Positions 1-64,000 of a DNA stretch of 64,000 bases are shown here, in pieces. Made by a program: the position numbers and the translations under genes. This DNA comes from Serratia surfactantfaciens. GTDB taxonomy: Bacteria; Pseudomonadota; Gammaproteobacteria; Enterobacterales; Enterobacteriaceae. The stretch is taken from positions 4,650,001 to 4,714,000 of the forward strand of contig NZ_CP016948.1 of NCBI RefSeq assembly GCF_001642805.2. The letters are read 5' to 3'. Every line of letters begins with the position of its first letter. The stretch's first letter is position 1. A model generated the notes under the pieces. It saw nothing but the letters and a program-made list of their open reading frames with translations, searched no databases and was not told the origin of the DNA.

Positions 1-581
1 TTGCGCTGATGAGCCCGGGGCCGGACTTCTTTTTCGTGTCGCAAACCGCCGCCAGCCGTTCGCGCCGTGAGGCGATGATGGGCGTGGTCGGCATTTCGCT
101 CGGCATCGTGGTGTGGGCCGGCGTGGCCTTGATGGGGCTGCACCTGATCCTGCAGAAAATGGCCTGGCTGCATCAGATCATCATGGTCGGCGGCGGGATG
201 TACCTGTGCTGGATGGGGTGGCAACTGCTGCGTTCCGCGCGGGCGCAGCAAGCGCAGCCGGCGGCGGAGGCCCAGGTGGCGTTGCCGAAGGCCGGACGCA
301 GCTTTATTCGCGGCTTCCTGACCAATCTGTCCAACCCGAAAGCGGTGATCTATTTCGGCAGCGTGTTCTCGCTGTTCGTCGGCGACAGCGTCGGTGCCGG
401 GGCGCGCTGGGGGCTGTTCCTGCTGATCGTCGCCGAGACCTTCGTCTGGTTCAGCCTGGTGGCGGTGGTGTTCGCGCTGCCGGCGATGCGCCGCGGTTAT
501 CAGCGGTTGGCCAAGTGGATCGACGGGGTGGCGGGCGTGCTGTTCACCGGCTTCGGGTTACACCTGATCTTTACCCGTTAA
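1..581 (+). CDS. rhtC: Threonine efflux protein RhtC (5' end outside window)
   Basis: Inner-membrane exporter of the LysE/RhtB family that expels threonine and related amino acids. The first complete codon is at base 3 and about 14 residues are missing at the window edge. The remaining 192 residues match the family: MSPGPDFFFVSQTA near the start, then NLSNPKAVIYFGS in the middle and several hydrophobic helices. It ends at TAA 579-581 and converges on rhtB with a shared terminator. The rhtC-rhtB-pldB-yigL order is the one known from E. coli. Identity is firm; only the start is unseen. Confidence 0.95.
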   Translation, partial: ALMSPGPDFFFVSQTAASRSRREAMMGVVGISLGIVVWAGVALMGLHLILQKMAWLHQIIMVGGGMYLCWMGWQLLRSARAQQAQPAAEAQVALPKAGRSFIRGFLTNLSNPKAVIYFGSVFSLFVGDSVGAGARWGLFLLIVAETFVWFSLVAVVFALPAMRRGYQRLAKWIDGVAGVLFTGFGLHLIFTR

Positions 582-598
582 CCGGCAGTGAAACGCCG

Positions 599-628
599 AA
601 GGCCGAGCAGCGATGCCCGGCCTTTTTT
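599..628. terminator. Shared terminator between convergent rhtC and rhtB
   Basis: Inverted repeat AAGGCCG (599-605) and CGGCCTT (618-624), followed by a T run on the plus strand and preceded by A-rich sequence that serves the other strand. It fills the 48-bp gap between the two stop codons. Confidence 0.75.
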
Positions 629-629
629 G

Positions 630-1250
630 TCAGGCTTTGCGTGCGGTCGCCAGCAGGCCGGCCACCAGAATGAACAGCGAACCGAACAGCCGGTTGAGCA
701 GCTGCATCTGGCGCGGGGTCTTCAGCCAGCCGGCGATGCGCGTCGCCAGGGTGGCGTAACCGATCATCACCAGAATATCCACTATCACGGTAGTGACGCC
801 GAGCACCAGATACTGCTCGGCCTGCGGTTGATTGGGCAGAATGAACTGCGGGAACAGCGCGGCGAGAAACACGATGCTTTTCGGGTTGGTCAGGTTGACC
901 AGCACCGCGCGGCGGAACAGACGGCGGCGCGGCATGCTGCCCGCCAGCGCATGCAGATCCAGCGCGCCGGCGGCGCGCCACTGCTGGATGCCGAGCCACA
1001 CCAGGTAGGCGGCACCCAGCCATTTCAGCAGCTCGAACGCCAGCAGCGATTGAGAAATCAGCGCGCCGAGGCCGATGCCAACCAGCACGATGTGCGCGCT
1101 CAGCCCGACCTGCAGCCCGGCGATCGACGCGGCGGCGCCGCGATAGCCGTGGCTGATGCCGGTGCTCATGGTGTTGATGGCGCCTGAGCCGGGGGACAGG
1201 CTGAGGATAAGCGTGGTCAGCAGGTAGGTTAACCACCAGTCCAAGGTCAT
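630..1250 (-). CDS. rhtB: Homoserine/homoserine lactone efflux protein RhtB
   Basis: LysE/RhtB-family inner-membrane exporter for homoserine and homoserine lactones, about six membrane helices. The start at 1250 ([21 protein letters not shown]) gives 206 residues, the length of the E. coli protein; an upstream in-frame start would add about 26 non-conserved residues. Family signatures seen are [12 protein letters not shown] near residue 20 and [18 protein letters not shown] in the second half. It is convergent with rhtC and divergent from pldB. RhtC and RhtB are paralogues placed tail to tail, as in other Enterobacterales. Confidence 0.95.
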
Positions 1251-1397
1251 GGTTCTCGGCTCCCTGAAAGTGTCGTTTTGTGCCACAATGCGCCGAGGCG
1301 GCGCCGTTTTTTGTAAGAATTGAATCACAATACGCTAGTATGATTTCTTGTGCCAGCGGTCACATTTTCCGCCGGCCCCACAGGGAAAACGCTCTCG

Positions 1398-2441
1398 ATG
1401 ATCTCGTTCACTCTCAGCTCCGATGACTGGTTAACGCGTGAAACGCAGTTCGCCGCCTTCGCCACCGGGCCGCTGCTGGACTTCTGGCGGCAGCGCGAAG
1501 AAGGCGAGTTCAGCGGTGTGGATGGCGTGCCGATCCGCTTTGTGCGTTTTCGTTCCGCGCGGCATCAGCGGGTGGTGGTGGTCAGCCCCGGCCGCATCGA
1601 AAGCTACGTGAAATACCCTGAGGTGGCCTACGACCTGTTCCACTGCGGTTACGACGTAGTGATCGTCGATCATCGCGGGCAGGGGCGCTCCGGGCGTTTA
1701 CTGGCGGATACGCACCGCGGTCATGTGGTAAACTTCGACGACTACGTGGACGATTTCGAGCAGCTTTGGCTGCGCGAGGTCGAATCGCGCGGTTACCGGC
1801 AGCGCTTCGCGCTGGCGCATTCGATGGGCGGCGCGATCCTGGCGCGGTTCCTGCAGCGTCGGCCGCAGGCGTTCGACGCGGCGGCGTTTTGCGCGCCGAT
1901 GTTCGGCATTCAGTTGCCGATGCCGGGCTGGCTCGCCGACCGCATTCTCGACTGGGCGGAGGCGCACCCGGCGATCCGCGACTATTACGCGGTGGGCACC
2001 GGCCAGTGGCGTCCGCTGCCCTATGTGGTCAACGTGTTGACCCACAGCCGCGAGCGCTACCGGCGCAGCCTGCGCTATTACGCCGATTACCCCGAGCTGC
2101 AGGTGGGCGGGCCGACCTACCATTGGGTGCGGGAGAGCATTCGTGCCGGCCGGCAGATTATCGCGCAGGCCGGGGAGATAACAACGCCGTTGTTGCTTTT
2201 GCAAGCCGGTGAGGAACGGGTAGTCGACAACCGTTCGCACCAGGCTTTTTGTCAGGCTCTGTCAGACGCGGGGCGCCCTTGCGAAGGGGAGCTCCCGTTG
2301 GTTATCAACGGCGCACGCCATGAGATCCTGTTCGAGCGGGACGCGATGCGCGCCGAAGCACTGAACGCAATTCTGCGCTTCTTTGCTCAACACTTAGGCG
2401 GTGCGCTGCCGCCGACAACTCCATCAGAGGTTAGAACATAA
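1398..2441 (+). CDS. pldB: Lysophospholipase L2 PldB
   Basis: Alpha/beta hydrolase that removes the acyl chain of lysophospholipids at the inner membrane. The start at 1398 (MISFTLSSDDW) gives 347 residues against about 340 in E. coli; an in-frame ATG at 1350 would add 16 unconserved residues. Conserved blocks are RVVVVSPGRIESYVKYPE, DHRGQGRSGR and the nucleophile elbow LAHSMGGA, whose serine is catalytic, with a histidine near the end (NGARHEI). No signal peptide is seen. yigL starts 4 bp after the stop, so the two are probably co-transcribed. Confidence 0.93.
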   Translation: MISFTLSSDDWLTRETQFAAFATGPLLDFWRQREEGEFSGVDGVPIRFVRFRSARHQRVVVVSPGRIESYVKYPEVAYDLFHCGYDVVIVDHRGQGRSGRLLADTHRGHVVNFDDYVDDFEQLWLREVESRGYRQRFALAHSMGGAILARFLQRRPQAFDAAAFCAPMFGIQLPMPGWLADRILDWAEAHPAIRDYYAVGTGQWRPLPYVVNVLTHSRERYRRSLRYYADYPELQVGGPTYHWVRESIRAGRQIIAQAGEITTPLLLLQAGEERVVDNRSHQAFCQALSDAGRPCEGELPLVINGARHEILFERDAMRAEALNAILRFFAQHLGGALPPTTPSEVRT

Positions 2442-2445
2442 CGCT

Positions 2446-3243
2446 ATGTATCACGTCGTCGCTTCCGATTTAGATGGCACGCTGCTGTCTCCCGACCATA
2501 CCCTGTCGCCGTACGCCAAAGAAACGCTGAAGTTGCTGACCCAGCGCGGCGTGCATTTCGTGTTCGCCACCGGCCGCCACCATATCGACGTGGCGCAGAT
2601 CCGCGACAGCCTGGAGATCAGCGCCTTTATGATCACCTCCAACGGCGCGCGGGTGCACAATACCGCCGGCGAGCTGATCTTCAGCCATAACCTGGATGGG
2701 GATATCGCCCGCGATCTGTACGGCATGCTGCACGACGATCCGGAGATCACCACCAACGTCTACCGTAACGATGACTGGTTCATCAACCGCGAGAGCCCGG
2801 AGCAGGAAGAGTTCTTCCAGGAATCTGTGTTCAAATATCAACTGTTCGAGCCGGGCCTGCTGGAAACCGACGGCGTCTGCAAGGTTTACTTCACCTGTGA
2901 AGACCATGAGCGGTTGCTGCAGGTGGAAGACGCCATCAACGCGCGCTGGGGCGATCGGGTCAACGTCAGCTTCTCGTTCCCGACCTGCCTGGAAGTGATG
3001 GCGGGCGGCGTGTCGAAAGGGCATGCGCTGGAAGAAGTGGCCAAGATCATCGGCTATACGCTGCAAGAGTGCATCGCCTTCGGCGACGGCATGAACGATC
3101 TGGAGATGCTGTCGATGGCCGGCAAGGGCTGCATCATGCGCGACGCGCATCAGCGCCTGAAGGATATGCTGCCGGAGCTGGAGGTGATCGGCTCCAACGT
3201 CGACAACGCGGTGCCGCACTACCTGCGTAAAATGTTCCTCTGA
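2446..3243 (+). CDS. yigL: HAD-superfamily phosphatase YigL (pyridoxal phosphate/sugar phosphatase)
   Basis: Cytosolic Cof-type (class IIB cap) HAD phosphatase; E. coli YigL dephosphorylates pyridoxal 5'-phosphate and sugar phosphates. HAD motif I is VASDLDGTLLS at residues 6-16, motif II lies in MITSNGA, and motif IV is AFGDGMNDLEM near residue 213. The start at 2446 follows AGAGG and gives 265 residues, close to E. coli. It lies 4 bp behind pldB and ends in a strong hairpin shared with glpQ. In E. coli the next gene is yigM; here yigM is about 41 kb away. Confidence 0.94.
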   Translation: MYHVVASDLDGTLLSPDHTLSPYAKETLKLLTQRGVHFVFATGRHHIDVAQIRDSLEISAFMITSNGARVHNTAGELIFSHNLDGDIARDLYGMLHDDPEITTNVYRNDDWFINRESPEQEEFFQESVFKYQLFEPGLLETDGVCKVYFTCEDHERLLQVEDAINARWGDRVNVSFSFPTCLEVMAGGVSKGHALEEVAKIIGYTLQECIAFGDGMNDLEMLSMAGKGCIMRDAHQRLKDMLPELEVIGSNVDNAVPHYLRKMFL

Positions 3244-3249
3244 AATAAC

Positions 3250-3275
3250 AAGGGCGCCTTGCGGCGCCCTTGGCA
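3250..3275. terminator. Bidirectional terminator between yigL and glpQ
   Basis: Perfect 9-bp stem AAGGGCGCC (3250-3258) and GGCGCCCTT (3263-3271) with loop TTGC, between two convergent genes only 32 bp apart. Confidence 0.8.
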
Positions 3276-4355
3276 TTATTTGTGCTGGCCCTGCTTCTGC
3301 AGGAACTGCACGCCCTTGTCCGGGAAGTCGGTGAACACGCCGTCAACGCCGGCCTGGTTGTAAATCACGTCATACAGCTGATTCACGTCGGTCACGTACT
3401 TCGGCAGCGCATCGGCGCGAATGGTGAACGGATGCACCGCCAGCTTGCTGGCGTGCGCTTCTTTCACCATGTCGGTCAGCACGATGTGGCCCGGCTTGGA
3501 TTTATCCGCTACCACCAGCATATGGTAGTCCGGCCCGATGCCGTCGGCATACTGCGCGATTTTCTTCATCGCGCCCGGCTTGAACATCCAGTCGTAGTCG
3601 TATTCCACCCACTTGCCGTCGGCTTTCTGCTCGTAGGTTTCCTGCCAGTCGTTATAGGCGATCAGCTGCACCAGCTTCAGATCCATGCCCAGCTTCGGCT
3701 CCAGCTCGTTCTTGATGCGCTTGAGCTCGTTGGCGTCGAAGCACTGCAGGTAGACGTTGTCGTTCTTGCCGGTGTAGCCGTACTGCTTGAGCACCGCCAG
3801 TACTTTGCTGGAGATGTCTTTGCCTTCCTGCTTATGGAACCACGGTGCCTTGATTTCAGGGTAGATGCCGATGTTTTTGCCGGTCGAGTGGTTCAGACCC
3901 TGCACGAACTCGATCTCTTCCTGGAAGGTGTGTACGCGGAAGTCGGATTTGCCCATCGGGAAGCGGCCAGGGTAGCCCTGCACCTTCTTGCCGTTTTCGA
4001 TTTCAAAACCTTCGGTGAACTTCAGCGATTTGATCTCCGCCAGCGTAAAGTCGATGGCGTAGTAGCGGCCGTCTTTACGCGCGCGATCCGGGAAGCGTTC
4101 GGCGACGTCGGTGACGCGATCGAGGTAGTGGTCGTGCAGCACCACCAGCTCGTTGTCTTTGGTCATCACCAGGTCTTGCTCGAGGTAATCGGCGCCCTGC
4201 GCATAGGCCATCGCCTTCGCCGGCAGGGTGTGTTCCGGCAGGTAGCCGCTGGCGCCGCGGTGGGCGATCACCACTTTGTCCGCCGCCTGCGCGGCGCTGA
4301 CCATTGAGGTGGCGAGAATGATCCCTGTCAGCAGGGCTTTGACTTGAGTCCGCAT
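3276..4355 (-). CDS. glpQ: Periplasmic glycerophosphodiester phosphodiesterase GlpQ
   Basis: Hydrolyses glycerophosphodiesters (deacylated phospholipids) in the periplasm to glycerol-3-phosphate and an alcohol. The 359-residue product starts with a Sec signal peptide ending near residue 24 (VSAAQA). The GDPD catalytic signature follows at once: VVIAHRGASGYLPEHT, then YLEQDLVMTKDNELVVLHDH with the metal-binding acidic residues. It lies downstream of glpT on the same strand, 82 bp apart, with a hairpin between them. The released glycerol-3-phosphate would be taken up by GlpT and oxidised by GlpABC encoded next door. A second, cytosolic GDPD (ugpQ) lies at 42281. Confidence 0.96.
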   Translation of the reverse strand: MRTQVKALLTGIILATSMVSAAQAADKVVIAHRGASGYLPEHTLPAKAMAYAQGADYLEQDLVMTKDNELVVLHDHYLDRVTDVAERFPDRARKDGRYYAIDFTLAEIKSLKFTEGFEIENGKKVQGYPGRFPMGKSDFRVHTFQEEIEFVQGLNHSTGKNIGIYPEIKAPWFHKQEGKDISSKVLAVLKQYGYTGKNDNVYLQCFDANELKRIKNELEPKLGMDLKLVQLIAYNDWQETYEQKADGKWVEYDYDWMFKPGAMKKIAQYADGIGPDYHMLVVADKSKPGHIVLTDMVKEAHASKLAVHPFTIRADALPKYVTDVNQLYDVIYNQAGVDGVFTDFPDKGVQFLQKQGQHK

Positions 4356-4391
4356 TCCGTTTTCTCCGTGTTGTTGGGGGCAGGGTAGTAA

Positions 4392-4412
4392 AAAGGCCGC
4401 AGGGCGGCCTTT
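4392..4412. terminator. Intercistronic hairpin between glpT and glpQ
   Basis: Perfect 9-bp stem AAAGGCCGC (4392-4400) and GCGGCCTTT (4404-4412), loop AGG. On the minus strand a short T run follows, so it could partly terminate glpT transcripts or protect their 3' ends and lower glpQ expression. Confidence 0.6.
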
Positions 4413-4437
4413 AAATCATGCAAAAGTCGTGTGACGG

Positions 4438-5793
4438 TTAGCCGCGCTTGCCGGCAGCGATTTCCGCGTGGTGTTTCTTCTCGTTCAGCATGGTCAGCAG
4501 CAGCAGGATAACCGCCAGCACGCCGCCGCCGATCATCACCATAAAGCCGCCGTCCCAACCGAAGAAGTCCACGGTGTAACCGACGATGGCGCTGGCCGCA
4601 ACCGAGCCGCCCAGGTAGCCGAACAGGCCGGTGAAGCCTGCGGCGGTGCCGGCGGCTTTCTTCGGCGCCAGCTCCAGCGCATGCAGGCCGATCAGCATGA
4701 CCGGGCCGTAGATCAGGAAGCCGATGACCAGCATACAGATCATGTCCACGGTCGGGTTGCCGGCCGGGTTCATCCAGAACACCACGGTGGCGATGGTCAC
4801 CAGCGTCATGAAGAACACGCCGGTGGCGCCGCGGTTGCCTTTGAACACCTTGTCCGACATCCAGCCGCACAGCAGAGTGCCCGGAATACCGGCGTACTCA
4901 TACAGGAAGTAGGCCCAGGAAGACTTGTCCAGCGCGAAGTGCTTCACTTCTTTCAGGTAGGTCGGCGACCAGTCCAGAATGCCGTAACGCAGCAGGTAGA
5001 CGAACACGTTGGCGACCGCGATGTACCACAGCAGCTTGTTCGGCAGGATGTACTGCATGAAGATCTGCTTGGCGGTCAGCTCTTCTTCGTCTTTTTCGCT
5101 GTAGTCGTCCGGATAGTCGTTTTTGTACTCTTCAATCGGCGGCAGGCCGCAGGATTGCGGGGTGTCGCGCATCAGGGCGAAGGCGATCAGGGCCACCAGG
5201 ATGGCGCCGAAGGCCGGCATGTACAGCGCCGCGTGCCAGTCGTTGAACCAGGCCATACCCAGCAGGAACAGCAGCGGCGGCAGGCCGCCACCCACGTTGT
5301 GGGCGCAGTTCCAGATGGAAACGATGCCGCCGCGTTCTTTCTGCGACCACCAGTGCACCATGGTGCGGCCGCACGGCGGCCAACCCATGCCCTGGAACCA
5401 GCCGCACAGGAACAGCAGGACGAACATGATGGCGATGCTGGAGGTTGCCCACGGCACGAAGCCCATGAACAGCATTACCGCCGCCGCCAGGATCAGGCCG
5501 GCTGGCAAGAATACCCGCGGGTTGGATCGGTCGGAGACCGAGCCCATGATGAATTTGGAGAAGCCGTAGGCGATGGAGATGCCCGACAGCGCGAAGCCGA
5601 GGTCACCGCGGCTGAAGCCTTGTTCGATCAGGTAAGGCATGGCCAGGGTGAAGTTCTTACGCACCAGATAGTAAGCGGCGTAACCGAAGAAGATCCCCAG
5701 GAAAATTTGCCAGCGCAGCTTACGGTAGAGCGGGTCTACCTTATCGCTCGGCACACGGGCGATGTGTGCGGCCGGCTTAAAAATACTCAACAT
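4438..5793 (-). CDS. glpT: Glycerol-3-phosphate:phosphate antiporter GlpT
   Basis: Inner-membrane transporter of the major facilitator superfamily (organophosphate:Pi antiporter family) that imports glycerol-3-phosphate in exchange for phosphate; the E. coli protein is also the entry route of fosfomycin. The 451-residue product has twelve hydrophobic helices, the loop motif [14 protein letters not shown] and the cytoplasmic N-terminus rich in basic residues. The start at 5793 is preceded on the minus strand by GGAGG. It heads the glpTQ transcription unit, divergent from glpABC across a 364-bp control region. Confidence 0.97.
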
Positions 5794-5884
5794 GAGCGCC
5801 TCCGATGGCTTTATCTGTTATCACATCAATATGACCTTTTACGTTCATTTGATGATTGAGCGGATATCGAATGTGGTGTTTTTG

Positions 5885-5900
5885 TGTTCCATAACGAGCG
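5885..5900. promoter_or_regulatory. Candidate GlpR operator
   Basis: TGTTCCATAACGAGCG agrees at 13 of 16 positions with the idealised palindrome TGTTCGATAACGAACA that I recall for GlpR operators. It lies about 90 bp upstream of the glpT start. The consensus is from memory and the call is tentative. Confidence 0.4.
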
Positions 5901-6022
5901 CCATTGTCATCAAATACGCCTGGTGTCGCTGTGACGAATGGCGCAATTGTTACACTTTCATGAAACCACGGCGGATTTTGAGCGATTCGTTAACGTTATG
6001 AAATAGAAAAACGTCCAAAAAT

Positions 6023-6038
6023 CGTGATTATGATCACA
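6023..6038. promoter_or_regulatory. Candidate CRP-cAMP binding site
   Basis: CGTGA-TTATGA-TCACA fits the CRP consensus TGTGA-N6-TCACA with one mismatch. It lies 120 bp upstream of glpA and 230 bp upstream of glpT, so it could serve either promoter. Catabolite control of both glp units is established in E. coli. Confidence 0.6.
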
Positions 6039-6157
6039 TTGATGGTTTTTTGTGGACATTTTTATTTCGTTTCATGTTCGTTCTTGTTCCTTATCAAACA
6101 AAGACCCTAATAACCGTGGCTCAATAGGCTCATAACTACCGATCCTGAGGGAGCGAA

Positions 6158-7807
6158 ATGAGCAGCTATTTTGACGGCGGCGAAACGGATGTGATCATCA
6201 TCGGCGGCGGCGCCACCGGCGCAGGCATTGCCCGCGATTGTGCGCGGCGCGGCTTGCGCTGCATTTTGCTGGAGCGTCATGACATCGCCACCGGCGCCAC
6301 CGGCCGCAACCACGGCTTGCTGCACAGCGGCGCGCGCTATGCGGTGACTGACGGCGAGTCGGCGCGCGAGTGCATCGAAGAGAACCGCATCCTGAAACGC
6401 ATCGCGCATCACTGTATCGAGCGCACCGATGGGCTGTTCATCACCCTGCCGCAGGACTCGCTGGAGTATCAGCAACAGTTTATCGCCGCCTGTCGCCAGG
6501 CCGACATCGACGCCGAAGCGATCGACCCGCAGCTGGCGCTGCGGCTGGAGCCGGCGGCTAACCCCGCGCTGATCGGCGCGGTGCGCGTGCCGGACGGCAC
6601 CGTCGATCCCTTCCGGCTGAGCGCCGCCAACATGTTGGACGCGCGCGAACACGGCGCGCAGATCCTGACCTACCACCAGGTGGTGGGATTGTTGCGCAGC
6701 GGCGAACGGGTGACGGGCGTGCGCGTTTACGACCATCAGAGTCAGCGGCGCTATGAGCTGCACGCGCCGGTGGTGGTCAATGCCGCCGGCATCTGGGGCC
6801 AGCAGATCGCCGAATACGCCGATTTGCGCATCCGCATGTTCCCGGCCAAGGGGGCGCTGCTGATCCTCGGCCATCGCATCAACAACATGGTGATCAACCG
6901 CTGCCGCAAACCGGCGGACGCCGACATCCTGGTGCCGGGCGACACCATCTCGCTGATCGGCACCACCTCGACCCATATCGACTACGACCAAATTGACAAC
7001 ATGCTGGTGACCCCGCAGGAGGTGGACATTCTGATCCGCGAAGGGGCGCTGCTGGCGCCCACTCTGGCGCAGACCCGCATTTTGCGCGCCTACGCCGGGG
7101 TGCGGCCGCTGGTGGCCAGCGACGACGATCCCAGCGGGCGCAACGTCAGCCGCGGCATCGTGCTGCTCGATCACGCCGCCCGCGACGGGCTGGAAGGGTT
7201 CATCACCATCACCGGCGGCAAGCTGATGACCTACCGCCTGATGGCGGAGTGGGCCACCGACAAGGTGTGCGAAAAGCTCGGGGTAAACAGCCCGTGCACC
7301 ACTGCGCAGGACGCGTTGCCGGGATCCCGTCAGTCGGCGGAGGAAACGGTGCGCCGCGTAGTTTCTCTGCCCGCCAGCATTCGCGGTTCGGCGATTTACC
7401 GGCACGGCGATCGCGCCAGCCAGGTGCCGGCGGCCGATCGGCTCGACACCAGCCTGGTGTGCGAATGCGAGGCGGTGACCGCCGGGGAGGTGCGCTATGC
7501 GGTCAATTCGCTGACCGTCAATAACCTGGTGGATCTGCGCCGCCGCACCCGCGTCGGCATGGGCACCTGCCAGGGGGAACTCTGCGCCTGTCGCGCCGCC
7601 GGGCTGTTGACGCGCTTTAACGTCAGCACGCCGCAGCAGTCCATCGCGCAGCTGTCGCAGTTCCTCAACGAACGATGGAAAGGTGTTCGGCCGATCGCCT
7701 GGGGCGATGCGCTGCGCGAGAGCGAATTTACCAGCTGGGTTTATCAAGGGTTATGCGGGCTTGAGGCCCAGGCCGACAAGGGGCAGGAGGCGGATGATGC
7801 GATTTGA
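6158..7807 (+). CDS. glpA: Anaerobic glycerol-3-phosphate dehydrogenase subunit A
   Basis: FAD-containing catalytic subunit of the GlpABC complex, which oxidises glycerol-3-phosphate to dihydroxyacetone phosphate and passes electrons to menaquinone in anaerobic growth. The 549 residues show the FAD dinucleotide fold DVIIIGGGATGAGIARDC at about residues 9-26, the DAO-domain body, and a C-terminal BFD-like [2Fe-2S] domain with cysteines in LVCECEAVTAGEV and MGTCQGELCACR. The start at 6158 follows TGAGGGAG. glpB overlaps the last 11 bases, so translation is probably coupled. Confidence 0.97.
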   Translation: MSSYFDGGETDVIIIGGGATGAGIARDCARRGLRCILLERHDIATGATGRNHGLLHSGARYAVTDGESARECIEENRILKRIAHHCIERTDGLFITLPQDSLEYQQQFIAACRQADIDAEAIDPQLALRLEPAANPALIGAVRVPDGTVDPFRLSAANMLDAREHGAQILTYHQVVGLLRSGERVTGVRVYDHQSQRRYELHAPVVVNAAGIWGQQIAEYADLRIRMFPAKGALLILGHRINNMVINRCRKPADADILVPGDTISLIGTTSTHIDYDQIDNMLVTPQEVDILIREGALLAPTLAQTRILRAYAGVRPLVASDDDPSGRNVSRGIVLLDHAARDGLEGFITITGGKLMTYRLMAEWATDKVCEKLGVNSPCTTAQDALPGSRQSAEETVRRVVSLPASIRGSAIYRHGDRASQVPAADRLDTSLVCECEAVTAGEVRYAVNSLTVNNLVDLRRRTRVGMGTCQGELCACRAAGLLTRFNVSTPQQSIAQLSQFLNERWKGVRPIAWGDALRESEFTSWVYQGLCGLEAQADKGQEADDAI

Positions 7808-9065
7808 CGTAGTGGTGATTGGCGGCGGCCTGGCGGGCCTGAGCTGCGCCATTGCCGTGGCCGAGCAGGGCAAGCGCTGCGCGGTGGTCAGTTCTGGCCA
7901 GAGCGCGCTCTACTTCTCCTCCGGTTCGCTCGACCTGTTGGCGAGATTGCCGGACGGCACACCGGTCGAGATGCCGTTGGCGGCGTTGCCGCAGCTGGCG
8001 CAGCAGGCGCCGCAGCATCCGTATTCTCTGATTGGCCCCGGCCGGGTGGCGGCGCTGTCCGCCGCCGCGCAACGGCTGCTGGAACGCTGCGGGCTGAACC
8101 TGCAGGGTGAGGGGACCAAAAACCATCTGCGCATTACGCCGCTCGGCACGCGCCGCGCCACCTGGCTCAGCTCGCAGGCGATCCCGACGCTGCCGCTGAC
8201 CGGCCAGTTGCCCTGGCGGCGCATCGCGGTGATCGGCATCGAAGGGTTCCTCGACTTCCAGCCGCAGATGGCTGCCGACTCCTTAAGCCGGGAGCTCGGC
8301 GTGCAGACGGACGTAGCCTATCTGCACGTGCCGGCGCTGGACCGATTGCGCAATAACCCCAGTGAGTTCCGCGCGGTGAACATCGCCCGGGTACTGGATT
8401 TGATGGAAAGCCTGCCGCCGATGGCCGAAGAGCTGCGGCGGCTGGCGGGTGAGGCCGAGGCGCTCTTCCTGCCGGCCTGTCTGGGCCTGGAGGACGATGC
8501 GTCGCTGGCGGTGCTGCAGGATGCGGTCGGCAAGCCGATCCGACTGCTGCCGACGTTGCCGCCTTCGGTGCCCGGCATGCGCTTGCATCAGGCGCTGCGG
8601 CGGCGTCTCCAGCAGCTGGGTGGCGTTTTCATGCCGGGTGACAGCGTAGTGCGCGCCGAGTGCGAAGCCGGCTGCGTCACCGGCCTGTACACCCGCAACC
8701 ATGGCGATATTCCGCTGCGGGCGCAGCAGGTGGTGCTGGCCAGCGGCAGCTTCTTCAGCAACGGGTTGGTAGCGGAGTTCGACCGGGTGCGTGAGCCTAT
8801 CTTCGGGCTGGACGTGCACAGCCGCGCGGATCGTGCCGACTGGAGCCAACGCGAACTGTTCGCGCCGCAGCCTTATCTGCAGTTCGGCGTGCGCACCGAC
8901 GGCAGGCTGCGGGCGATGAAACAGGGGATGCCGTTCGACAATCTGTATGCCATCGGCGCGGTCGCCGGCGGTTACGATCCGCTGCAGCAGGGCTGCGGCG
9001 CCGGCGTGTCATTGATCGGGGCGCTGCACGTCGCGCAGCAGATCGCCGCGGAGGAGAACGCATGA
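7797..9065 (+). CDS. glpB: Anaerobic glycerol-3-phosphate dehydrogenase subunit B
   Basis: Second subunit of GlpABC, a flavoprotein-like protein that links the catalytic subunit to the iron-sulfur subunit at the membrane. The start at 7797 (MRFDVVVIGGGLAGLSCA) matches the E. coli N-terminus and gives 422 residues (419 in E. coli); an ATG directly before it at 7794 is equally possible, both behind AGGAGG. The N-terminal Rossmann motif is clear, followed by SGQSALYFSSGSLDLL. It overlaps glpA by 11 bp and glpC by 4 bp (ATGA). Confidence 0.95.
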   Translation: MRFDVVVIGGGLAGLSCAIAVAEQGKRCAVVSSGQSALYFSSGSLDLLARLPDGTPVEMPLAALPQLAQQAPQHPYSLIGPGRVAALSAAAQRLLERCGLNLQGEGTKNHLRITPLGTRRATWLSSQAIPTLPLTGQLPWRRIAVIGIEGFLDFQPQMAADSLSRELGVQTDVAYLHVPALDRLRNNPSEFRAVNIARVLDLMESLPPMAEELRRLAGEAEALFLPACLGLEDDASLAVLQDAVGKPIRLLPTLPPSVPGMRLHQALRRRLQQLGGVFMPGDSVVRAECEAGCVTGLYTRNHGDIPLRAQQVVLASGSFFSNGLVAEFDRVREPIFGLDVHSRADRADWSQRELFAPQPYLQFGVRTDGRLRAMKQGMPFDNLYAIGAVAGGYDPLQQGCGAGVSLIGALHVAQQIAAEENA

Positions 9066-10261
9066 GCCTGCATCAGGACCACAGCTTTGAAAGCTGCATC
9101 AAATGCACCGTTTGCACCACCTACTGCCCGGTAGCCAAAGTTAACCCGCTCTACCCGGGGCCGAAACAGGCGGGGCCGGACGGCGAACGGCTGCGGCTGA
9201 AAGACCCGGCGCTGTATGACGAAGCGCTGAAATACTGTACCAACTGCAAGCGCTGCGAAGTGGCCTGCCCATCGGACGTCAAAATCGGCGACATTATTCA
9301 ACGCGCCCGTGCCGACTTCGCCCAGAGCAAACCGACGCTGCGCGACGCCATCCTTAGCCATACCGACATCATGGGATCGCTGTCGACGCCGTTTGCGCCG
9401 ATCGTCAACGCCGCCACCGGGCTGAAACCGGTGCGCAAGCTGTTGGACAAGGCGCTGAAGATCGATCATCGTCGCGAACTGCCGAAGTATTCGTTCGGCA
9501 CCTTCCGCCGTTGGTACCGGCAACAGGCGCAGGCCCAGCAGCGTTACGCCGAGCAGGTGGCGTTCTTCCACGGCTGCTTCGTCAACTACAACCACCCGCA
9601 GCTGGGCAAGGATTTGATCCGAGTGTTCAACGCGCTGGATATCGGCGTACAGTTGCTGAAGCGCGAGAAATGCTGCGGCGTGCCGCTGATCGCCAACGGG
9701 TTTATCGAGCAGGCGAAAAAACAGGCCAGGGTCAACGCCGAATCGCTGCAGGAAACGGTGCTGGAGCGCGGCATTCCGGTGGTGGCGACCTCATCGAGCT
9801 GCACCTTCACCCTGCGTGACGAATACCCCCATTTGCTGGACGTGGACACCACCCCGGTGCGCGATCGGGTAGAGCTGGCGACGCGCTATCTCTATCGCCT
9901 GATCAATCAGGGGCGCAGCCTGCCGCTGCAGCACACGCCGCTGCGGGTGGCTTACCACACGCCTTGCCATATGGAGAAAATGGGCTGGACCGCCTACACC
10001 CTGGAGTTGTTGCGCCAGATACCTGGGCTGGAGCTGGTGGTGCTGGATTCGCAGTGCTGCGGCATCGCCGGCACCTACGGGTTCAAGTCGGAGAACTATG
10101 CCACGTCGCAAGGCATCGGCGCGCCGCTGTTCCGGCAGATAGAAGAGAGCGGGGTGGATCTGGTGGTGACCGATTGCGAGACCTGCAAGTGGCAGATCGA
10201 AATGTCCACCAGCAAGCGCTGCGAGCATCCGATCACCCTGCTGGCGCAGGCGCTGGCGTAA
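9062..10261 (+). CDS. glpC: Anaerobic glycerol-3-phosphate dehydrogenase subunit C (Fe-S membrane anchor)
   Basis: Iron-sulfur subunit that anchors GlpABC to the membrane and delivers electrons to the quinone pool. Two 4Fe-4S ferredoxin motifs are visible near the N-terminus (CIKCTVCTTYCPV at 13-25 and CTNCKRCEVACPS near 60). Two CCG cysteine-rich domains follow, around KREKCCGVPL and DSQCCGIAGTYG, as in heterodisulfide reductase subunit B-like proteins. The product has 399 residues (396 in E. coli). Its ATG overlaps the glpB stop, completing the glpABC operon. A GC-rich hairpin lies just after the stop. Confidence 0.96.
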   Translation: MSLHQDHSFESCIKCTVCTTYCPVAKVNPLYPGPKQAGPDGERLRLKDPALYDEALKYCTNCKRCEVACPSDVKIGDIIQRARADFAQSKPTLRDAILSHTDIMGSLSTPFAPIVNAATGLKPVRKLLDKALKIDHRRELPKYSFGTFRRWYRQQAQAQQRYAEQVAFFHGCFVNYNHPQLGKDLIRVFNALDIGVQLLKREKCCGVPLIANGFIEQAKKQARVNAESLQETVLERGIPVVATSSSCTFTLRDEYPHLLDVDTTPVRDRVELATRYLYRLINQGRSLPLQHTPLRVAYHTPCHMEKMGWTAYTLELLRQIPGLELVVLDSQCCGIAGTYGFKSENYATSQGIGAPLFRQIEESGVDLVVTDCETCKWQIEMSTSKRCEHPITLLAQALA

Positions 10262-10267
10262 AGACTC

Positions 10268-10289
10268 AGGGGCCGGCAAACCGGCCCCT
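10268..10289. terminator. Hairpin between convergent glpC and dcrB
   Basis: AGGGGCCGG (10268-10276) pairs perfectly with CCGGCCCCT (10281-10289), loop CAAA, in the 34-bp gap between convergent stops. There is no long T tract on either side, so termination strength is uncertain. Confidence 0.6.
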
Positions 10290-10295
10290 GCGGGA

Positions 10296-10841
10296 TCACT
10301 GCTTCAGCTTCAGGGTGGAGATGATACCTTCGGCTTCGGTCTGCGCCTGCTGCTGATTGTCCGCTGGCAGCGAAATCTGAATGGTCAGCAAGTTGTTGTT
10401 CAGTGCGCCAACCAGAATGGAAGAGTAAGCTTTCTTGCCACTGTTGGTGACGATGCTGTCCAACTGACGCAGCGGCACGCCGTCTACGTCGATAGCCTTG
10501 TTGGTAATCAGCTGCAGATTGGCGTCGTTCGCGCGTTGGTTGTTTTCCAACCGTTGGGCCAGGGTTTCCAGACTGTCGGCGGTCTTGTCGCCGAGGATCA
10601 CAATCACTGCGCGCTGGCTGGTGCTGTCAGCATATGCGTGCATGTTGTTGGCCGGTTTTTCCAACTTGCTGGTTTGATCCGCCATGCCCGCCGGCAGGGT
10701 GAACTCTAGGTTGCCGCCCAGCAGGCTGACCTGCTGTCCGGCCTGGGTGCTGGCCGTCGCGCTGTCTTTGGTGTTGCCGTCGCAGGCCGCGAGGCCAAGC
10801 ACCAGCAGGCTGATACCTATCAATTTCGCTACTTTATGCAT
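10296..10841 (-). CDS. dcrB: Inner-membrane lipoprotein DcrB
   Basis: Small periplasm-facing lipoprotein; in E. coli DcrB is needed for phage C1 and C6 infection and supports envelope and lipoprotein homeostasis. The 181-residue product has a lipoprotein signal peptide with lipobox LGLAAC, the modified cysteine being residue 20. The body (KDSATAST linker, then a mixed alpha/beta domain ending in QTEAEGIISTLKLKQ) fits the DUF1795/DcrB family. In E. coli dcrB sits beside yhhQ; here an acetyltransferase gene lies between them. Confidence 0.92.
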   Translation of the reverse strand: MHKVAKLIGISLLVLGLAACDGNTKDSATASTQAGQQVSLLGGNLEFTLPAGMADQTSKLEKPANNMHAYADSTSQRAVIVILGDKTADSLETLAQRLENNQRANDANLQLITNKAIDVDGVPLRQLDSIVTNSGKKAYSSILVGALNNNLLTIQISLPADNQQQAQTEAEGIISTLKLKQ

Positions 10842-10921
10842 CGGGCTTCCTTCTTCCTTTCCGGTAGGGATTTACTGTCGTATCGCAACCTATTCCAGGT
10901 TGAAATGCAAGGCAGATGTTG

Positions 10922-11356
10922 TCACAAGTTTTTTTCCAGTAATAGCCGATAATCAGCCACTTCGCCTTTCTTTTCCAGCTGAACAATCTGATAGTGGTGA
11001 GCGAGCAGCATCGTCAGCATGGCGCGAAATCGATTACGGGTTTTGACCGTCAGTTGGCGATAGCCCTGCGCCCGAGCCCAGCGTTCTTGTTCGGCCAGCA
11101 GCGCCTGCGCGACGCCATGGCGACGAAACGCCGGCAGCACGCCGCCCAGCCAGCTGTAAAACACCGTCTCCTGCCGTTGATAACCGAGTTTGAAGCCGGC
11201 CGGTTGGCCGTCGATCTCGGCGATCAGCAGGCTGGCGGGGGCGGCGCCGATGCGCTGTTGCAGATCGGCCAGGCTATGCAGGCCGCCGAATTCGGGGATG
11301 CGTTGATACAGACGGTGGATTTCTTCGAGCGTGGCGGTGCGGGTGAGCGGAGTCAT
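10922..11356 (-). CDS. GNAT-family N-acetyltransferase, substrate unknown
   Basis: A single GNAT fold of 144 residues from the start at 11356 (MTPLTRTATLEEIHRLY). The acetyl-CoA binding region is seen as LGGVLPAFRRHGVAQALLAEQ near residues 70-90, a variant of the Q/RxxGxG/A loop, followed by the usual RFRAMLTMLLAHHY stretch. It lies 41 bp downstream of yhhQ on the same strand and may be read with it. The substrate cannot be told from sequence. A much longer upstream in-frame extension runs into yhhQ in another frame and is rejected. Confidence 0.8.
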   Translation of the reverse strand: MTPLTRTATLEEIHRLYQRIPEFGGLHSLADLQQRIGAAPASLLIAEIDGQPAGFKLGYQRQETVFYSWLGGVLPAFRRHGVAQALLAEQERWARAQGYRQLTVKTRNRFRAMLTMLLAHHYQIVQLEKKGEVADYRLLLEKNL

Positions 11357-11397
11357 CGGCGGCCTCCAGAGGATAGGGCCGCCCAGCATAGCACGGT

Positions 11398-12057
11398 TCA
11401 GCCTGGCTGCAGGTCGCCGCTGCGCGCCGCGATGCGTTTGAGCAGCATGTTCAGCAGCACGCCGTACATCGGCAGGAAGAACAGCAGGCAGATCATGACT
11501 TTGAAGCTGTAATCCACCAGCGCGATCTCCACCCAGTTGTTGGCCATGAAGGGATCGCTGCTCTTGTAGAAGGCGATGAAGAAGAACGCCAGCGTATCGC
11601 TGATGTTGCCGAAGAACATCGCCGCCGCCGGCGCCACCCACCAGGCACTGCGCTGACGCAGGCGGTTGAAGACGTGCACGTCGAGGATCTGGCCGAGCAC
11701 ATAGGCCATAAAGCTGGCCACGGCGATGCGCGCCACGAACAGGTTAAAGCTGCTCAGTGCGGCAAACCCTTGCCACTCTCCCTGATAGGTGACGGTGGAG
11801 ATCACATAGGAGATGAACAGCGCCGGCACCATCACCGCCAGGATAATGCGCCGCGCCAACGGCGCGCCGAAGATGCGCACGGTCAGATCGGTCGCCAGGA
11901 AGATGAATGGGAAGGTAAAAGCGCCCCAGGTGGTATGAAAGCCGAAAACGGTGATCGGCAGCTGCACCAGGTAGTTGCTGGAGGTAATGATGGCGATATG
12001 AAACAGCGAAAGCCAGACCAACGCCGTGAAGCGCTGCTGTGCGGTAAACGAATACAT
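11398..12057 (-). CDS. yhhQ: Queuosine precursor (preQ0/preQ1) transporter YhhQ
   Basis: Inner-membrane vitamin-uptake-type permease (COG1738) that imports 7-cyano-7-deazaguanine and 7-aminomethyl-7-deazaguanine for queuosine tRNA modification. The product has 219 residues with six or seven hydrophobic helices and family blocks such as SSNYLVQLPITVFGFHTTWG, TFPFIFLATDLTVRIFG and FFGNISDTLAFFFIAFY. Immediately upstream on the minus strand is a leader that resembles a preQ1-I riboswitch (separate entry), which fits the substrate. It is divergent from tusA. Confidence 0.95.
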   Translation of the reverse strand: MYSFTAQQRFTALVWLSLFHIAIITSSNYLVQLPITVFGFHTTWGAFTFPFIFLATDLTVRIFGAPLARRIILAVMVPALFISYVISTVTYQGEWQGFAALSSFNLFVARIAVASFMAYVLGQILDVHVFNRLRQRSAWWVAPAAAMFFGNISDTLAFFFIAFYKSSDPFMANNWVEIALVDYSFKVMICLLFFLPMYGVLLNMLLKRIAARSGDLQPG

Positions 12058-12062
12058 GTTGT

Positions 12063-12095
12063 AGCCTTTTTAGCAGTGGGGTGAGGGAACCCAGT
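12063..12095 (-). promoter_or_regulatory. Candidate preQ1-I riboswitch in the yhhQ leader
   Basis: Reading the minus strand, TGGG (12093-12090) can pair with CCCA (12080-12077) around a loop beginning TTCCCT. An A-rich tail AAAAAGG (12071-12065) follows. The AGG of the tail can pair with the loop CCT, forming the H-type pseudoknot typical of preQ1-I and hiding the likely ribosome site 7 bases before the yhhQ ATG. The GGGTTC entry and A-rich tail agree with the known class, but the conserved loop sequence is only partly matched and P1 is short (4 bp). YhhQ genes elsewhere are known to be preQ1-riboswitch targets. Confidence 0.5.
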
Positions 12096-12277
12096 GTGTC
12101 TTGTTAAAACAGCAAAAAACGCTGCGCGGCGGCATGATACGCGTTTGCGCAACCAATGCAATGGTTAAATTTAACGCAAACGTTAACGCATCTTGCGCAG
12201 AAAAACTACCGGCGTAAACTAGGCGCTAATGAGATGCGGCGAGCGTTCGCCGATCGTTTTTGAACGAGAAAAATTGC

Positions 12278-12523
12278 ATGACTGACTTATTTGCCCAGGC
12301 GGACCAGACGCTCGACGCGCTGGGGCTGCGCTGTCCGGAACCGGTGATGATGGTGCGTAAAACCGTGCGCCATATGGACAACGGCGAAACGCTGCTGATT
12401 ATTGCCGACGATCCGGCCACCACCCGCGATATCCCGGGGTTCTGCCGCTTTATGGAACACACGCTGGTGGCGCAGGAGACCGAACAGGTGCCATACCGTT
12501 ATCTGTTACGTAAAGGTGTATAG
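12278..12523 (+). CDS. tusA: Sulfur carrier protein TusA
   Basis: Small cytosolic persulfide carrier that takes sulfur from IscS and passes it to TusBCD for 2-thiouridine modification of tRNA. The start at 12278 ([20 protein letters not shown]) gives 81 residues, as in E. coli; an in-frame ATG 18 bases upstream is less likely. The persulfide cysteine is residue 19 in [10 protein letters not shown], followed by [13 protein letters not shown]. In E. coli tusA adjoins zntA; here a toxin-antitoxin pair is placed between them. Confidence 0.96.
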
Positions 12524-12584
12524 TTTTTAATCGCCTTGTAAGATAAGCTCCCTGCGATCGGGGAACGTTCGAAGGGGACAAACG

Positions 12585-12782
12585 ATGAGTATTTTACTAC
12601 TGCCAACGGTTGCCAAGATGGAAAGTGAGGAACGTACACAGGGCTATGAGCGCTGGTTTCTTGAGAGCGTTCAGGAAGCCATGGATGAGCCGCTGCCCGG
12701 TATTCCTCATGACGAGGTGATGGCTGAAATGGATGCGGTTATCGCTGCTGCAGAAGCCAGGATGAAAGCTAAGCAGTCATAA
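12585..12782 (+). CDS. Putative antitoxin of a ParE/RelE-type module
   Basis: A 65-residue acidic protein starting at 12585 behind AAGGGG. It has no strong motif, but the helix-rich composition, the C-terminal AEMDAVIAAAEARMKAK and especially the one-base overlap (TAATG) with a downstream RelE/ParE-like gene mark it as the partner antitoxin. It would bind and neutralise the toxin and probably repress the operon. Assignment rests mainly on context. A second in-frame ATG at residue 12 is possible but lacks a ribosome site. Confidence 0.7.
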   Translation: MSILLLPTVAKMESEERTQGYERWFLESVQEAMDEPLPGIPHDEVMAEMDAVIAAAEARMKAKQS

Positions 12783-13057
12783 TGCTCAACATCGAATGGA
12801 CTCGATCCGCTCGTCGGGATCTGGCGGAGATTGTGGGATTCATCGCCAATGATAATCCCTTGGCGGCCAGAAAAATGAAGCTTCTCATCATGGAGGCGGT
12901 CATTCCCGCCGCCAGACATCCTCGACTTTTCCGGCGTGGCAGAGTGGATGGCACGCATGAAATCCCTCTACATCCCAATTATCTCTTGGTTTATCAAGTG
13001 CTGGAAACTCACATCCGGGTGTTGAGGGTTTTACATGCGCGCCGACAATATCCGTAG
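12782..13057 (+). CDS. Type II toxin of the RelE/ParE superfamily
   Basis: A 91-residue basic protein. IEWTRSARRDLAEIVGFIA at the N-terminus, RHPRLFRRGRVDGTHEIPL in the middle and LVYQV...IRVLRVLHARRQYP at the end are characteristic of the RelE/ParE fold. Family members either cleave mRNA at the ribosome or poison gyrase; this pattern (VLRVLHARRQYP ending) looks more ParE-like, but the target is not decidable by eye. Its ATG overlaps the antitoxin stop by one base. The pair interrupts the tusA-zntA neighbourhood, suggesting horizontal gain. Confidence 0.83.
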   Translation: MLNIEWTRSARRDLAEIVGFIANDNPLAARKMKLLIMEAVIPAARHPRLFRRGRVDGTHEIPLHPNYLLVYQVLETHIRVLRVLHARRQYP

Positions 13058-13076
13058 TATCGGCGCTGTAGTTCAT

Positions 13077-13108
13077 CATACCGGGCTCCCATTGAGGAAC
13101 CCGGTATG
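13077..13108. terminator. Hairpin between toxin gene and zntA
   Basis: CATACCGGG (13077-13085) and CCCGGTATG (13100-13108) form a perfect 9-bp stem with a 14-base loop between the convergent toxin gene and zntA. Confidence 0.6.
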
Positions 13109-13116
13109 GCACCAGG

Positions 13117-15435
13117 TTATTGGCGCTTTCTCAATAGCCGCAGCGCGTTGGCGGTGACCAGCGCGGTGGCGCCGGAGTCCGCCAGCACTGCCAGCCACAG
13201 CCCGGTCAATCCCAACAGGCTGGTGATCAGGAAGACCCCTTTCAACCCCAGCGCGATGGTGATGTTTTGCCGGATGTTGGCGTGGGTGGCGCGCGAGATA
13301 CGAATCATCTCCGCAACGCCCAGCAGCCGGTTGTGGGTCAGGGCGGCGTCGGCGGTTTCCAGCGCCACGTCGGTGCCGCTGCCCATGGCGATGCCGATGC
13401 TGGAGGCTTTCATCGCCGGGGCGTCGTTGATGCCGTCGCCGATCATCGCCGTCGGGCGTAGTTCGCTCAGCTCGGTGACCGCTTTGACCTTATCTTCCGG
13501 CAGCAGACCGGCGCGATAGTCGAGGCCCAGTTCGCCGGCGATCGCCGCGGCGGCGCGCGGATTGTCACCGGTCAGCATCACGCCGCGAATACCCAGCGCG
13601 TTCAGTTCGGCGATCGCCTGTTTGGCGTCGCCGCGCAGCGTATCGCGCAGCGCCAACAAACCGATAGGCGCGCCGTCTTCCAGCACCACCACCGCCGTTT
13701 TACCGGCGTTTTCCAGCTTGTCCACCTGGCTCTGCCATTGGGCGTCGAGCAGGCCTGGCACCAGCTTGCTCGGCGCGCTGATCAGCACGGTCTTGCCGTC
13801 CACGATGCCTTCCACACCGATGCCGGCCAGGGCGCGGCGCGCCTGCGCCAGCGGCAGCTCAGCTCCGCTCTCGGCGGCGCGGTTGATGATCGCCTGCGCC
13901 AGCGGGTGATGCGAGCCGGCTTCCACCGCGGCGGCAAGCTGCAACAGCCGTTGTTCGCTGAGGGCGCCGATCGGCAGCACGTCGGTGACCGTCGGCTTGC
14001 CCTCGGTCAGGGTACCGGTTTTATCGAAGGCGATAGTTTGCACCTGCCCCAGCTGTTCCAGCGCTGCGCCGCCTTTAATCAGCGCGCCGCGCCGCGTGGC
14101 GGCCGCCAGTCCGGAGGTAATGGCCGCCGGGGTCGAGATCACCAGCGCGCATGGACAGCCGATCAACAGCAGCGTCAGGCCGCGATAGATCCAGGTATCC
14201 CACGGCTGCGAGAACAGCAGCGGCGGCAACAGGATCACCGCGACCGCCAGCAGCATAATGGCCGGGGTGTAATAACGGCTGAACCGATCGAGGAAGCGTT
14301 CGATCGGCGCACGGCGCTCTTCGGCTTCTTCAATCAACTGCAGAATACGGTCGATGGCATTTTTGCCGGGCTCGGAGATCACCTTCATCTGCGCCGCCTG
14401 ATCGACGGACAGGCTGCCGGCGGCCACTTTCTCACCCTGTTGGCGTTCGACCGGCACCGATTCGCCGGTCAGGGCGCTTTCGTCGAAGCTGGCGAACGGA
14501 TTGAGCAGCTCGGCGTCGGCCGGCAGGCGTGCGCCGGGGGCGATTTCAATCACATCACCAGGCCGCAGGCTGGCGACCGGCACGCGTTTACGCTCCGTGC
14601 CTTGCAGCAGCAGCGCATCTTCCGGCACCAGCTCCATCAGCGCCGTCACCCCGCGCCGCGCGCGGTTGGCGGCGTAGGATTCCAACAGTTCACCAACCAT
14701 AAACAGCAGCAGCACCATCGCCGCCTCGGCGGTGGCGCCGATGAACAGCGCGCCGATGGCCGCCACGCTCATCAGCGTTTCGATGGCGAACGGCGTGCCG
14801 GAACGGATCAGGCGCACTGCCTTGGCGGCAACCGGTGCCAACCCGACCAGCGTGGTGGCGATAAAGGCGATGCGGCCCAGCTCCGGGTTAACCCGATCCA
14901 GCACCCAGCTGACGACCATCAACGAGGTCAACAGCAGCAGCGGCGCGAATTCGCCGAAGCGCGAGGTTTTTTCCGCGGCGCCTTTGGCGGTCTGCGCGCC
15001 GAGCAGGGTAAAGCCGGCCTGGGCGACCGCGTCCTGGATCCGCTGGCTGATGTCGGACTGCGCGTCTACCACCAATTTCTCGGTGGCGAACAGCACCCGC
15101 GCGCTGTCGACGCCAGGGATGGCGGTGACGGCATTCTCAATTTTCTTGGCGCAGCTGGGGCAGTCCATACCGGTGACTTTCCAGCTGAAACGTTGGCTGC
15201 CGGAAGGGGGAGCGGCGGCCAGCCTGTCGCTTTCCTCGTCCGGATCGTCGGGCGCGGCGGTGCCGCAGCCGCTATCGCCATGATCGTGATGGTGGTGAGC
15301 GTGTTCGGTCTGTGCGGCGGCGTTTTTCGGCTCGCTGCTGCAGCCGTGCTGCGTTTTGCTGTGGCTGTGGTTGCAGCCGCACCCGCCTTCGGCGTGGTGA
15401 TGTTCCTGATGATTATGATTTTGCTGATTGAGCAT
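13117..15435 (-). CDS. zntA: Zn(II)/Cd(II)/Pb(II)-exporting P-type ATPase ZntA
   Basis: P1B-type ATPase that pumps zinc, cadmium and lead out of the cytoplasm. The start at 15435 (MLNQQNHNHQEHHHAEGG) follows AAGGGGG and gives 772 residues. Residues 1-55 form a histidine- and cysteine-rich tail, longer than in E. coli. A heavy-metal-associated domain follows with GMDCPSCAKK (C92, C95), then membrane helices with the metal-site CPC in IGCPCALVIS, the phosphorylation site DKTGTLTEGK and the hinge MIGDGINDAPA. A longer reading from 15507 would run through its own promoter and is rejected. Confidence 0.96.
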   Translation of the reverse strand: MLNQQNHNHQEHHHAEGGCGCNHSHSKTQHGCSSEPKNAAAQTEHAHHHHDHGDSGCGTAAPDDPDEESDRLAAAPPSGSQRFSWKVTGMDCPSCAKKIENAVTAIPGVDSARVLFATEKLVVDAQSDISQRIQDAVAQAGFTLLGAQTAKGAAEKTSRFGEFAPLLLLTSLMVVSWVLDRVNPELGRIAFIATTLVGLAPVAAKAVRLIRSGTPFAIETLMSVAAIGALFIGATAEAAMVLLLFMVGELLESYAANRARRGVTALMELVPEDALLLQGTERKRVPVASLRPGDVIEIAPGARLPADAELLNPFASFDESALTGESVPVERQQGEKVAAGSLSVDQAAQMKVISEPGKNAIDRILQLIEEAEERRAPIERFLDRFSRYYTPAIMLLAVAVILLPPLLFSQPWDTWIYRGLTLLLIGCPCALVISTPAAITSGLAAATRRGALIKGGAALEQLGQVQTIAFDKTGTLTEGKPTVTDVLPIGALSEQRLLQLAAAVEAGSHHPLAQAIINRAAESGAELPLAQARRALAGIGVEGIVDGKTVLISAPSKLVPGLLDAQWQSQVDKLENAGKTAVVVLEDGAPIGLLALRDTLRGDAKQAIAELNALGIRGVMLTGDNPRAAAAIAGELGLDYRAGLLPEDKVKAVTELSELRPTAMIGDGINDAPAMKASSIGIAMGSGTDVALETADAALTHNRLLGVAEMIRISRATHANIRQNITIALGLKGVFLITSLLGLTGLWLAVLADSGATALVTANALRLLRKRQ

Positions 15436-15475
15436 AACGTCCCCCTTCGGGCTGTTAACCGGGTTTGCTTGTCCG

Positions 15476-15507
15476 ACTCTACACCCTGGAGTCCACTCCA
15501 GAGTCAA
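15476..15507 (-). promoter_or_regulatory. ZntR-type zntA promoter with 20-bp spacer
   Basis: On the minus strand, -35 TTGACT (15507-15502) and -10 TAGAGT (15481-15476) are separated by 20 bp. The spacer holds the near-perfect palindrome CTCTGGAGTGGACTCCAGGG. The over-long spacer with a centred dyad is the hallmark of MerR-family promoters and closely resembles E. coli PzntA, where Zn-ZntR untwists the DNA to activate transcription. Confidence 0.9.
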
Positions 15508-17580
<2,073 letters not shown>

Positions 17581-17592
17581 CACAGCAACGAA

Positions 17593-17619
17593 ACGCCCGG
17601 CGCTGTCTCGGCCGGGCGT
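17593..17619 (+). terminator. Hairpin between serralysin and inhibitor genes
   Basis: ACGCCCGGC (17593-17601) and GCCGGGCGT (17611-17619) form a perfect 9-bp stem with a 9-base loop in the 55-bp gap. No T tract follows, so it may act as a partial terminator or mRNA stabiliser that sets the protease-to-inhibitor ratio. Confidence 0.55.
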
Positions 17620-17635
17620 CATGCGGGAGCCCGGT

Positions 17636-18013
17636 ATGAAAGGTAATCTAACGCGCACCGCTCTGGCAGCGGGAGGCATGATGGTGACGAGTGCGGTAAT
17701 GGCCGGCAGTTTGGCGCTGCCGACCGCGCAGTCGCTGGCGGGGCAATGGCAGGTTGCCGACAGTGAACGGCAATGCCAAATCGAGTTTCTGGCCAGTGAG
17801 CAAAGTGAGACCAACGGCTATCAGCTGGTGGATCGGCAACGTTGTCTGCAAAGCGTGTTTGCGACCGAAGTGGCGGGCTGGCGCCCGGCGCCGGACGGCA
17901 TCGCGTTGCTGAGGGAGGATGGCAGCACGCTGGCGTTCTTCTCGCGCGACGGCGATCTGTATCGCAACCAGCTGGGCGCTGATGATGCCCTGACGTTGAA
18001 AGCGCTGGCGTAA
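17636..18013 (+). CDS. inh: Periplasmic serralysin inhibitor (AprI/Inh family, SmaPI)
   Basis: Small periplasmic inhibitor (family I38) that protects the cell from its own metalloprotease. The start at 17636 (MKGNLTRTALAAGG) lies behind a GGGA-type site and gives 125 residues with a signal peptide ending near residue 24 (SAVMA). The mature protein then begins SLALPTAQSLAGQW; in this family the mature N-terminus inserts into the protease active site. Two cysteines (RQCQIEF and QRCLQS) fit the conserved disulfide of the beta-barrel. It sits directly downstream of serralysin, as in other protease-inhibitor loci. Confidence 0.9.
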   Translation: MKGNLTRTALAAGGMMVTSAVMAGSLALPTAQSLAGQWQVADSERQCQIEFLASEQSETNGYQLVDRQRCLQSVFATEVAGWRPAPDGIALLREDGSTLAFFSRDGDLYRNQLGADDALTLKALA

Positions 18014-18023
18014 TATGAAGAAA

Positions 18024-18045
18024 CGGGTTCGGCGCGCCGAACCCG
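18024..18045. terminator. Palindrome between inh and yhhN
   Basis: A perfect 22-bp palindrome, CGGGTTCGGCG followed by its reverse complement, in the 42-bp gap between convergent stops. It is likely a bidirectional terminator hairpin although it lacks a T run. Confidence 0.55.
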
Positions 18046-18055
18046 CGGCAGGTAT

Positions 18056-18682
18056 TTACAGGTAGAGCGAGCGCACGATCAGGAAGTGGCCGGAGAAGTA
18101 GCAGAAGGCCACGATGGCGTCCGCCGCGCGGAAGGTAAAGCGGTAGCGGTTGATCAGCCAAACTACGTTGGCCAGCAGCAGCAGCGAGGTGCCGGTCAGC
18201 AGCGAAAAACCGAAATCGGTGCTGCGCAGGAAGTATTGCTCGCCTGCCAGCCAGACCATCAGCAGCGTCATCGCCACGTAGGTGACGATCGGCCAGCGCA
18301 TCTCTTCCAGCCGGGTCCAGACGGTGGCCAGCAGCAGTGCGCCGATCGCCAGCAACGCCAGCGGCAGCGGCCAAAACAGGCTGAACGTCATCTGGCTGGC
18401 GAAACTCAAGGTATACAGCAGGTGGGACAGGAAAAAGGCGCCGATGGCGTACAGCACCCGTTCGCGCGGCAACAGGAGCAATGCGTCGCCGATCAGCGTC
18501 GCCAGCAGGCCGAGTACAATCAGATAGCCCGCAGCGCTGAGCACCGGCGCCTGCCAGGCCAACAGCAACAGCAGCAGCAGCGTGACGGGTTTGAACACCC
18601 AGCGCTGCCAGCGCGGCCCACGGTAAGAGGCGTCGACGAACAGCCAACCGGAAAAGAATACGGCAAGGAACGGCCAACTCAT
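18056..18682 (-). CDS. yhhN: YhhN family membrane protein (lysoplasmalogenase-like)
   Basis: Integral membrane protein of the YhhN/TMEM86 family; animal members hydrolyse the vinyl-ether bond of lysoplasmalogens, while the bacterial role is unproven. The start at 18682 ([22 protein letters not shown]) gives 208 residues, as in E. coli, with about eight hydrophobic helices. The family block [19 protein letters not shown] carries conserved acidic residues. An upstream start at 18727 would add 15 unconserved residues. It is convergent with inh and divergent from yhhM. Confidence 0.88.
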
Positions 18683-18842
18683 TAATGTCTTCCTTATGTA
18701 TGAGGGAGCCGCAACAACAGGCTCCAAACTGTCACCAATGTCACTTCTTCATTTCAGTGTAGGTAGCCTGCCGGCGATCGACAATGCTTTCTTGAGAATG
18801 CTATGTTTACGCTGATTTAGCCGCGAAGGAAATGGGAAACCG

Positions 18843-19199
18843 ATGAGTAAGCCACCGTTATTTTTTGTCGCCGTGATTGCGCTGATCGCCGTGCTGGCCA
18901 CGCAACGCTACTTCAAGCAGCGGCAGCAGGAGGCGGAAAACGATCGCGCGCCGATGCGCAGTCTGCAGGTGACGGTGAGCGACAAACGCGCGGTGCCGGT
19001 CACCAAGACCCGCGCGCCGCAGCGCGAGCCGTTGGTCAATGAACCGATGAATTACGAGGTGGTGTTCAGCCCGGTTCAGGGAGGTAAAGACATCCAGTTG
19101 CGGCTGAAACAATGGCAGTACAACCCGATAGAAAAGGGCGCGCAGGGCACGTTGAACATGCAGGGCACGCGCTTCGTCTCGTTCACCGCTCAGCCGTAG
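18843..19199 (+). CDS. yhhM: DUF2500 protein YhhM
   Basis: A 118-residue membrane-anchored protein of unknown function. One N-terminal transmembrane helix (LFFVAVIALIAVLA) is followed by a basic linker and a small beta domain ending GTLNMQGTRFVSFTAQP, which matches E. coli YhhM. It sits between divergent yhhN and convergent yhhL exactly as in E. coli. Its stop is only three bases from the yhhL stop, with no terminator visible. Confidence 0.88.
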   Translation: MSKPPLFFVAVIALIAVLATQRYFKQRQQEAENDRAPMRSLQVTVSDKRAVPVTKTRAPQREPLVNEPMNYEVVFSPVQGGKDIQLRLKQWQYNPIEKGAQGTLNMQGTRFVSFTAQP

Positions 19200-19202
19200 C
19201 GG

Positions 19203-19475
19203 TCACTTCTTCTTGATGGGCGGCTGTTTCTTTTGCCAGGCCAGCAGCTCGAACACGCCAAAGATAAAGATCTTGGCCTCTTGCCAGTAGCTGATCGGCT
19301 GATCCTTCGGCTGGGTGGATTTCAACAGCACCAGTTGCAGGCCGTGCATCACCACCATAAAGAACAGCGCCACGTCGATGAAATACTTCAGCGGCTTGGG
19401 AAATGGATGGAACAGGTTAGAGAGCAGGAAGCCCCACACGCACAGCATCAGCAGGCGGCCCAGATTAATCAGCAT
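19203..19475 (-). CDS. yhhL: DUF1145 membrane protein YhhL
   Basis: A 90-residue protein with two or three hydrophobic helices (LGRLLMLCVWGFLLSNL and YFIDVALFFMVVMHGLQLV), matching E. coli YhhL. Function is unknown. Its start overlaps the end of rsmD by 11 bp, so the two are a translationally coupled pair. Confidence 0.88.
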   Translation of the reverse strand: MLINLGRLLMLCVWGFLLSNLFHPFPKPLKYFIDVALFFMVVMHGLQLVLLKSTQPKDQPISYWQEAKIFIFGVFELLAWQKKQPPIKKK

Positions 19476-20085
19476 GGTCGGTTTTCTCTTGCGAACGAAT
19501 ATAAAGGCGATAGGCCACCTGGCCGGCGACCTTTTCCCGGTGCAGCTGCCAGCTGGCAGGCACGTCCGCCGCGGCGCTTTCTGCCTCGGCTTCTACATAG
19601 ATCCAGGCCTCGTCGGCCAGCCAGCCACGTTGCTCCAGCAACAGGGCGGTTTCCGCCAGCAGGCCTTTGCGAAACGGCGGATCGAGGAACACCACGTCGA
19701 ACGGTTGGCCATCGCCCGCCAGCCAGCTCAGCGTGTTGGTGTTGATAACCACCCCTTTGCCCTGCAGCAGCGCCAGATTTTTTTCCAGTTGCTGCGCCAC
19801 CGGCCGTTCGAATTCCAGCAGCGTGGCGCTGCCGGCATAGCGCGATAGCGCCTCCAGCCCCAATGCGCCGCTGCCGGCGAAACAGTCGAGGCAGCGTGCG
19901 CCCTGAATCACCGGCGCCAGCCAGTTGAACAGGGTTTCGCGTACCCGATCGGTGGTGGGGCGCAGCCCCGGGCTGTTCGGCACCGGGAGTTTGCGACCGC
20001 GCCATTGGCCGCCGATGATGCGGATCTGTCCGGCTGCGGCCTGGGGCGGTTTTTTGGCCGCCGCCCGTGGCGAGAGTCTTGTCAT
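19465..20085 (-). CDS. rsmD: 16S rRNA m2G966 methyltransferase RsmD
   Basis: S-adenosylmethionine-dependent methyltransferase that methylates N2 of G966 in 16S rRNA. The 206 residues show a basic N-terminus, IRIIGGQWRGRKLPVP, RPTTDRVRETLFNWL, the SAM-binding CLDCFAGSGALGLEALSR and the catalytic motif VVFLDPPF. It is divergent from ftsY, the conserved arrangement in gamma-proteobacteria, and translationally coupled to yhhL. Confidence 0.95.
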   Translation of the reverse strand: MTRLSPRAAAKKPPQAAAGQIRIIGGQWRGRKLPVPNSPGLRPTTDRVRETLFNWLAPVIQGARCLDCFAGSGALGLEALSRYAGSATLLEFERPVAQQLEKNLALLQGKGVVINTNTLSWLAGDGQPFDVVFLDPPFRKGLLAETALLLEQRGWLADEAWIYVEAEAESAAADVPASWQLHREKVAGQVAYRLYIRSQEKTDHAD

Positions 20086-20327
20086 AAGCGTTGTTTGGTT
20101 TCTTTTGCGGCGCGGGGCCGCCGAGGTTAACGAAAAGTTGTCCCTATTCTACCGGTGACGGGCGTCGGGGGGAACGGTAAAACGTTGTTGTCTGATTTCA
20201 CGCCGGAAAGCATGCCGGATGCGTGTTGCTGCGCGAGGGAAAGTGATAGACTCGGCGGATTATTGTCAGCATATATCCTTCAGGTATGTAGGGTAAGCGA
20301 GCCTTCGGTACGGAGTAGAGTCATAAC

Positions 20328-22031
20328 ATGGCAAAAGATAAGAAACGTGGGTTTTTCTCCTGGCTGGGCTTTGGCCAGAAGGAGAAGGAAGAAGAGCAAC
20401 AGCAACCTGAGCCGTCGGTAGAGCAGGCGGAACCTCAGGCCGCGGAGACGCCGGCTGAACCGGTCGCCGCCAAGCTGGACGACAAGCTCCCCGCCCAGGA
20501 ATCTGAACCTGCCGCCTCCGTCGACACCCCGGGAGAGTGGGATAACGGTCAGGCCGGCGAGCAAATCGCAGAAAATCTGCCTGCGGCGGCCGAACATCCG
20601 GCGGCGCAAGCGCTGGCCGAAGAGATCGTCAGCGTAACTGAACAGGTGGCGGCGCAGCAGCAACCTGTCACCGAACCCGAGCCGGTTGTCGAGCCAGAGC
20701 CGGTCGTTGAATCCGAGCCGGTTGTCGAGCCAGAGCCAGTCGTTGAACCCGAGCCGGTTGTCGAGCCAGAGCCAGTCGTTGAACCCGAACCGGTTGTCGA
20801 GCCTGAGCCGGTCGTTGAGCCTGAGCCGGTCGTTGAACCTGAGCCGGTCGTTGAGCCTGAGCCGGTCGTTGAGCCTGAGCCGGTCGTTGAGCCTGAGCCG
20901 GTCGTTGAGCCTGAGCCGGTTGTCGAGCCTGAGCCGGTCGTTGAACCCGAGCCGGTCGTAGAGCCTGAGCCGGTCGTTGAGCCTGAGCCGGTCGTCGAAC
21001 CTGAGCCGGTTGTTGAACCCGAGCCAGTCGTTGAGCCAGAGCCGGAAGCGGAAGAAGAGCCGCTGGAACCCGTCGTGCCGGCCGCTGCGCAAGAGCAAGA
21101 GCGCCCGACCAAAGAGGGCTTCTTCGCGCGCCTGAAGCGCAGCCTGCTGAAGACCAAGCAGAACCTCGGCTCCGGCTTTATGGGGCTGTTCCGCGGCAAA
21201 AAGATCGACGACGACCTGTTCGACGAGCTGGAAGAACAGCTGTTGATCGCCGACGTTGGCGTGGACACCACGCGCAAGATCATCACCTCCCTGACTCAGC
21301 ACGCCAGCCGCAAGCAGCTGAAAGACGCCGAAGCGCTGTACGGCAAGCTGAAGGAGGAAATGTCCGAAATTCTGGCCAAGGTCGATCAGCCGCTGGATGT
21401 CAGCGGGAAAACCCCGTATGTCATCCTGATGGTCGGCGTGAATGGCGTGGGTAAAACCACCACTATCGGTAAACTGGCGCGCCAGTTCCAGGCGGAAGGC
21501 AAGTCGGTGATGCTGGCGGCGGGGGACACCTTCCGCGCCGCGGCGGTGGAGCAGCTGCAGGTGTGGGGCGAGCGCAACCGCATTCCGGTGGTGGCGCAGC
21601 ATACCGGCGCGGATTCCGCTTCGGTGATCTTCGATGCGGTGCAGGCCGCCAAGGCGCGTGGCATCGATGTCTTGATCGCCGATACCGCCGGCCGTCTGCA
21701 GAACAAATCGCATCTGATGGAAGAGCTGAAGAAGATCGTCCGCGTCATGAAAAAACTGGACGACCAGGCCCCCCATGAGGTTATGCTGACGCTCGATGCC
21801 AGTACCGGCCAGAATGCGGTCAGTCAGGCGAAATTATTTAATGAAGCCGTGGGCTTAACCGGCATCACGCTGACTAAACTGGACGGTACCGCCAAGGGCG
21901 GGGTGATCTTCGCCATCGCCGATCAGTTCGGTATCCCGATTCGCTATATCGGCGTCGGTGAAGGCATCGAAGATTTGCGGCCGTTTAAGGCTGACGATTT
22001 TATTGAGGCACTTTTTGCCCGAGAGGATTAA
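20328..22031 (+). CDS. ftsY: Signal recognition particle receptor FtsY
   Basis: SRP receptor GTPase that docks ribosome-SRP complexes at the inner membrane. The 567 residues (497 in E. coli) start with a basic amphipathic segment ([19 protein letters not shown]). A long acidic A domain follows, containing twenty hexapeptide repeats of the EPVVEP type (separate entry). The N domain ([18 protein letters not shown]) and the G domain complete the protein: [15 protein letters not shown] near residue 370, DTAGR, and [10 protein letters not shown]. The extra length lies in the acidic repeat, not in the catalytic NG core. ftsE starts 5 bp after the stop. Confidence 0.97.
20679..21038 (+). repeat. Twenty 18-bp repeats in the ftsY acidic domain
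   Basis: Exactly 360 bp of tandem 18-mers, each coding Glu-Pro-Val-Val-Glu-Pro (one unit has Ser for the last Pro). The units differ in synonymous positions (GTT/GTC/GTA, GAG/GAA, CCG/CCA/CCC/CCT), so the array is not a recent perfect expansion. Such arrays can change copy number by slippage and can collapse in short-read assembly, so the true number is uncertain. Confidence 0.9.
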
Positions 22032-22036
22032 TACGG

Positions 22037-22330
22037 ATGATTCGCTTTGAACAGGTCAGTAAAGCTTATCTGGGCGGACGGCAAGCGCTGCAGGGGGTAG
22101 ATTTCCATCTGCGCCCAGCGGAAATGGCGTTTCTGACCGGCCATTCCGGCGCGGGGAAAAGTACCCTGCTGAAACTGATTTGCGGTATCGAACGGCCCAG
22201 CGCCGGCCACATCTGGTTTGGCGGTCACGACATCAGCCGTTTGAAAAACCGCGAGGTGCCGTTCCTGCGCCGGCAGATCGGCATGATCTTCCAGGATCAC
22301 CACCTGCTGCTGGATCGCACGGTGTATGAC
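22037..22330 (+). CDS. ftsE: Cell-division ABC ATPase FtsE, N-terminal part (gene split by chimeric insert)
   Basis: Codons 1-98 of FtsE, the ATPase that with FtsX activates septal peptidoglycan hydrolases through EnvC. Walker A is TGHSGAGKSTLLKL at about residues 38-51, and the Q-loop RRQIGMIFQDHHLL follows. The reading breaks after Asp98 (RTVYD) at 22330, where a 38-bp mosaic-end palindrome begins; in the assembly it then runs seven nonsense codons to a stop at 22351. The missing part resumes in frame at 24994. Joined, the gene has 223 codons (222 in E. coli). ftsE is essential or near-essential, so a real disruption is unlikely. Confidence 0.93.
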
Positions 22331-22368
22331 CTGTCTCTTATACACATCTAGATGTGTATAAGAGACAG
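22331..22368. repeat. Head-to-head Tn5 mosaic ends (Nextera mate-pair junction adapter)
   Basis: A perfect 38-bp palindrome: CTGTCTCTTATACACATCT followed directly by its reverse complement. Each half is the engineered 19-bp Tn5 mosaic end used in Nextera library kits, and the head-to-head fusion is the junction adapter of the mate-pair protocol. It is synthetic, not native. It produces the well-known spurious peptides SLIHI and SYTHLDVYKRQ in six-frame translations of this spot. Confidence 0.97.
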
Positions 22369-22469
22369 GAGTAGAGTCATAACATGGCAAAAGATAAGAA
22401 ACGTGGGTTTTTCTCCTGGCTGGGCTTTGGCCAGAAGGAGAAGGAAGAAGAGCAACAGCAACCTGAGCC
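22369..22469 (+). repeat. 101-bp exact duplicate of the ftsY 5' end
   Basis: Identical to 20313-20413 (ribosome site, ATG and first codons of ftsY). It abuts the adapter exactly where the 5' end of a circularised 20313-22330 fragment (2018 bp) would be read. It is not a functional second ftsY. Confidence 0.93.
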
Positions 22470-24127
22470 ACGGTGCCGCCACTTCGTGCGGTCAGTGAAC
22501 CGACCGTGCCGCTGCCGCCGACGATACCGCCGTTCTGCACGCTGACATCCGAGGTGACCGAGCCGTTGATCGCCAGCCGCCCCTGATTGACCAGCGTCGG
22601 GCCGGCATAGGTGTTGGTGCCGGTCAGCACCAGGGTGCCCACGCCCTCTTTGGTCAGGCCGCCGTGGCCGGAGATGTCGTTGGAGTAGGTTTCCCATCCA
22701 CAGTGGAAGTCATCACATTTCCTGGCGTGCAGCGTACCGGCATCCACCTCGGCGCCGATCCCCGGAATATTGGCGACAAACTGGGTCGAGCCATAGGCCA
22801 CGCCCGTCGGATCCGGGATGCGGAATTCTGCGGGAATATCCTCAACGGTATAGAACATGCCCGGGCCTTTGATGGCCTTGCCCAGGTTGATCATCCCCCA
22901 GCCGTAGAGCGCGTCGATGCCCGGCGCCCCCATATCGGTGGCGGTGGTTTTCAGCACGTCGGCAATCTGCGCCGAGGTCATGTACGGGAAGCGCTGCAGC
23001 AACACCGCCACCGCACCGGTCACGTGCGGCGTCGCCATCGAGGTACCGTTTTTATTGCCGTAGTCCGAAACCAGATGGGCCGGATCGGAGCCGTTGGCCA
23101 CGGTGCTGTAGATTTTGCTGCCCGGTGACGACACGCAGAAGCTGGCGGTATAGCCGCAGCGGGAAGAGAAGCTGCTGATGGTGTAAGGCACGCTGTTGCT
23201 CGATGCCGCATCCTGCGCCACGCTGGCGACCGACAGCCAGTTCGGCGCGATATCCGGCACAAAGTAGGCCAAGCCGCTGATCACGTCCGGCTGGTTGTAG
23301 TTGCCGTCGTTGCCGGCGGCGAACAGCACCAGAATATTCTTGCGCGCGGCGTCGATAGCGCCCTGATAACCTGCGCCGGCCAGGCTGCCGAGCAGCGGTT
23401 TGACCTGATCGAACTGTTCCTGCGCATCCTTCAGCTCAAAGTGCAGCGCATTAGGATCGCGGCCGCCGTCGGACAGAAAGTCGGGAATGCTGACGCCCCA
23501 GCTGTTGTTGATCACCCGCGCGCCGCTCTTGATCATCGCCTGCCAGCCGGCATTGGTGACGGCGCCGTCCAGACCGAGGAATTCTCCGTAAGCCGGGCCG
23601 TCGTTGTCGTTATCGACGCTGATCACCTGCGAATCGAAGGCCACGCCGTGCATGCCGGTGCCATCGCGGTTGGCCGCGCTGATCCCCGCGACGTGCACCC
23701 CGTGGTTGCTCAATGTCGCCCCGCTATAGAAATGGAAGGTGCCGTCGAAGTAAAAGCGATCGCCGGCGTTGATCCCCGGCCGGTGCGGGTCGGTATAGGC
23801 GCGGTAGCCTTCGGTGACGACGTTGATCAGTTTGCCGTCGCCGGCGAACTCGGGATGGTGGTTAACCGGGGTGTCGAAAATGCCCACCTTCTGCCCTTTG
23901 CCGGTATAGCCGGCGGCGTAGGCCTCATCGGCATGGATCGCCCCCAGCCCCCAGTTGGCATTGAACTCGGCGCTGCGCCAGCTGGCCGGATCGCCCGCCT
24001 GGCCGTTCTCTATATAGGTTGCGGCCTGCGCATACCCCGCCAGCCCCATGCAGCAGACCAGCGCGTTCAGCCGCCACGGTGAGCGACGAGCCTTTCCTTT
24101 GCTATCAAAACCCATTGTTGTTGTCAT
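22470..24127 (-). CDS. Subtilisin-type serine protease autotransporter, N-terminal passenger only (Ssp-like)
   Basis: First about 552 residues of an S8-family type V autotransporter; the rest is lost at the chimeric junction. A signal peptide (basic start, then LNALVCCMGLAGYAQA ending at residue 35) precedes the protease domain. The triad is Asp85 (VGIFDTPVNH), His142 (LSNHGVHVAG) and Ser363 (NGTSMATPHV), with oxyanion Asn273 (AAGNDG). A passenger-associated repeat (GVGTLVLTGTNTYAG) lies just before the break at GGTVA. S. marcescens carries several such proteases (Ssp, Ssp-h1, Ssp-h2). Read through the junction, this would create a false hybrid protein. Confidence 0.88.
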
Positions 24128-24193
24128 TTCCTTACCTTTTGCTTGTTATTGGCCGACGCCCCAGGTGCGTCGGGTTCTCATTAGCAGGATGTG

Positions 24194-24220
24194 AAAAAGG
24201 AACCGCCCGCAGACGGTTCC
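24194..24220 (-). terminator. Rho-independent terminator after the upstream autotransporter
   Basis: GGAACCG (24199-24205) pairs with CGGTTCC (24214-24220), and on the minus strand the stem is followed by TTTTT. It lies 25 bp beyond the stop of the beta-barrel fragment, in the gap before the second autotransporter. Confidence 0.75.
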
Positions 24221-24245
24221 CGTACAAGGATTGAGAAGAAGCGTC

Positions 24246-24993
24246 TTAGAAGCGCCAGGTGAAGCCGGCGTTGACGCTGTTGTCCTGATGATGCTGCGAC
24301 AGCAGCCCGCCGTAGCCCAGCGACAGCGTGGCGTTCTCGTTCACCGCCACTTCCGCCCCCGCCTTCAGCACCATCCCGTCGCGCGAGACCGGCACGCTGC
24401 CCACCACGAACGGCGCGTTGCCGCCGTTGAACCGCAGACCCGTGCCACGCTCCACTCCGCCGTACTGGTGTTGCCACCCCAGCTCGCTGCGCAGCGCCAC
24501 CGTCGTGCCCGGGCTCACCTGCCATGCGGTGTCCGCGCGCAGGCCCAGCGTCGACACCGTCGCATCGGTATGCTGCTTGTCCCCGCGCAGCGCCGCCGCG
24601 CCACCGCTCTCCCCGATGCCGTTGTTCTCGAAGTTCACGTACGCCAGGTTCACGAACGGCTCCAGGTTCAGCCACTCCCCTTTCACGCTGTAGCCCGCTT
24701 CCGCGAACAGCTGCTCGGTGCGCGCGCTGTACTTCGCCGTGTCACGGTCCGACTGCATTCCGTAGTTCACCGACCGTTTGGTGTCGATGCGGTGCCAGGT
24801 GTAGCCCGCACCGCCGCGCAGCGCCAGCGCACCGAACTGCTTGTCGCCGTACGCCGCCAGGTGGTAGTTGTCACTGTCCGCCTTCGACCCGTACCCGCCG
24901 TGCAGCGAGGTGCGGGTGTAACCGGTCGCTACCCCCAGCCGCCCGTCGTCCGCAACCGCCGAGTCCAGCCCGACCAGCACCCCGTAGGTCGAG
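24246..24993 (-). CDS. Autotransporter beta-barrel translocator domain, C-terminal fragment
   Basis: The last about 248 residues of a second autotransporter, reading from about 24992 (STYGVLVGLDSAVADDG) to TAA at 24246-24248. Alternating amphipathic strands (NYHLAAYGDKQFGALALRGG, LNLEPFVNLAYVNFE) and the terminal aromatic residue of SVNAGFTWRF are typical of the 12-stranded outer-membrane barrel. Its passenger is cut off where ftsE resumes. In the source genome it would lie 118 bp upstream of the passenger gene at 24127, on the same strand, making tandem paralogues. Confidence 0.88.
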
Positions 24994-25371
24994 AACGTGG
25001 CGATGCCGCTGATCATCGCCGGCGCCAGCACCGAAGACATCCGTCGCCGCGTCTCCGCCGCGCTGGATAAGGTCGGTCTGCTGGATAAAGCGAAGAACTT
25101 CCCGATTCAGCTGTCTGGCGGTGAGCAGCAGCGTGTGGGCATCGCCCGTGCGGTGGTGAACAAACCGGCGGTGCTGCTGGCGGATGAACCGACCGGTAAC
25201 CTGGACGATGCGCTGTCGGAAGGCATTCTGCGCCTGTTTGAAGAATTCAACCGCGTCGGCGTGACCGTCCTGATGGCGACGCACGACACCGGGCTTATCG
25301 CCCGCCGCAATTACCGCATCCTGACGCTGAGCCAGGGCCGCATGCAAGGGGGCGCTCACCATGGCCAATAA
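24994..25371 (+). CDS. ftsE: Cell-division ABC ATPase FtsE, C-terminal part
   Basis: Codons 99-223 of FtsE, resuming with Asn-Val-Ala-Met-Pro-Leu-Ile, the exact continuation expected after RTVYD at 22330. It carries the ABC signature [16 protein letters not shown], Walker [15 protein letters not shown] and the H-loop [13 protein letters not shown] at 24997 could be mistaken for a start but has no ribosome site; the segment before it is autotransporter DNA. It overlaps ftsX by 11 bp. Confidence 0.93.
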
Positions 25372-26314
25372 CGCAAAAACCGCCAAGAGCAAGGCGCTGC
25401 GCGGCGGCTGGCGCGAACAGTGGCGTTATGCCTGGATGAACGCCATCAAAGACATGCTGCGTCAGCCGTTGGCGACGCTGCTGACGGTGATGGTGATCGC
25501 CATTTCCCTGACGCTGCCGAGCGTGTGCTACATCGTGTGGAAAAACGTCAGCACCGCAGCCAGCCAGTGGTACCCGACGCCGCAGTTGACGGTCTACCTG
25601 GATAAATCGCTCGATGACGACGCGGCGCTGAAAGTGCTCGACGCCATCAAGGCGGAAGCCGGGGTGGAGAAAGTGAACTACCTGTCGCGTGAAGAAGCGC
25701 GCGGCGAGTTCCGCAACTGGTCGGGCTTTGGCGGCGCACTGGACATGCTGGAGGAGAACCCGCTGCCGGCGGTGGCGATCGTCACGCCGAAGCTGAGCTT
25801 CCAGAGTTCGGACACCCTCAACACCCTGCGCGATCGCGTAGCGGCGGTGCAGGGGGTGGAAGAAGTGCGTATGGATGACAGCTGGTTTGCCCGCCTGGCG
25901 GCGCTGACTGGGCTGGCGGGCCAGATCGCGGCGATCATCGGCGTGCTGATGATCGTGGCGGTGTTCCTGGTGATCGGCAACAGCGTGCGTCTGAGCATCT
26001 TCAGCCGTCGCGACACCATCAACGTGATGAAGCTGATCGGCGCCACCGACGGCTTTATTCTGCGGCCGTTCCTCAACGGCGGGGCGATGCTGGGCTTTGC
26101 CGGCGCGCTGCTGTCGCTGGTGCTGTCCGGCGCGCTGGTGTGGCAGCTTGAGTCGGTGGTCACCGGCGTAGCTAAAGTGTTCGGCACCACCTTCACCCTG
26201 CACGGGCTGGGTTGGGATGAGGCGCTGCTGCTGCTGATCATCTCCGCGATGATCGGTTGGATCGCCGCCTGGCTGGCGACGGTGCAACATTTACGCCGAT
26301 TTACACCACAGTAA
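25361..26314 (+). CDS. ftsX: Cell-division protein FtsX
   Basis: Permease-like membrane partner of FtsE; the FtsEX complex in the septum activates EnvC-controlled amidases rather than transporting a substrate. The 317 residues have a cytoplasmic N-terminus ([19 protein letters not shown]), a first helix ([20 protein letters not shown]), a large periplasmic loop and three C-terminal helices with [18 protein letters not shown] between them. It is somewhat shorter than E. coli FtsX (352) at the N-terminus. Translation is coupled to ftsE by overlap. rpoH follows after 316 bp. Confidence 0.95.
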
Positions 26315-26630
26315 GATTTTTTTGGTATACTCTTCTCCTGCTGCTTTTGATCGCGTTGCGGGAGAAGAGTGACCTCAAGCGAAGTCAGCACCATCCTCTC
26401 TTCTTAGCGCACAAATTCCCTATCGGCCTGTACCCTCGTCACGTATTGTCAGCAACAATGCTTGCAAAAAAGGGTGAACTTATAGGGCGGAGTACGGTCA
26501 AAAATTGCAGCAAATGTTAAGGTGCCCGGCGTGTGGAACCGCTTTTGCTTCAGCAACTGCCGTAGAATCAATCATTTCCCCGCTGTAATAATCACCTGCA
26601 TGATTTTGTATTCTCATAGAGAGGGTTTGA
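26315..26630 (+). promoter_or_regulatory. rpoH promoter and leader region
   Basis: 316 bp between ftsX and rpoH without a credible gene. A sigma-E type promoter candidate is at 26476-26503. The rpoH ribosome site AGAGGG precedes the ATG at 26631. In E. coli this region holds several promoters and the start of the heat-sensing mRNA structure that masks rpoH translation; the structure was not modelled here. Confidence 0.65.
26476..26503 (+). promoter_or_regulatory. Candidate sigma-E (RpoE) promoter of rpoH
   Basis: GAACTT (26476-26481) and TCAAA (26499-26503) are separated by 17 bp, close to the RpoE pattern GAACTT-N16-TCTGA/TCAAA. It would correspond to the heat-inducible P3 promoter of E. 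coli rpoH. Confidence 0.5.
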
Positions 26631-27488
26631 ATGACCAAAGAAATGCAAACTTTAGCCTTAGTACCCCAAGGTAGCTTGGAAGCCTATATCCGGGCAGCCA
26701 ACGCCTATCCGATGCTGACGGCAGAGGAAGAGCGGGAGCTGGCTGAACGGCTGCATTATCAGGGCGATCTGGATGCCGCTAAGCAGCTCATCCTGTCTCA
26801 CCTGCGCTTTGTCGCTCATATTGCCCGCAACTATTCAGGCTATGGTCTGCCACAGGCGGATCTGATTCAGGAAGGCAATATCGGCCTGATGAAAGCCGTT
26901 CGCCGCTTCAACCCTGAAGTCGGCGTGCGTCTGGTTTCCTTTGCGGTGCATTGGATTAAGGCAGAAATCCACGAGTACGTATTGCGCAACTGGCGCATCG
27001 TAAAAGTGGCGACCACCAAAGCGCAGCGCAAGCTGTTCTTTAACCTGCGCAAAACCAAACAGCGTTTGGGCTGGTTCAACCAGGACGAAGTGGAACTGGT
27101 GGCCCGCGAGCTGGGCGTAACCAGCAAAGACGTACGCGAGATGGAATCTCGCATGGCAGCGCAGGACATGACTTTCGATCCGACTCCGGACGACGAGGCC
27201 CGCGACGGCCAGTCGATGGCGCCGGTGCTGTACCTGCAGGACAAGAGTTCTGACTTCGCCGAAGGCATCGAGGAAGATAACTGGGAAAGCAACGCCGCAG
27301 ACAAGCTGGCCTATGCGCTGGAAGGTCTGGACGAGCGTAGCCAGCATATCATTCGTGCCCGTTGGCTGGACGACGACAACAAGTCGACGTTGCAGGAGCT
27401 GGCCGATCAGTATGGCGTTTCCGCCGAGCGTGTGCGCCAGTTGGAAAAGAACGCCATGAAGAAACTGAAAATGGCGATCGAAGCCTGA
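26631..27488 (+). CDS. rpoH: Heat-shock sigma factor RpoH (sigma-32)
   Basis: Alternative sigma factor that directs RNA polymerase to chaperone and protease genes. The 285 residues contain region 2 ([39 protein letters not shown]), the RpoH-specific box [15 protein letters not shown] at the region 2/3 boundary, and the region 4 helix-turn-helix ([20 protein letters not shown]). Length and position after ftsX match E. coli. It ends in a strong terminator. Confidence 0.98.
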
Positions 27489-27506
27489 GTTGACGCGATA
27501 TTCGAA

Positions 27507-27532
27507 AAAAAGCCCGGCAAGCCGGGCTTTTT
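27507..27532. terminator. Bidirectional terminator after rpoH
   Basis: AAAAAGCCCGGC (27507-27518) and GCCGGGCTTTTT (27521-27532) form a perfect 12-bp stem, loop AA, with T runs on both strands. It separates convergent rpoH and the uncharacterised gene at 27551. Confidence 0.9.
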
Positions 27533-27550
27533 CATGCCTGAAATCCGGCG

Positions 27551-29626
27551 TTATGGCGCTACGGCGGCGAAGTCCGGCGCCGGGCAGTCGTAGCCGAATT
27601 TCGCCGCCCACGAGTAGCGGGTGCCGGTGTTGATGTAGCGCTGATAAAGCGCCCGGCCGGTTTTGGCGTCGCGCTTGATCACCCAGCTGGCGGCGTTACA
27701 CAGCACGGCGGCGTAGGCCTGGCTCTTCGGCGGCAGCAGATCGGCCGCCTGTTGCGCCAGCCCCACCGCCTGCCAGCGATAGTGCAGGAAACGGTTGTCT
27801 TCCGGCGGCAACGCCGCCTTGGCGCGCGCCGCTTCTGCGCTGTCGATCCAGCTTTTATGCTTCAGCTCGCGAGTATCGAACGCATCCCCCAGATAGGAAT
27901 AGCCGGCGCCATAGATGGCGTAGTCCGGCGTCATCTCATAGCCGGTAAATTCCAGCCCCTGGGCGCGCAGCAGGTTGGCAGCGCGATAGTAAGCCTGCGC
28001 ACGCGCCAGCGGTGCGGCGGATTTGTCCTTGGCGGCCTTCAGCTCGTCGGCGTACTGCTGCGCCGCCTGCCGGTAGTTGGGTATATCGAAGTAGGCCAGC
28101 GCCTCCGGGGCTCTTCCTACGCGCATCAGCCGCCGCGCCAGCAATTCGCGCAGCTGCACCTCCGGCGTGATCTGCTGGCCGCCGTAGTCGTCCGGGTTAA
28201 CCGGCTTGAGTGGCGTCGTCGGCGCCGGGACGTGCTTATCGACAAAGCCTTTCAACTCATCGACGGTCAGCACCCGCTCCGCCACATCGGCCACGTCGGC
28301 CCAATAGAGTGCCTTGCCGCGATACAGCAGGTCCATCGCCTGCAGATAGTCGCCGCGGTTCAGCGCCAGAATGGCCTGTTCGCCGGCCACCCGGCATTCG
28401 GGCACGATGGTTTCCGCGACAAAGTCGGCGTTGCGCTGTTCGCCCCAGCTTTCGTCGGCGGGGAACGCGCTTGCCGCCTTGGCGTAGGCTGCGGTGGCGG
28501 CTTTCACGTCGCCGTCGCGCAGCGCCATTTTCGCGCGCAGCCACCATGCGAGGCCGCTGTCACCGGCGTTTTTCAGCAGGCTTGCCGCCATCGGGTACTG
28601 GCCGGAGCGGTAAGCCAATGCCGCCAGCCGATCGCTGCCGGCGAAGCCGCTTTTCACGGAGCCATCCAGCAGACCCAGGATCTGGCTGATGATCTGCGTG
28701 GAGCGGCTGTTACCGTCGGTATCTGCCATTTGCAGGTTGCCGCTGCGGGCGAATAGCTCAATGGTTACCAACTGCTGGATCAAGGGATCGCCGATCGCCT
28801 GTTTCAGCGTGTCCAAATGATCGGGATTGACCAGGAAGCTGGAGACGTACTGCAACGACTGCCCGCCGCTCGGATCGCCCTGCGCCGCCTGCTGTGCGTA
28901 CAGGTGGGCGGCGGGGGTGACCTCACCCAGCCACAGATGGATGCGTGCCTGCTGCCCAAGGCTGCTCAGCGCCAGCTGATCGGGATCGGCGGCGCCGCCT
29001 TTCACCCGGTCGATCACCTGCTGGAATGCCGCCAGCGCCTGTTCAAGTTCGGCTTTGGGCGGATGCTCGGCGGCGGGAGCCGCTTCACCAGATTCATTCA
29101 CCGGCGTACCGTGGTCATCCATCAATACCCGCCCCAGCGAATACTGCGCCCGCAGTCCCCAATCGCCCTGCTCGGCGGCCGGCAGCTTCAACACCTGCTG
29201 GAAATAGTCTGTGGCGCGCGGATCGTGGCTGGCGAAAGCGACGGCCCCCAATTGATAAAGACGCGCGGCGTTGGATAACCCCTGTGTATTGACGGCATCA
29301 GCTTCTTCCACCGTATTGGCGGCGCGCATTTTGCCGATCGCCACCGTTTCCAGCGACGGCGGCATCGGTTTCGGCGGCATCGGCGGCGGCGGGGCCTGCC
29401 AGTGCGGCAACTGACTGTCCGCCGGCACCAGCCGGCCGGCTTCGAAGGCGAAATTGCCCTCCGGCATATACAGCAGGGTGCCATTGCGGTCGATCAGCAG
29501 CCGGTTAGGGAAATCCGGGCCGCAGGCATAGCCGTTCAGCGGCAGCGTCAGCGCGGCGCCGATCAGCATGGCCAGCGGAAGAAGGCGGCGGGTGTTCCGT
29601 GCCGCGCGCGTATCAAGGTGTGACAA
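27551..29626 (-). CDS. Uncharacterised large secreted repeat protein (TPR-like)
   Basis: A 691-residue protein not recognised as any named E. coli gene. A signal peptide (RRLLPLAMLIGAALTLPLNG) ends near residue 33, followed by YACGPDFPNRLLIDRNG; the cysteine right after it hints at a lipoprotein or a disulfide, but the lipobox is not canonical. A proline-rich stretch (PPPPMPPKPMPP) follows. The rest is alanine-rich helices resembling tetratricopeptide units (LYQLGAVAFASHDPRATDYF, AAYAKAASAFPADESWG, LLYRGKALYWADVA). Its start overlaps the end of the DUF3142 gene by 14 bp, so the two form a coupled pair. Function unknown; a periplasmic or outer-membrane scaffold is a guess. Confidence 0.75.
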   Translation of the reverse strand: MSHLDTRAARNTRRLLPLAMLIGAALTLPLNGYACGPDFPNRLLIDRNGTLLYMPEGNFAFEAGRLVPADSQLPHWQAPPPPMPPKPMPPSLETVAIGKMRAANTVEEADAVNTQGLSNAARLYQLGAVAFASHDPRATDYFQQVLKLPAAEQGDWGLRAQYSLGRVLMDDHGTPVNESGEAAPAAEHPPKAELEQALAAFQQVIDRVKGGAADPDQLALSSLGQQARIHLWLGEVTPAAHLYAQQAAQGDPSGGQSLQYVSSFLVNPDHLDTLKQAIGDPLIQQLVTIELFARSGNLQMADTDGNSRSTQIISQILGLLDGSVKSGFAGSDRLAALAYRSGQYPMAASLLKNAGDSGLAWWLRAKMALRDGDVKAATAAYAKAASAFPADESWGEQRNADFVAETIVPECRVAGEQAILALNRGDYLQAMDLLYRGKALYWADVADVAERVLTVDELKGFVDKHVPAPTTPLKPVNPDDYGGQQITPEVQLRELLARRLMRVGRAPEALAYFDIPNYRQAAQQYADELKAAKDKSAAPLARAQAYYRAANLLRAQGLEFTGYEMTPDYAIYGAGYSYLGDAFDTRELKHKSWIDSAEAARAKAALPPEDNRFLHYRWQAVGLAQQAADLLPPKSQAYAAVLCNAASWVIKRDAKTGRALYQRYINTGTRYSWAAKFGYDCPAPDFAAVAP

Positions 29627-30830
29627 GGGTGCCTCCTGGCGTCAGTTGTTGGCAGCGCAGCCAGCCCAGCGGCCGGGATTGCCCGGCGCGCAGCTGATCG
29701 CTGCTGATGCGGATAAAACGCTGCCGTTGCGGTGCGGATTCCAACCGGTAGTTACCGACCGCGTCCGCCGCCAGACAGTCGTCGGCGCGGATGAGCACTT
29801 CTTGCGGCAGCGGGGCGTCCACCGGCCCGTTGTTATGAATTATCAGATCATACAGCCCGTTTTGCTGTGGCTGAGGCCTAAATTTTACCTGCCAGTCGAC
29901 GTTCAGTGGCCGCCGTTCGATCACCGCTCGTAGCGTAGCGAGCGACCAGGCGCGCCGATCGTCCGCCAGCGGCAAGCGGAACCAGATAATGCCGCGCAGC
30001 CGGGGCGGCGTTTGCTGCGTCAGCGTTTGCAGAAAATCGGCGATCTGCCGCGGCGCGACCGTCAGCTCGCGGCCGTTGCCCGCCACGCGCAGCGAGGATT
30101 CGCTCTCCACCTGTGCGCCCTGCGCATCAAAACCCAGCAGCGCCATGCTATAGGCCGGCAGCGCGACGCGAAACGGCTTCGGTGTGACGGCGGCGTACTG
30201 CCGTACCCAGCGCAGCGCCAGCGGGTCGTCAAACAGCCCTTGCTGCGGTGAGAGCACCGCGTGTACCTGCAGGACGGAGCTATCGGCCTGTTGCAGTACG
30301 CCGGGCAGGTCGGGTGAGCCGATCCAGGCCGGCAGGGCGGTAATGCCGAGTTGCAAAGAGGCGGGCAGCCGTTGGCGCAGCCGCTGCAGAAAACGTTGAT
30401 AGTCGGGCAGGCGAGCGGTGGCGGCGTCATGATCGATCTCGACGCCGGTGACGTGCAGCCCGGCCGTCTGCCAGCGCTGGGCCAGCGCCAGCAGACGCTG
30501 GATAATGGCCGCCTGGTCCAACTGCGGCAGCTGGCCGTCAAGGCGCGCCACCAGCCACAGCGGGCGGCCGTCCTGCCGCAGCAAGCGAAGGTCGGCCGGG
30601 ATTTCTCGCCAACCTTCGCCTGGATGCACCTGCAATGCCAATACTCGCAGCTCGGTGAACAGATCACGGCTGTGCGCCAGCGCATCGGCGTGTTGCGGCG
30701 TCCAGACCCGCTGCCAGACATAAACCTGCTGATCCCAGACAGGGGGCAGGCGCAGCGCCTGCTGGCGCCCGGCGAACCAGGCCGCCAACCCCAGCGCAAT
30801 CAGCACCAGCGCCGCCAGCCGGCGTTTCAT
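29613..30830 (-). CDS. DUF3142 domain protein, membrane-anchored or exported
   Basis: A 405-residue protein with an N-terminal hydrophobic helix (LAALVLIALGLAAWFAG), so anchored in the inner membrane facing the periplasm or exported. The body fits DUF3142: VWDQQVYVWQRVW, then alternating strand-helix units such as VTGVEIDHDAATARLPDYQR and LQLGITALPAWIGSPDL. These look like a TIM-barrel of the glycoside-hydrolase type, but catalytic residues cannot be assigned. It overlaps panM by 4 bp upstream and the repeat-protein gene by 14 bp downstream, so all three are probably transcribed together. The fold suggestion is inference. Confidence 0.78.
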   Translation of the reverse strand: MKRRLAALVLIALGLAAWFAGRQQALRLPPVWDQQVYVWQRVWTPQHADALAHSRDLFTELRVLALQVHPGEGWREIPADLRLLRQDGRPLWLVARLDGQLPQLDQAAIIQRLLALAQRWQTAGLHVTGVEIDHDAATARLPDYQRFLQRLRQRLPASLQLGITALPAWIGSPDLPGVLQQADSSVLQVHAVLSPQQGLFDDPLALRWVRQYAAVTPKPFRVALPAYSMALLGFDAQGAQVESESSLRVAGNGRELTVAPRQIADFLQTLTQQTPPRLRGIIWFRLPLADDRRAWSLATLRAVIERRPLNVDWQVKFRPQPQQNGLYDLIIHNNGPVDAPLPQEVLIRADDCLAADAVGNYRLESAPQRQRFIRISSDQLRAGQSRPLGWLRCQQLTPGGTLVTP

Positions 30831-31219
30831 TTTTGCCAGAGATCGCCCTGCGGTGCGAAGCCGCAGGCGCGCATGAAGTTATCGACTTCGCCGCGTTCGC
30901 GCGGCGTCAGACCGGCAGTCGACAGCTGCCAGTGGGCTGCCTGCGGCAGCTGACGCTGCGCATCCTGCACCAGGTAAAGACCGACGCCGCGGCGGCGCGT
31001 CACTTCACGGACCAGCAAATCCTGCAGCTCGGCGCGGTCGTCCTGCAGCACGATCTTTACCGCGCCCAGCAGGCGCTCGTTAAAGCGGGCGGCGAACAGC
31101 GCCTTGCCGTCGTTCAGCCAGTTCTGCCACTGTTCCGGCTGCTGGTGCGGCCAAATTTTACCGAGGTCGATAAGGTCTTGCGGGGACAGCGCGGTCAGGC
31201 GCTCGATGGTCAGTTTCAT
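30827..31219 (-). CDS. panM: PanD maturation factor PanM (PanZ), GNAT fold
   Basis: Acetyl-CoA-binding GNAT-like protein that triggers autocleavage of aspartate decarboxylase PanD and so adjusts pantothenate and coenzyme A synthesis. The start at 31219 (MKLTIERLTALSPQDLIDLG) gives 130 residues (127 in E. coli). The acetyl-CoA loop is VREVTRRRGVGLYLVQDAQR; the C-terminus AGLTPRERGEVDNFMRACGF matches PanM. It lies divergent from livK, as in E. coli, where livJ precedes it; here the pair of uncharacterised genes takes that place. Confidence 0.9.
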   Translation of the reverse strand: MKLTIERLTALSPQDLIDLGKIWPHQQPEQWQNWLNDGKALFAARFNERLLGAVKIVLQDDRAELQDLLVREVTRRRGVGLYLVQDAQRQLPQAAHWQLSTAGLTPRERGEVDNFMRACGFAPQGDLWQK

Positions 31220-31624
31220 GCAGAATTTCCGCGCAGCTAAATGATGCCGACAGTGTAATAGATCTTGTGCAGAGCGTTGTGTAAGTTTTTCTGTACGATT
31301 ACTGTGCAATATGTTTTTTGCACGGGGCATTTTCCGAGTAAATAGTTAGTAAAGGGATTGTTAACCAGCACAACGCGCTACGCCTCAAGGTAAACAGCGC
31401 AGATTTAATTCGAATTTTATCCTGTTTACACCGCTTGTTTCTGCCGGATGAAGTTGATTTGCAGCAGAAAATTCCTGTTTAATGGCATGAAAAATAAAGT
31501 CTTATTAGAAAATAATGCCGACAAAACGCCTAAATCATTATTACTTATAACAAAAGCGGTCAATAACGATCGGGCGCAGGCAAACACAACAGGTACGTTC
31601 ACAACGACAGATGGGGATTTGCGG
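31220..31624. promoter_or_regulatory. panM-livK divergent intergenic region
   Basis: 405 bp of AT-rich sequence with no plausible gene; short readings here lack ribosome sites. It must contain the livK promoter, and Lrp control by leucine would be expected from E. coli, but I cannot point to a specific site. Ribosome site of livK: GGGGAT at 31613-31618. Confidence 0.5.
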
Positions 31625-32740
31625 ATGAAATTAACAACAGGTAAGGCACTGCTGGCGGGTTGTATTGCGATGGCCATGAGCCAGGCGGCCATGGCGAAAG
31701 ACATCAAGGTGGCGATCGTCGGGGCGATGTCCGGTCCGGTGGCGCAGTATGGCGACATGGAGTTTACCGGCGCGCGCCAGGCGATCGCCGACATCAACGC
31801 CAAGGGCGGCATCAAGGGCGACAAGCTGGTCGGCGTCGAATACGACGACGCCTGCGACCCGAAACAGGCGGTTGCGGTCGCCAACAAGGTGATCAACGAC
31901 GGCATTCGCTACGTAATCGGCCACCTGTGCTCCTCTTCCACCCAGCCGGCGTCCGATATCTATGAAGACGAAGGCGTGATCATGATTACCCCGGCGGCCA
32001 CCAACGCCGATCTGACCACCCGCGGCTACAAGATGATCCTGCGCACCACCGGCCTGGATTCGGATCAGGGCCCGACTGCCGCCAAGTACATCCTCAGCGA
32101 CATCAAACCGAAGCGCATCGCCGTGGTGCACGATAAGCAGCAATACGGCGAAGGCCTGGCGCGCTCGGTGCGCGACAGCCTGAAAAAACAGGGCACCGAA
32201 GTGGCGATGTTCGAAGGCATCACCGCCGGCGACAAAGACTTCTCCACCCTGGTGGCGCGCCTGAAGAAAGAAAATATCGATTTCGTGTATTTCGGCGGTT
32301 ACTACCCGGAAATGGGCCAGATCCTGCGTCAGGCCAAACAGGCCGGGTTGACCACCCGCTTCATGGGGCCGGAAGGCGTGGGTAACTCCTCGCTGTCCAA
32401 CATCGCCGGCGCCGCCTCGGAAGGCATGCTGGTGACGCTGCCGAAACGCTACGATCAGGTGCCCGCCAACCAGCCGATCGTCGATGCGTTGAAAGCCAAG
32501 AAGCTGGATCCGACCGGCCCGTTCGTCTGGACCACCTATGCCGCGCTGCAGTCGCTGACCACCGGCATGGAGCGCAGCGGCAGCCAGGAACCGGCGGACA
32601 TCGTCAAGGATCTGAAAACCGGCAAGCCGGTGGACACCGTGATGGGGCCGTTGAGCTGGGATGATAAGGGCGACCTGAAAGGCTTCGAGTTCGGCGTGTT
32701 CGAGTGGCATGCCAACGGCACATCCACACCGATCAAATAA
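31625..32740 (+). CDS. livK: Leucine-binding periplasmic protein LivK
   Basis: Periplasmic binding protein that delivers branched-chain amino acids to the LivHMGF ABC importer. The start at 31625 ([20 protein letters not shown]) gives 371 residues with a signal peptide cleaved after residue 24 (QAAMA), then [20 protein letters not shown]. Binding-site blocks [19 protein letters not shown] and [14 protein letters not shown] are present. E. coli has two such proteins (LivJ and LivK) around panM; only one is seen here. A longer upstream start would add 59 unconserved residues. Confidence 0.95.
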
Positions 32741-32757
32741 GCCATAATGATTAGGGT

Positions 32758-32777
32758 GGGGCGCAGCGCGCTGCGCC
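32758..32777 (+). terminator. Palindromic hairpin between livK and livH
   Basis: GGGCGCAGCG followed directly by CGCTGCGCCC, a perfect 20-bp palindrome, then further GC-rich repeats in the 117-bp gap. No T run follows. It probably attenuates read-through or protects livK mRNA so that the binding protein is made in excess over the permease. Confidence 0.55.
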
Positions 32778-32857
32778 CGGTGGGTCGGCTTGCCGGCCCC
32801 GCTTCCCTTTACCTGCCGGTTCTCCGCCGGCGGGTTTCGCAGCCAAGGGTTCAGAGT

Positions 32858-33780
<923 letters not shown>

Positions 33781-33784
<4 letters not shown>

Positions 33785-35064
33785 AACTCAATCTGCTTAA
33801 TGCGCTGATCGCCACGGCGGTGCTGTTCGTGATGGCGTCGTTCCTGATGGGCATGCAGCTCAGTCTGGACGGCACCAAACTGGTGGTACACGGCGCGGCG
33901 GAAGTGCGCTGGATGTGGATCGGCATCGGCTGCGCCATCGTCTTTCTCTTCCAGCTGTTGCGCCCGCTGATGCAGCAGGGGCTGAAAAAGGTCTCCGGCC
34001 CGGCGTTCGTGCTGCCGAGCTTCGACGGCACCACGCCGCGGCAAAAGCTGTTGGCGGCTCTGCTGCTCGTCGCGGCGGTCGCCTGGCCGTTCCTGGTGTC
34101 GCGCGGCACGGTGGATATCGCCACGCTGACGCTGATCTACGTGATGCTGGGCCTCGGCCTCAACGTGGTGGTGGGTTTGTCCGGCCTCCTGGTGCTGGGC
34201 TACGGCGGTTTCTACGCCATCGGCGCCTACACCTATGCGCTGCTGAATCACTATTACGGCCTCGGCTTTTGGGAGAGCCTGCCGCTGGCGGGCATCGTCA
34301 CCGCCGCTTTCGGCTTCCTGCTCGGTTTCCCGGTGCTGCGGCTGCGCGGCGACTATCTGGCGATCGTGACGCTCGGCTTCGGCGAGATCGTGCGCATCCT
34401 GCTGCTGAACAATACCGAGATCACCGGCGGGCCGAACGGCATCAGCCAGATCCCGAAACCGACCTTTTTCGGCCTGGAGTTTAACCGCAGCCTGCGCGAC
34501 GGCGGTTGGGATACCTTCCATAACTTCTTCGGCCTGAAATACGATCCGAGCGATCGCATCGTGTTCCTGTACCTGGTGGCGCTGCTGCTGGTGGTGCTGA
34601 CGCTGTTCGTCATCAATCGCCTGCTGCGCATGCCGCTGGGGCGCGCGTGGGAAGCGCTGCGTGAAGACGAGATCGCCTGCCGCTCGCTGGGCCTCAGCCC
34701 GACGCGCATCAAGCTGACCGCCTTTACCATCAGCGCCGCCTTCGCCGGGTTCGCCGGCACGCTGTTCGCCGCGCGCCAGGGGTTCGTCAGCCCGGAATCC
34801 TTCACCTTCGTCGAATCGGCCTTCGTGTTGGCGATCGTGGTGTTGGGGGGCATGGGGTCGCAGTTCGCGGTCATTCTGGCGGCGATCCTGCTGGTAGTGT
34901 CGCGCGAGCTGATGCGCGATCTGAATGAATACAGCATGCTGCTGCTGGGTGCACTGATGGTGCTGATGATGATTTGGCGGCCGCAGGGGCTATTGCCGAT
35001 GAAACGGCCGCAGCTGAAGCTGCAGGCGGCGGATATTCGCGCGGGCAAGGGGGAGCAGGCATGA
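33781..35064 (+). CDS. livM: Branched-chain amino acid ABC permease LivM
   Basis: Second membrane subunit of the Liv importer, 427 residues (425 in E. coli). The N-terminal 100 residues hold extra helices typical of enterobacterial LivM. The core has [20 protein letters not shown] and the EAA-like loop [20 protein letters not shown]. The gene overlaps livH and livG by 4 bp each, indicating translational coupling. Confidence 0.95.
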
Positions 35065-35831
35065 GCGTTCAACCTTTACTGCAGGTGGAAGGCCTGTCGA
35101 TGCGTTTCGGCGGGCTGCTGGCGGTCAACAACGTGGCGTTGACGCTGAACGAAGGCGAAATCGTATCGCTGATCGGCCCCAACGGCGCCGGCAAGACGAC
35201 GGTGTTCAACTGCCTGACCGGTTTTTACCGCCCGACCGGCGGCACCATCAAATTGCGCGATCGCCATCTGGAAGGGCTGGCGGGGCAGGCCATCGCCCGT
35301 ATGGGCGTGGTGCGCACCTTCCAGCACGTGCGGTTGTTCCGTGAAATGACGGTGATCGAGAACCTGCTGGTGGCGCAGCATCAGCATCTGAAAAGCGGCG
35401 TGTTCGCCGGACTGCTGAAAACTCCGGCCTTCCGCCGCGCCGAAGCCGAGGCGCTGACGCGCGCGGCGGAGTGGCTCGAGCGCGTCGGCCTGCTGGAGAT
35501 GGCCAACCGTTCGGCGGGCAACCTGGCCTACGGGCAGCAGCGGCGGCTGGAGATCGCCCGTTGCATGGTGACCCGGCCGGAGTTGCTGATGCTGGACGAA
35601 CCGGCCGCCGGCCTTAACCCGAAAGAGACCGATGAGCTGGATCATCTGATCGTCGAGCTGCGTGACCGGCATAAGGTATCGGTACTGCTGATCGAGCACG
35701 ACATGAAGCTGGTGATGGGCATTTCCGACCGCATTTATGTGGTGAATCAGGGCACGCCGCTGGCGCAGGGCACACCGGCGGAGATCCGCAACAACCCGGA
35801 CGTGATCCGGGCTTATTTGGGCGAAGAATAA
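35061..35831 (+). CDS. livG: Branched-chain amino acid ABC ATPase LivG
   Basis: One of two ATPases energising the Liv importer. The start at 35061 ([18 protein letters not shown]) overlaps the livM stop and gives 256 residues (255 in E. coli). Walker A is [17 protein letters not shown]; the signature region is modified ([15 protein letters not shown]), as usual for LivG; Walker B is [12 protein letters not shown]. livF starts 1 bp after the stop. Confidence 0.96.
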
Positions 35832-35832
35832 T

Positions 35833-36534
35833 ATGTTGTCATTCAATCAGGTATCCGCCCATTACGGCAAAATTCAGGCGCTGCATCAGGTCAGCCTGAC
35901 GATCAGGCAGGGCGAAATCGTGACGTTAATCGGGGCCAACGGCGCCGGTAAAACCACGCTGCTCGGCACCCTGTGCGGCGAACCGCGCGCCAGCGAAGGC
36001 AGCATCATCTTCCTGGATCAGGACATCACCCAGTGGCAAACCTCGCGCATCATGCGCGAGGCGGTGGCGATCGTGCCGGAAGGGCGGCGCGTCTTCTCGC
36101 GCATGACGGTGGAAGAAAACCTGGCGATGGGCGGCTTTTTCGCCGATCGCCAGCAGTATCAACAGCGCATCGAACGGGTGTTCACTCTGTTCCCGCGCCT
36201 GCTGGAGCGGCGTAACCAGCGCTCCGGCACTATGTCCGGCGGCGAGCAGCAAATGTTGGCCATCGGCCGCGCGCTGATGAGCCAGCCGAAGCTGCTGCTG
36301 CTCGACGAGCCCTCGCTCGGGCTGGCGCCGATCATCATCCAGCAGATCTTCGACATCATTCAGCAGCTGCGGGAAGAGGGCATGACCATCTTCCTGGTGG
36401 AGCAAAACGCCAATCAGGCGCTGAAATTGGCGGACCGCGGTTATGTGCTGGAAAACGGCCGCGTGGTGTTGGAAGATACGGGGGCTGCATTGTTAGCCAA
36501 CGAAGCAGTGAGGTCGGCGTATCTGGGCGGTTAA
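35833..36534 (+). CDS. livF: Branched-chain amino acid ABC ATPase LivF
   Basis: Second ATPase of the Liv importer, 233 residues, four shorter than E. coli LivF at the N-terminus (it starts MLSFNQVSAHYGKIQALHQV). Walker A GANGAGKTTLLGTL, signature TMSGGEQQMLAIGRALM and Walker B LLLLDEPSLGLAP are intact. It is the last liv gene; the aminotransferase gene starts 44 bp downstream and may be read from the same promoter. Confidence 0.96.
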   Translation: MLSFNQVSAHYGKIQALHQVSLTIRQGEIVTLIGANGAGKTTLLGTLCGEPRASEGSIIFLDQDITQWQTSRIMREAVAIVPEGRRVFSRMTVEENLAMGGFFADRQQYQQRIERVFTLFPRLLERRNQRSGTMSGGEQQMLAIGRALMSQPKLLLLDEPSLGLAPIIIQQIFDIIQQLREEGMTIFLVEQNANQALKLADRGYVLENGRVVLEDTGAALLANEAVRSAYLGG

Positions 36535-36578
36535 TCCGCCCCCCTACGAATTAAAATAATCAGGTACGAGAAGAAGAA

Positions 36579-37766
36579 ATGAAGACAGAAGGGTTACTCG
36601 CGCAGCGCATCGTTAACGTAAAAAGTTCGGCCATCCGTGAATTGCTTAAGCACAGCAAGATGGAACACGTCATTTCGCTGGCGGGCGGCATCCCCTCTGA
36701 TGCGCTGTTCGATTTCGAAGGATTGAGCATCGCCACGCAGCAGGCGATCACCGAACAGCCGAAAAGCGCGTTCCAGTATGGCTTGACCGAGGGCAGCCCG
36801 CTGCTGCGTGAGCGCATCTGCGCGCTGTGCGCCGAGCGCGGCGTCACCGCTCGCGCGGAAGAGGTGATGGTCACCGCCGGCTCTCAGCAGGCATTGGATT
36901 TGGTGATGCGCGCCATCGTCAATCCGGGCGAAGTGTTCGTGGTGGAGCGCCCGACCTACCTGGCGGCGCTGCAAACGCTGGAACTGGCGGAGGCCAACAT
37001 CATGTCGGTTTCGTCCGACAGCGACGGCATGGTGGTGGAAGAGTTGGCCGAGCTGCTGAAAACCCAGCGCATCAAGGGCGTGTATGTGGTGCCGAACTTC
37101 GGCAACCCCAGCGGCATCACCCTGAGCGCCGCGCGCCGCGAACTGCTGGTGAAGCTGGCCGTCGAACATAACTTCCTGATCATCGAAGACGATCCGTACG
37201 GCGAGCTGCGCTTCACCGAAGAGCGCCACCCGACGCTGCATCAGGTGTCGCAGCGGGTGCTGGGCAACACCGACCACATCATCTATACCTCGACCTTCTC
37301 CAAGATCCTGGCGCCGGGCCTGCGGTTGGGCTGGGCGATCCTGCCGCCGTTCCTGCTGCATAAAGTGGCGATCATCAAACAGGCGGCGGATCTGCACGCC
37401 AGCGCGCTGTCGCAGAGCATCGTCGAGTGCTACCTCGGTTTGGGCCGCCTGCCGGCGCAGATCGACAAGATCCGCGCCGCCTACAAACAGAAGGGCGAGA
37501 TCCTGGCCGGTTTGGTGGAACAGGAGCTGGGCGACTACATCACCTTCGATAAGCCGAAGGGCGGCATGTTCCTGTGGGCGCGTTTCCGCCAGCCGTTCAA
37601 CGCCACCGAATGGCTGAACGCCACCCTGCAGCAGGGCGTGGTGTTCGTGCCGGGTGAATACTTCTTCTCCGACAACCCGGATCGTTCGACCTTCCGCCTG
37701 TCGTTCGCCACCGCCACCGAGCAACAGATGCAGGAAGCGGTGGCGCGTCTGCGCCGTTCGCTGTAA
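36579..37766 (+). CDS. PLP-dependent aminotransferase (fold type I, 2-aminoadipate/AAT-like)
   Basis: A 395-residue class I/II aminotransferase. The Schiff-base lysine is Lys242 in YTSTFSKILAPGLRLGW; other family marks are VISLAGGIPSD, YGLTEGSPLLRERI, NFGNPSGITLS and EDDPYGELRF. The C-terminal FRLSFATATEQQMQEAV holds the arginine that binds the substrate carboxylate. It resembles LysN/MocR-type aminotransferases without the GntR domain. The amino-donor specificity is unknown; its place 44 bp behind livF suggests a substrate related to imported branched-chain amino acids, which is inference. E. coli lacks a gene here. Confidence 0.82.
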   Translation: MKTEGLLAQRIVNVKSSAIRELLKHSKMEHVISLAGGIPSDALFDFEGLSIATQQAITEQPKSAFQYGLTEGSPLLRERICALCAERGVTARAEEVMVTAGSQQALDLVMRAIVNPGEVFVVERPTYLAALQTLELAEANIMSVSSDSDGMVVEELAELLKTQRIKGVYVVPNFGNPSGITLSAARRELLVKLAVEHNFLIIEDDPYGELRFTEERHPTLHQVSQRVLGNTDHIIYTSTFSKILAPGLRLGWAILPPFLLHKVAIIKQAADLHASALSQSIVECYLGLGRLPAQIDKIRAAYKQKGEILAGLVEQELGDYITFDKPKGGMFLWARFRQPFNATEWLNATLQQGVVFVPGEYFFSDNPDRSTFRLSFATATEQQMQEAVARLRRSL

Positions 37767-38077
37767 TCCTCGCGGCGGCGGAGCACATGCCCGCCGCCGA
37801 CATCAAACCGCCATCTTCACTTCACCTTGCCGTCATGTGGCTGTCATGTAACGGTTATTTTTCTGTCATCCGAGCATGGCATGTTATCCCCCGTCATCTT
37901 TCGAGCCACAGCGTTGTTGGCTGCCCGGCTGCCCCCTGTCACTTAGTTAGCTAAGCTCCAGGGTGCCAGCAGGTTGCCGCCTGGCTGCAACTCGAAAGCT
38001 ATAGGGGGCACTCCCTCATCAAGAATTGATTCTTTTCGCTCACGCGCATTTACACCAGCTTTTTTCAGGAGTTAGGC
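37767..38077 (+). promoter_or_regulatory. ugpB promoter region
   Basis: 311 bp between the aminotransferase and ugpB. It includes a four-repeat Pho box (separate entry) and, further on, CTGGCTGC/GCAGCCAG-type inverted sequences around 37919-37985. The ugpB ribosome site is CAGGAG at 38066-38071. No gene is seen. Confidence 0.7.
37830..37869 (+). promoter_or_regulatory. Double Pho box (PhoB binding repeats) upstream of ugpB
   Basis: Four 7-bp direct repeats at exact 11-bp spacing: CCGTCAT (37830), CTGTCAT (37841), CGGTTAT (37852), CTGTCAT (37863), each separated by 4 bp. This is the PhoB recognition pattern and amounts to two adjacent boxes. It predicts induction of ugp genes in phosphate starvation, as known in E. 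coli. Confidence 0.88.
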
Positions 38078-39397
38078 ATGCTCACCTACGCTATTCGCAA
38101 AACCACGCTGTGCGTCGCGTTGACCCTGGCGGTCAGCACTCAGGCACTGGCGGCGACCGAGATCCCGTTCTGGCATTCGATGGAAGGCGAACTGGGTAAG
38201 GAAGTGGATTCCCTGGCGGATCGCTTCAACCAGTCGCACAGCGACGTCAAGATTGTGCCGGTTTATAAAGGCAACTACGAACAGAGCCTGGCGGCGGGCA
38301 TCGCCGCTTACCGCTCCGGCAAAGCGCCGGCGATCCTGCAGGTTTACGAGGTGGGCACCGCCACCATGATGGCCAGCAAGGCCATCAAGCCAGTCTACGA
38401 AGTGTTCAAAGAGGCCGGCATCAACTTCGACGAATCGGTGTTCGTGCCGACGGTAGCCGGCTATTACACCGACAACAAGAGCGGCCATCTGCTGTCGCAG
38501 CCGTTCAACAGCTCCACGCCGGTGCTGTACTACAACAAAGACGCCTTCAAGAAGGCCGGCCTGAACCCGGATCAGCCGCCGAAAACCTGGCAGGAACTGG
38601 CGGCGGATACCGCCAAGCTGCGCGCGGCCGGCATGAAATGCGGCTACGCCAGCGGCTGGCAGGGCTGGATCCAACTGGAGAACTTCAGCGCCTGGCACGG
38701 CGTGCCGTTCGCCAGTGAAAACAATGGCTTCGGCGGTACCAACGCCAAGCTGGAGTTCAACAAGCCGCTGCAGGTCAAGCATATCGAGCTGCTCGAAGCG
38801 ATGAACAAGAAGGGTGATTTCACCTACTTCGGCCGCAAAGACGAATCCACCGAGAAGTTCTACAACGGCGATTGCGCCATCACCACCGCCTCTTCCGGTT
38901 CGCTGGCGGACATCAAGCACTACGCCAAATTCAACTACGGCGTCGGCATGATGCCTTACGATGCCGACGCGAAAAACGCGCCGCAGAACGCCATCATCGG
39001 CGGGGCCAGCCTGTGGGTGATGAACGGCAAAGACGCCGCCACCTACAAGGGCGTGGCCGAGTTCCTGCAGTACCTGGCGCAGCCGGAAATCGCCGCCGAA
39101 TGGCACCAGAAGACCGGCTATCTGCCGATCACCACCGCGGCTTACGATCTAACCAAGCAGCAGGGCTTCTACGACAAGAACCCGGGCGCCGACGTCGCCA
39201 CTCGCCAGATGCTGAACAAGCCGCCATTGCCGTTCACCAAGGGGCTGCGCCTGGGCAACATGCCGCAGATCCGCAGCGTGGTGGATGAGGAGCTGGAAGG
39301 CGTGTGGACCGGCAAGAAAACGCCTCAGCAGGCGCTGGACGCCGCCGTGCAGCGCGGTGACGTGCTGCTGCGCCGTTTCGAAGCGTCGACCAAGTAA
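38078..39397 (+). CDS. ugpB: sn-Glycerol-3-phosphate binding protein UgpB
   Basis: Periplasmic binding protein of the Ugp importer for glycerol-3-phosphate and glycerophosphodiesters, used under phosphate starvation. The 439-residue product (438 in E. coli) has a signal peptide ending near residue 25 (STQALA), then [20 protein letters not shown]. Ligand-region blocks include [17 protein letters not shown] and [19 protein letters not shown]. It is preceded by a double Pho box and followed by a hairpin before ugpA. Confidence 0.97.
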
Positions 39398-39406
39398 TCC
39401 TGTGTC

Positions 39407-39430
39407 GCGGGCCCGGTAGACCGGGCTCGC
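39407..39430 (+). terminator. Intercistronic hairpin between ugpB and ugpA
   Basis: GCGGGCCCGG (39407-39416) pairs with CCGGGCTCGC (39421-39430) apart from one G-T, loop TAGA. It likely limits read-through so the binding protein exceeds the permease. Confidence 0.6.
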
Positions 39431-39475
39431 ATCTTCACGCCGATCCTCCCGCACCCGATTAATGGTTTAACGTCT

Positions 39476-40363
39476 ATGTCATCTTCCCGTCCCGGTTTCG
39501 GCTGCAGCTGGTTGCCCTATGCATTGGTGCTGCCGCAGCTGCTGATTACCGCCGTGTTCTTTTTATGGCCCGCCGGCGAGGCGCTGTGGTATTCGGTGCA
39601 GAGTCTCGATCCGTTCGGCCTGTCCAGTCAGTTTGTCGGGCTGGATAACTTTAAGCAGCTGTTCCAGGATCCATACTACCTCGACTCGTTCTACACCACG
39701 CTGATCTTCAGCTTCCTGGTGGCGGGCATCGGGCTGGCGGTCTCGCTGTTTTTCGCCGCGCTGGTGGACTACGTGCTGCGCGGCAGCCGCCTCTACCGCA
39801 CGCTGATGATCCTGCCCTACGCGGTGGCACCGGCAGTGGCGGCGGTGCTGTGGATCTTTCTGTTCAACCCCGGCCTCGGGTTGATCACCCACTTCCTCAA
39901 TGGGCTGGGCTATAACTGGAACCATGCGCAAAACAGCGGCCAGGCGATGTTCCTGGTGGTGCTGGCCTCGGTATGGCAGCAGATAAGCTATAACTTCCTG
40001 TTTTTCCTCGCCGCGCTGCAGTCGATCCCGCGTTCGCTGGTGGAGGCGGCCGCCATCGACGGCGCCGGTCCGGTACGCCGCTTCTTCCATCTGGTGCTGC
40101 CGCTGATCGCGCCGGTGAGCTTCTTCCTGCTGGTGGTCAATCTGGTGTACGCCTTCTTCGATACCTTCCCGGTGATCGACGCCGCCACCGGCGGCGGGCC
40201 GGTGCAGTCCACCACCACGTTGATCTACAAGATCTACCGCGAAGGCTTCGCCGGATTGGATCTCTCCAGCTCCGCCGCGCAGTCGGTGATCCTGATGCTG
40301 CTGGTGATCGGCCTGACGGTGATCCAGTTCCGCTTCGTTGAACGTAAGGTGCGCTACCAATGA
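39476..40363 (+). CDS. ugpA: Glycerol-3-phosphate ABC permease UgpA
   Basis: Membrane subunit of the Ugp importer (MalF type), 295 residues as in E. coli, with six helices. The EAA loop that contacts UgpC is [20 protein letters not shown]. It overlaps ugpE by 4 bp (ATGA). Confidence 0.96.
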
Positions 40364-41205
40364 TTGAGAATCGACGCGGGCTGGACATCTTCAGCCATGT
40401 GATGCTGATTATCGGCGTGCTGGTGGTGCTGTTCCCGCTGTACGTGGCCTTTGTCGCCGCCACGCTGGACGACAAACAGGTGTTTCAGGTGCCGATGACG
40501 CTGGTGCCCGGCGGCCACCTGTGGGAGAACATCCGCAATATCTGGCAGGGCGGCGTGGGCAACCTCAAAGTGCCGTTCTCGTTGCTGCTGCTGAACAGCG
40601 TGATCATGGCGCTGGCGATCACCTTCGGCAAGATCGCGGTGTCGGTGCTGTCGGCTTACGCCATCGTGTACTTCCGCTTTCCGCTGCGTAGCCTGTTCTT
40701 CTGGCTGATTTTCCTCACCCTGATGCTGCCGGTGGAAGTGCGTATTTTCCCGACGGTGGAGGTGATCTCCAACCTCAACCTGCTGGACAGTTACACCGGT
40801 CTGACGCTGCCGCTGATGGCCTCGGCTACCGCCACTTTCCTGCTGCGCCAGTTCTTCATGACGCTGCCGGATGAGCTGCTGGAGGCGGCGCGCATCGACG
40901 GCGCCGGGCCGATGCGTTTCTTCTGGGACATCGTGTTGCCGCTGTCGAAAACCAATCTGGCGGCGCTGTTCGTCATCACCTTTATCTACGGCTGGAACCA
41001 ATACCTGTGGCCGATCCTGATCACCAGCGACGCCTCGATGGGCACCGCGGTAGCGGGCATCAAGAGCATGATCTCCACTTCCGGCGCGCCGACCCAGTGG
41101 AACCAGGTGATGGCGGCGATGATTCTGACTTTATTGCCACCGCTGGCGGTGGTGCTTCTGATGCAGCGCTGGTTTGTGCGCGGTCTGGTTGATAGCGAGA
41201 AATAA
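40360..41205 (+). CDS. ugpE: Glycerol-3-phosphate ABC permease UgpE
   Basis: Second membrane subunit of the Ugp importer (MalG type), 281 residues as in E. coli, with six helices and the EAA loop [20 protein letters not shown]. It starts [20 protein letters not shown], overlapping ugpA by 4 bp, and is followed 5 bp later by ugpC. Confidence 0.96.
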
Positions 41206-41210
41206 CGACG

Positions 41211-42281
41211 ATGGCAGGATTAAAACTACAGGCGGTCACCAAGTCTTACGACGGTAAAACGCCGGTGATCAAACAGATCGATCTCGATGTGGCGGACGGT
41301 GAGTTCATCGTGATGGTTGGCCCGTCCGGCTGCGGCAAGTCCACGCTGCTGCGCATGGTAGCCGGGCTGGAACGCACCACCAGCGGCGATATCTATATCG
41401 ATACCCGGCGCGTGACCGATCTGGAGCCCAAGGATCGTGGCATCGCGATGGTGTTCCAGAACTACGCGCTCTATCCGCACATGAGCGTATACGACAACAT
41501 GGCCTACGGCCTCAAGATCCGCGGTTTTGGCAAGGATCATATCCGCCAGCGGGTGGAGGAGGCGGCGCGCATTCTGGAGCTGGAGCCGCTGCTCAAGCGT
41601 AAACCGCGCGAGCTATCCGGCGGCCAGCGTCAGCGCGTGGCGATGGGGCGCGCCATCGTGCGCGAACCGGCGGTGTTCCTGTTCGATGAACCCTTGTCCA
41701 ACCTGGACGCCAAACTGCGGGTGCAGATGCGCCTGGAGCTGCAACAGCTGCACCGGCGCCTGAAAACCACCAGCCTGTACGTGACCCACGATCAGGTGGA
41801 GGCGATGACGCTGGCGCAGCGGGTGATCGTGATGAATAAGGGCGTGGCGGAGCAGATCGGCACGCCGAGCGAAGTGTACCAACGGCCGGCTTCGCTGTTC
41901 GTCGCCGGCTTTATCGGCTCGCCGGCGATGAATTTGCTGCCCGGCACCCTCAGTGCCGACGGTAGCCAGCTGCTGCTGGCGGACGGCATGGCGCTGCCGT
42001 TGCCGGTGGCCAAACCGCAGTGGGCGGGGCGGCAGTTGACGCTGGGCGTCAGGCCGGAGCATATTCAGCTGGTGGCGCAAGGCCAGGGCGTGCCGTTGCA
42101 GTTGCAGACGCTGGAACTGCTGGGAGCCGACAATCTGGCGCACGGCCAGTGGGGCGGCCACGGAGTGATCGCGCGGTTGTCGCATGAAACCTTGCCGACG
42201 GCGGGCAGTACGCTATATTTGCAGCTGCCTGCTCAGGCGCTGCACTTCTTTGACACCCACAGCGGATTACGGATGGATTGA
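41211..42281 (+). CDS. ugpC: Glycerol-3-phosphate ABC ATPase UgpC
   Basis: ATPase of the Ugp importer, MalK-like, 356 residues. Walker A is [17 protein letters not shown], signature [16 protein letters not shown], Walker [14 protein letters not shown], and a C-terminal TOBE/OB regulatory domain follows ([10 protein letters not shown]). The stop overlaps the ugpQ start by one base (TGATG). Confidence 0.97.
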
Positions 42282-43018
42282 TGACTAGACCCTGGCCTTA
42301 TCCTCATATTGTCGCCCATCGCGGCGGCGGTTCTCTGGCGCCGGAAAATACCCTGGCGGCGATCGACGTCGGCGCGCGCCATGGCCACAAGATGATCGAG
42401 TTCGACGCCAAGCTGGCGCAGGACGGACAAATTTTCCTGCTGCATGACGATACGCTGGATCGCACCAGCAACGGCTGGGGCGTGGCGGGCGAACTGCCGT
42501 GGGATAAACTGGTGCAGCTGGACGCCGGCAACTGGTACAGCTCGGCCTTCAAGGGCGAGCGGCTGCCGCTGCTGTCGGAAGTGGCGGAACGCTGCCAGGA
42601 ACATGGTCTGATGGCCAATATCGAAATCAAACCGACCACCGGCAGCGACGATGAAACCGGCCGGGTGGTGGCGCTGGCGGCGCGGCTGCTGTGGCAAGGG
42701 CAGACCGACCCGTTGCTCTCCTCCTTCTCGGTGGAAGCGCTGGCGGCGGCGCAGCGCACCGTGCCGGATTTGCCGCGCGGCTTGCTGCTGGAGGACTGGG
42801 ACGATAACTGGCGCGAGCTGACGGAACGCCTGGACTGCGTCTCGCTGCATATCGACCATAAAGCGCTGACCGCCGAGCGGGTGAAAGCGTTGAAAGACGC
42901 CGGGCTGCGCATTCTGGTGTATACCGTTAACCAACCGGATCGCGCGCGCCTGCTGCTCGACTGGGGCGTTGACTGCATTTGCACCGACCGGATAGATTTG
43001 ATTGGCCCGGAGTTCTAA
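42281..43018 (+). CDS. ugpQ: Cytosolic glycerophosphodiester phosphodiesterase UgpQ
   Basis: Hydrolyses glycerophosphodiesters inside the cell as they are imported by UgpBAEC. The ATG at 42281 ([20 protein letters not shown]) gives 245 residues (247 in E. coli); the TTG immediately before is not needed. GDPD motifs are [37 protein letters not shown] and the metal-site glutamate in [10 protein letters not shown]. There is no signal peptide, in contrast to GlpQ at 3276. Last gene of the ugp operon. Confidence 0.96.
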
Positions 43019-43078
43019 TCCGGCGCCGATGAATCCCGCGACGACAAGCCTTGCCGCCGCACCACCGGAAGGAATGCG

Positions 43079-44035
43079 ATGCCTGGCTTTATCCTGTCAC
43101 TGTGGCACCAGATGGTGCTGTCTTTACCGCTGTTCGTCCTGATCGCGTTGGGTTATGGGCTGATTCGCTGGGGGAAATGGCCCACCAGCATCACCGATGG
43201 CCTGACGCGCTTTGTGTTTTCCCTCGCCTTGCCCGCCATGCTGTTTCGCATGATGTGCGACTTCTCGCAGCGTCCGGCGGTCGACGCCCGGCTGCTGATC
43301 GCGTTCTTCGGCAGTTGCCTGATCGTGTTCGTGCTCGGCCGTCTCGTCGCCCGGCACCTTTTCCGGCTGGATGGCGTCGCCGGGTCGGTGTTTGCACTGG
43401 GCGGTATTTTCTCCAATAACGTGATGCTCGGTTTACCGATCGCCAGCGTGATGCTGGGGGAGGCGGCGATCCCGTCGGTGGCGCTGGTGCTGGTGTTCAA
43501 CGGCCTGATCCTGTGGACGCTGGTCACGGTGTCGATCGAATGGGCACGCAACGGCTCGCCGACGCTGGGGGGCTTTGCTAAAACCGCGCGCAGCGTACTG
43601 ACCAATCCGCTGATCGTCGGCATTTTGTCTGGCACACTGTTCAGCCTGACTGGCTTGCCGCTGCCGGACTTCGTCGACCGGCCGGTCAGCATGCTCGGCC
43701 AGGTGGCGGCGCCGCTGTCGCTGGTGGTGCTCGGCATGGGGCTCGCTGAGTACCGCATCAGCGAAGGCTGGCAGTTGAGCGGCGCCATCTGCGTGTTGAA
43801 ATTGCTGGTGCAGCCGTTAGTGATTTGGCTGCTGGCCTGGATGATGGCGCTGCCGCCGATGGAGACCCGCGTCGTGGTGCTGCTGGGTTCAATGGCGGTG
43901 GGCGTGAACGTCTACCTGATGTCGCGCCAGTTCAATACGCTCACCGGCCCGGCCGCCACCAGCCTGGTGATGTCCACCGTGCTGGCGGCGATCACCACGC
44001 CGCTGATCCTCACCGTTATGGGCGTGCGGGCGTAG
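43079..44035 (+). CDS. AEC-family (auxin efflux carrier-like) permease
   Basis: A 318-residue inner-membrane protein with about ten helices in two halves (LPLFVLIALGYGLIRWGKW; LSLVVLGMGLAEYRISEG). This is the architecture of the AEC/BASS-like transporter family that includes malonate and auxin carriers. The substrate is unknown. It sits 60 bp behind ugpQ and could be read with the ugp genes, but no functional link is evident. Its 3' end overlaps convergent yhhA by 20 bp. Confidence 0.82.
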   Translation: MPGFILSLWHQMVLSLPLFVLIALGYGLIRWGKWPTSITDGLTRFVFSLALPAMLFRMMCDFSQRPAVDARLLIAFFGSCLIVFVLGRLVARHLFRLDGVAGSVFALGGIFSNNVMLGLPIASVMLGEAAIPSVALVLVFNGLILWTLVTVSIEWARNGSPTLGGFAKTARSVLTNPLIVGILSGTLFSLTGLPLPDFVDRPVSMLGQVAAPLSLVVLGMGLAEYRISEGWQLSGAICVLKLLVQPLVIWLLAWMMALPPMETRVVVLLGSMAVGVNVYLMSRQFNTLTGPAATSLVMSTVLAAITTPLILTVMGVRA

Positions 44036-44345
44036 CCTGCAGCGGCGCCTGCGGCACTGCCGGCGTGGTGCGGTTGAACGGATCGCGCGGTTGGTTGCCG
44101 TTAGGCAGCAGTTGGCCGCCGTTCGGCGTGGTTTGCAGCAGCTGTTGCCGCTGATTGTCGAACTGCCGCTGCTGCTGCTGGCGGCGTTGATCCATCTGCC
44201 GGTTGTTCAACAGGCGCTGTTGCTGGGCCTGTTGGCTGTTTTGGTTGAGGAACTGCTGCTGTGAACGCAGGTCGGTCACGCCGTTGGCCGCCGCAGCCAG
44301 ACCGGGCAGCAGCAACAGAGCGAACAGGATGTGAGACGTTTTCAT
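44016..44345 (-). CDS. yhhA: DUF2756 protein YhhA, glutamine-rich secreted
   Basis: A 109-residue periplasmic protein with a clear signal peptide (ILFALLLLPGLAAAANG) followed by a low-complexity Gln/Arg/Asn-rich body (QQRLLNNRQMDQRRQQQQRQ) and a proline-rich tail. Composition, size and location near ugpQ match E. coli YhhA, of unknown function. Its last codons overlap the 3' end of the AEC permease gene on the other strand by 20 bp. Confidence 0.8.
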   Translation of the reverse strand: MKTSHILFALLLLPGLAAAANGVTDLRSQQQFLNQNSQQAQQQRLLNNRQMDQRRQQQQRQFDNQRQQLLQTTPNGGQLLPNGNQPRDPFNRTTPAVPQAPLQATPARP

Positions 44346-44496
44346 GATGGTTACCTCGCTTTTTTATTAAGCCTAACGCAGCGGCGAAATTTTGCCGGTA
44401 GTTTATCTTTTGCTCAGATGTAAACCGCCTTTCATCCCCTTATGCATCCATCTTCCGTTACAATCGCCCTTTCGGTATTTTTAGGATGAACCCATC

Positions 44497-45357
44497 GTGC
44501 TGCTCTTGGTTATCACCACCATTTTGTGGGCGTTCTCTTTCAGCCTGATCGGCGAATATTTGGCGGGCCATGTCGACAGCTGGTTCTCGGTGCTGATGCG
44601 CATCGGGCTGGCGGCGCTGGTATTCCTGCCGTTTCTGCGCTGGCGCAATATCAAACCCAGGGTGATCCTGCTGTATATGCTGGTGGGCGCCTGCCAACTG
44701 GGCATCATGTACCTGTTCAGCTTCCGCGCCTATCTCTACCTGACGGTGCCGGAGTTCCTGCTGTTTACCGTGCTGACGCCGCTGTACATCACGCTGATCT
44801 ATGATTTGCTGAGCGGCCGGCGCTTGCGCTGGGGCTACGTATTCAGCGCGTTGTTGGCGGTGCTGGGTGCGGCGATCATCCGCTATCACCAGTTGAGCGA
44901 GCACTTCTGGTGGGGGCTGCTGTTGGTGCAGGCGGCGAACATCAGCTTCGCCATCGGCATGGTCGGCTATAAGCGCCTGATGGAAGTGCACCCCTTGCCG
45001 CAGCACACCGCATTTTCCTGGTTCTACCTGGGGGCGGCGGTGGTGGCGGTGGTGGCCTGGTGCCTGTGGGGCAATCCGCAACAGCTGCCGACCACTCACC
45101 TGCAGTGGGGCGTGCTGATCTGGCTGGGCGTAGTGGCGTCGGGGCTGGGTTATTTCATGTGGAACTACGGCGCGACGCAGGTGGATGCCGGCACGCTCGG
45201 CATCATGAACAATATGCATGTGCCGGCCGGGCTGTTGGTCAACCTGGCTATCTGGCAACAGCAGCCGCACTGGCCGAGTTTTATCATCGGCGGAGCGGTG
45301 ATCGTCGCTTCGCTGTGGGTGCACCGCCGCTGGGTGGCGCCGAAACAGAACGGCTAA
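44497..45357 (+). CDS. yigM: Biotin transporter BioP (YigM), EamA/DMT family
   Basis: Ten-helix drug/metabolite-transporter-family permease; E. coli YigM imports biotin. GTG start at 44497 behind TTAGGA gives 286 residues beginning MLLLVITTILWAFSFSLIGE; the nearby ATG at 44486 is out of frame. The EamA repeat pattern is seen twice (ILWAFSFSLIGEYLAG; LLLVQAANISFAIGMVGYKR). It precedes divergent metR-metE as in E. coli, but its other E. coli neighbour, yigL, is about 41 kb away here. Confidence 0.87.
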   Translation: MLLLVITTILWAFSFSLIGEYLAGHVDSWFSVLMRIGLAALVFLPFLRWRNIKPRVILLYMLVGACQLGIMYLFSFRAYLYLTVPEFLLFTVLTPLYITLIYDLLSGRRLRWGYVFSALLAVLGAAIIRYHQLSEHFWWGLLLVQAANISFAIGMVGYKRLMEVHPLPQHTAFSWFYLGAAVVAVVAWCLWGNPQQLPTTHLQWGVLIWLGVVASGLGYFMWNYGATQVDAGTLGIMNNMHVPAGLLVNLAIWQQQPHWPSFIIGGAVIVASLWVHRRWVAPKQNG

Positions 45358-45363
45358 GAGGAT

Positions 45364-45384
45364 GGGCCCCGGCAGGAGGGGCCC
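45364..45384. terminator. Hairpin between yigM and metR
   Basis: GGGCCCC (45364-45370) pairs with GGGGCCC (45378-45384), loop GGCAGGA, in the 33-bp gap between convergent stops. Confidence 0.65.
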
Positions 45385-45390
45385 GCAAGT

Positions 45391-46335
45391 TTATACGCCG
45401 GCCGCCAACGCTTTGGCGCCGGTTGCGCCGGGGCGTGCGGCGTCGCGCACAAACGGCAGATGATCGCAGGCGTGCTGACGGGCCGAGCGGATAAAGGCTT
45501 CAGTCACCGTTTGGCGCTGCTCGCCGTCGCGCACGGCGGCGTACAGCCGGCTCCACAGGCCGTCGCCCAGGGTTTTGGTCACCACCAGGCCTTGCTGTTC
45601 GAAGCTCTCCACCACCCAGTGCGGCAGCGCCGCAATCCCCATCCGCGCCGATACCATCTGGATCAGCAGCAGCGTGTTATCGACGTTCTTCAACGCCGGG
45701 CTGACGCCCGCCGGCTGCAGGAAATGCCGCCAGATATCCAGCCGCTGGCGCTGCACCGGGTAAATCAACAGCGTTTCATCGCTCAAGTCTTCCGGTTCGA
45801 TGTGCGGCTTGCCGGCCAGCGGATGATCCGGCGCCAGCACCAGACGCACCTCGAAATCGAACATCGGCGAATAGTGCAGGCCGCTGCGCGGCAGAATATC
45901 CGACGTCATCACCAGATCCAGCTCGCCCTGCTGTAAAGCCGGCTGCGGATCGAAAGTGACGCCGGAGGTGAAGTCCATCACCACCTGTGGGAAACGCCGG
46001 CGGAAATTGTCCAGCGCCGGCGTCAGCCACTGAATGCAGCTGTGGCATTCGATGGCGATGCGCAGCGTAGTCTGATGGGGCTCGTGGCAGGCCTGCAGCG
46101 CCTGTGAGATTTGTGGCAGCACCTGTTCCGCCAGCTGCAGCAGGATCTCGCCCTGGGCGGTGAAGCGCAGCGGCTGGCTCTTGCGCACGAACAGCTTGAA
46201 GCCCAGACGTTGCTCAAGATCGCTGAACTGGTGCGACAGGGCAGACTGCGTCTGATGAAGTTGGGCCGCCGCCCCCGCCAGCGAACCGCTGCTGCGCAGG
46301 GCCTGCAGCGTCCGTAAATGTTTCAGTTCGATCAT
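45391..46335 (-). CDS. metR: LysR-type regulator of methionine biosynthesis MetR
   Basis: Transcription factor that, with homocysteine as co-inducer, activates metE and related genes. The 314 residues show the N-terminal winged helix-turn-helix ([40 protein letters not shown]) and a C-terminal effector domain beginning [15 protein letters not shown]. It is divergent from metE with a 105-bp shared control region, the classic metR-metE arrangement. Confidence 0.96.
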
Positions 46336-46440
46336 GAGAGTCCTTCACATTGACAGTGAATAAATTGCGCTTGTGGTTAATACAGTACCTGCTGATTATG
46401 GATGTGTAAACATCTGGACGGCTAAATGGGGAATATGACG
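46336..46440. promoter_or_regulatory. metR-metE divergent promoter region
   Basis: 105 bp between the two starts. It contains the dyad TTCAC-N7-GTGAA (46344-46360), of LysR-type spacing and near the TGAA/TTCA half-sites described for MetR. The metE ribosome site is GGGGAA at 46428-46433. No clear MetJ box (AGACGTCT repeats) was seen. Confidence 0.5.
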
Positions 46441-48714
46441 ATGGCAATTTTGAATCACACACTGGGTTTTCCTCGCGTTGGGCTGCGACGTGAGCTGAAA
46501 AAAGCTCAGGAAAGCTACTGGGCTGGCAACTCAACGCAGGAAGAGCTGTTGGCGGTTGGCCGCGAGCTGCGCGCTCGCCATTGGCAACAGCAACAGCAGG
46601 CCGGGGTGGATTTGGTGCCGGTCGGCGATTTCGCCTGGTACGATCATGTGTTGACCACCAGCCTGCTGTTGGGCAACGTGCCGGCGCGCCATCAGAATGC
46701 GGATGGCTCGATCGATCTGGACACGCTGTTCCGCATCGGCCGAGGCCGCGCACCGACCGGCGAGCCGGCGGCCGCGGCGGAAATGACCAAATGGTTCAAC
46801 ACCAACTACCACTACATGGTGCCTGAGTTCCAGCAAGGTCAGCAGTTCAAGCTGGGCTGGACCCAGCTGCTGGACGAAGTGGACGAAGCGCTGGCGCTTG
46901 GTCACCGCATCAAACCGGTGCTGCTTGGCCCGGTGACCTATCTGTGGCTGGGTAAAGTGAAGGGCGAGCCGTTCGATCGCCTGTCGTTGCTGAAAGACAT
47001 TCTGCCGGTTTACCAGCAGGTGCTGGCCGAGCTGGCGAAACGCGGCGTCGAGTGGGTACAAATTGACGAGCCTGCGCTGGTGCTGGAGTTGCCGCAGGCC
47101 TGGCTGGATGCCTTTAAACCGGCTTACGACGCGCTGCAGGGGCAGGTGAAACTGCTGCTGACCACTTACTTCGACAGCGTCGGCCACAACCTCGACACTA
47201 TTCGCACGCTGCCGGTGCAGGGGCTGCACGTCGATCTGGTCGCCGGCCATGACGATATCGCCGCGTTGAGCGCCGCATTGCCGCAAGAGTGGCTGCTGTC
47301 GCTGGGCGTGATCAACGGCCGCAACGTTTGGCGCGCCGATCTGAGCCGCTGGTTCGAACGTCTGCAACCGCTGGTGGGCCGCCGCCCGCTGTGGATCGGC
47401 ACCTCCTGTTCACTGCTGCACAGCCCGATCGATCTGAGCGTGGAAAGCCGTCTGGACGAAGAAGTGAAGAGCTGGTTCGCCTTCGCGTTGCAAAAATGTA
47501 CCGAGCTGGCGCTGCTGACTGCGGCGCTGAACGCGCCCGACGCGGCGAAACAGGCCGAACTGGACGCCTACAGCGCGCCGATCCGCGCCCGCCGTCAGTC
47601 GAGCCGTGTACACAATGCGCAGGTTGAGCGCCGTCTGGCCGCTATCACCGCGCAGGACAGCGAGCGCCACAGCGCTTACGCCGAGCGCGCCAGGGCGCAG
47701 CGCGAACGTTTCAACCTGCCGGCCTGGCCGACCACCACCATCGGTTCGTTCCCGCAGACCACCGAGATCCGCGGCCTGCGCCTGGACTTCAAGCAGGGCC
47801 GTCTGGACGGCAGCAACTACCGCACCAGCATCGGTGAGCACATCAAACAGGCGATCGTTGAGCAGGAGCGCCTCGGGCTGGACGTGCTGGTGCACGGTGA
47901 AGCCGAGCGCAACGACATGGTGGAATATTTCGGCGAGAACCTGGACGGCTTCGTGTTTACCCAGAACGGCTGGGTGCAGAGCTACGGTTCCCGCTGCGTG
48001 AAGCCGCCGGTGATCATCGGCGATGTCAGCCGCCCGGAAGCCATCACCGTCGAATGGGCCAAATTCGCCCAGTCTCTGACCGACAAGCCGGTAAAAGGCA
48101 TGTTGACCGGGCCGGTGACCATCCTGTGTTGGTCGTTCCCGCGTGAAGACGTGACCCGCGAAGCGATCGCCAAGCAGATTGCGCTGGCACTGCGTGACGA
48201 GGTGGAAGATCTGGAAAAAGCCGGCATCGGCATCATTCAGATCGACGAACCTGCGCTGCGCGAGGGGCTGCCGCTGCGTCAATCCGATTGGGCCGCCTAT
48301 CTGAACTGGGCGGTGGACGCCTTCAAGCTGAACGCCGCCGTGGCGCGGGATGATACCCAGATCCACACCCACATGTGTTATTGCGAGTTCAACGACATCA
48401 TGGACTCCATCGCCGCGCTGGACGCCGACGTGATCACTATCGAGACCTCGCGTTCCGATATGGATCTGCTGGAAGCCTTCAAAGAGTTCGAATACCCGAA
48501 CGAAATCGGGCCGGGCGTCTACGACATCCACTCGCCGAACGTGCCGAGCGTGGAATGGATTGAAGCGTTGCTGCGTAAAGCCGCGCAGAATATCCCGGCT
48601 GAACGCCTGTGGGTTAACCCGGATTGCGGCCTGAAAACCCGCGGCTGGCCGGAAACCCGCCAGTCGCTGGCCAACATGGTATTGGCGGCGCAGCGCCTGC
48701 GCGAGCAGGCGTGA
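46441..48714 (+). CDS. metE: Cobalamin-independent methionine synthase MetE
   Basis: Transfers the methyl group of 5-methyltetrahydropteroyltri-L-glutamate to homocysteine. The start at 46441 ([19 protein letters not shown]) is 8 bases after GGGGAA and gives 757 residues; two in-frame ATGs just upstream have worse spacing. Two TIM-barrel halves are visible. The C-terminal catalytic one carries zinc ligands in [15 protein letters not shown] (His, Cys) and in [12 protein letters not shown] (Cys), plus the conserved [19 protein letters not shown]. It ends in a strong terminator. Confidence 0.98.
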
Positions 48715-48763
48715 TGAGTGCGGCGGATTGACCGCCGCTTATAGATTTACTGGTGTGATGATT

Positions 48764-48786
48764 GGGCGCTTCGGCGCCCTTTTTTA
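48764..48786 (+). terminator. Rho-independent terminator of metE
   Basis: GGGCGC (48764-48769), stable TTCG tetraloop, GCGCCC (48774-48779), then a run of T to 48786. Confidence 0.9.
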
Positions 48787-48797
48787 TGCAGGGGAGG

Positions 48798-49625
48798 TTA
48801 CTTGACGCCGTGCTGGGCGAACCACGCCAGCATGCGCTGCCAACCGTCCTGCGCCGCTTCGGCGTTGTAGCTGGGGCGATAGTCGGCGTTGAACGCGTGC
48901 CCGACGCCGGGGTACACCACGATTTCAGCATCAGCGTTGGCGGCGCGGATCGCCTGACGCATGGTTTCCACCGTCTCCAGCGGAATACTGCTGTCCTGCC
49001 CGCCATACAGCCCCAGCACCGGCGTCGACAGGTGCGTTGCGACATCGACCGGATGCTTCGGTGAATTCAGCGTTTTTTCACCCACCAGCTTGCCGTACCA
49101 GGCGACCGCCGCCTTCAACTGCGGGTTGTGCGCCGCATACAGCCAGGTAATGCGGCCGCCCCAGCAGAAGCCGGTGATCGCCAGCTTGCCGGCGTCGCCG
49201 CCGTGGCGGATGGCCCAGTGCGCGGCGTGGTCCAGATCCGACAGCACCTGGCGATCCGGCACCTTGGTCACCAGTTGCTGGAACAGCTCGCCGATATCGG
49301 TGTAGTCATTGGCGTCGCCCTGGCGGAAATAGAGCTCGGGCGCGATCGCCAGATAGCCCTGTTTCGCCAGGCGGCGGCACAGATCCTGAATATGTTCATG
49401 TACGCCGAAAATTTCCTGCACCACCAGCACGATGGGGAAGGGGCCATTATGCTCGGCGGGTTTGGCGACGTAGGCCGGCAGCGCGTCTCCCTGAGAAGGG
49501 ATGGTCGTTTGCCCGGCGTGAATGCCCTGTTCATCGGTGATAATCGCGGAGGCGGCCAACGGCGCGGCGGCCGGGGCGAATCCCCCCTGAGCCTGTTCTA
49601 ATGTCATCACATGTTCGGTTTTCAT
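48798..49625 (-). CDS. dlhH: Dienelactone hydrolase family protein (DlhH/YsgA)
   Basis: Cytosolic alpha/beta hydrolase of the dienelactone hydrolase family, 275 residues; the natural substrate in enterobacteria is unknown. The nucleophile is a cysteine in ITGFCWGGRITW, as in true dienelactone hydrolases; the acid and base lie in GLYGGQDSSIP and YPGVGHAFN. About 40 N-terminal residues precede the usual family start. It is convergent with metE and followed upstream by the udp control region, as in E. coli (ysgA between metE and udp). Confidence 0.9.
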   Translation of the reverse strand: MKTEHVMTLEQAQGGFAPAAAPLAASAIITDEQGIHAGQTTIPSQGDALPAYVAKPAEHNGPFPIVLVVQEIFGVHEHIQDLCRRLAKQGYLAIAPELYFRQGDANDYTDIGELFQQLVTKVPDRQVLSDLDHAAHWAIRHGGDAGKLAITGFCWGGRITWLYAAHNPQLKAAVAWYGKLVGEKTLNSPKHPVDVATHLSTPVLGLYGGQDSSIPLETVETMRQAIRAANADAEIVVYPGVGHAFNADYRPSYNAEAAQDGWQRMLAWFAQHGVK

Positions 49626-49972
49626 TGCGGTCTCCGTGCAATAGAAAAAAGCGCTGAGATTAACTATAGGAAAGATTACCCATTATTGGCGCTGCGTGGA
49701 GCACTTTCGGACAAGTCGATAAAAAACGGCTAATTATCTGGCTTTACGGCATTTTTAGGCGCTTTTTATCATGTTATTGCGGGTTTTGGCCCACGTAATT
49801 GCCATAAGGTGCGTTAGATGGCTTTTTTGTCCCTAAGCAGCCGATAAGATAGGGTTATTTCTGGTTGTTGAGCTAAATAGTTTCAACCGGCAACCAACGG
49901 GGAGAGGCGGTAAGTTTTGTCGGCTAGACTGAGGTTCAGCAAGAGAGTGCTGGCGGCGCTGCCTCGTTATTT

Positions 49973-49988
49973 TGTGATAAAAATCACA
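49973..49988. promoter_or_regulatory. CRP-cAMP site 1 upstream of udp
   Basis: TGTGA-TAAAAA-TCACA, a perfect match to the CRP consensus half-sites and spacing, centred 132 bp before the udp start codon. Confidence 0.85.
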
Positions 49989-50024
49989 AAAAATATGTAG
50001 CATGTAATTTGTTTCTCTTTTCAT

Positions 50025-50040
50025 AGTGACTGTCGTCACG
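50025..50040. promoter_or_regulatory. CRP-cAMP site 2 upstream of udp
   Basis: AGTGA-CTGTCG-TCACG, one mismatch in each half-site, centred 52 bp downstream of site 1. Paired CRP sites about five helical turns apart are typical of CytR/CRP-controlled nucleoside genes, and E. coli udp is one of them. Confidence 0.7.
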
Positions 50041-50112
50041 AAAATGGGCGACGATTTTCAGTAGAGTGCTTTTTTGTTCCTCCCAATAAACATGATCCAT
50101 GAGGAGTCTCGT

Positions 50113-50874
50113 ATGTCTCAGTCTGACGTTTTTCATCTCGGCCTCACCAAGAACGATTTACAAGGGGCCCAGCTTGCCATCGTGCCGGGCGATCCGCAGC
50201 GCGTAGAGAAGATTGCCAAGCTGATGGAAAATCCGGTGCATCTGGCCTCCCATCGTGAATTCACCACCTGGCGCGCGGAGCTGGACGGCAAGGCGGTGAT
50301 CGTCTGCTCCACCGGCATCGGCGGCCCGTCTACCTCTATCGCGGTGGAAGAGCTGGCGCAGCTGGGCATCCGCACCTTCCTGCGCATCGGCACCACCGGC
50401 GCCATTCAGGCGAACATCAACGTCGGTGACGTGCTGGTCACCACGGCGGCGGTACGCCTCGACGGCGCCAGCCTGCACTTTGCGCCGATGGAGTTCCCGG
50501 CGGTCGCGGACTTCGCCTGCACCACCGCGCTGGTGGAAGCTGCCAAAGCCAGCGGCGCGACCACCCACATTGGCGTAACCGCCTCTTCCGATACTTTCTA
50601 CCCGGGCCAGGAACGTTACGATACCTACTCCGGCCGCGTGGTCAGCCGTTTCAAAGGCTCGATGGAAGAGTGGCAGGCGATGGGCGTGATGAACTATGAA
50701 ATGGAATCCGCCACGCTGCTGACCATGTGCGCCAGCCAGGGCCTGCGCGCCGGCATGGTGGCTGGGGTGATCGTCAACCGCACCCAGCAAGAGATCCCGA
50801 ACGCCGAGACCATGAAAAACACCGAAAGCAAAGCGGTGCAGATCGTGGTGGACGCCGCTCGTCGCCTGCTGTAA
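50113..50874 (+). CDS. udp: Uridine phosphorylase
   Basis: Cytosolic hexameric enzyme that splits uridine with phosphate to uracil and ribose-1-phosphate in pyrimidine salvage. The start at 50113 ([20 protein letters not shown]) follows GAGGAG and gives 253 residues, the E. coli length. Conserved blocks are [15 protein letters not shown] (phosphate site), [17 protein letters not shown] and [15 protein letters not shown] (ribose site). Two CRP sites upstream and a terminator downstream make it a single-gene unit. Confidence 0.97.
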
Positions 50875-50886
50875 TCGCCTTCCCTG

Positions 50887-50914
50887 AACGGGCCGCCGAC
50901 GCGGCCCGTTTTTC
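50887..50914 (+). terminator. Rho-independent terminator of udp
   Basis: AACGGGCCGC (50887-50896) pairs with GCGGCCCGTT (50901-50910), loop CGAC, followed by a T run. Confidence 0.88.
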
Positions 50915-51003
50915 CATTCGCGACTAATCTGTTACGGTGATACTCCTCAGCGCTGCGCCGATGGCCGCCGCGCGTTGTCAGAACAACAACAACGAGGACG
51001 TTT

Positions 51004-51786
51004 ATGACCGCCCAGATCCTGCTTCATCCTTCGCTTGCGCCGCTCGACGGTGGCATCAATTTCCGTGACTTCGGCGGCAACGGCGTGGCCGATGGGCGCC
51101 GCATCAAGCGCGGCCTGCTGTTTCGCTCCGGTTCCCTCGAGCGGCTGACGGAAAACGACTGCGCCTTTCTCGCCGGTGTGCCGGTGCGTTCGGTGCTGGA
51201 CTATCGCGATGCCGACGAAGTGCAGGCCAAGCCGGATATTCTGTGGAATGGTGCCGACTATCATCACGTGCCGGCCAACCCGCTGAGCAGCGAAGTCAAC
51301 GCCAACCTGGAGAAGCTCACCAACGAAACGCTGGCCGCTTTCGACGCCCGCGCGTTCATGCTGGAACTGTATCGCCGCCTGCCGTTCGGCAATGCGGCCT
51401 ATCAGCGGCTGGCGCAGCTGCTGAGCAATCCTGGCGGTGGCGCCATCGTGCAGCATTGCGCGGTCGGCAAGGATCGCACCGGTGTCGGCTCGGCGCTGGT
51501 GCTGTTCGCGCTGGGTGCCGACGAAGCGACCGTGCTGGAAGACTATCTGCTGACCGAAACCACGCTGGCCGCTTTCCGCGAGCAGATGCTGGATCAGCTG
51601 TCTATCAAGCTGAATGCGGCGGCGCTGGAGCAATTCGCCTACGTGCTCAGCGCGCGTGAGGAGTTCCTGATGACCGCGCTGGGCTGCATCCGTCAGCAAT
51701 ACGGCTCCACCGACCGCTGGCTGGAGGCGGAATACGGTCTGGGCGCGGCACAGCGCGAAGCGCTGCAGGCGTTCTACCTCGAGTAA
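51004..51786 (+). CDS. Tyrosine-specific protein phosphatase family protein
   Basis: A 260-residue Y_phosphatase3-type protein. The catalytic P-loop Cys-X5-Arg is in IVQHCAVGKDRTGVGSAL near residue 154. The N-terminal block NFRDFGGNGVADGRRIKRGL is the usual family hallmark, and VRSVLDYRDADE supplies the acid region. No signal peptide is visible, so it is probably cytosolic. Related proteins act on phosphotyrosine or phosphoinositides; the substrate is unknown. It lies between udp and rmuC, where E. coli has no such gene. Confidence 0.85.
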   Translation: MTAQILLHPSLAPLDGGINFRDFGGNGVADGRRIKRGLLFRSGSLERLTENDCAFLAGVPVRSVLDYRDADEVQAKPDILWNGADYHHVPANPLSSEVNANLEKLTNETLAAFDARAFMLELYRRLPFGNAAYQRLAQLLSNPGGGAIVQHCAVGKDRTGVGSALVLFALGADEATVLEDYLLTETTLAAFREQMLDQLSIKLNAAALEQFAYVLSAREEFLMTALGCIRQQYGSTDRWLEAEYGLGAAQREALQAFYLE

Positions 51787-51865
51787 ATCGCCGCGTGTTT
51801 AACCGGGGTTTAACTCGCCCCGGCCTATCCTAAGCGGTGAATTATCGCGTATCAGGAGCCCCGCA

Positions 51866-52396
51866 TTGAGCCTCAATGACGTTATCAACTGGGTCAGCGA
51901 CGTCGTGCGTCAGCACGAAGGCTGGGCCATTCCCATCATTTTTTTCCTGGCGTTCGGCGAGTCGTTGGCGTTTTTGTCGCTGCTGTTGCCGGCCACGGTG
52001 ATCCTGCTGGCGCTGGGTGCGCTGATCGGCGAAAGCGGAATCGCCTTTTGGCCGATTTGGGCCGCCGCCGCCGTCGGGGCGTTTTTCGGTGACTGGCTCT
52101 CTTACTGGATCGGCTACCACTATCAGGATCGCGTGGCCCATATGTGGCCGCTGTCGCGCAATCCGCAGTTGCTGGCGCGCGGCCACGCGTTCTTTGAACG
52201 CTGGGGCGTGCTGGGCATTTTCATCGGCCGCTTCTTCGGCCCGCTGCGCGCCGTGGTGCCGCTGGTGGGCGGCATTTGCGGCATGCCGCAGCGCTACTTC
52301 CAACTGGCCAACGTCACGTCGGCGATGATCTGGGCGTTCGGCATTCTGGCGCCGGGGGCATTCGGCATCAAGTGGCTCAGCCAGTGGCTGGGTTGA
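51866..52396 (+). CDS. DedA family inner-membrane protein
   Basis: A 176-residue DedA/VTT-domain protein. TTG start at 51866 behind CAGGAG. It has reentrant helices and the conserved FLAFGESLAFLSLLLPATVI, AAVGAFFGDWLSYWIG and GRFFGPLRAVVPLVGG blocks; the glutamate and arginine of these motifs are needed in other DedA proteins for proton-dependent lipid scrambling or drug resistance. Which of the several DedA paralogues it matches cannot be settled. It lies 79 bp after the phosphatase gene on the same strand. Confidence 0.85.
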   Translation: MSLNDVINWVSDVVRQHEGWAIPIIFFLAFGESLAFLSLLLPATVILLALGALIGESGIAFWPIWAAAAVGAFFGDWLSYWIGYHYQDRVAHMWPLSRNPQLLARGHAFFERWGVLGIFIGRFFGPLRAVVPLVGGICGMPQRYFQLANVTSAMIWAFGILAPGAFGIKWLSQWLG

Positions 52397-52536
52397 TTTC
52401 TCGCTAAATTGCGCAGCGCCGCGCAATATTGTGCGCGGCCGGCAAAATCAGGCTGGACATCCATACAGCCTCCCCTTAACGTGACGGGCAATGGGCGTGC
52501 AAAACGCCGCAACGGCAAGGTGCAACAGGAGGCAGG

Positions 52537-54084
52537 GTGGATACCAGTCTGATTTATGGGATTGGCGGCGTAGCGATCGGCATGCTGTTGGGGTGGCTGA
52601 TCGCCAGTCTGCGGGTGCAGCAGACGCATGCGCAACATGAAACCGAGCTGCGGTTGCTGGAGCAAGCGTTGCAGCAGGCGCAGCAGGAAACGGCGGCGCG
52701 GCAGGAAACGCTGCAGCGCCACGAGCAACAGCTGCGCCAGAGCGAGCTGGAGCTGCGCAATCTGCACAGCCAACTGGCGGCCGGGCATGAGAAGCTGCAA
52801 CAGCTCAACCATTGGCGCAACGAATGCGAACTGCTCAATCAGGAGCTGCGTGCCCAGCGCGAGGTCAATAGCGCGCAAGAAGCCGAACTGCGCGAAGTCA
52901 CCATCCGTCTGGAAGAGACGCGCATGGCGGCGGAAGAGAAGCAACGCCTGCTTATCAACAGCGAACAGCGGCTCACCACCCAGTTTGAAAATCTCGCCAA
53001 CCGCATTTTTGAACACAGCGGCCGCAAGGTTGACGAGCAAAATAAGCAAAGTCTGGATCGTTTACTGTTGCCGCTGCGCGAACAGCTGGACGGTTTCCGC
53101 CGTCAGGTGCAAGACAGCTTTGGCCAGGAGGCGCGGGAGCGCCACACGCTGACGCACGAGATACGCAATCTGCAGCAGCTGAACGCGCAGATGGCGCGCG
53201 AGGCCATCAACCTCACCAAGGCGCTGAAAGGCGACAACAAGACGCAGGGCAACTGGGGCGAGGTGGTATTGAGCCGGGTGCTCGAGGCCTCAGGCCTGCG
53301 CGAAGGGCACGAATATGAAACGCAGGTCAACGTGCGGGTGGATCACCAGAGCCGCATGCAGCCCGATGTCATCGTGCGTCTGCCGCAGGGCAAGGATGTA
53401 GTGATCGACGCCAAGATGTCGCTGATCGCCTACGAGCGCTATTTTAACGGCGAAGACGAGGTGGAGCGCGAAGCGGCGCTGAGCGAACATATCGCCTCGC
53501 TGCGTGGCCACATCCGCATGCTGGGCCGCAAGGACTACCAGCAATTGCCGGGGCTGCGCTCGCTGGATTATGTGTTGATGTTCATTCCGGTCGAACCCGC
53601 CTTCCTGCTGGCTATCGATCGCGAACCGGAGCTGATCAGCGAAGCGCTCAAGCACAACATCATGCTGGTCAGCCCGACCACGTTGCTGGTGGCGCTACGC
53701 ACCATCACCAATCTGTGGCGCTATGAACATCAGAGCCAGAACGCCCAACGCATCGCCGATCGCGCGGCGAAACTGTATGACAAGATGCGGCTGTTCGTGG
53801 ACGATATGTCCGCGCTGGGGCAGAGCCTGGACAAGGCTCAAGGCAGTTATCGTCAGGCGATGAACAAACTGAGCGAAGGCCGTGGTAATCTTATTGGCCA
53901 AATTGAAGGTTTTCGCGCGTTGGGGGTTGAGGTCAAACGGCCGATCAACCCGCTGCTGGCGCAGCAAGCCGGCGCGCAACACGATGAAGCGGAAGAGGCG
54001 AACGACGACGATGTCGCCGCGCTGCCGCAGACGAACGACGATGATGATACCGCCGGGGAACCGGGCTTCGTTTCGCACGGCTGA
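52537..54084 (+). CDS. rmuC: DNA recombination protein RmuC
   Basis: Membrane-anchored putative nuclease-fold protein that limits inversions at short inverted repeats in E. coli. GTG start at 52537 closely behind AGGAGG gives 515 residues (475 in E. coli). Order: N-terminal helix (YGIGGVAIGMLLGWLIASL), a long coiled coil to about residue 200 (glutamine-rich heptads), the RmuC core with GNWGEVVLSRVLEASGLREG and DVVIDAKMSLIAYERY, and an acidic C-terminal tail that accounts for the extra length. ubiE follows after 78 bp. Confidence 0.94.
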   Translation: MDTSLIYGIGGVAIGMLLGWLIASLRVQQTHAQHETELRLLEQALQQAQQETAARQETLQRHEQQLRQSELELRNLHSQLAAGHEKLQQLNHWRNECELLNQELRAQREVNSAQEAELREVTIRLEETRMAAEEKQRLLINSEQRLTTQFENLANRIFEHSGRKVDEQNKQSLDRLLLPLREQLDGFRRQVQDSFGQEARERHTLTHEIRNLQQLNAQMAREAINLTKALKGDNKTQGNWGEVVLSRVLEASGLREGHEYETQVNVRVDHQSRMQPDVIVRLPQGKDVVIDAKMSLIAYERYFNGEDEVEREAALSEHIASLRGHIRMLGRKDYQQLPGLRSLDYVLMFIPVEPAFLLAIDREPELISEALKHNIMLVSPTTLLVALRTITNLWRYEHQSQNAQRIADRAAKLYDKMRLFVDDMSALGQSLDKAQGSYRQAMNKLSEGRGNLIGQIEGFRALGVEVKRPINPLLAQQAGAQHDEAEEANDDDVAALPQTNDDDDTAGEPGFVSHG

Positions 54085-54162
54085 GGCCGTGGCGAGGTGG
54101 GGTATTCCCCGGGCTTCTGGTACACTCATCCACACAAAATTGACTGAATAGCAGGCAGGACA

Positions 54163-54918
54163 ATGGCAGATCAATCGCAGGAAACCACCGATTTCGGTTT
54201 TCGCACCGTCGCTAGAGACGAAAAACAGGCCATGGTGGCGGACGTTTTTCATTCGGTAGCGGCAAAGTATGACGTGATGAACGACCTGATGTCGTTCGGC
54301 ATTCACCGTATCTGGAAGCGTTTCACCATTGACTGCAGCGGCGTGCGCCGTGGGCAGCGCGTACTGGATCTGGCCGGCGGCACCGGCGACCTGGCCGCCA
54401 AGTTCTCCCGCATGGTGGGCGAGCAGGGGCAGGTGGTGCTGGCGGACATCAACGATTCGATGTTGAAAATGGGGCGCGAGAAGCTGCGCGATCGCGGCAT
54501 TGTCGGCAACATCAACTACGTCCAGGCCAATGCGGAAGCGTTGCCGTTCCCGGACAACTACTTCGATTGCATCACTATCTCCTTTGGCCTGCGCAACGTC
54601 ACCGACAAAGACAAAGCGCTGCGTTCGATGTTCCGCGTGCTGAAGCCGGGCGGCCGCCTGCTGGTGCTGGAGTTCTCCAAGCCGCTGCTGGCGCCGCTGA
54701 GCAAAGCCTACGACGCTTACTCCTTCCACGTGCTGCCGAAGATCGGCGAGCTGGTGGTGAAAGATCCGGACAGTTACCGCTACCTGGCGGAATCGATCCG
54801 CATGCACCCCGATCAGGAAACCCTGAAGGGCATGATGGGCAACGCCGGTTTTGAAAACGTCACCTATTTCAACCTGACCGGTGGGATTGTCGCCCTGCAT
54901 CGCGGCTTCAAGTTCTGA
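54163..54918 (+). CDS. ubiE: Ubiquinone/menaquinone C-methyltransferase UbiE
   Basis: SAM-dependent methyltransferase acting in both ubiquinone (2-methoxy-6-polyprenylbenzoquinol) and menaquinone (demethylmenaquinol) synthesis. The 251 residues match E. coli in length. The SAM site is [20 protein letters not shown] near residue 67; the family signatures [17 protein letters not shown] and [17 protein letters not shown] are present. First gene of the ubiE-ubiJ-ubiB-tat cluster. Confidence 0.98.
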
Positions 54919-54931
54919 GAGGGAGATGCCG

Positions 54932-55540
54932 ATGCTGTTTACCCCTCTGCTGACCGGTGCGCTGGAAACCTCGCTGAATAATCTGCTGTTTCGCGATCGC
55001 AGCATGAAAGCCGCCCGCCAACGTCTGGCGGGCAAGGTGCTGCGTATTGAACTGGAAGAGTTGGCTTCGCCGCTGGTGCTGGTGTTCAGCGAACTGCGCG
55101 TGGATGTGCTGGGGCAGTCTGAAGACAGCGCTGATTGCACGGTGCGCAGCCGCATTCCCTCCTTGCTGAAGCTGCGCGATCGCCAGCAGTTGCCGGTGCT
55201 GATGCGCAGCGGTGAATTGACGGTGGAAGGTGATATTCAGGTGGTGCAACAGCTGGTTGGCCTGCTCGATCTGGCGGAGTGGGATCCGGCGGAGTGGCTG
55301 GCGCCCTACATCGGCGATATCGCCGCTCAGGGCATCACGCAGGCGCTGGGAAAAGGTGCCTCGTTACTCAAGACCGGATTGATGCGTCGGCAACAAGACA
55401 TGGCGGAGGCGCTGACCGAAGAGTGGCGTCTGGCGCCGGGGCCGCTGGAAGTGGTGTGGTTCCATGAAGAAGTCGACGCGCTCGCCCGCAGCGCGGAAGC
55501 GCTGATTGCCCGTATGGACAAGTTGGAGGGCAAGCGATGA
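54932..55540 (+). CDS. ubiJ: Ubiquinone biosynthesis accessory factor UbiJ
   Basis: SCP2-domain lipid-binding protein that, with UbiK, helps the aerobic ubiquinone complex. The start at 54932 ([20 protein letters not shown]) lies 6 bases after AGGGAG and gives 202 residues (201 in E. coli); the ATG at 54926 directly abuts that site. An SCP2-like domain ([36 protein letters not shown]) is followed by a C-terminal helix. It overlaps ubiB by 4 bp. Confidence 0.94.
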
Positions 55541-57168
55541 CCCCAGGCGAACTGCGTCGTTTGTATTTTATCGTCCGCGTTTTTCTCAGCTATGGGCTGG
55601 ATGAGCTGATCCCTAAAATGCGTTTGACGCTGCCGCTGCGCTTCGGCCGCCGGCTGCTGTTCTGGATGCCGAATCGGCACAAGGACAAACCGCTGGGTGA
55701 ACGCCTGCGGCTGGCGCTGCAGGAGTTGGGGCCGGTCTGGATCAAGTTTGGCCAGATGATGTCGACCCGCCGCGATCTGTTTCCACCGCAGATTGCCGAT
55801 CAGCTGACGCTGCTGCAGGATCGGGTGGCGCCTTTCGACGGTGCGTTGGCGCGCAAGCATATCGAGTTGGCGATGGGCGGCCCGCTGGAAACCTGGTTCG
55901 ACGACTTCGAGCAGCAGCCGCTGGCTTCCGCTTCGATAGCGCAGGTGCACACCGCGCGGCTGAAAACCACCGGTCAGGAAGTGGTGCTGAAGGTGATCCG
56001 GCCGGATATCGGGCCGGTTATCAAGGCCGACGTGCGGCTGATGTACCGGTTGGCCGGCTGGGTGCCGAAGCTGCTGCCGGACGGCCGCCGCCTGCGTCCG
56101 CGCGAAGTGGTGCGCGAGTACGAGAAAACGCTGCTGGACGAATTGAACCTGCTGCGCGAAGCGGCCAACGCCATTCAGCTGCGCCGCAATTTCGACGGCA
56201 GCCCGATGCTGTATGTGCCGGAGGTCTATTCCGACTACTGCCGTGAAAGCGTATTGGTGATGGAACGCATCTATGGCATTCCGGTTTCGGACATCGCCAC
56301 GCTGGAGCAACAGGGCACCAACATGAAACTGTTGGCGGAACGCGGCGTCCAGGTGTTCTTTACCCAGGTATTCCGCGACAGCTTCTTCCATGCGGACATG
56401 CATCCCGGTAATATTTTCGTCAGCTATGAACATCCGGAGGATCCCTGCTACATCGGCATCGACTGCGGCATCGTCGGTTCGCTGAACAAGGATGACAAAC
56501 GTTACCTGGCAGAAAACTTCATCGCCTTCTTCAACCGCGATTACCGTAAGGTGGCGGAACTGCACGTCGATTCCGGGTGGGTGCCGCGCGACACCAATGT
56601 GGAAGACTTCGAATTCGCCATCCGCACGGTGTGCGAACCGATTTTCGAGAAGCCGCTGGCGGAGATTTCCTTCGGCAACGTGCTGCTGAACCTGTTCAAC
56701 ACCGCGCGCCGCTTCAATATGGAAGTGCAGCCGCAGCTGGTGTTATTGCAGAAGACCTTGCTGTATGTTGAAGGTCTGGGGCGCCAGCTCTATCCGCAGC
56801 TGGATCTGTGGACCACCGCCAAGCCGTTCCTCGAGAGCTGGCTGCGCGATCAGGTCGGCATTCCCGCGGTGGTGCGCGCGCTGAAAGAGAAAGCGCCGTT
56901 CTGGGCGGAGAAGCTGCCTGAACTGCCCGAGCTGTTTTACGACAGCCTGCAGCAACATAAACTGTTGCAACAAAGCGTTGATAAGCTGACTAATCAGATG
57001 CAGGCTCAGCGGGTTCGTCAGGGGCAGTCACGTTATTTGTTCGGCGTTGGCGCTACACTGTTGGTAAGCGGCACGCTGTTGCTGCTGGGGCAAATCGAGG
57101 TGTTTCCCGCCTGGATGATGGCCGCCGGCGTCGTATGCTGGGTGATTGGCTGGAAGCGAACCACCTGA
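55537..57168 (+). CDS. ubiB: Atypical kinase-like ubiquinone factor UbiB
   Basis: Membrane-bound ABC1/ADCK-family ATPase needed for ubiquinone synthesis, probably for handling lipid intermediates. The 543 residues show the family-specific [18 protein letters not shown] near residue 68, the alanine-rich ATP loop [17 protein letters not shown], catalytic [15 protein letters not shown] and metal-site [10 protein letters not shown]. Two C-terminal membrane helices ([37 protein letters not shown]) end the protein. It overlaps ubiJ by 4 bp. Confidence 0.97.
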
Positions 57169-57247
57169 TTTAATTCGTTACTCTGGTAAAGTCGGCCCTA
57201 TAATGCGGGCTGGCTTTAAAAGACCCTTTAAATTAGAGGTAATTAAA

Positions 57248-57511
57248 ATGGGCGGTATTAGTATTACGCAATTGTTGATCATCGCAGTGATCGTGGTGCT
57301 GCTGTTCGGTACCAAAAAACTGCGCACGCTGGGCTCCGATCTCGGCGCCTCGATCAAGGGCTTCAAGAAGGCGATCGGCGACGATACGCCGTCGACTACC
57401 AACACGGCTGAAAAAAGCAGCCTGGATGACGCTGACTTCTCGGCCAAGCCTATTACCGAAAAGCAGCCGGAAGTGAAACCGGAAGAGTCGAAGAACAAAG
57501 AGCAGGTATAA
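57248..57511 (+). CDS. tatA: Twin-arginine translocase subunit TatA
   Basis: Small pore-forming subunit of the Tat system for export of folded proteins. The start at 57248 ([20 protein letters not shown]) gives 87 residues (89 in E. coli). One N-terminal membrane helix, the [20 protein letters not shown] hinge and amphipathic helix, then an acidic disordered tail. Upstream in-frame ATGs lie inside ubiB and are rejected. It is 3 bp from tatB. Confidence 0.97.
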
Positions 57512-57514
57512 ACC

Positions 57515-58084
57515 GTGTTTGACATTGGGTTTAGTGAGCTGCTGTTGGTGCTGGTGATCGGCCTGGTTGTCCTGGGGCCGGAACGGTTGCCGGTCGCGGT
57601 CAGAACGGTGTCGGGCTGGATCCGCGCGCTGCGCTCGCTGGCGGCCTCGGTGCAGCACGAACTGTCTCAAGAGCTGAAGCTGCAGGAGCTGCAGGACAGT
57701 CTGAAAAAAGCGGAACAGGCCGGCCTGCAGAACCTGACGCCGGAGCTGAAGGCGTCGATGGATGAGCTGAAAGACGCGGCGGAATCTTTGAAACGCACCT
57801 ACCGGGGCGAGAAAGAAGAGCTGGCGAATACCATCCATAATCCGCAGGTCACCGATCCGGAAGCCTTGCATGACGGCGTGACGCCGGCTGAAGCGGCAAC
57901 CCGCGCCAGCGCGCCCGCCGCTGCGCCAAAACCGCCAGCGGAACCTGAAGCCGTCGCGCCCGTGTCACCGGCACCGCCAGTGGCGGCGCAACCCGCTAAA
58001 GCGCCGGTGGAAACGGCGCCTGCCTCTGTCGAACCTGTTGCGGATAAAACCCCAACGTCTCACCAACCTAGTGGCGATCGTTAA
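57515..58084 (+). CDS. tatB: Twin-arginine translocase subunit TatB
   Basis: Tat substrate-receptor subunit that works with TatC. GTG start at 57515 ([21 protein letters not shown]) gives 189 residues. The N-terminal helix with Glu8 and the following [20 protein letters not shown] are typical; a helical middle region and a proline/alanine-rich tail (long for the family) follow. It is 3 bp before tatC. Confidence 0.96.
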
Positions 58085-58087
58085 TAC

Positions 58088-58858
58088 ATGGCTGTTGAAG
58101 ATACCCAACCCCTTATCAGTCATCTGATAGAGCTGCGCAAGCGGCTGTTGAACTCGATTATTTGCGTGCTGGCGGTGTTCGTGGTGCTGGTGTTTTTCGC
58201 CAACGACATCTACCAGCTGGTTTCCGCGCCGCTGCTCAAGCAGCTGCCGGCCGGGGCGAGCATGATCGCCACCGACGTGGCGTCACCGTTCTTTACTCCG
58301 ATCAAGCTGACCATGATCGTCTCGGTGTTCGTCTCTGCGCCGATGATCCTGTATCAGGTATGGGCATTCATCGCGCCGGCGCTGTACAAGCACGAACGCC
58401 GCCTGATGATGCCGCTGCTGGTGTCCAGCAGCCTGCTGTTTTACCTCGGTATGGCCTTCGCCTACTTCATCGTGTTCCCGCTGGCCTTCGGCTTCTTCGC
58501 CAAGACCGCGCCGATGGGGGTGACCATTGCTACCGACATCAAAAACTACCTCGACTTCGTCATGGCGCTGTTTATGGCGTTTGGCGTCGCCTTCGAAGTG
58601 CCGGTCGCTATTATTCTGCTGTGCTGGAGTGGCGTCACTTCGCCGGACGACCTGAAGAAGAAACGGCCGTATGTGCTGGTCGGCGCGTTTGTGGTCGGCA
58701 TGTTGTTGACGCCGCCGGACGTGTTCTCGCAAACCCTGTTGGCGATACCGATGTATCTGCTGTTTGAAGTCGGGGTGTTCTTCGCCCGCTTCTATACCGG
58801 CAAACGTCGTCCGCAGGCGGAAGAAGAAGACGAGGGCGACGAACCCCCAGCCCCCTGA
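58088..58858 (+). CDS. tatC: Twin-arginine translocase subunit TatC
   Basis: Six-helix membrane receptor that recognises twin-arginine signal peptides. The 256 residues (258 in E. coli) begin [20 protein letters not shown], with the conserved first-loop [20 protein letters not shown] and the [20 protein letters not shown] block. The C-terminal tail is acidic. A terminator-like hairpin lies before tatD. Confidence 0.97.
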
Positions 58859-58873
58859 ACCACATTGATTGCT

Positions 58874-58896
58874 AAGCCGCCCATTGGGCGGCTTTT
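58874..58896 (+). terminator. Hairpin between tatC and tatD
   Basis: AAGCCGCCC (58874-58882) pairs perfectly with GGGCGGCTT (58886-58894), loop ATT, followed by TT. It may reduce read-through from tatC into tatD. Confidence 0.7.
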
Positions 58897-58911
58897 GCTT
58901 TGGAAAAAACC

Positions 58912-59694
58912 ATGTTTGATATCGGCGTTAATCTTACCAGCAGCCAATTCGCCAAAGACCGTCAGGTGGTGGTGGAGCGCGCCCGCGCCGCAGGGGTGAC
59001 CGGGATGTTGATTACCGGCACCGATCTGCCGGAGAGCCGCGAAGCCGCCGAACTGGCGCAACAACATCCGGGCTATTGTTGGTCTACCGCCGGCGTGCAT
59101 CCGCACTACGCCAGCAGTTGGAATGAACAAACCGCCGAGCAGATTTATGCCCTGGCCGCCCGCCCCGAAGTGGTGGCGGTCGGCGAATGCGGTCTGGATT
59201 TCAACCGCAATTTCTCGACGCCTGAGCAGCAGGAAGCGGCGTTCACTGCGCAGCTGGCGCTGGCGGCGGAGTTGGCGCTGCCGGTGTTTCTTCATTGCCG
59301 CGACGCACACGCACGTTTTGCCGAGCTACTGACGCCGTGGTTGGATAAACTGCCCGCGGCCGTGGTGCACTGCTTCACCGGCACCGCCGAAGAATTAGCA
59401 AGCTGCCTGTCGTTGGGCCTGTCGATCGGGATTACCGGTTGGGTCTGCGACGAGCGGCGCGGCCTGGAATTGCGCGCCCTGTTGCCGCAGATCCCGGCCG
59501 AGCGTCTGCTGCTGGAAACGGACGCCCCTTATCTGTTGCCCCGGGATTTACTGCCTAAACCCGCATCTCGCCGCAACGAACCCTGTTTCCTGCCCCACAT
59601 CGTGCATCAGGTCGCCATCTGGCGGCAGGAAGAGCCGCAATGGCTGGGGCAAAAAACCGATGAGAACGCCCGCCGGCTATTCCGGCTGGTTTGA
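58912..59694 (+). CDS. tatD: TatD metal-dependent deoxyribonuclease
   Basis: Cytosolic TIM-barrel nuclease with 3'-5' exonuclease activity; not part of the Tat export machine itself. The start at 58912 ([18 protein letters not shown]) gives 260 residues, the E. coli size; a TTG four codons upstream is possible. Metal-site motifs are [43 protein letters not shown] and [15 protein letters not shown]. hemB starts 14 bp after the stop. Confidence 0.95.
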
Positions 59695-59699
59695 GCTAG

Positions 59700-60731
<1,032 letters not shown>

Positions 60732-60744
60732 GCGCGAAACCGTA

Positions 60745-60770
60745 AAAAAGGCGCCTGAGGGCGCCTTTTT
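60745..60770. terminator. Bidirectional terminator between hemB and rfaH
   Basis: AAAAAGGCGCC (60745-60755) and GGCGCCTTTTT (60760-60770) form a perfect 11-bp stem, loop TGAG, with T runs on both strands between convergent genes. Confidence 0.92.
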
Positions 60771-60773
60771 ACA

Positions 60774-61262
60774 TTACATTTTCTGGAATTGCCGATTGTC
60801 GATGCTTTGACTGACCTGTTTGTTGATCAGGTTCAGCAGCAGCATGGAGCGCGCCTCGCCGTCCGGCTCGGTGTAGATCGCCTGCAATCCTTCGAACACG
60901 CCGTCGACGATCAGGACGGTATCCCCAGGCTGTGGGGTTTCCGGATCGACATAGGCTTCGCTGGCGTGGGTGCGCAGCTCATCGATCACCTTGCTCGGGA
61001 TGACGCTCGGCAGCGCGCCGAAACGCACGAAGTGGCTGACGCCGCGGGTGGCGCTGATGGTGGTGGTGTGAATGCGCTCCGGGTCGAACTCCACAAACAG
61101 ATAGTTGGGAAACAGGGGTTCGCTGACCGCAATGCGTTTGCCACGCACGATTTTTTCCAGCGTGATGATCGGGCTGAGGCAGTTTACCTGCTGCCGTTCC
61201 AGATGTTCCTGCGCTCGCAACAGCTGACCGCGTTTGCAATAAAGTAGATACCAGGATTCCAT
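60774..61262 (-). CDS. rfaH: Transcription antiterminator RfaH
   Basis: NusG paralogue that loads on RNA polymerase at ops elements and promotes expression of long operons for LPS, capsule and similar surface products. The start at 61262 ([20 protein letters not shown]) gives 162 residues, as in E. coli. The NGN domain includes [20 protein letters not shown] and [10 protein letters not shown]; the C-terminal domain ([20 protein letters not shown]) is the fold-switching KOW. It is convergent with hemB and divergent from pepE. Confidence 0.97.
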
Positions 61263-61509
61263 AATTTCACATGCCTTTCTGCCAGCCGGTAAGCATATCA
61301 AAAGCTATTCCGGATACATAGTGATGCAAGTTTCAGCATGTAACATCGCCTATCTCTATGAATCTATGGCTATTAGCGAAGGGTCACACACTTGTCGATA
61401 CGGTGCTGGTATAACAGAGGACTGAAAAATTTGTTACCGTCACAGTATGGCAAGGCGTTGCGCCACCGGCTGTGACGCTATTCATCGTTTTTGACCGAGG
61501 GGGAGAGAA

Positions 61510-62235
61510 ATGGAGCTGTTTCTGTTGAGCAACGGCAAGCTGTCTGGCGAAGCCGAACTGCTGGGGTACGCCAAAAGCCAACTGCTGGCGATGATTGCGC
61601 GCCGCGGCATTAAATCCGCCGTCTTTATCCCTTACGCGCTGATCCGTTACGACTACGATCGGCGTGCGCAGGAGCTGGCGCAAACATTGGGCATTGAAGT
61701 CACCAGCATCCACCACGCCGCTTCGCCCGCGGAGGCCATCGCGCAGGCGGAATGCATTTTGGTCAGCGGCGGCAATACCTGGTTGCTGAACCAGATGCTG
61801 CACGAGCAAGGCCTGATTGTGCCTATCCAGCGCGCGGTGCGCGAACGCGAAGTGCCTTACGTCGGCTGGAGTGCCGGTTGCAACGTGGCCACGCCGAGCA
61901 TTCGCACCACCAACGATATGCCGGTGCGCTGCAGCGTGGTGCTGCCGGCGTTGGGGCTGTTCCCGGTGCAGATCAACCCGCATTACATCGATGCGCATAT
62001 CAGCGGCCACATGGGCGAAACCCGTGACGAGCGCCTGGCGGAGTTCTGCGCGATCAACCCGAGCGAATCGGTAGTGGCGCTGCGTGAAGGCAGCCTGTTG
62101 CACGTTGAAGGCAACGAGCTGCGTTACTTCAGCGCCAACGGGCAGGGCTTCAAGGTGTTCCGCCACGGCGAAGAGACGCGCGAATATCAGGATACGCGCG
62201 CATTGGCCTCGCTGGTGCCGTTCCACTGCCGCTGA
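61510..62235 (+). CDS. pepE: Alpha-aspartyl dipeptidase PepE
   Basis: Cytosolic S51-family peptidase that hydrolyses dipeptides with N-terminal aspartate. The 241 residues (229 in E. coli and Salmonella, the extra at the C-terminus) contain the nucleophile elbow YVGWSAGCNVATPSIRTTND, with the catalytic serine near residue 120, preceded by ILVSGGNTWLLNQML and followed by INPHYIDAHISGHMGETRDE with the histidine. Ribosome site GGGGGAG at 61499-61505. In E. coli pepE lies elsewhere; here it is between rfaH and ubiD. Confidence 0.93.
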   Translation: MELFLLSNGKLSGEAELLGYAKSQLLAMIARRGIKSAVFIPYALIRYDYDRRAQELAQTLGIEVTSIHHAASPAEAIAQAECILVSGGNTWLLNQMLHEQGLIVPIQRAVREREVPYVGWSAGCNVATPSIRTTNDMPVRCSVVLPALGLFPVQINPHYIDAHISGHMGETRDERLAEFCAINPSESVVALREGSLLHVEGNELRYFSANGQGFKVFRHGEETREYQDTRALASLVPFHCR

Positions 62236-62260
62236 ACGCCGCCCGGCAGCGGGCGGCGTT
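62235..62260 (+). terminator. Hairpin after pepE
   Basis: AACGCCGCCC (62235-62244) pairs perfectly with GGGCGGCGTT (62251-62260), loop GGCAGC, beginning at the last base of the pepE stop codon. A weak T/A tract follows. Confidence 0.65.
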
Positions 62261-62321
62261 AACAAAATTGCAGCAACAACCGTGAAGAGGGCTTATAATG
62301 CCCTCCCCACTGGCCGCTATA

Positions 62322-63818
62322 ATGATCAGCATGAAATACCGTGACTTACGCGATTTCCTCTCGTTGCTGGAGAAGAGAGGGGAACTAAAACGCATCAGCC
62401 AGCCGATCGATCCTTACCTGGAAATGACGGAGATTGCCGATCGCACCCTGCGGGCGGGCGGCCCGGCATTGCTGTTTGAAAACCCGAAAGGGTACGACAT
62501 GCCGGTGCTGTGCAACCTGTTCGGCACCGCCAATCGCGTGGCGATGGGCATGGGGCAGGAAGACATCAGCGCGCTGCGCGAAGTCGGCAAACTGCTGGCG
62601 TTCCTCAAAGAACCGGAGCCGCCGAAAGGCTTCCGCGATCTGTTCGACAAAATGCCGAAGTTCAAGCAGGTGCTGAACATGCCGACCAAGGTGCTGGGTT
62701 CAGCGCCTTGTCAGGAGCAGGTATGGCAAGGCGATGATGTCGATCTCAGCCGTATTCCGGTGATGCACTGCTGGCCGGAAGACGCCGCGCCGCTGATCAC
62801 CTGGGGGCTGACGGTGACCCGCGGCCCGCATAAGGAACGGCAAAACCTCGGCATCTACCGCCAGCAGGTGCTGGGCAAGAATAAAGTGATCATGCGCTGG
62901 CTGTCGCACCGTGGCGGCGCGCTGGATTACCAGGAGTGGTGCCAGGCGCATCCCGGCGAGCGTTTCCCGGTCGCCGTGGCGTTGGGCGCCGATCCCGCCA
63001 CTATCCTCGGCGCGGTCACGCCGGTGCCGGATACCCTGTCTGAATACGCCTTTGCCGGGCTGCTGCGCGGCAATAAAACCGAAGTGGTCAAGTGCCTTTC
63101 CAACGATCTGGAAGTGCCCGCCAGTGCTGAAATCGTGCTGGAAGGCTATATCGAACCGGGTGAAATGGCGCCGGAAGGCCCGTACGGCGATCACACCGGC
63201 TACTACAATGAAATCGACCAGTTCCCGGTATTCACCGTCACCCACATCACCCAGCGCCGCAACGCGATCTACCACTCGACCTACACCGGCCGGCCGCCGG
63301 ATGAGCCGGCGATCCTGGGCGTGGCGCTGAACGAAGTGTTCGTGCCGATCCTGCAAAAGCAGTTCCCGGAAATCGTTGATTTCTATCTGCCGCCGGAGGG
63401 ATGCTCGTATCGCCTGGCGGTAGTGACCATGAAAAAACAGTACGCCGGCCACGCTAAACGCGTGATGATGGGCGTCTGGTCGTTCCTGCGGCAGTTTATG
63501 TACACCAAATTTGTTATCGTCTGTGATGATGACGTCAATGCGCGCGACTGGAACGACGTGATTTGGGCGATCACGACACGAATGGATCCGGCAAGGGATA
63601 CCGTTCTGGTGGAGAATACGCCGATCGACTATCTGGACTTCGCCTCGCCGGTTTCCGGGCTGGGTTCGAAGATGGGGCTGGACGCCACCAATAAATGGCC
63701 GGGTGAAACCGATCGCGAATGGGGCCGTCCGATTCAGATGGATGAAAAGGTACGTGCGCGCGTCGACGAAATCTGGGATGAGCTCGCAATCTTCAGTGAC
63801 AGGGAGCCGACGTTATAA
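62322..63818 (+). CDS. ubiD: Prenylated-FMN-dependent 3-polyprenyl-4-hydroxybenzoate decarboxylase UbiD
   Basis: Decarboxylates 3-octaprenyl-4-hydroxybenzoate in ubiquinone synthesis with prenyl-FMN made by UbiX. The body is nearly collinear with E. coli UbiD (497 residues): [60 protein letters not shown] and the active-site glutamate region [20 protein letters not shown]. The start is uncertain: ATG 62322 ([13 protein letters not shown], 498 residues) best fits homologues, 62331 is possible, and 62298 has the better upstream AGAGGG but adds eight unconserved residues. Confidence 0.95.
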
Positions 63819-63868
63819 CGTCAGGCTCTGTTCTCAGCTTTGCATTGATGACCCGACAGAGGGAACGC

Positions 63869-64000
63869 ATGACAATATTGAGCTGTAAAGTGACCTCGGT
63901 AGAGGCCATTACCGATACGGTTTATCGGGTACGTCTGGTGCCTGAACAGCCGTTTTCTTTCAAGGCAGGGCAATATCTGATGGTGGTGATGGACGAGCGC
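63869..64000 (+). CDS. fre: NAD(P)H-flavin reductase Fre (3' end outside window)
   Basis: First 44 codons of the flavin reductase that uses NAD(P)H to reduce free riboflavin and FMN, supplying reduced flavin to, for example, UbiX-linked prenyl-FMN chemistry and iron reduction. The N-terminus MTILSCKVTSVEAITDTVYR and FKAGQYLMVVMDER match E. coli Fre. Ribosome site GAGGGAA at 63858-63864. It follows ubiD by 50 bp as in E. coli; the gene continues beyond the window. Confidence 0.95.
   Translation, partial: MTILSCKVTSVEAITDTVYRVRLVPEQPFSFKAGQYLMVVMDER

Follow-up and report, generated by a model that had tools for sequence, protein, structure and literature searches.

A mate-pair junction adapter and a displaced autotransporter piece within ftsE of a Serratia chromosome: very probably a two-layer assembly error

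The window analysed here is a stretch of 64,000 bp from the Serratia surfactantfaciens chromosome in which ftsE is present in two parts. The first 98 codons are located at 22037..22330 on the plus strand (TIGR02673 profile positions 1-98 of 214), and the remainder of the gene, from codon 99 to the stop codon, is located at 24994..25371 on the same strand (profile positions 100-214 for the ORF 24997-25371); ftsX at 25361..26314 (plus strand, TIGR00439) is undisturbed. The two halves of ftsE are separated by 2,663 bp, made up of a 38-bp adapter-like palindrome, a 101-bp copy of ftsY DNA and autotransporter DNA on the minus strand that runs to position 24993. Codon 98 (GAC, 22328-22330) is directly followed by the palindrome, in the middle of which the ftsE frame meets a stop codon (104-aa ORF, 22037-22351). 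The first-pass annotation had placed the palindrome in frame between codons 98 and 99. It does begin after codon 98, but codon 99 is found at 24994 and not behind the palindrome, and as 38 bp is not a multiple of 3, "in frame" is true of the start point only. Apart from 22037-22330, which is the sole full-length ftsE match in the genome, three other matches are pieces of 39-94 bp with 70-85% identity. A chimeric open frame of 699 aa on the minus strand (22028-24127) spans autotransporter, ftsY copy, adapter and ftsE, with VSYTHLDVYKRQ as the translation of the adapter; the first six residues of this peptide are absent from the best 35 of the 120 listed database matches to the 699-aa frame. Rfam and tRNA scans of the window gave no match.

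Two other features of the window were recorded. A toxin-antitoxin pair at 12585-13057 consists of a PaaA2-like antitoxin (65 aa, PF21217) and a ParE toxin (91 aa, PF05016), of which only one copy was found in the genome. The pair is variable, since its site measures 600 bp in the window versus 87 and 96 bp in the two collinear relatives compared (G004 and G015). At 37889-38007 there is a repeat of about 120 bp, partial copies of which are numerous elsewhere in the two relatives searched; by resemblance it is a putative enterobacterial intergenic repeat, and its site measures 11 bp in G004 versus 134 bp in the window.

The palindrome at 22331..22368 is composed of two 19-bp Tn5 mosaic ends set head to head with 0 bp between them. 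The first (22331-22349, plus strand) is CTGTCTCTTATACACATCT and the second (22350-22368, minus strand) is its reverse complement, both exact, just as the first-pass annotation had described them. No mosaic end was found elsewhere in the window at up to 3 mismatches, nor in 100 dinucleotide shuffles of the window, and no further copy of the 38-mer at up to 2 mismatches occurs in the chromosome of 5,117,644 bases (5.12 Mb), leaving the adapter as a single copy. An exact 38-bp palindrome of head-to-head mosaic ends is the form of a Nextera-type junction adapter, and we take the 38-mer to be the one known by that name. An identical 38-mer, letter for letter, is printed as a biotinylated ring adapter in the available excerpt of the methods of PMC7357533, according to which it was ligated to fragments made by ultrasound; the name Nextera does not occur in that excerpt.

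The DNA on the right side of the adapter (22369..22469, plus strand) is an exact, same-strand copy of 20313..20413 (plus strand; repeat family D3, 101-bp exact identity), a source that comprises the start of ftsY (ORF 20328-22031, TIGR00064) together with the 15 bp preceding the gene. This source begins 2,018 bp upstream of the end of the left flank, so that the left flank ending at 22330 and the right flank starting from 20313 delimit one stretch of 2,018 bp (20313-22330, the presumed circularised fragment). The boundary has one base of play, as the adapter ends in G and a G also precedes the copied stretch, and bases 22467-22469 are compatible with both the ftsY copy and the autotransporter. 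A mate-pair circle joins the end of a fragment to its own start via the adapter, which accounts for the order of ftsE end, adapter and 20313 onward on one strand; the flanks are the two ends of one fragment, on the same strand, with the end before the start. By our own arithmetic, a random genomic join would land within 20 kb upstream on the same strand in about 0.2% of cases. As read from the assembled letters, the adapter is thereby shown to connect a single 2,018-bp genomic stretch end to start, in circular order, as in a mate-pair library. The earlier claim that the head-to-head fusion is the known mate-pair junction adapter is supported by this circularisation signature together with the 38-mer in the excerpt of PMC7357533. 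Within ftsY itself, 20592-21131 is a run of repeats with an 18-bp period that encodes a repeated VVEPEP stretch, and it is probably through this run that the length of the aligned ftsY block differs among relatives.

We compared the locus with 30 relatives and with the genome itself. Among the matches listed, the two ftsE parts adjoin in 18/18 same-genus relatives (G001-G018), a count that leaves aside 12 relatives of other families, and the alignment blocks ending at 22330 and beginning at 24991 adjoin with a 3-base overlap in the same 18/18 relatives, again among the matches listed. Sequences of seven of the 18 were fetched (G003, G004, G005, G007, G013, G015, and G017), picked for an autotransporter match in one long block. 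In all seven the two parts of ftsE, with the right part taken from 24994, join base to base with no base lost or gained, and no ftsE base is duplicated in any of these seven comparisons. The host gene is thus uninterrupted in the relatives (18/18, and base-exact in 7/7), as it should be if the window contains a misjoin.

The DNA between the ftsY copy and the second part of ftsE carries pieces of two autotransporter genes on the minus strand. Gene B (22467..24127; PF00082, PF12951, NF051851) is represented by its N-terminal S8 (subtilase) passenger part and is cut at 22467, and gene C (24246..24993; PF03797, TIGR01414) by its C-terminal beta-barrel end, cut at 24993. The gene C barrel and its native-locus counterpart on this chromosome (G000:C1:4255899-4256644) share 98.5-99% identity. 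In the seven fetched relatives the parts of gene B and gene C are contiguous at another locus: 22467-24993 (about 2.5 kb) aligns with a single stretch of a tandem autotransporter locus that is separate from ftsE, over 2,534-2,542 alignment columns at 91.9-93.9% identity. In seven more same-genus relatives this order recurs, split into two blocks of lower identity, for a total of 14/18 among the matches listed; the matches listed for G006, G009, G016, and G018 do not show this order. Each gene at the loci of the seven relatives consists of a passenger part, a 690-bp middle and a barrel, and the two genes are 96.96-99.86% identical in their middles and 97.99-99.33% in their barrels. The piece in the window extends from the tail of one middle to the beginning of the next and hence equals a tandem unit minus the 690-bp repeat; an unplaceable short-read contig would be expected to look like this. 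None of the 30-mers of this chromosome's own 690-bp middle, located at G000:C1:4256645-4257334, occurs in the window. The native locus (L146) is collinear on both flanks with those of the three relatives compared (L147, L150, and L151; three of the seven fetched), and it holds one gene versus two in the relatives, with a shift between alignment blocks of about 3.2 kb, equal to one unit. On either side of the middle, the displaced piece matches the native locus exactly, over 106 and 162 bp; it is both absent from its native position and repeat-bounded, as in a misjoin. On comparison with the relatives, the missing native unit, minus its 690-bp middle, is shown to be located in ftsE.

The same gene is found on short contigs in other assemblies as well. 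Among protein clusters P0001-P0035 (at least 91% identity; the best 35 of 120 listed, out of 2,605 found, with the cut at 35 chosen by us), 30 are on contigs of up to 3.5 kb, four are on longer contigs and one has no contig stated. This cluster count overstates the frequency of short contigs because by member sequences the full-length form dominates: cluster P0016 alone has 2,614, and the 30 short-contig clusters together have 422. Long contigs are also common further down the list of protein matches. Other assemblies would therefore seem to leave the autotransporter gene on short contigs often, though not usually. Many of the protein matches to the autotransporter frame are named Serratia marcescens.

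A scan of GTDB genomes for the 38-mer gave at least 120 stretches (L026-L145); by their titles, the 120 listed come from about 19 organisms, and a few organisms dominate. Dozens of them are from one Enterococcus assembly, and up to four adapter copies occur in one stretch (L066, L100, and L107). In the 120 listed stretches a direct repeat of a flanking 24-mer within the stretch was found for 62/147 adapter copies versus 144/5,132 control positions, and an inverted repeat for 1/147 versus 1/5,132. Control positions less than 500 bases from an adapter and one stretch under 400 bases were dropped; before flanks with N or pieces of adapter were excluded, 63/147 copies had any repeated flank, two of these inverted. 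The signature of a direct repeat is thus frequent, but it is not general at this range, since 85/147 copies have none inside a stretch of at most 8 kb. Closer to the present genome the 38-mer was found in 0/29 other same-genus genomes and 0/397 other genomes of the phylum; with the single copy here, the adapter residue is therefore rare in these samples. Collections of E. coli complete genomes and of phages gave no match (megablast, E 1e-5). In a plasmid collection of 72,556 records, 11 records match the query 22300-22480; five were fetched and all have the exact 38-mer, and the other six match over the ftsY stretch. These five records are labelled complete (NZ_MF918372.1, NZ_CP032357.1, NZ_MF589339.1, NZ_KY978628.1, and NZ_MT039157.1; L163-L167). 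The 38-mer is outside the genes given for them in PLSDB's incomplete table, and in the Serratia entomophila plasmid record it is located at the extreme end. Our literature searches found one paper for the 38-mer, no paper on the adapter peptide VSYTHLDVYKRQ and none joining at least four of ftsE, mosaic end, adapter, misassembly and Serratia; surveys of such contamination may still be in print.

Two mosaic ends oriented like the ends of a transposon could be taken for the remnant of a real Tn5-type transposon or for a laboratory mini-Tn5 insertion in ftsE. The first-pass annotation had already noted that transposase, Tn5-typical cargo and a 9-bp target duplication are lacking, and these observations held up: with 0 bp between the ends there is neither cargo nor transposase between them; the families shown for the six scanned pieces near the adapter (ftsY, both ftsE parts, ftsX, and the two autotransporter parts) include no transposase; and no 9-bp duplication is seen in the flanks GTGTATGAC before and GAGTAGAGT after the palindrome or around the whole insert. 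In a mate pair, judging from the method, such a duplication is not expected since the two ends come from two separate events. The flanking copy of ftsY DNA would not be made by transposition. We rejected the Tn5 remnant on the lack of cargo, the lack of duplication and the presence of the ftsY copy, and regard it as scarcely credible. A different origin of the junction, from another library with the same mosaic ends instead of a Nextera mate-pair circle, is very unlikely. Other Tn5 kits also employ the mosaic end. In ordinary Nextera ends it is followed on the outside by primer and index tails. The palindrome has no such tails, and a bare head-to-head 38-mer joining the ends of a 2-kb stretch in circular order is the product of a mate-pair circle. 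Tagmentation is not required, as the same 38-mer was ligated to ultrasound fragments in the excerpt of PMC7357533, but a ligated ring adapter would likewise be a mate-pair artefact.

It might also be supposed that only the adapter is an artefact and that the autotransporter unit has truly moved into ftsE, in a strain that lives with the gene broken. A native locus without one unit is what recombination between tandem repeats would leave, and the missing native unit could in principle be a real deletion. However, an excised tandem unit would include the 690-bp middle, which is absent, and both ends of the piece fall inside the shared repeat. Moreover, the piece meets ftsE at the base adjoining the start of the adapter with no base lost, which would be a coincidence for independent events, and the gene is on short contigs in other assemblies too. 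We consider a real move highly improbable.

The reading that we prefer, with a probability of about 0.96, is that the adapter, the ftsY scrap and the autotransporter piece in ftsE constitute a two-layer assembly error and not biology. The natural course would be that an untrimmed read over the circle junction (ftsE end, adapter, and 101 bp of ftsY start) entered the assembly. Because the two tandem genes share a near-identical middle, a short-read assembly may have used this middle once, and the unique part would then remain as a spare contig whose overhangs are short (106 and 162 bp). In the assembly graph the adapter read would have created a branch that broke ftsE at 22330/22331, and during scaffolding or gap closure the break may then have been filled with the adapter tip and the left-over contig. 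Contigs cut at the adapter-read branch, with the cut filled afterwards, would account for the resumption of ftsE at precisely the following base. We infer this order of events from the assembled sequence and the relatives compared. The first-pass annotation, which called the palindrome contamination of the assembly and not a transposon, was right as to kind but too narrow as to extent, as the misjoin, with the adapter at its left edge, extends over 2,663 bp and also displaces one autotransporter unit. In the cell itself ftsE is most likely intact and the autotransporter locus most likely comprises two genes, and nothing here suggests a new biological system.

These probable errors matter for the use of the sequence, as this one-contig chromosome represents its species. 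Read literally, it would describe a broken cell-division gene and a tandem protease locus with one gene instead of two, both of which are probably false, and the chimeric 699-aa frame is the kind of false protein that could enter databases. Other assemblies might be screened by finding the 38-mer and then checking whether its right flank recurs on the same strand several kb upstream. Among known systems, the exact 38-mer and the circular order of its flanks resemble the mate-pair adapter residues found in assemblies, but here the residue belongs to a one-contig chromosome and has a displaced piece of 2.5 kb behind it. The 19-bp mosaic ends are shared with Tn5 and mini-Tn5 insertions, from which the locus differs in that its ends enclose no cargo and a 9-bp duplication is lacking. 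The autotransporter part is like a collapsed tandem repeat with a left-over unit, in that a near-identical repeat bounds a unit that is gone from its native place and is found elsewhere; unlike in that case, the left-over piece is here inside a conserved gene, behind an adapter.
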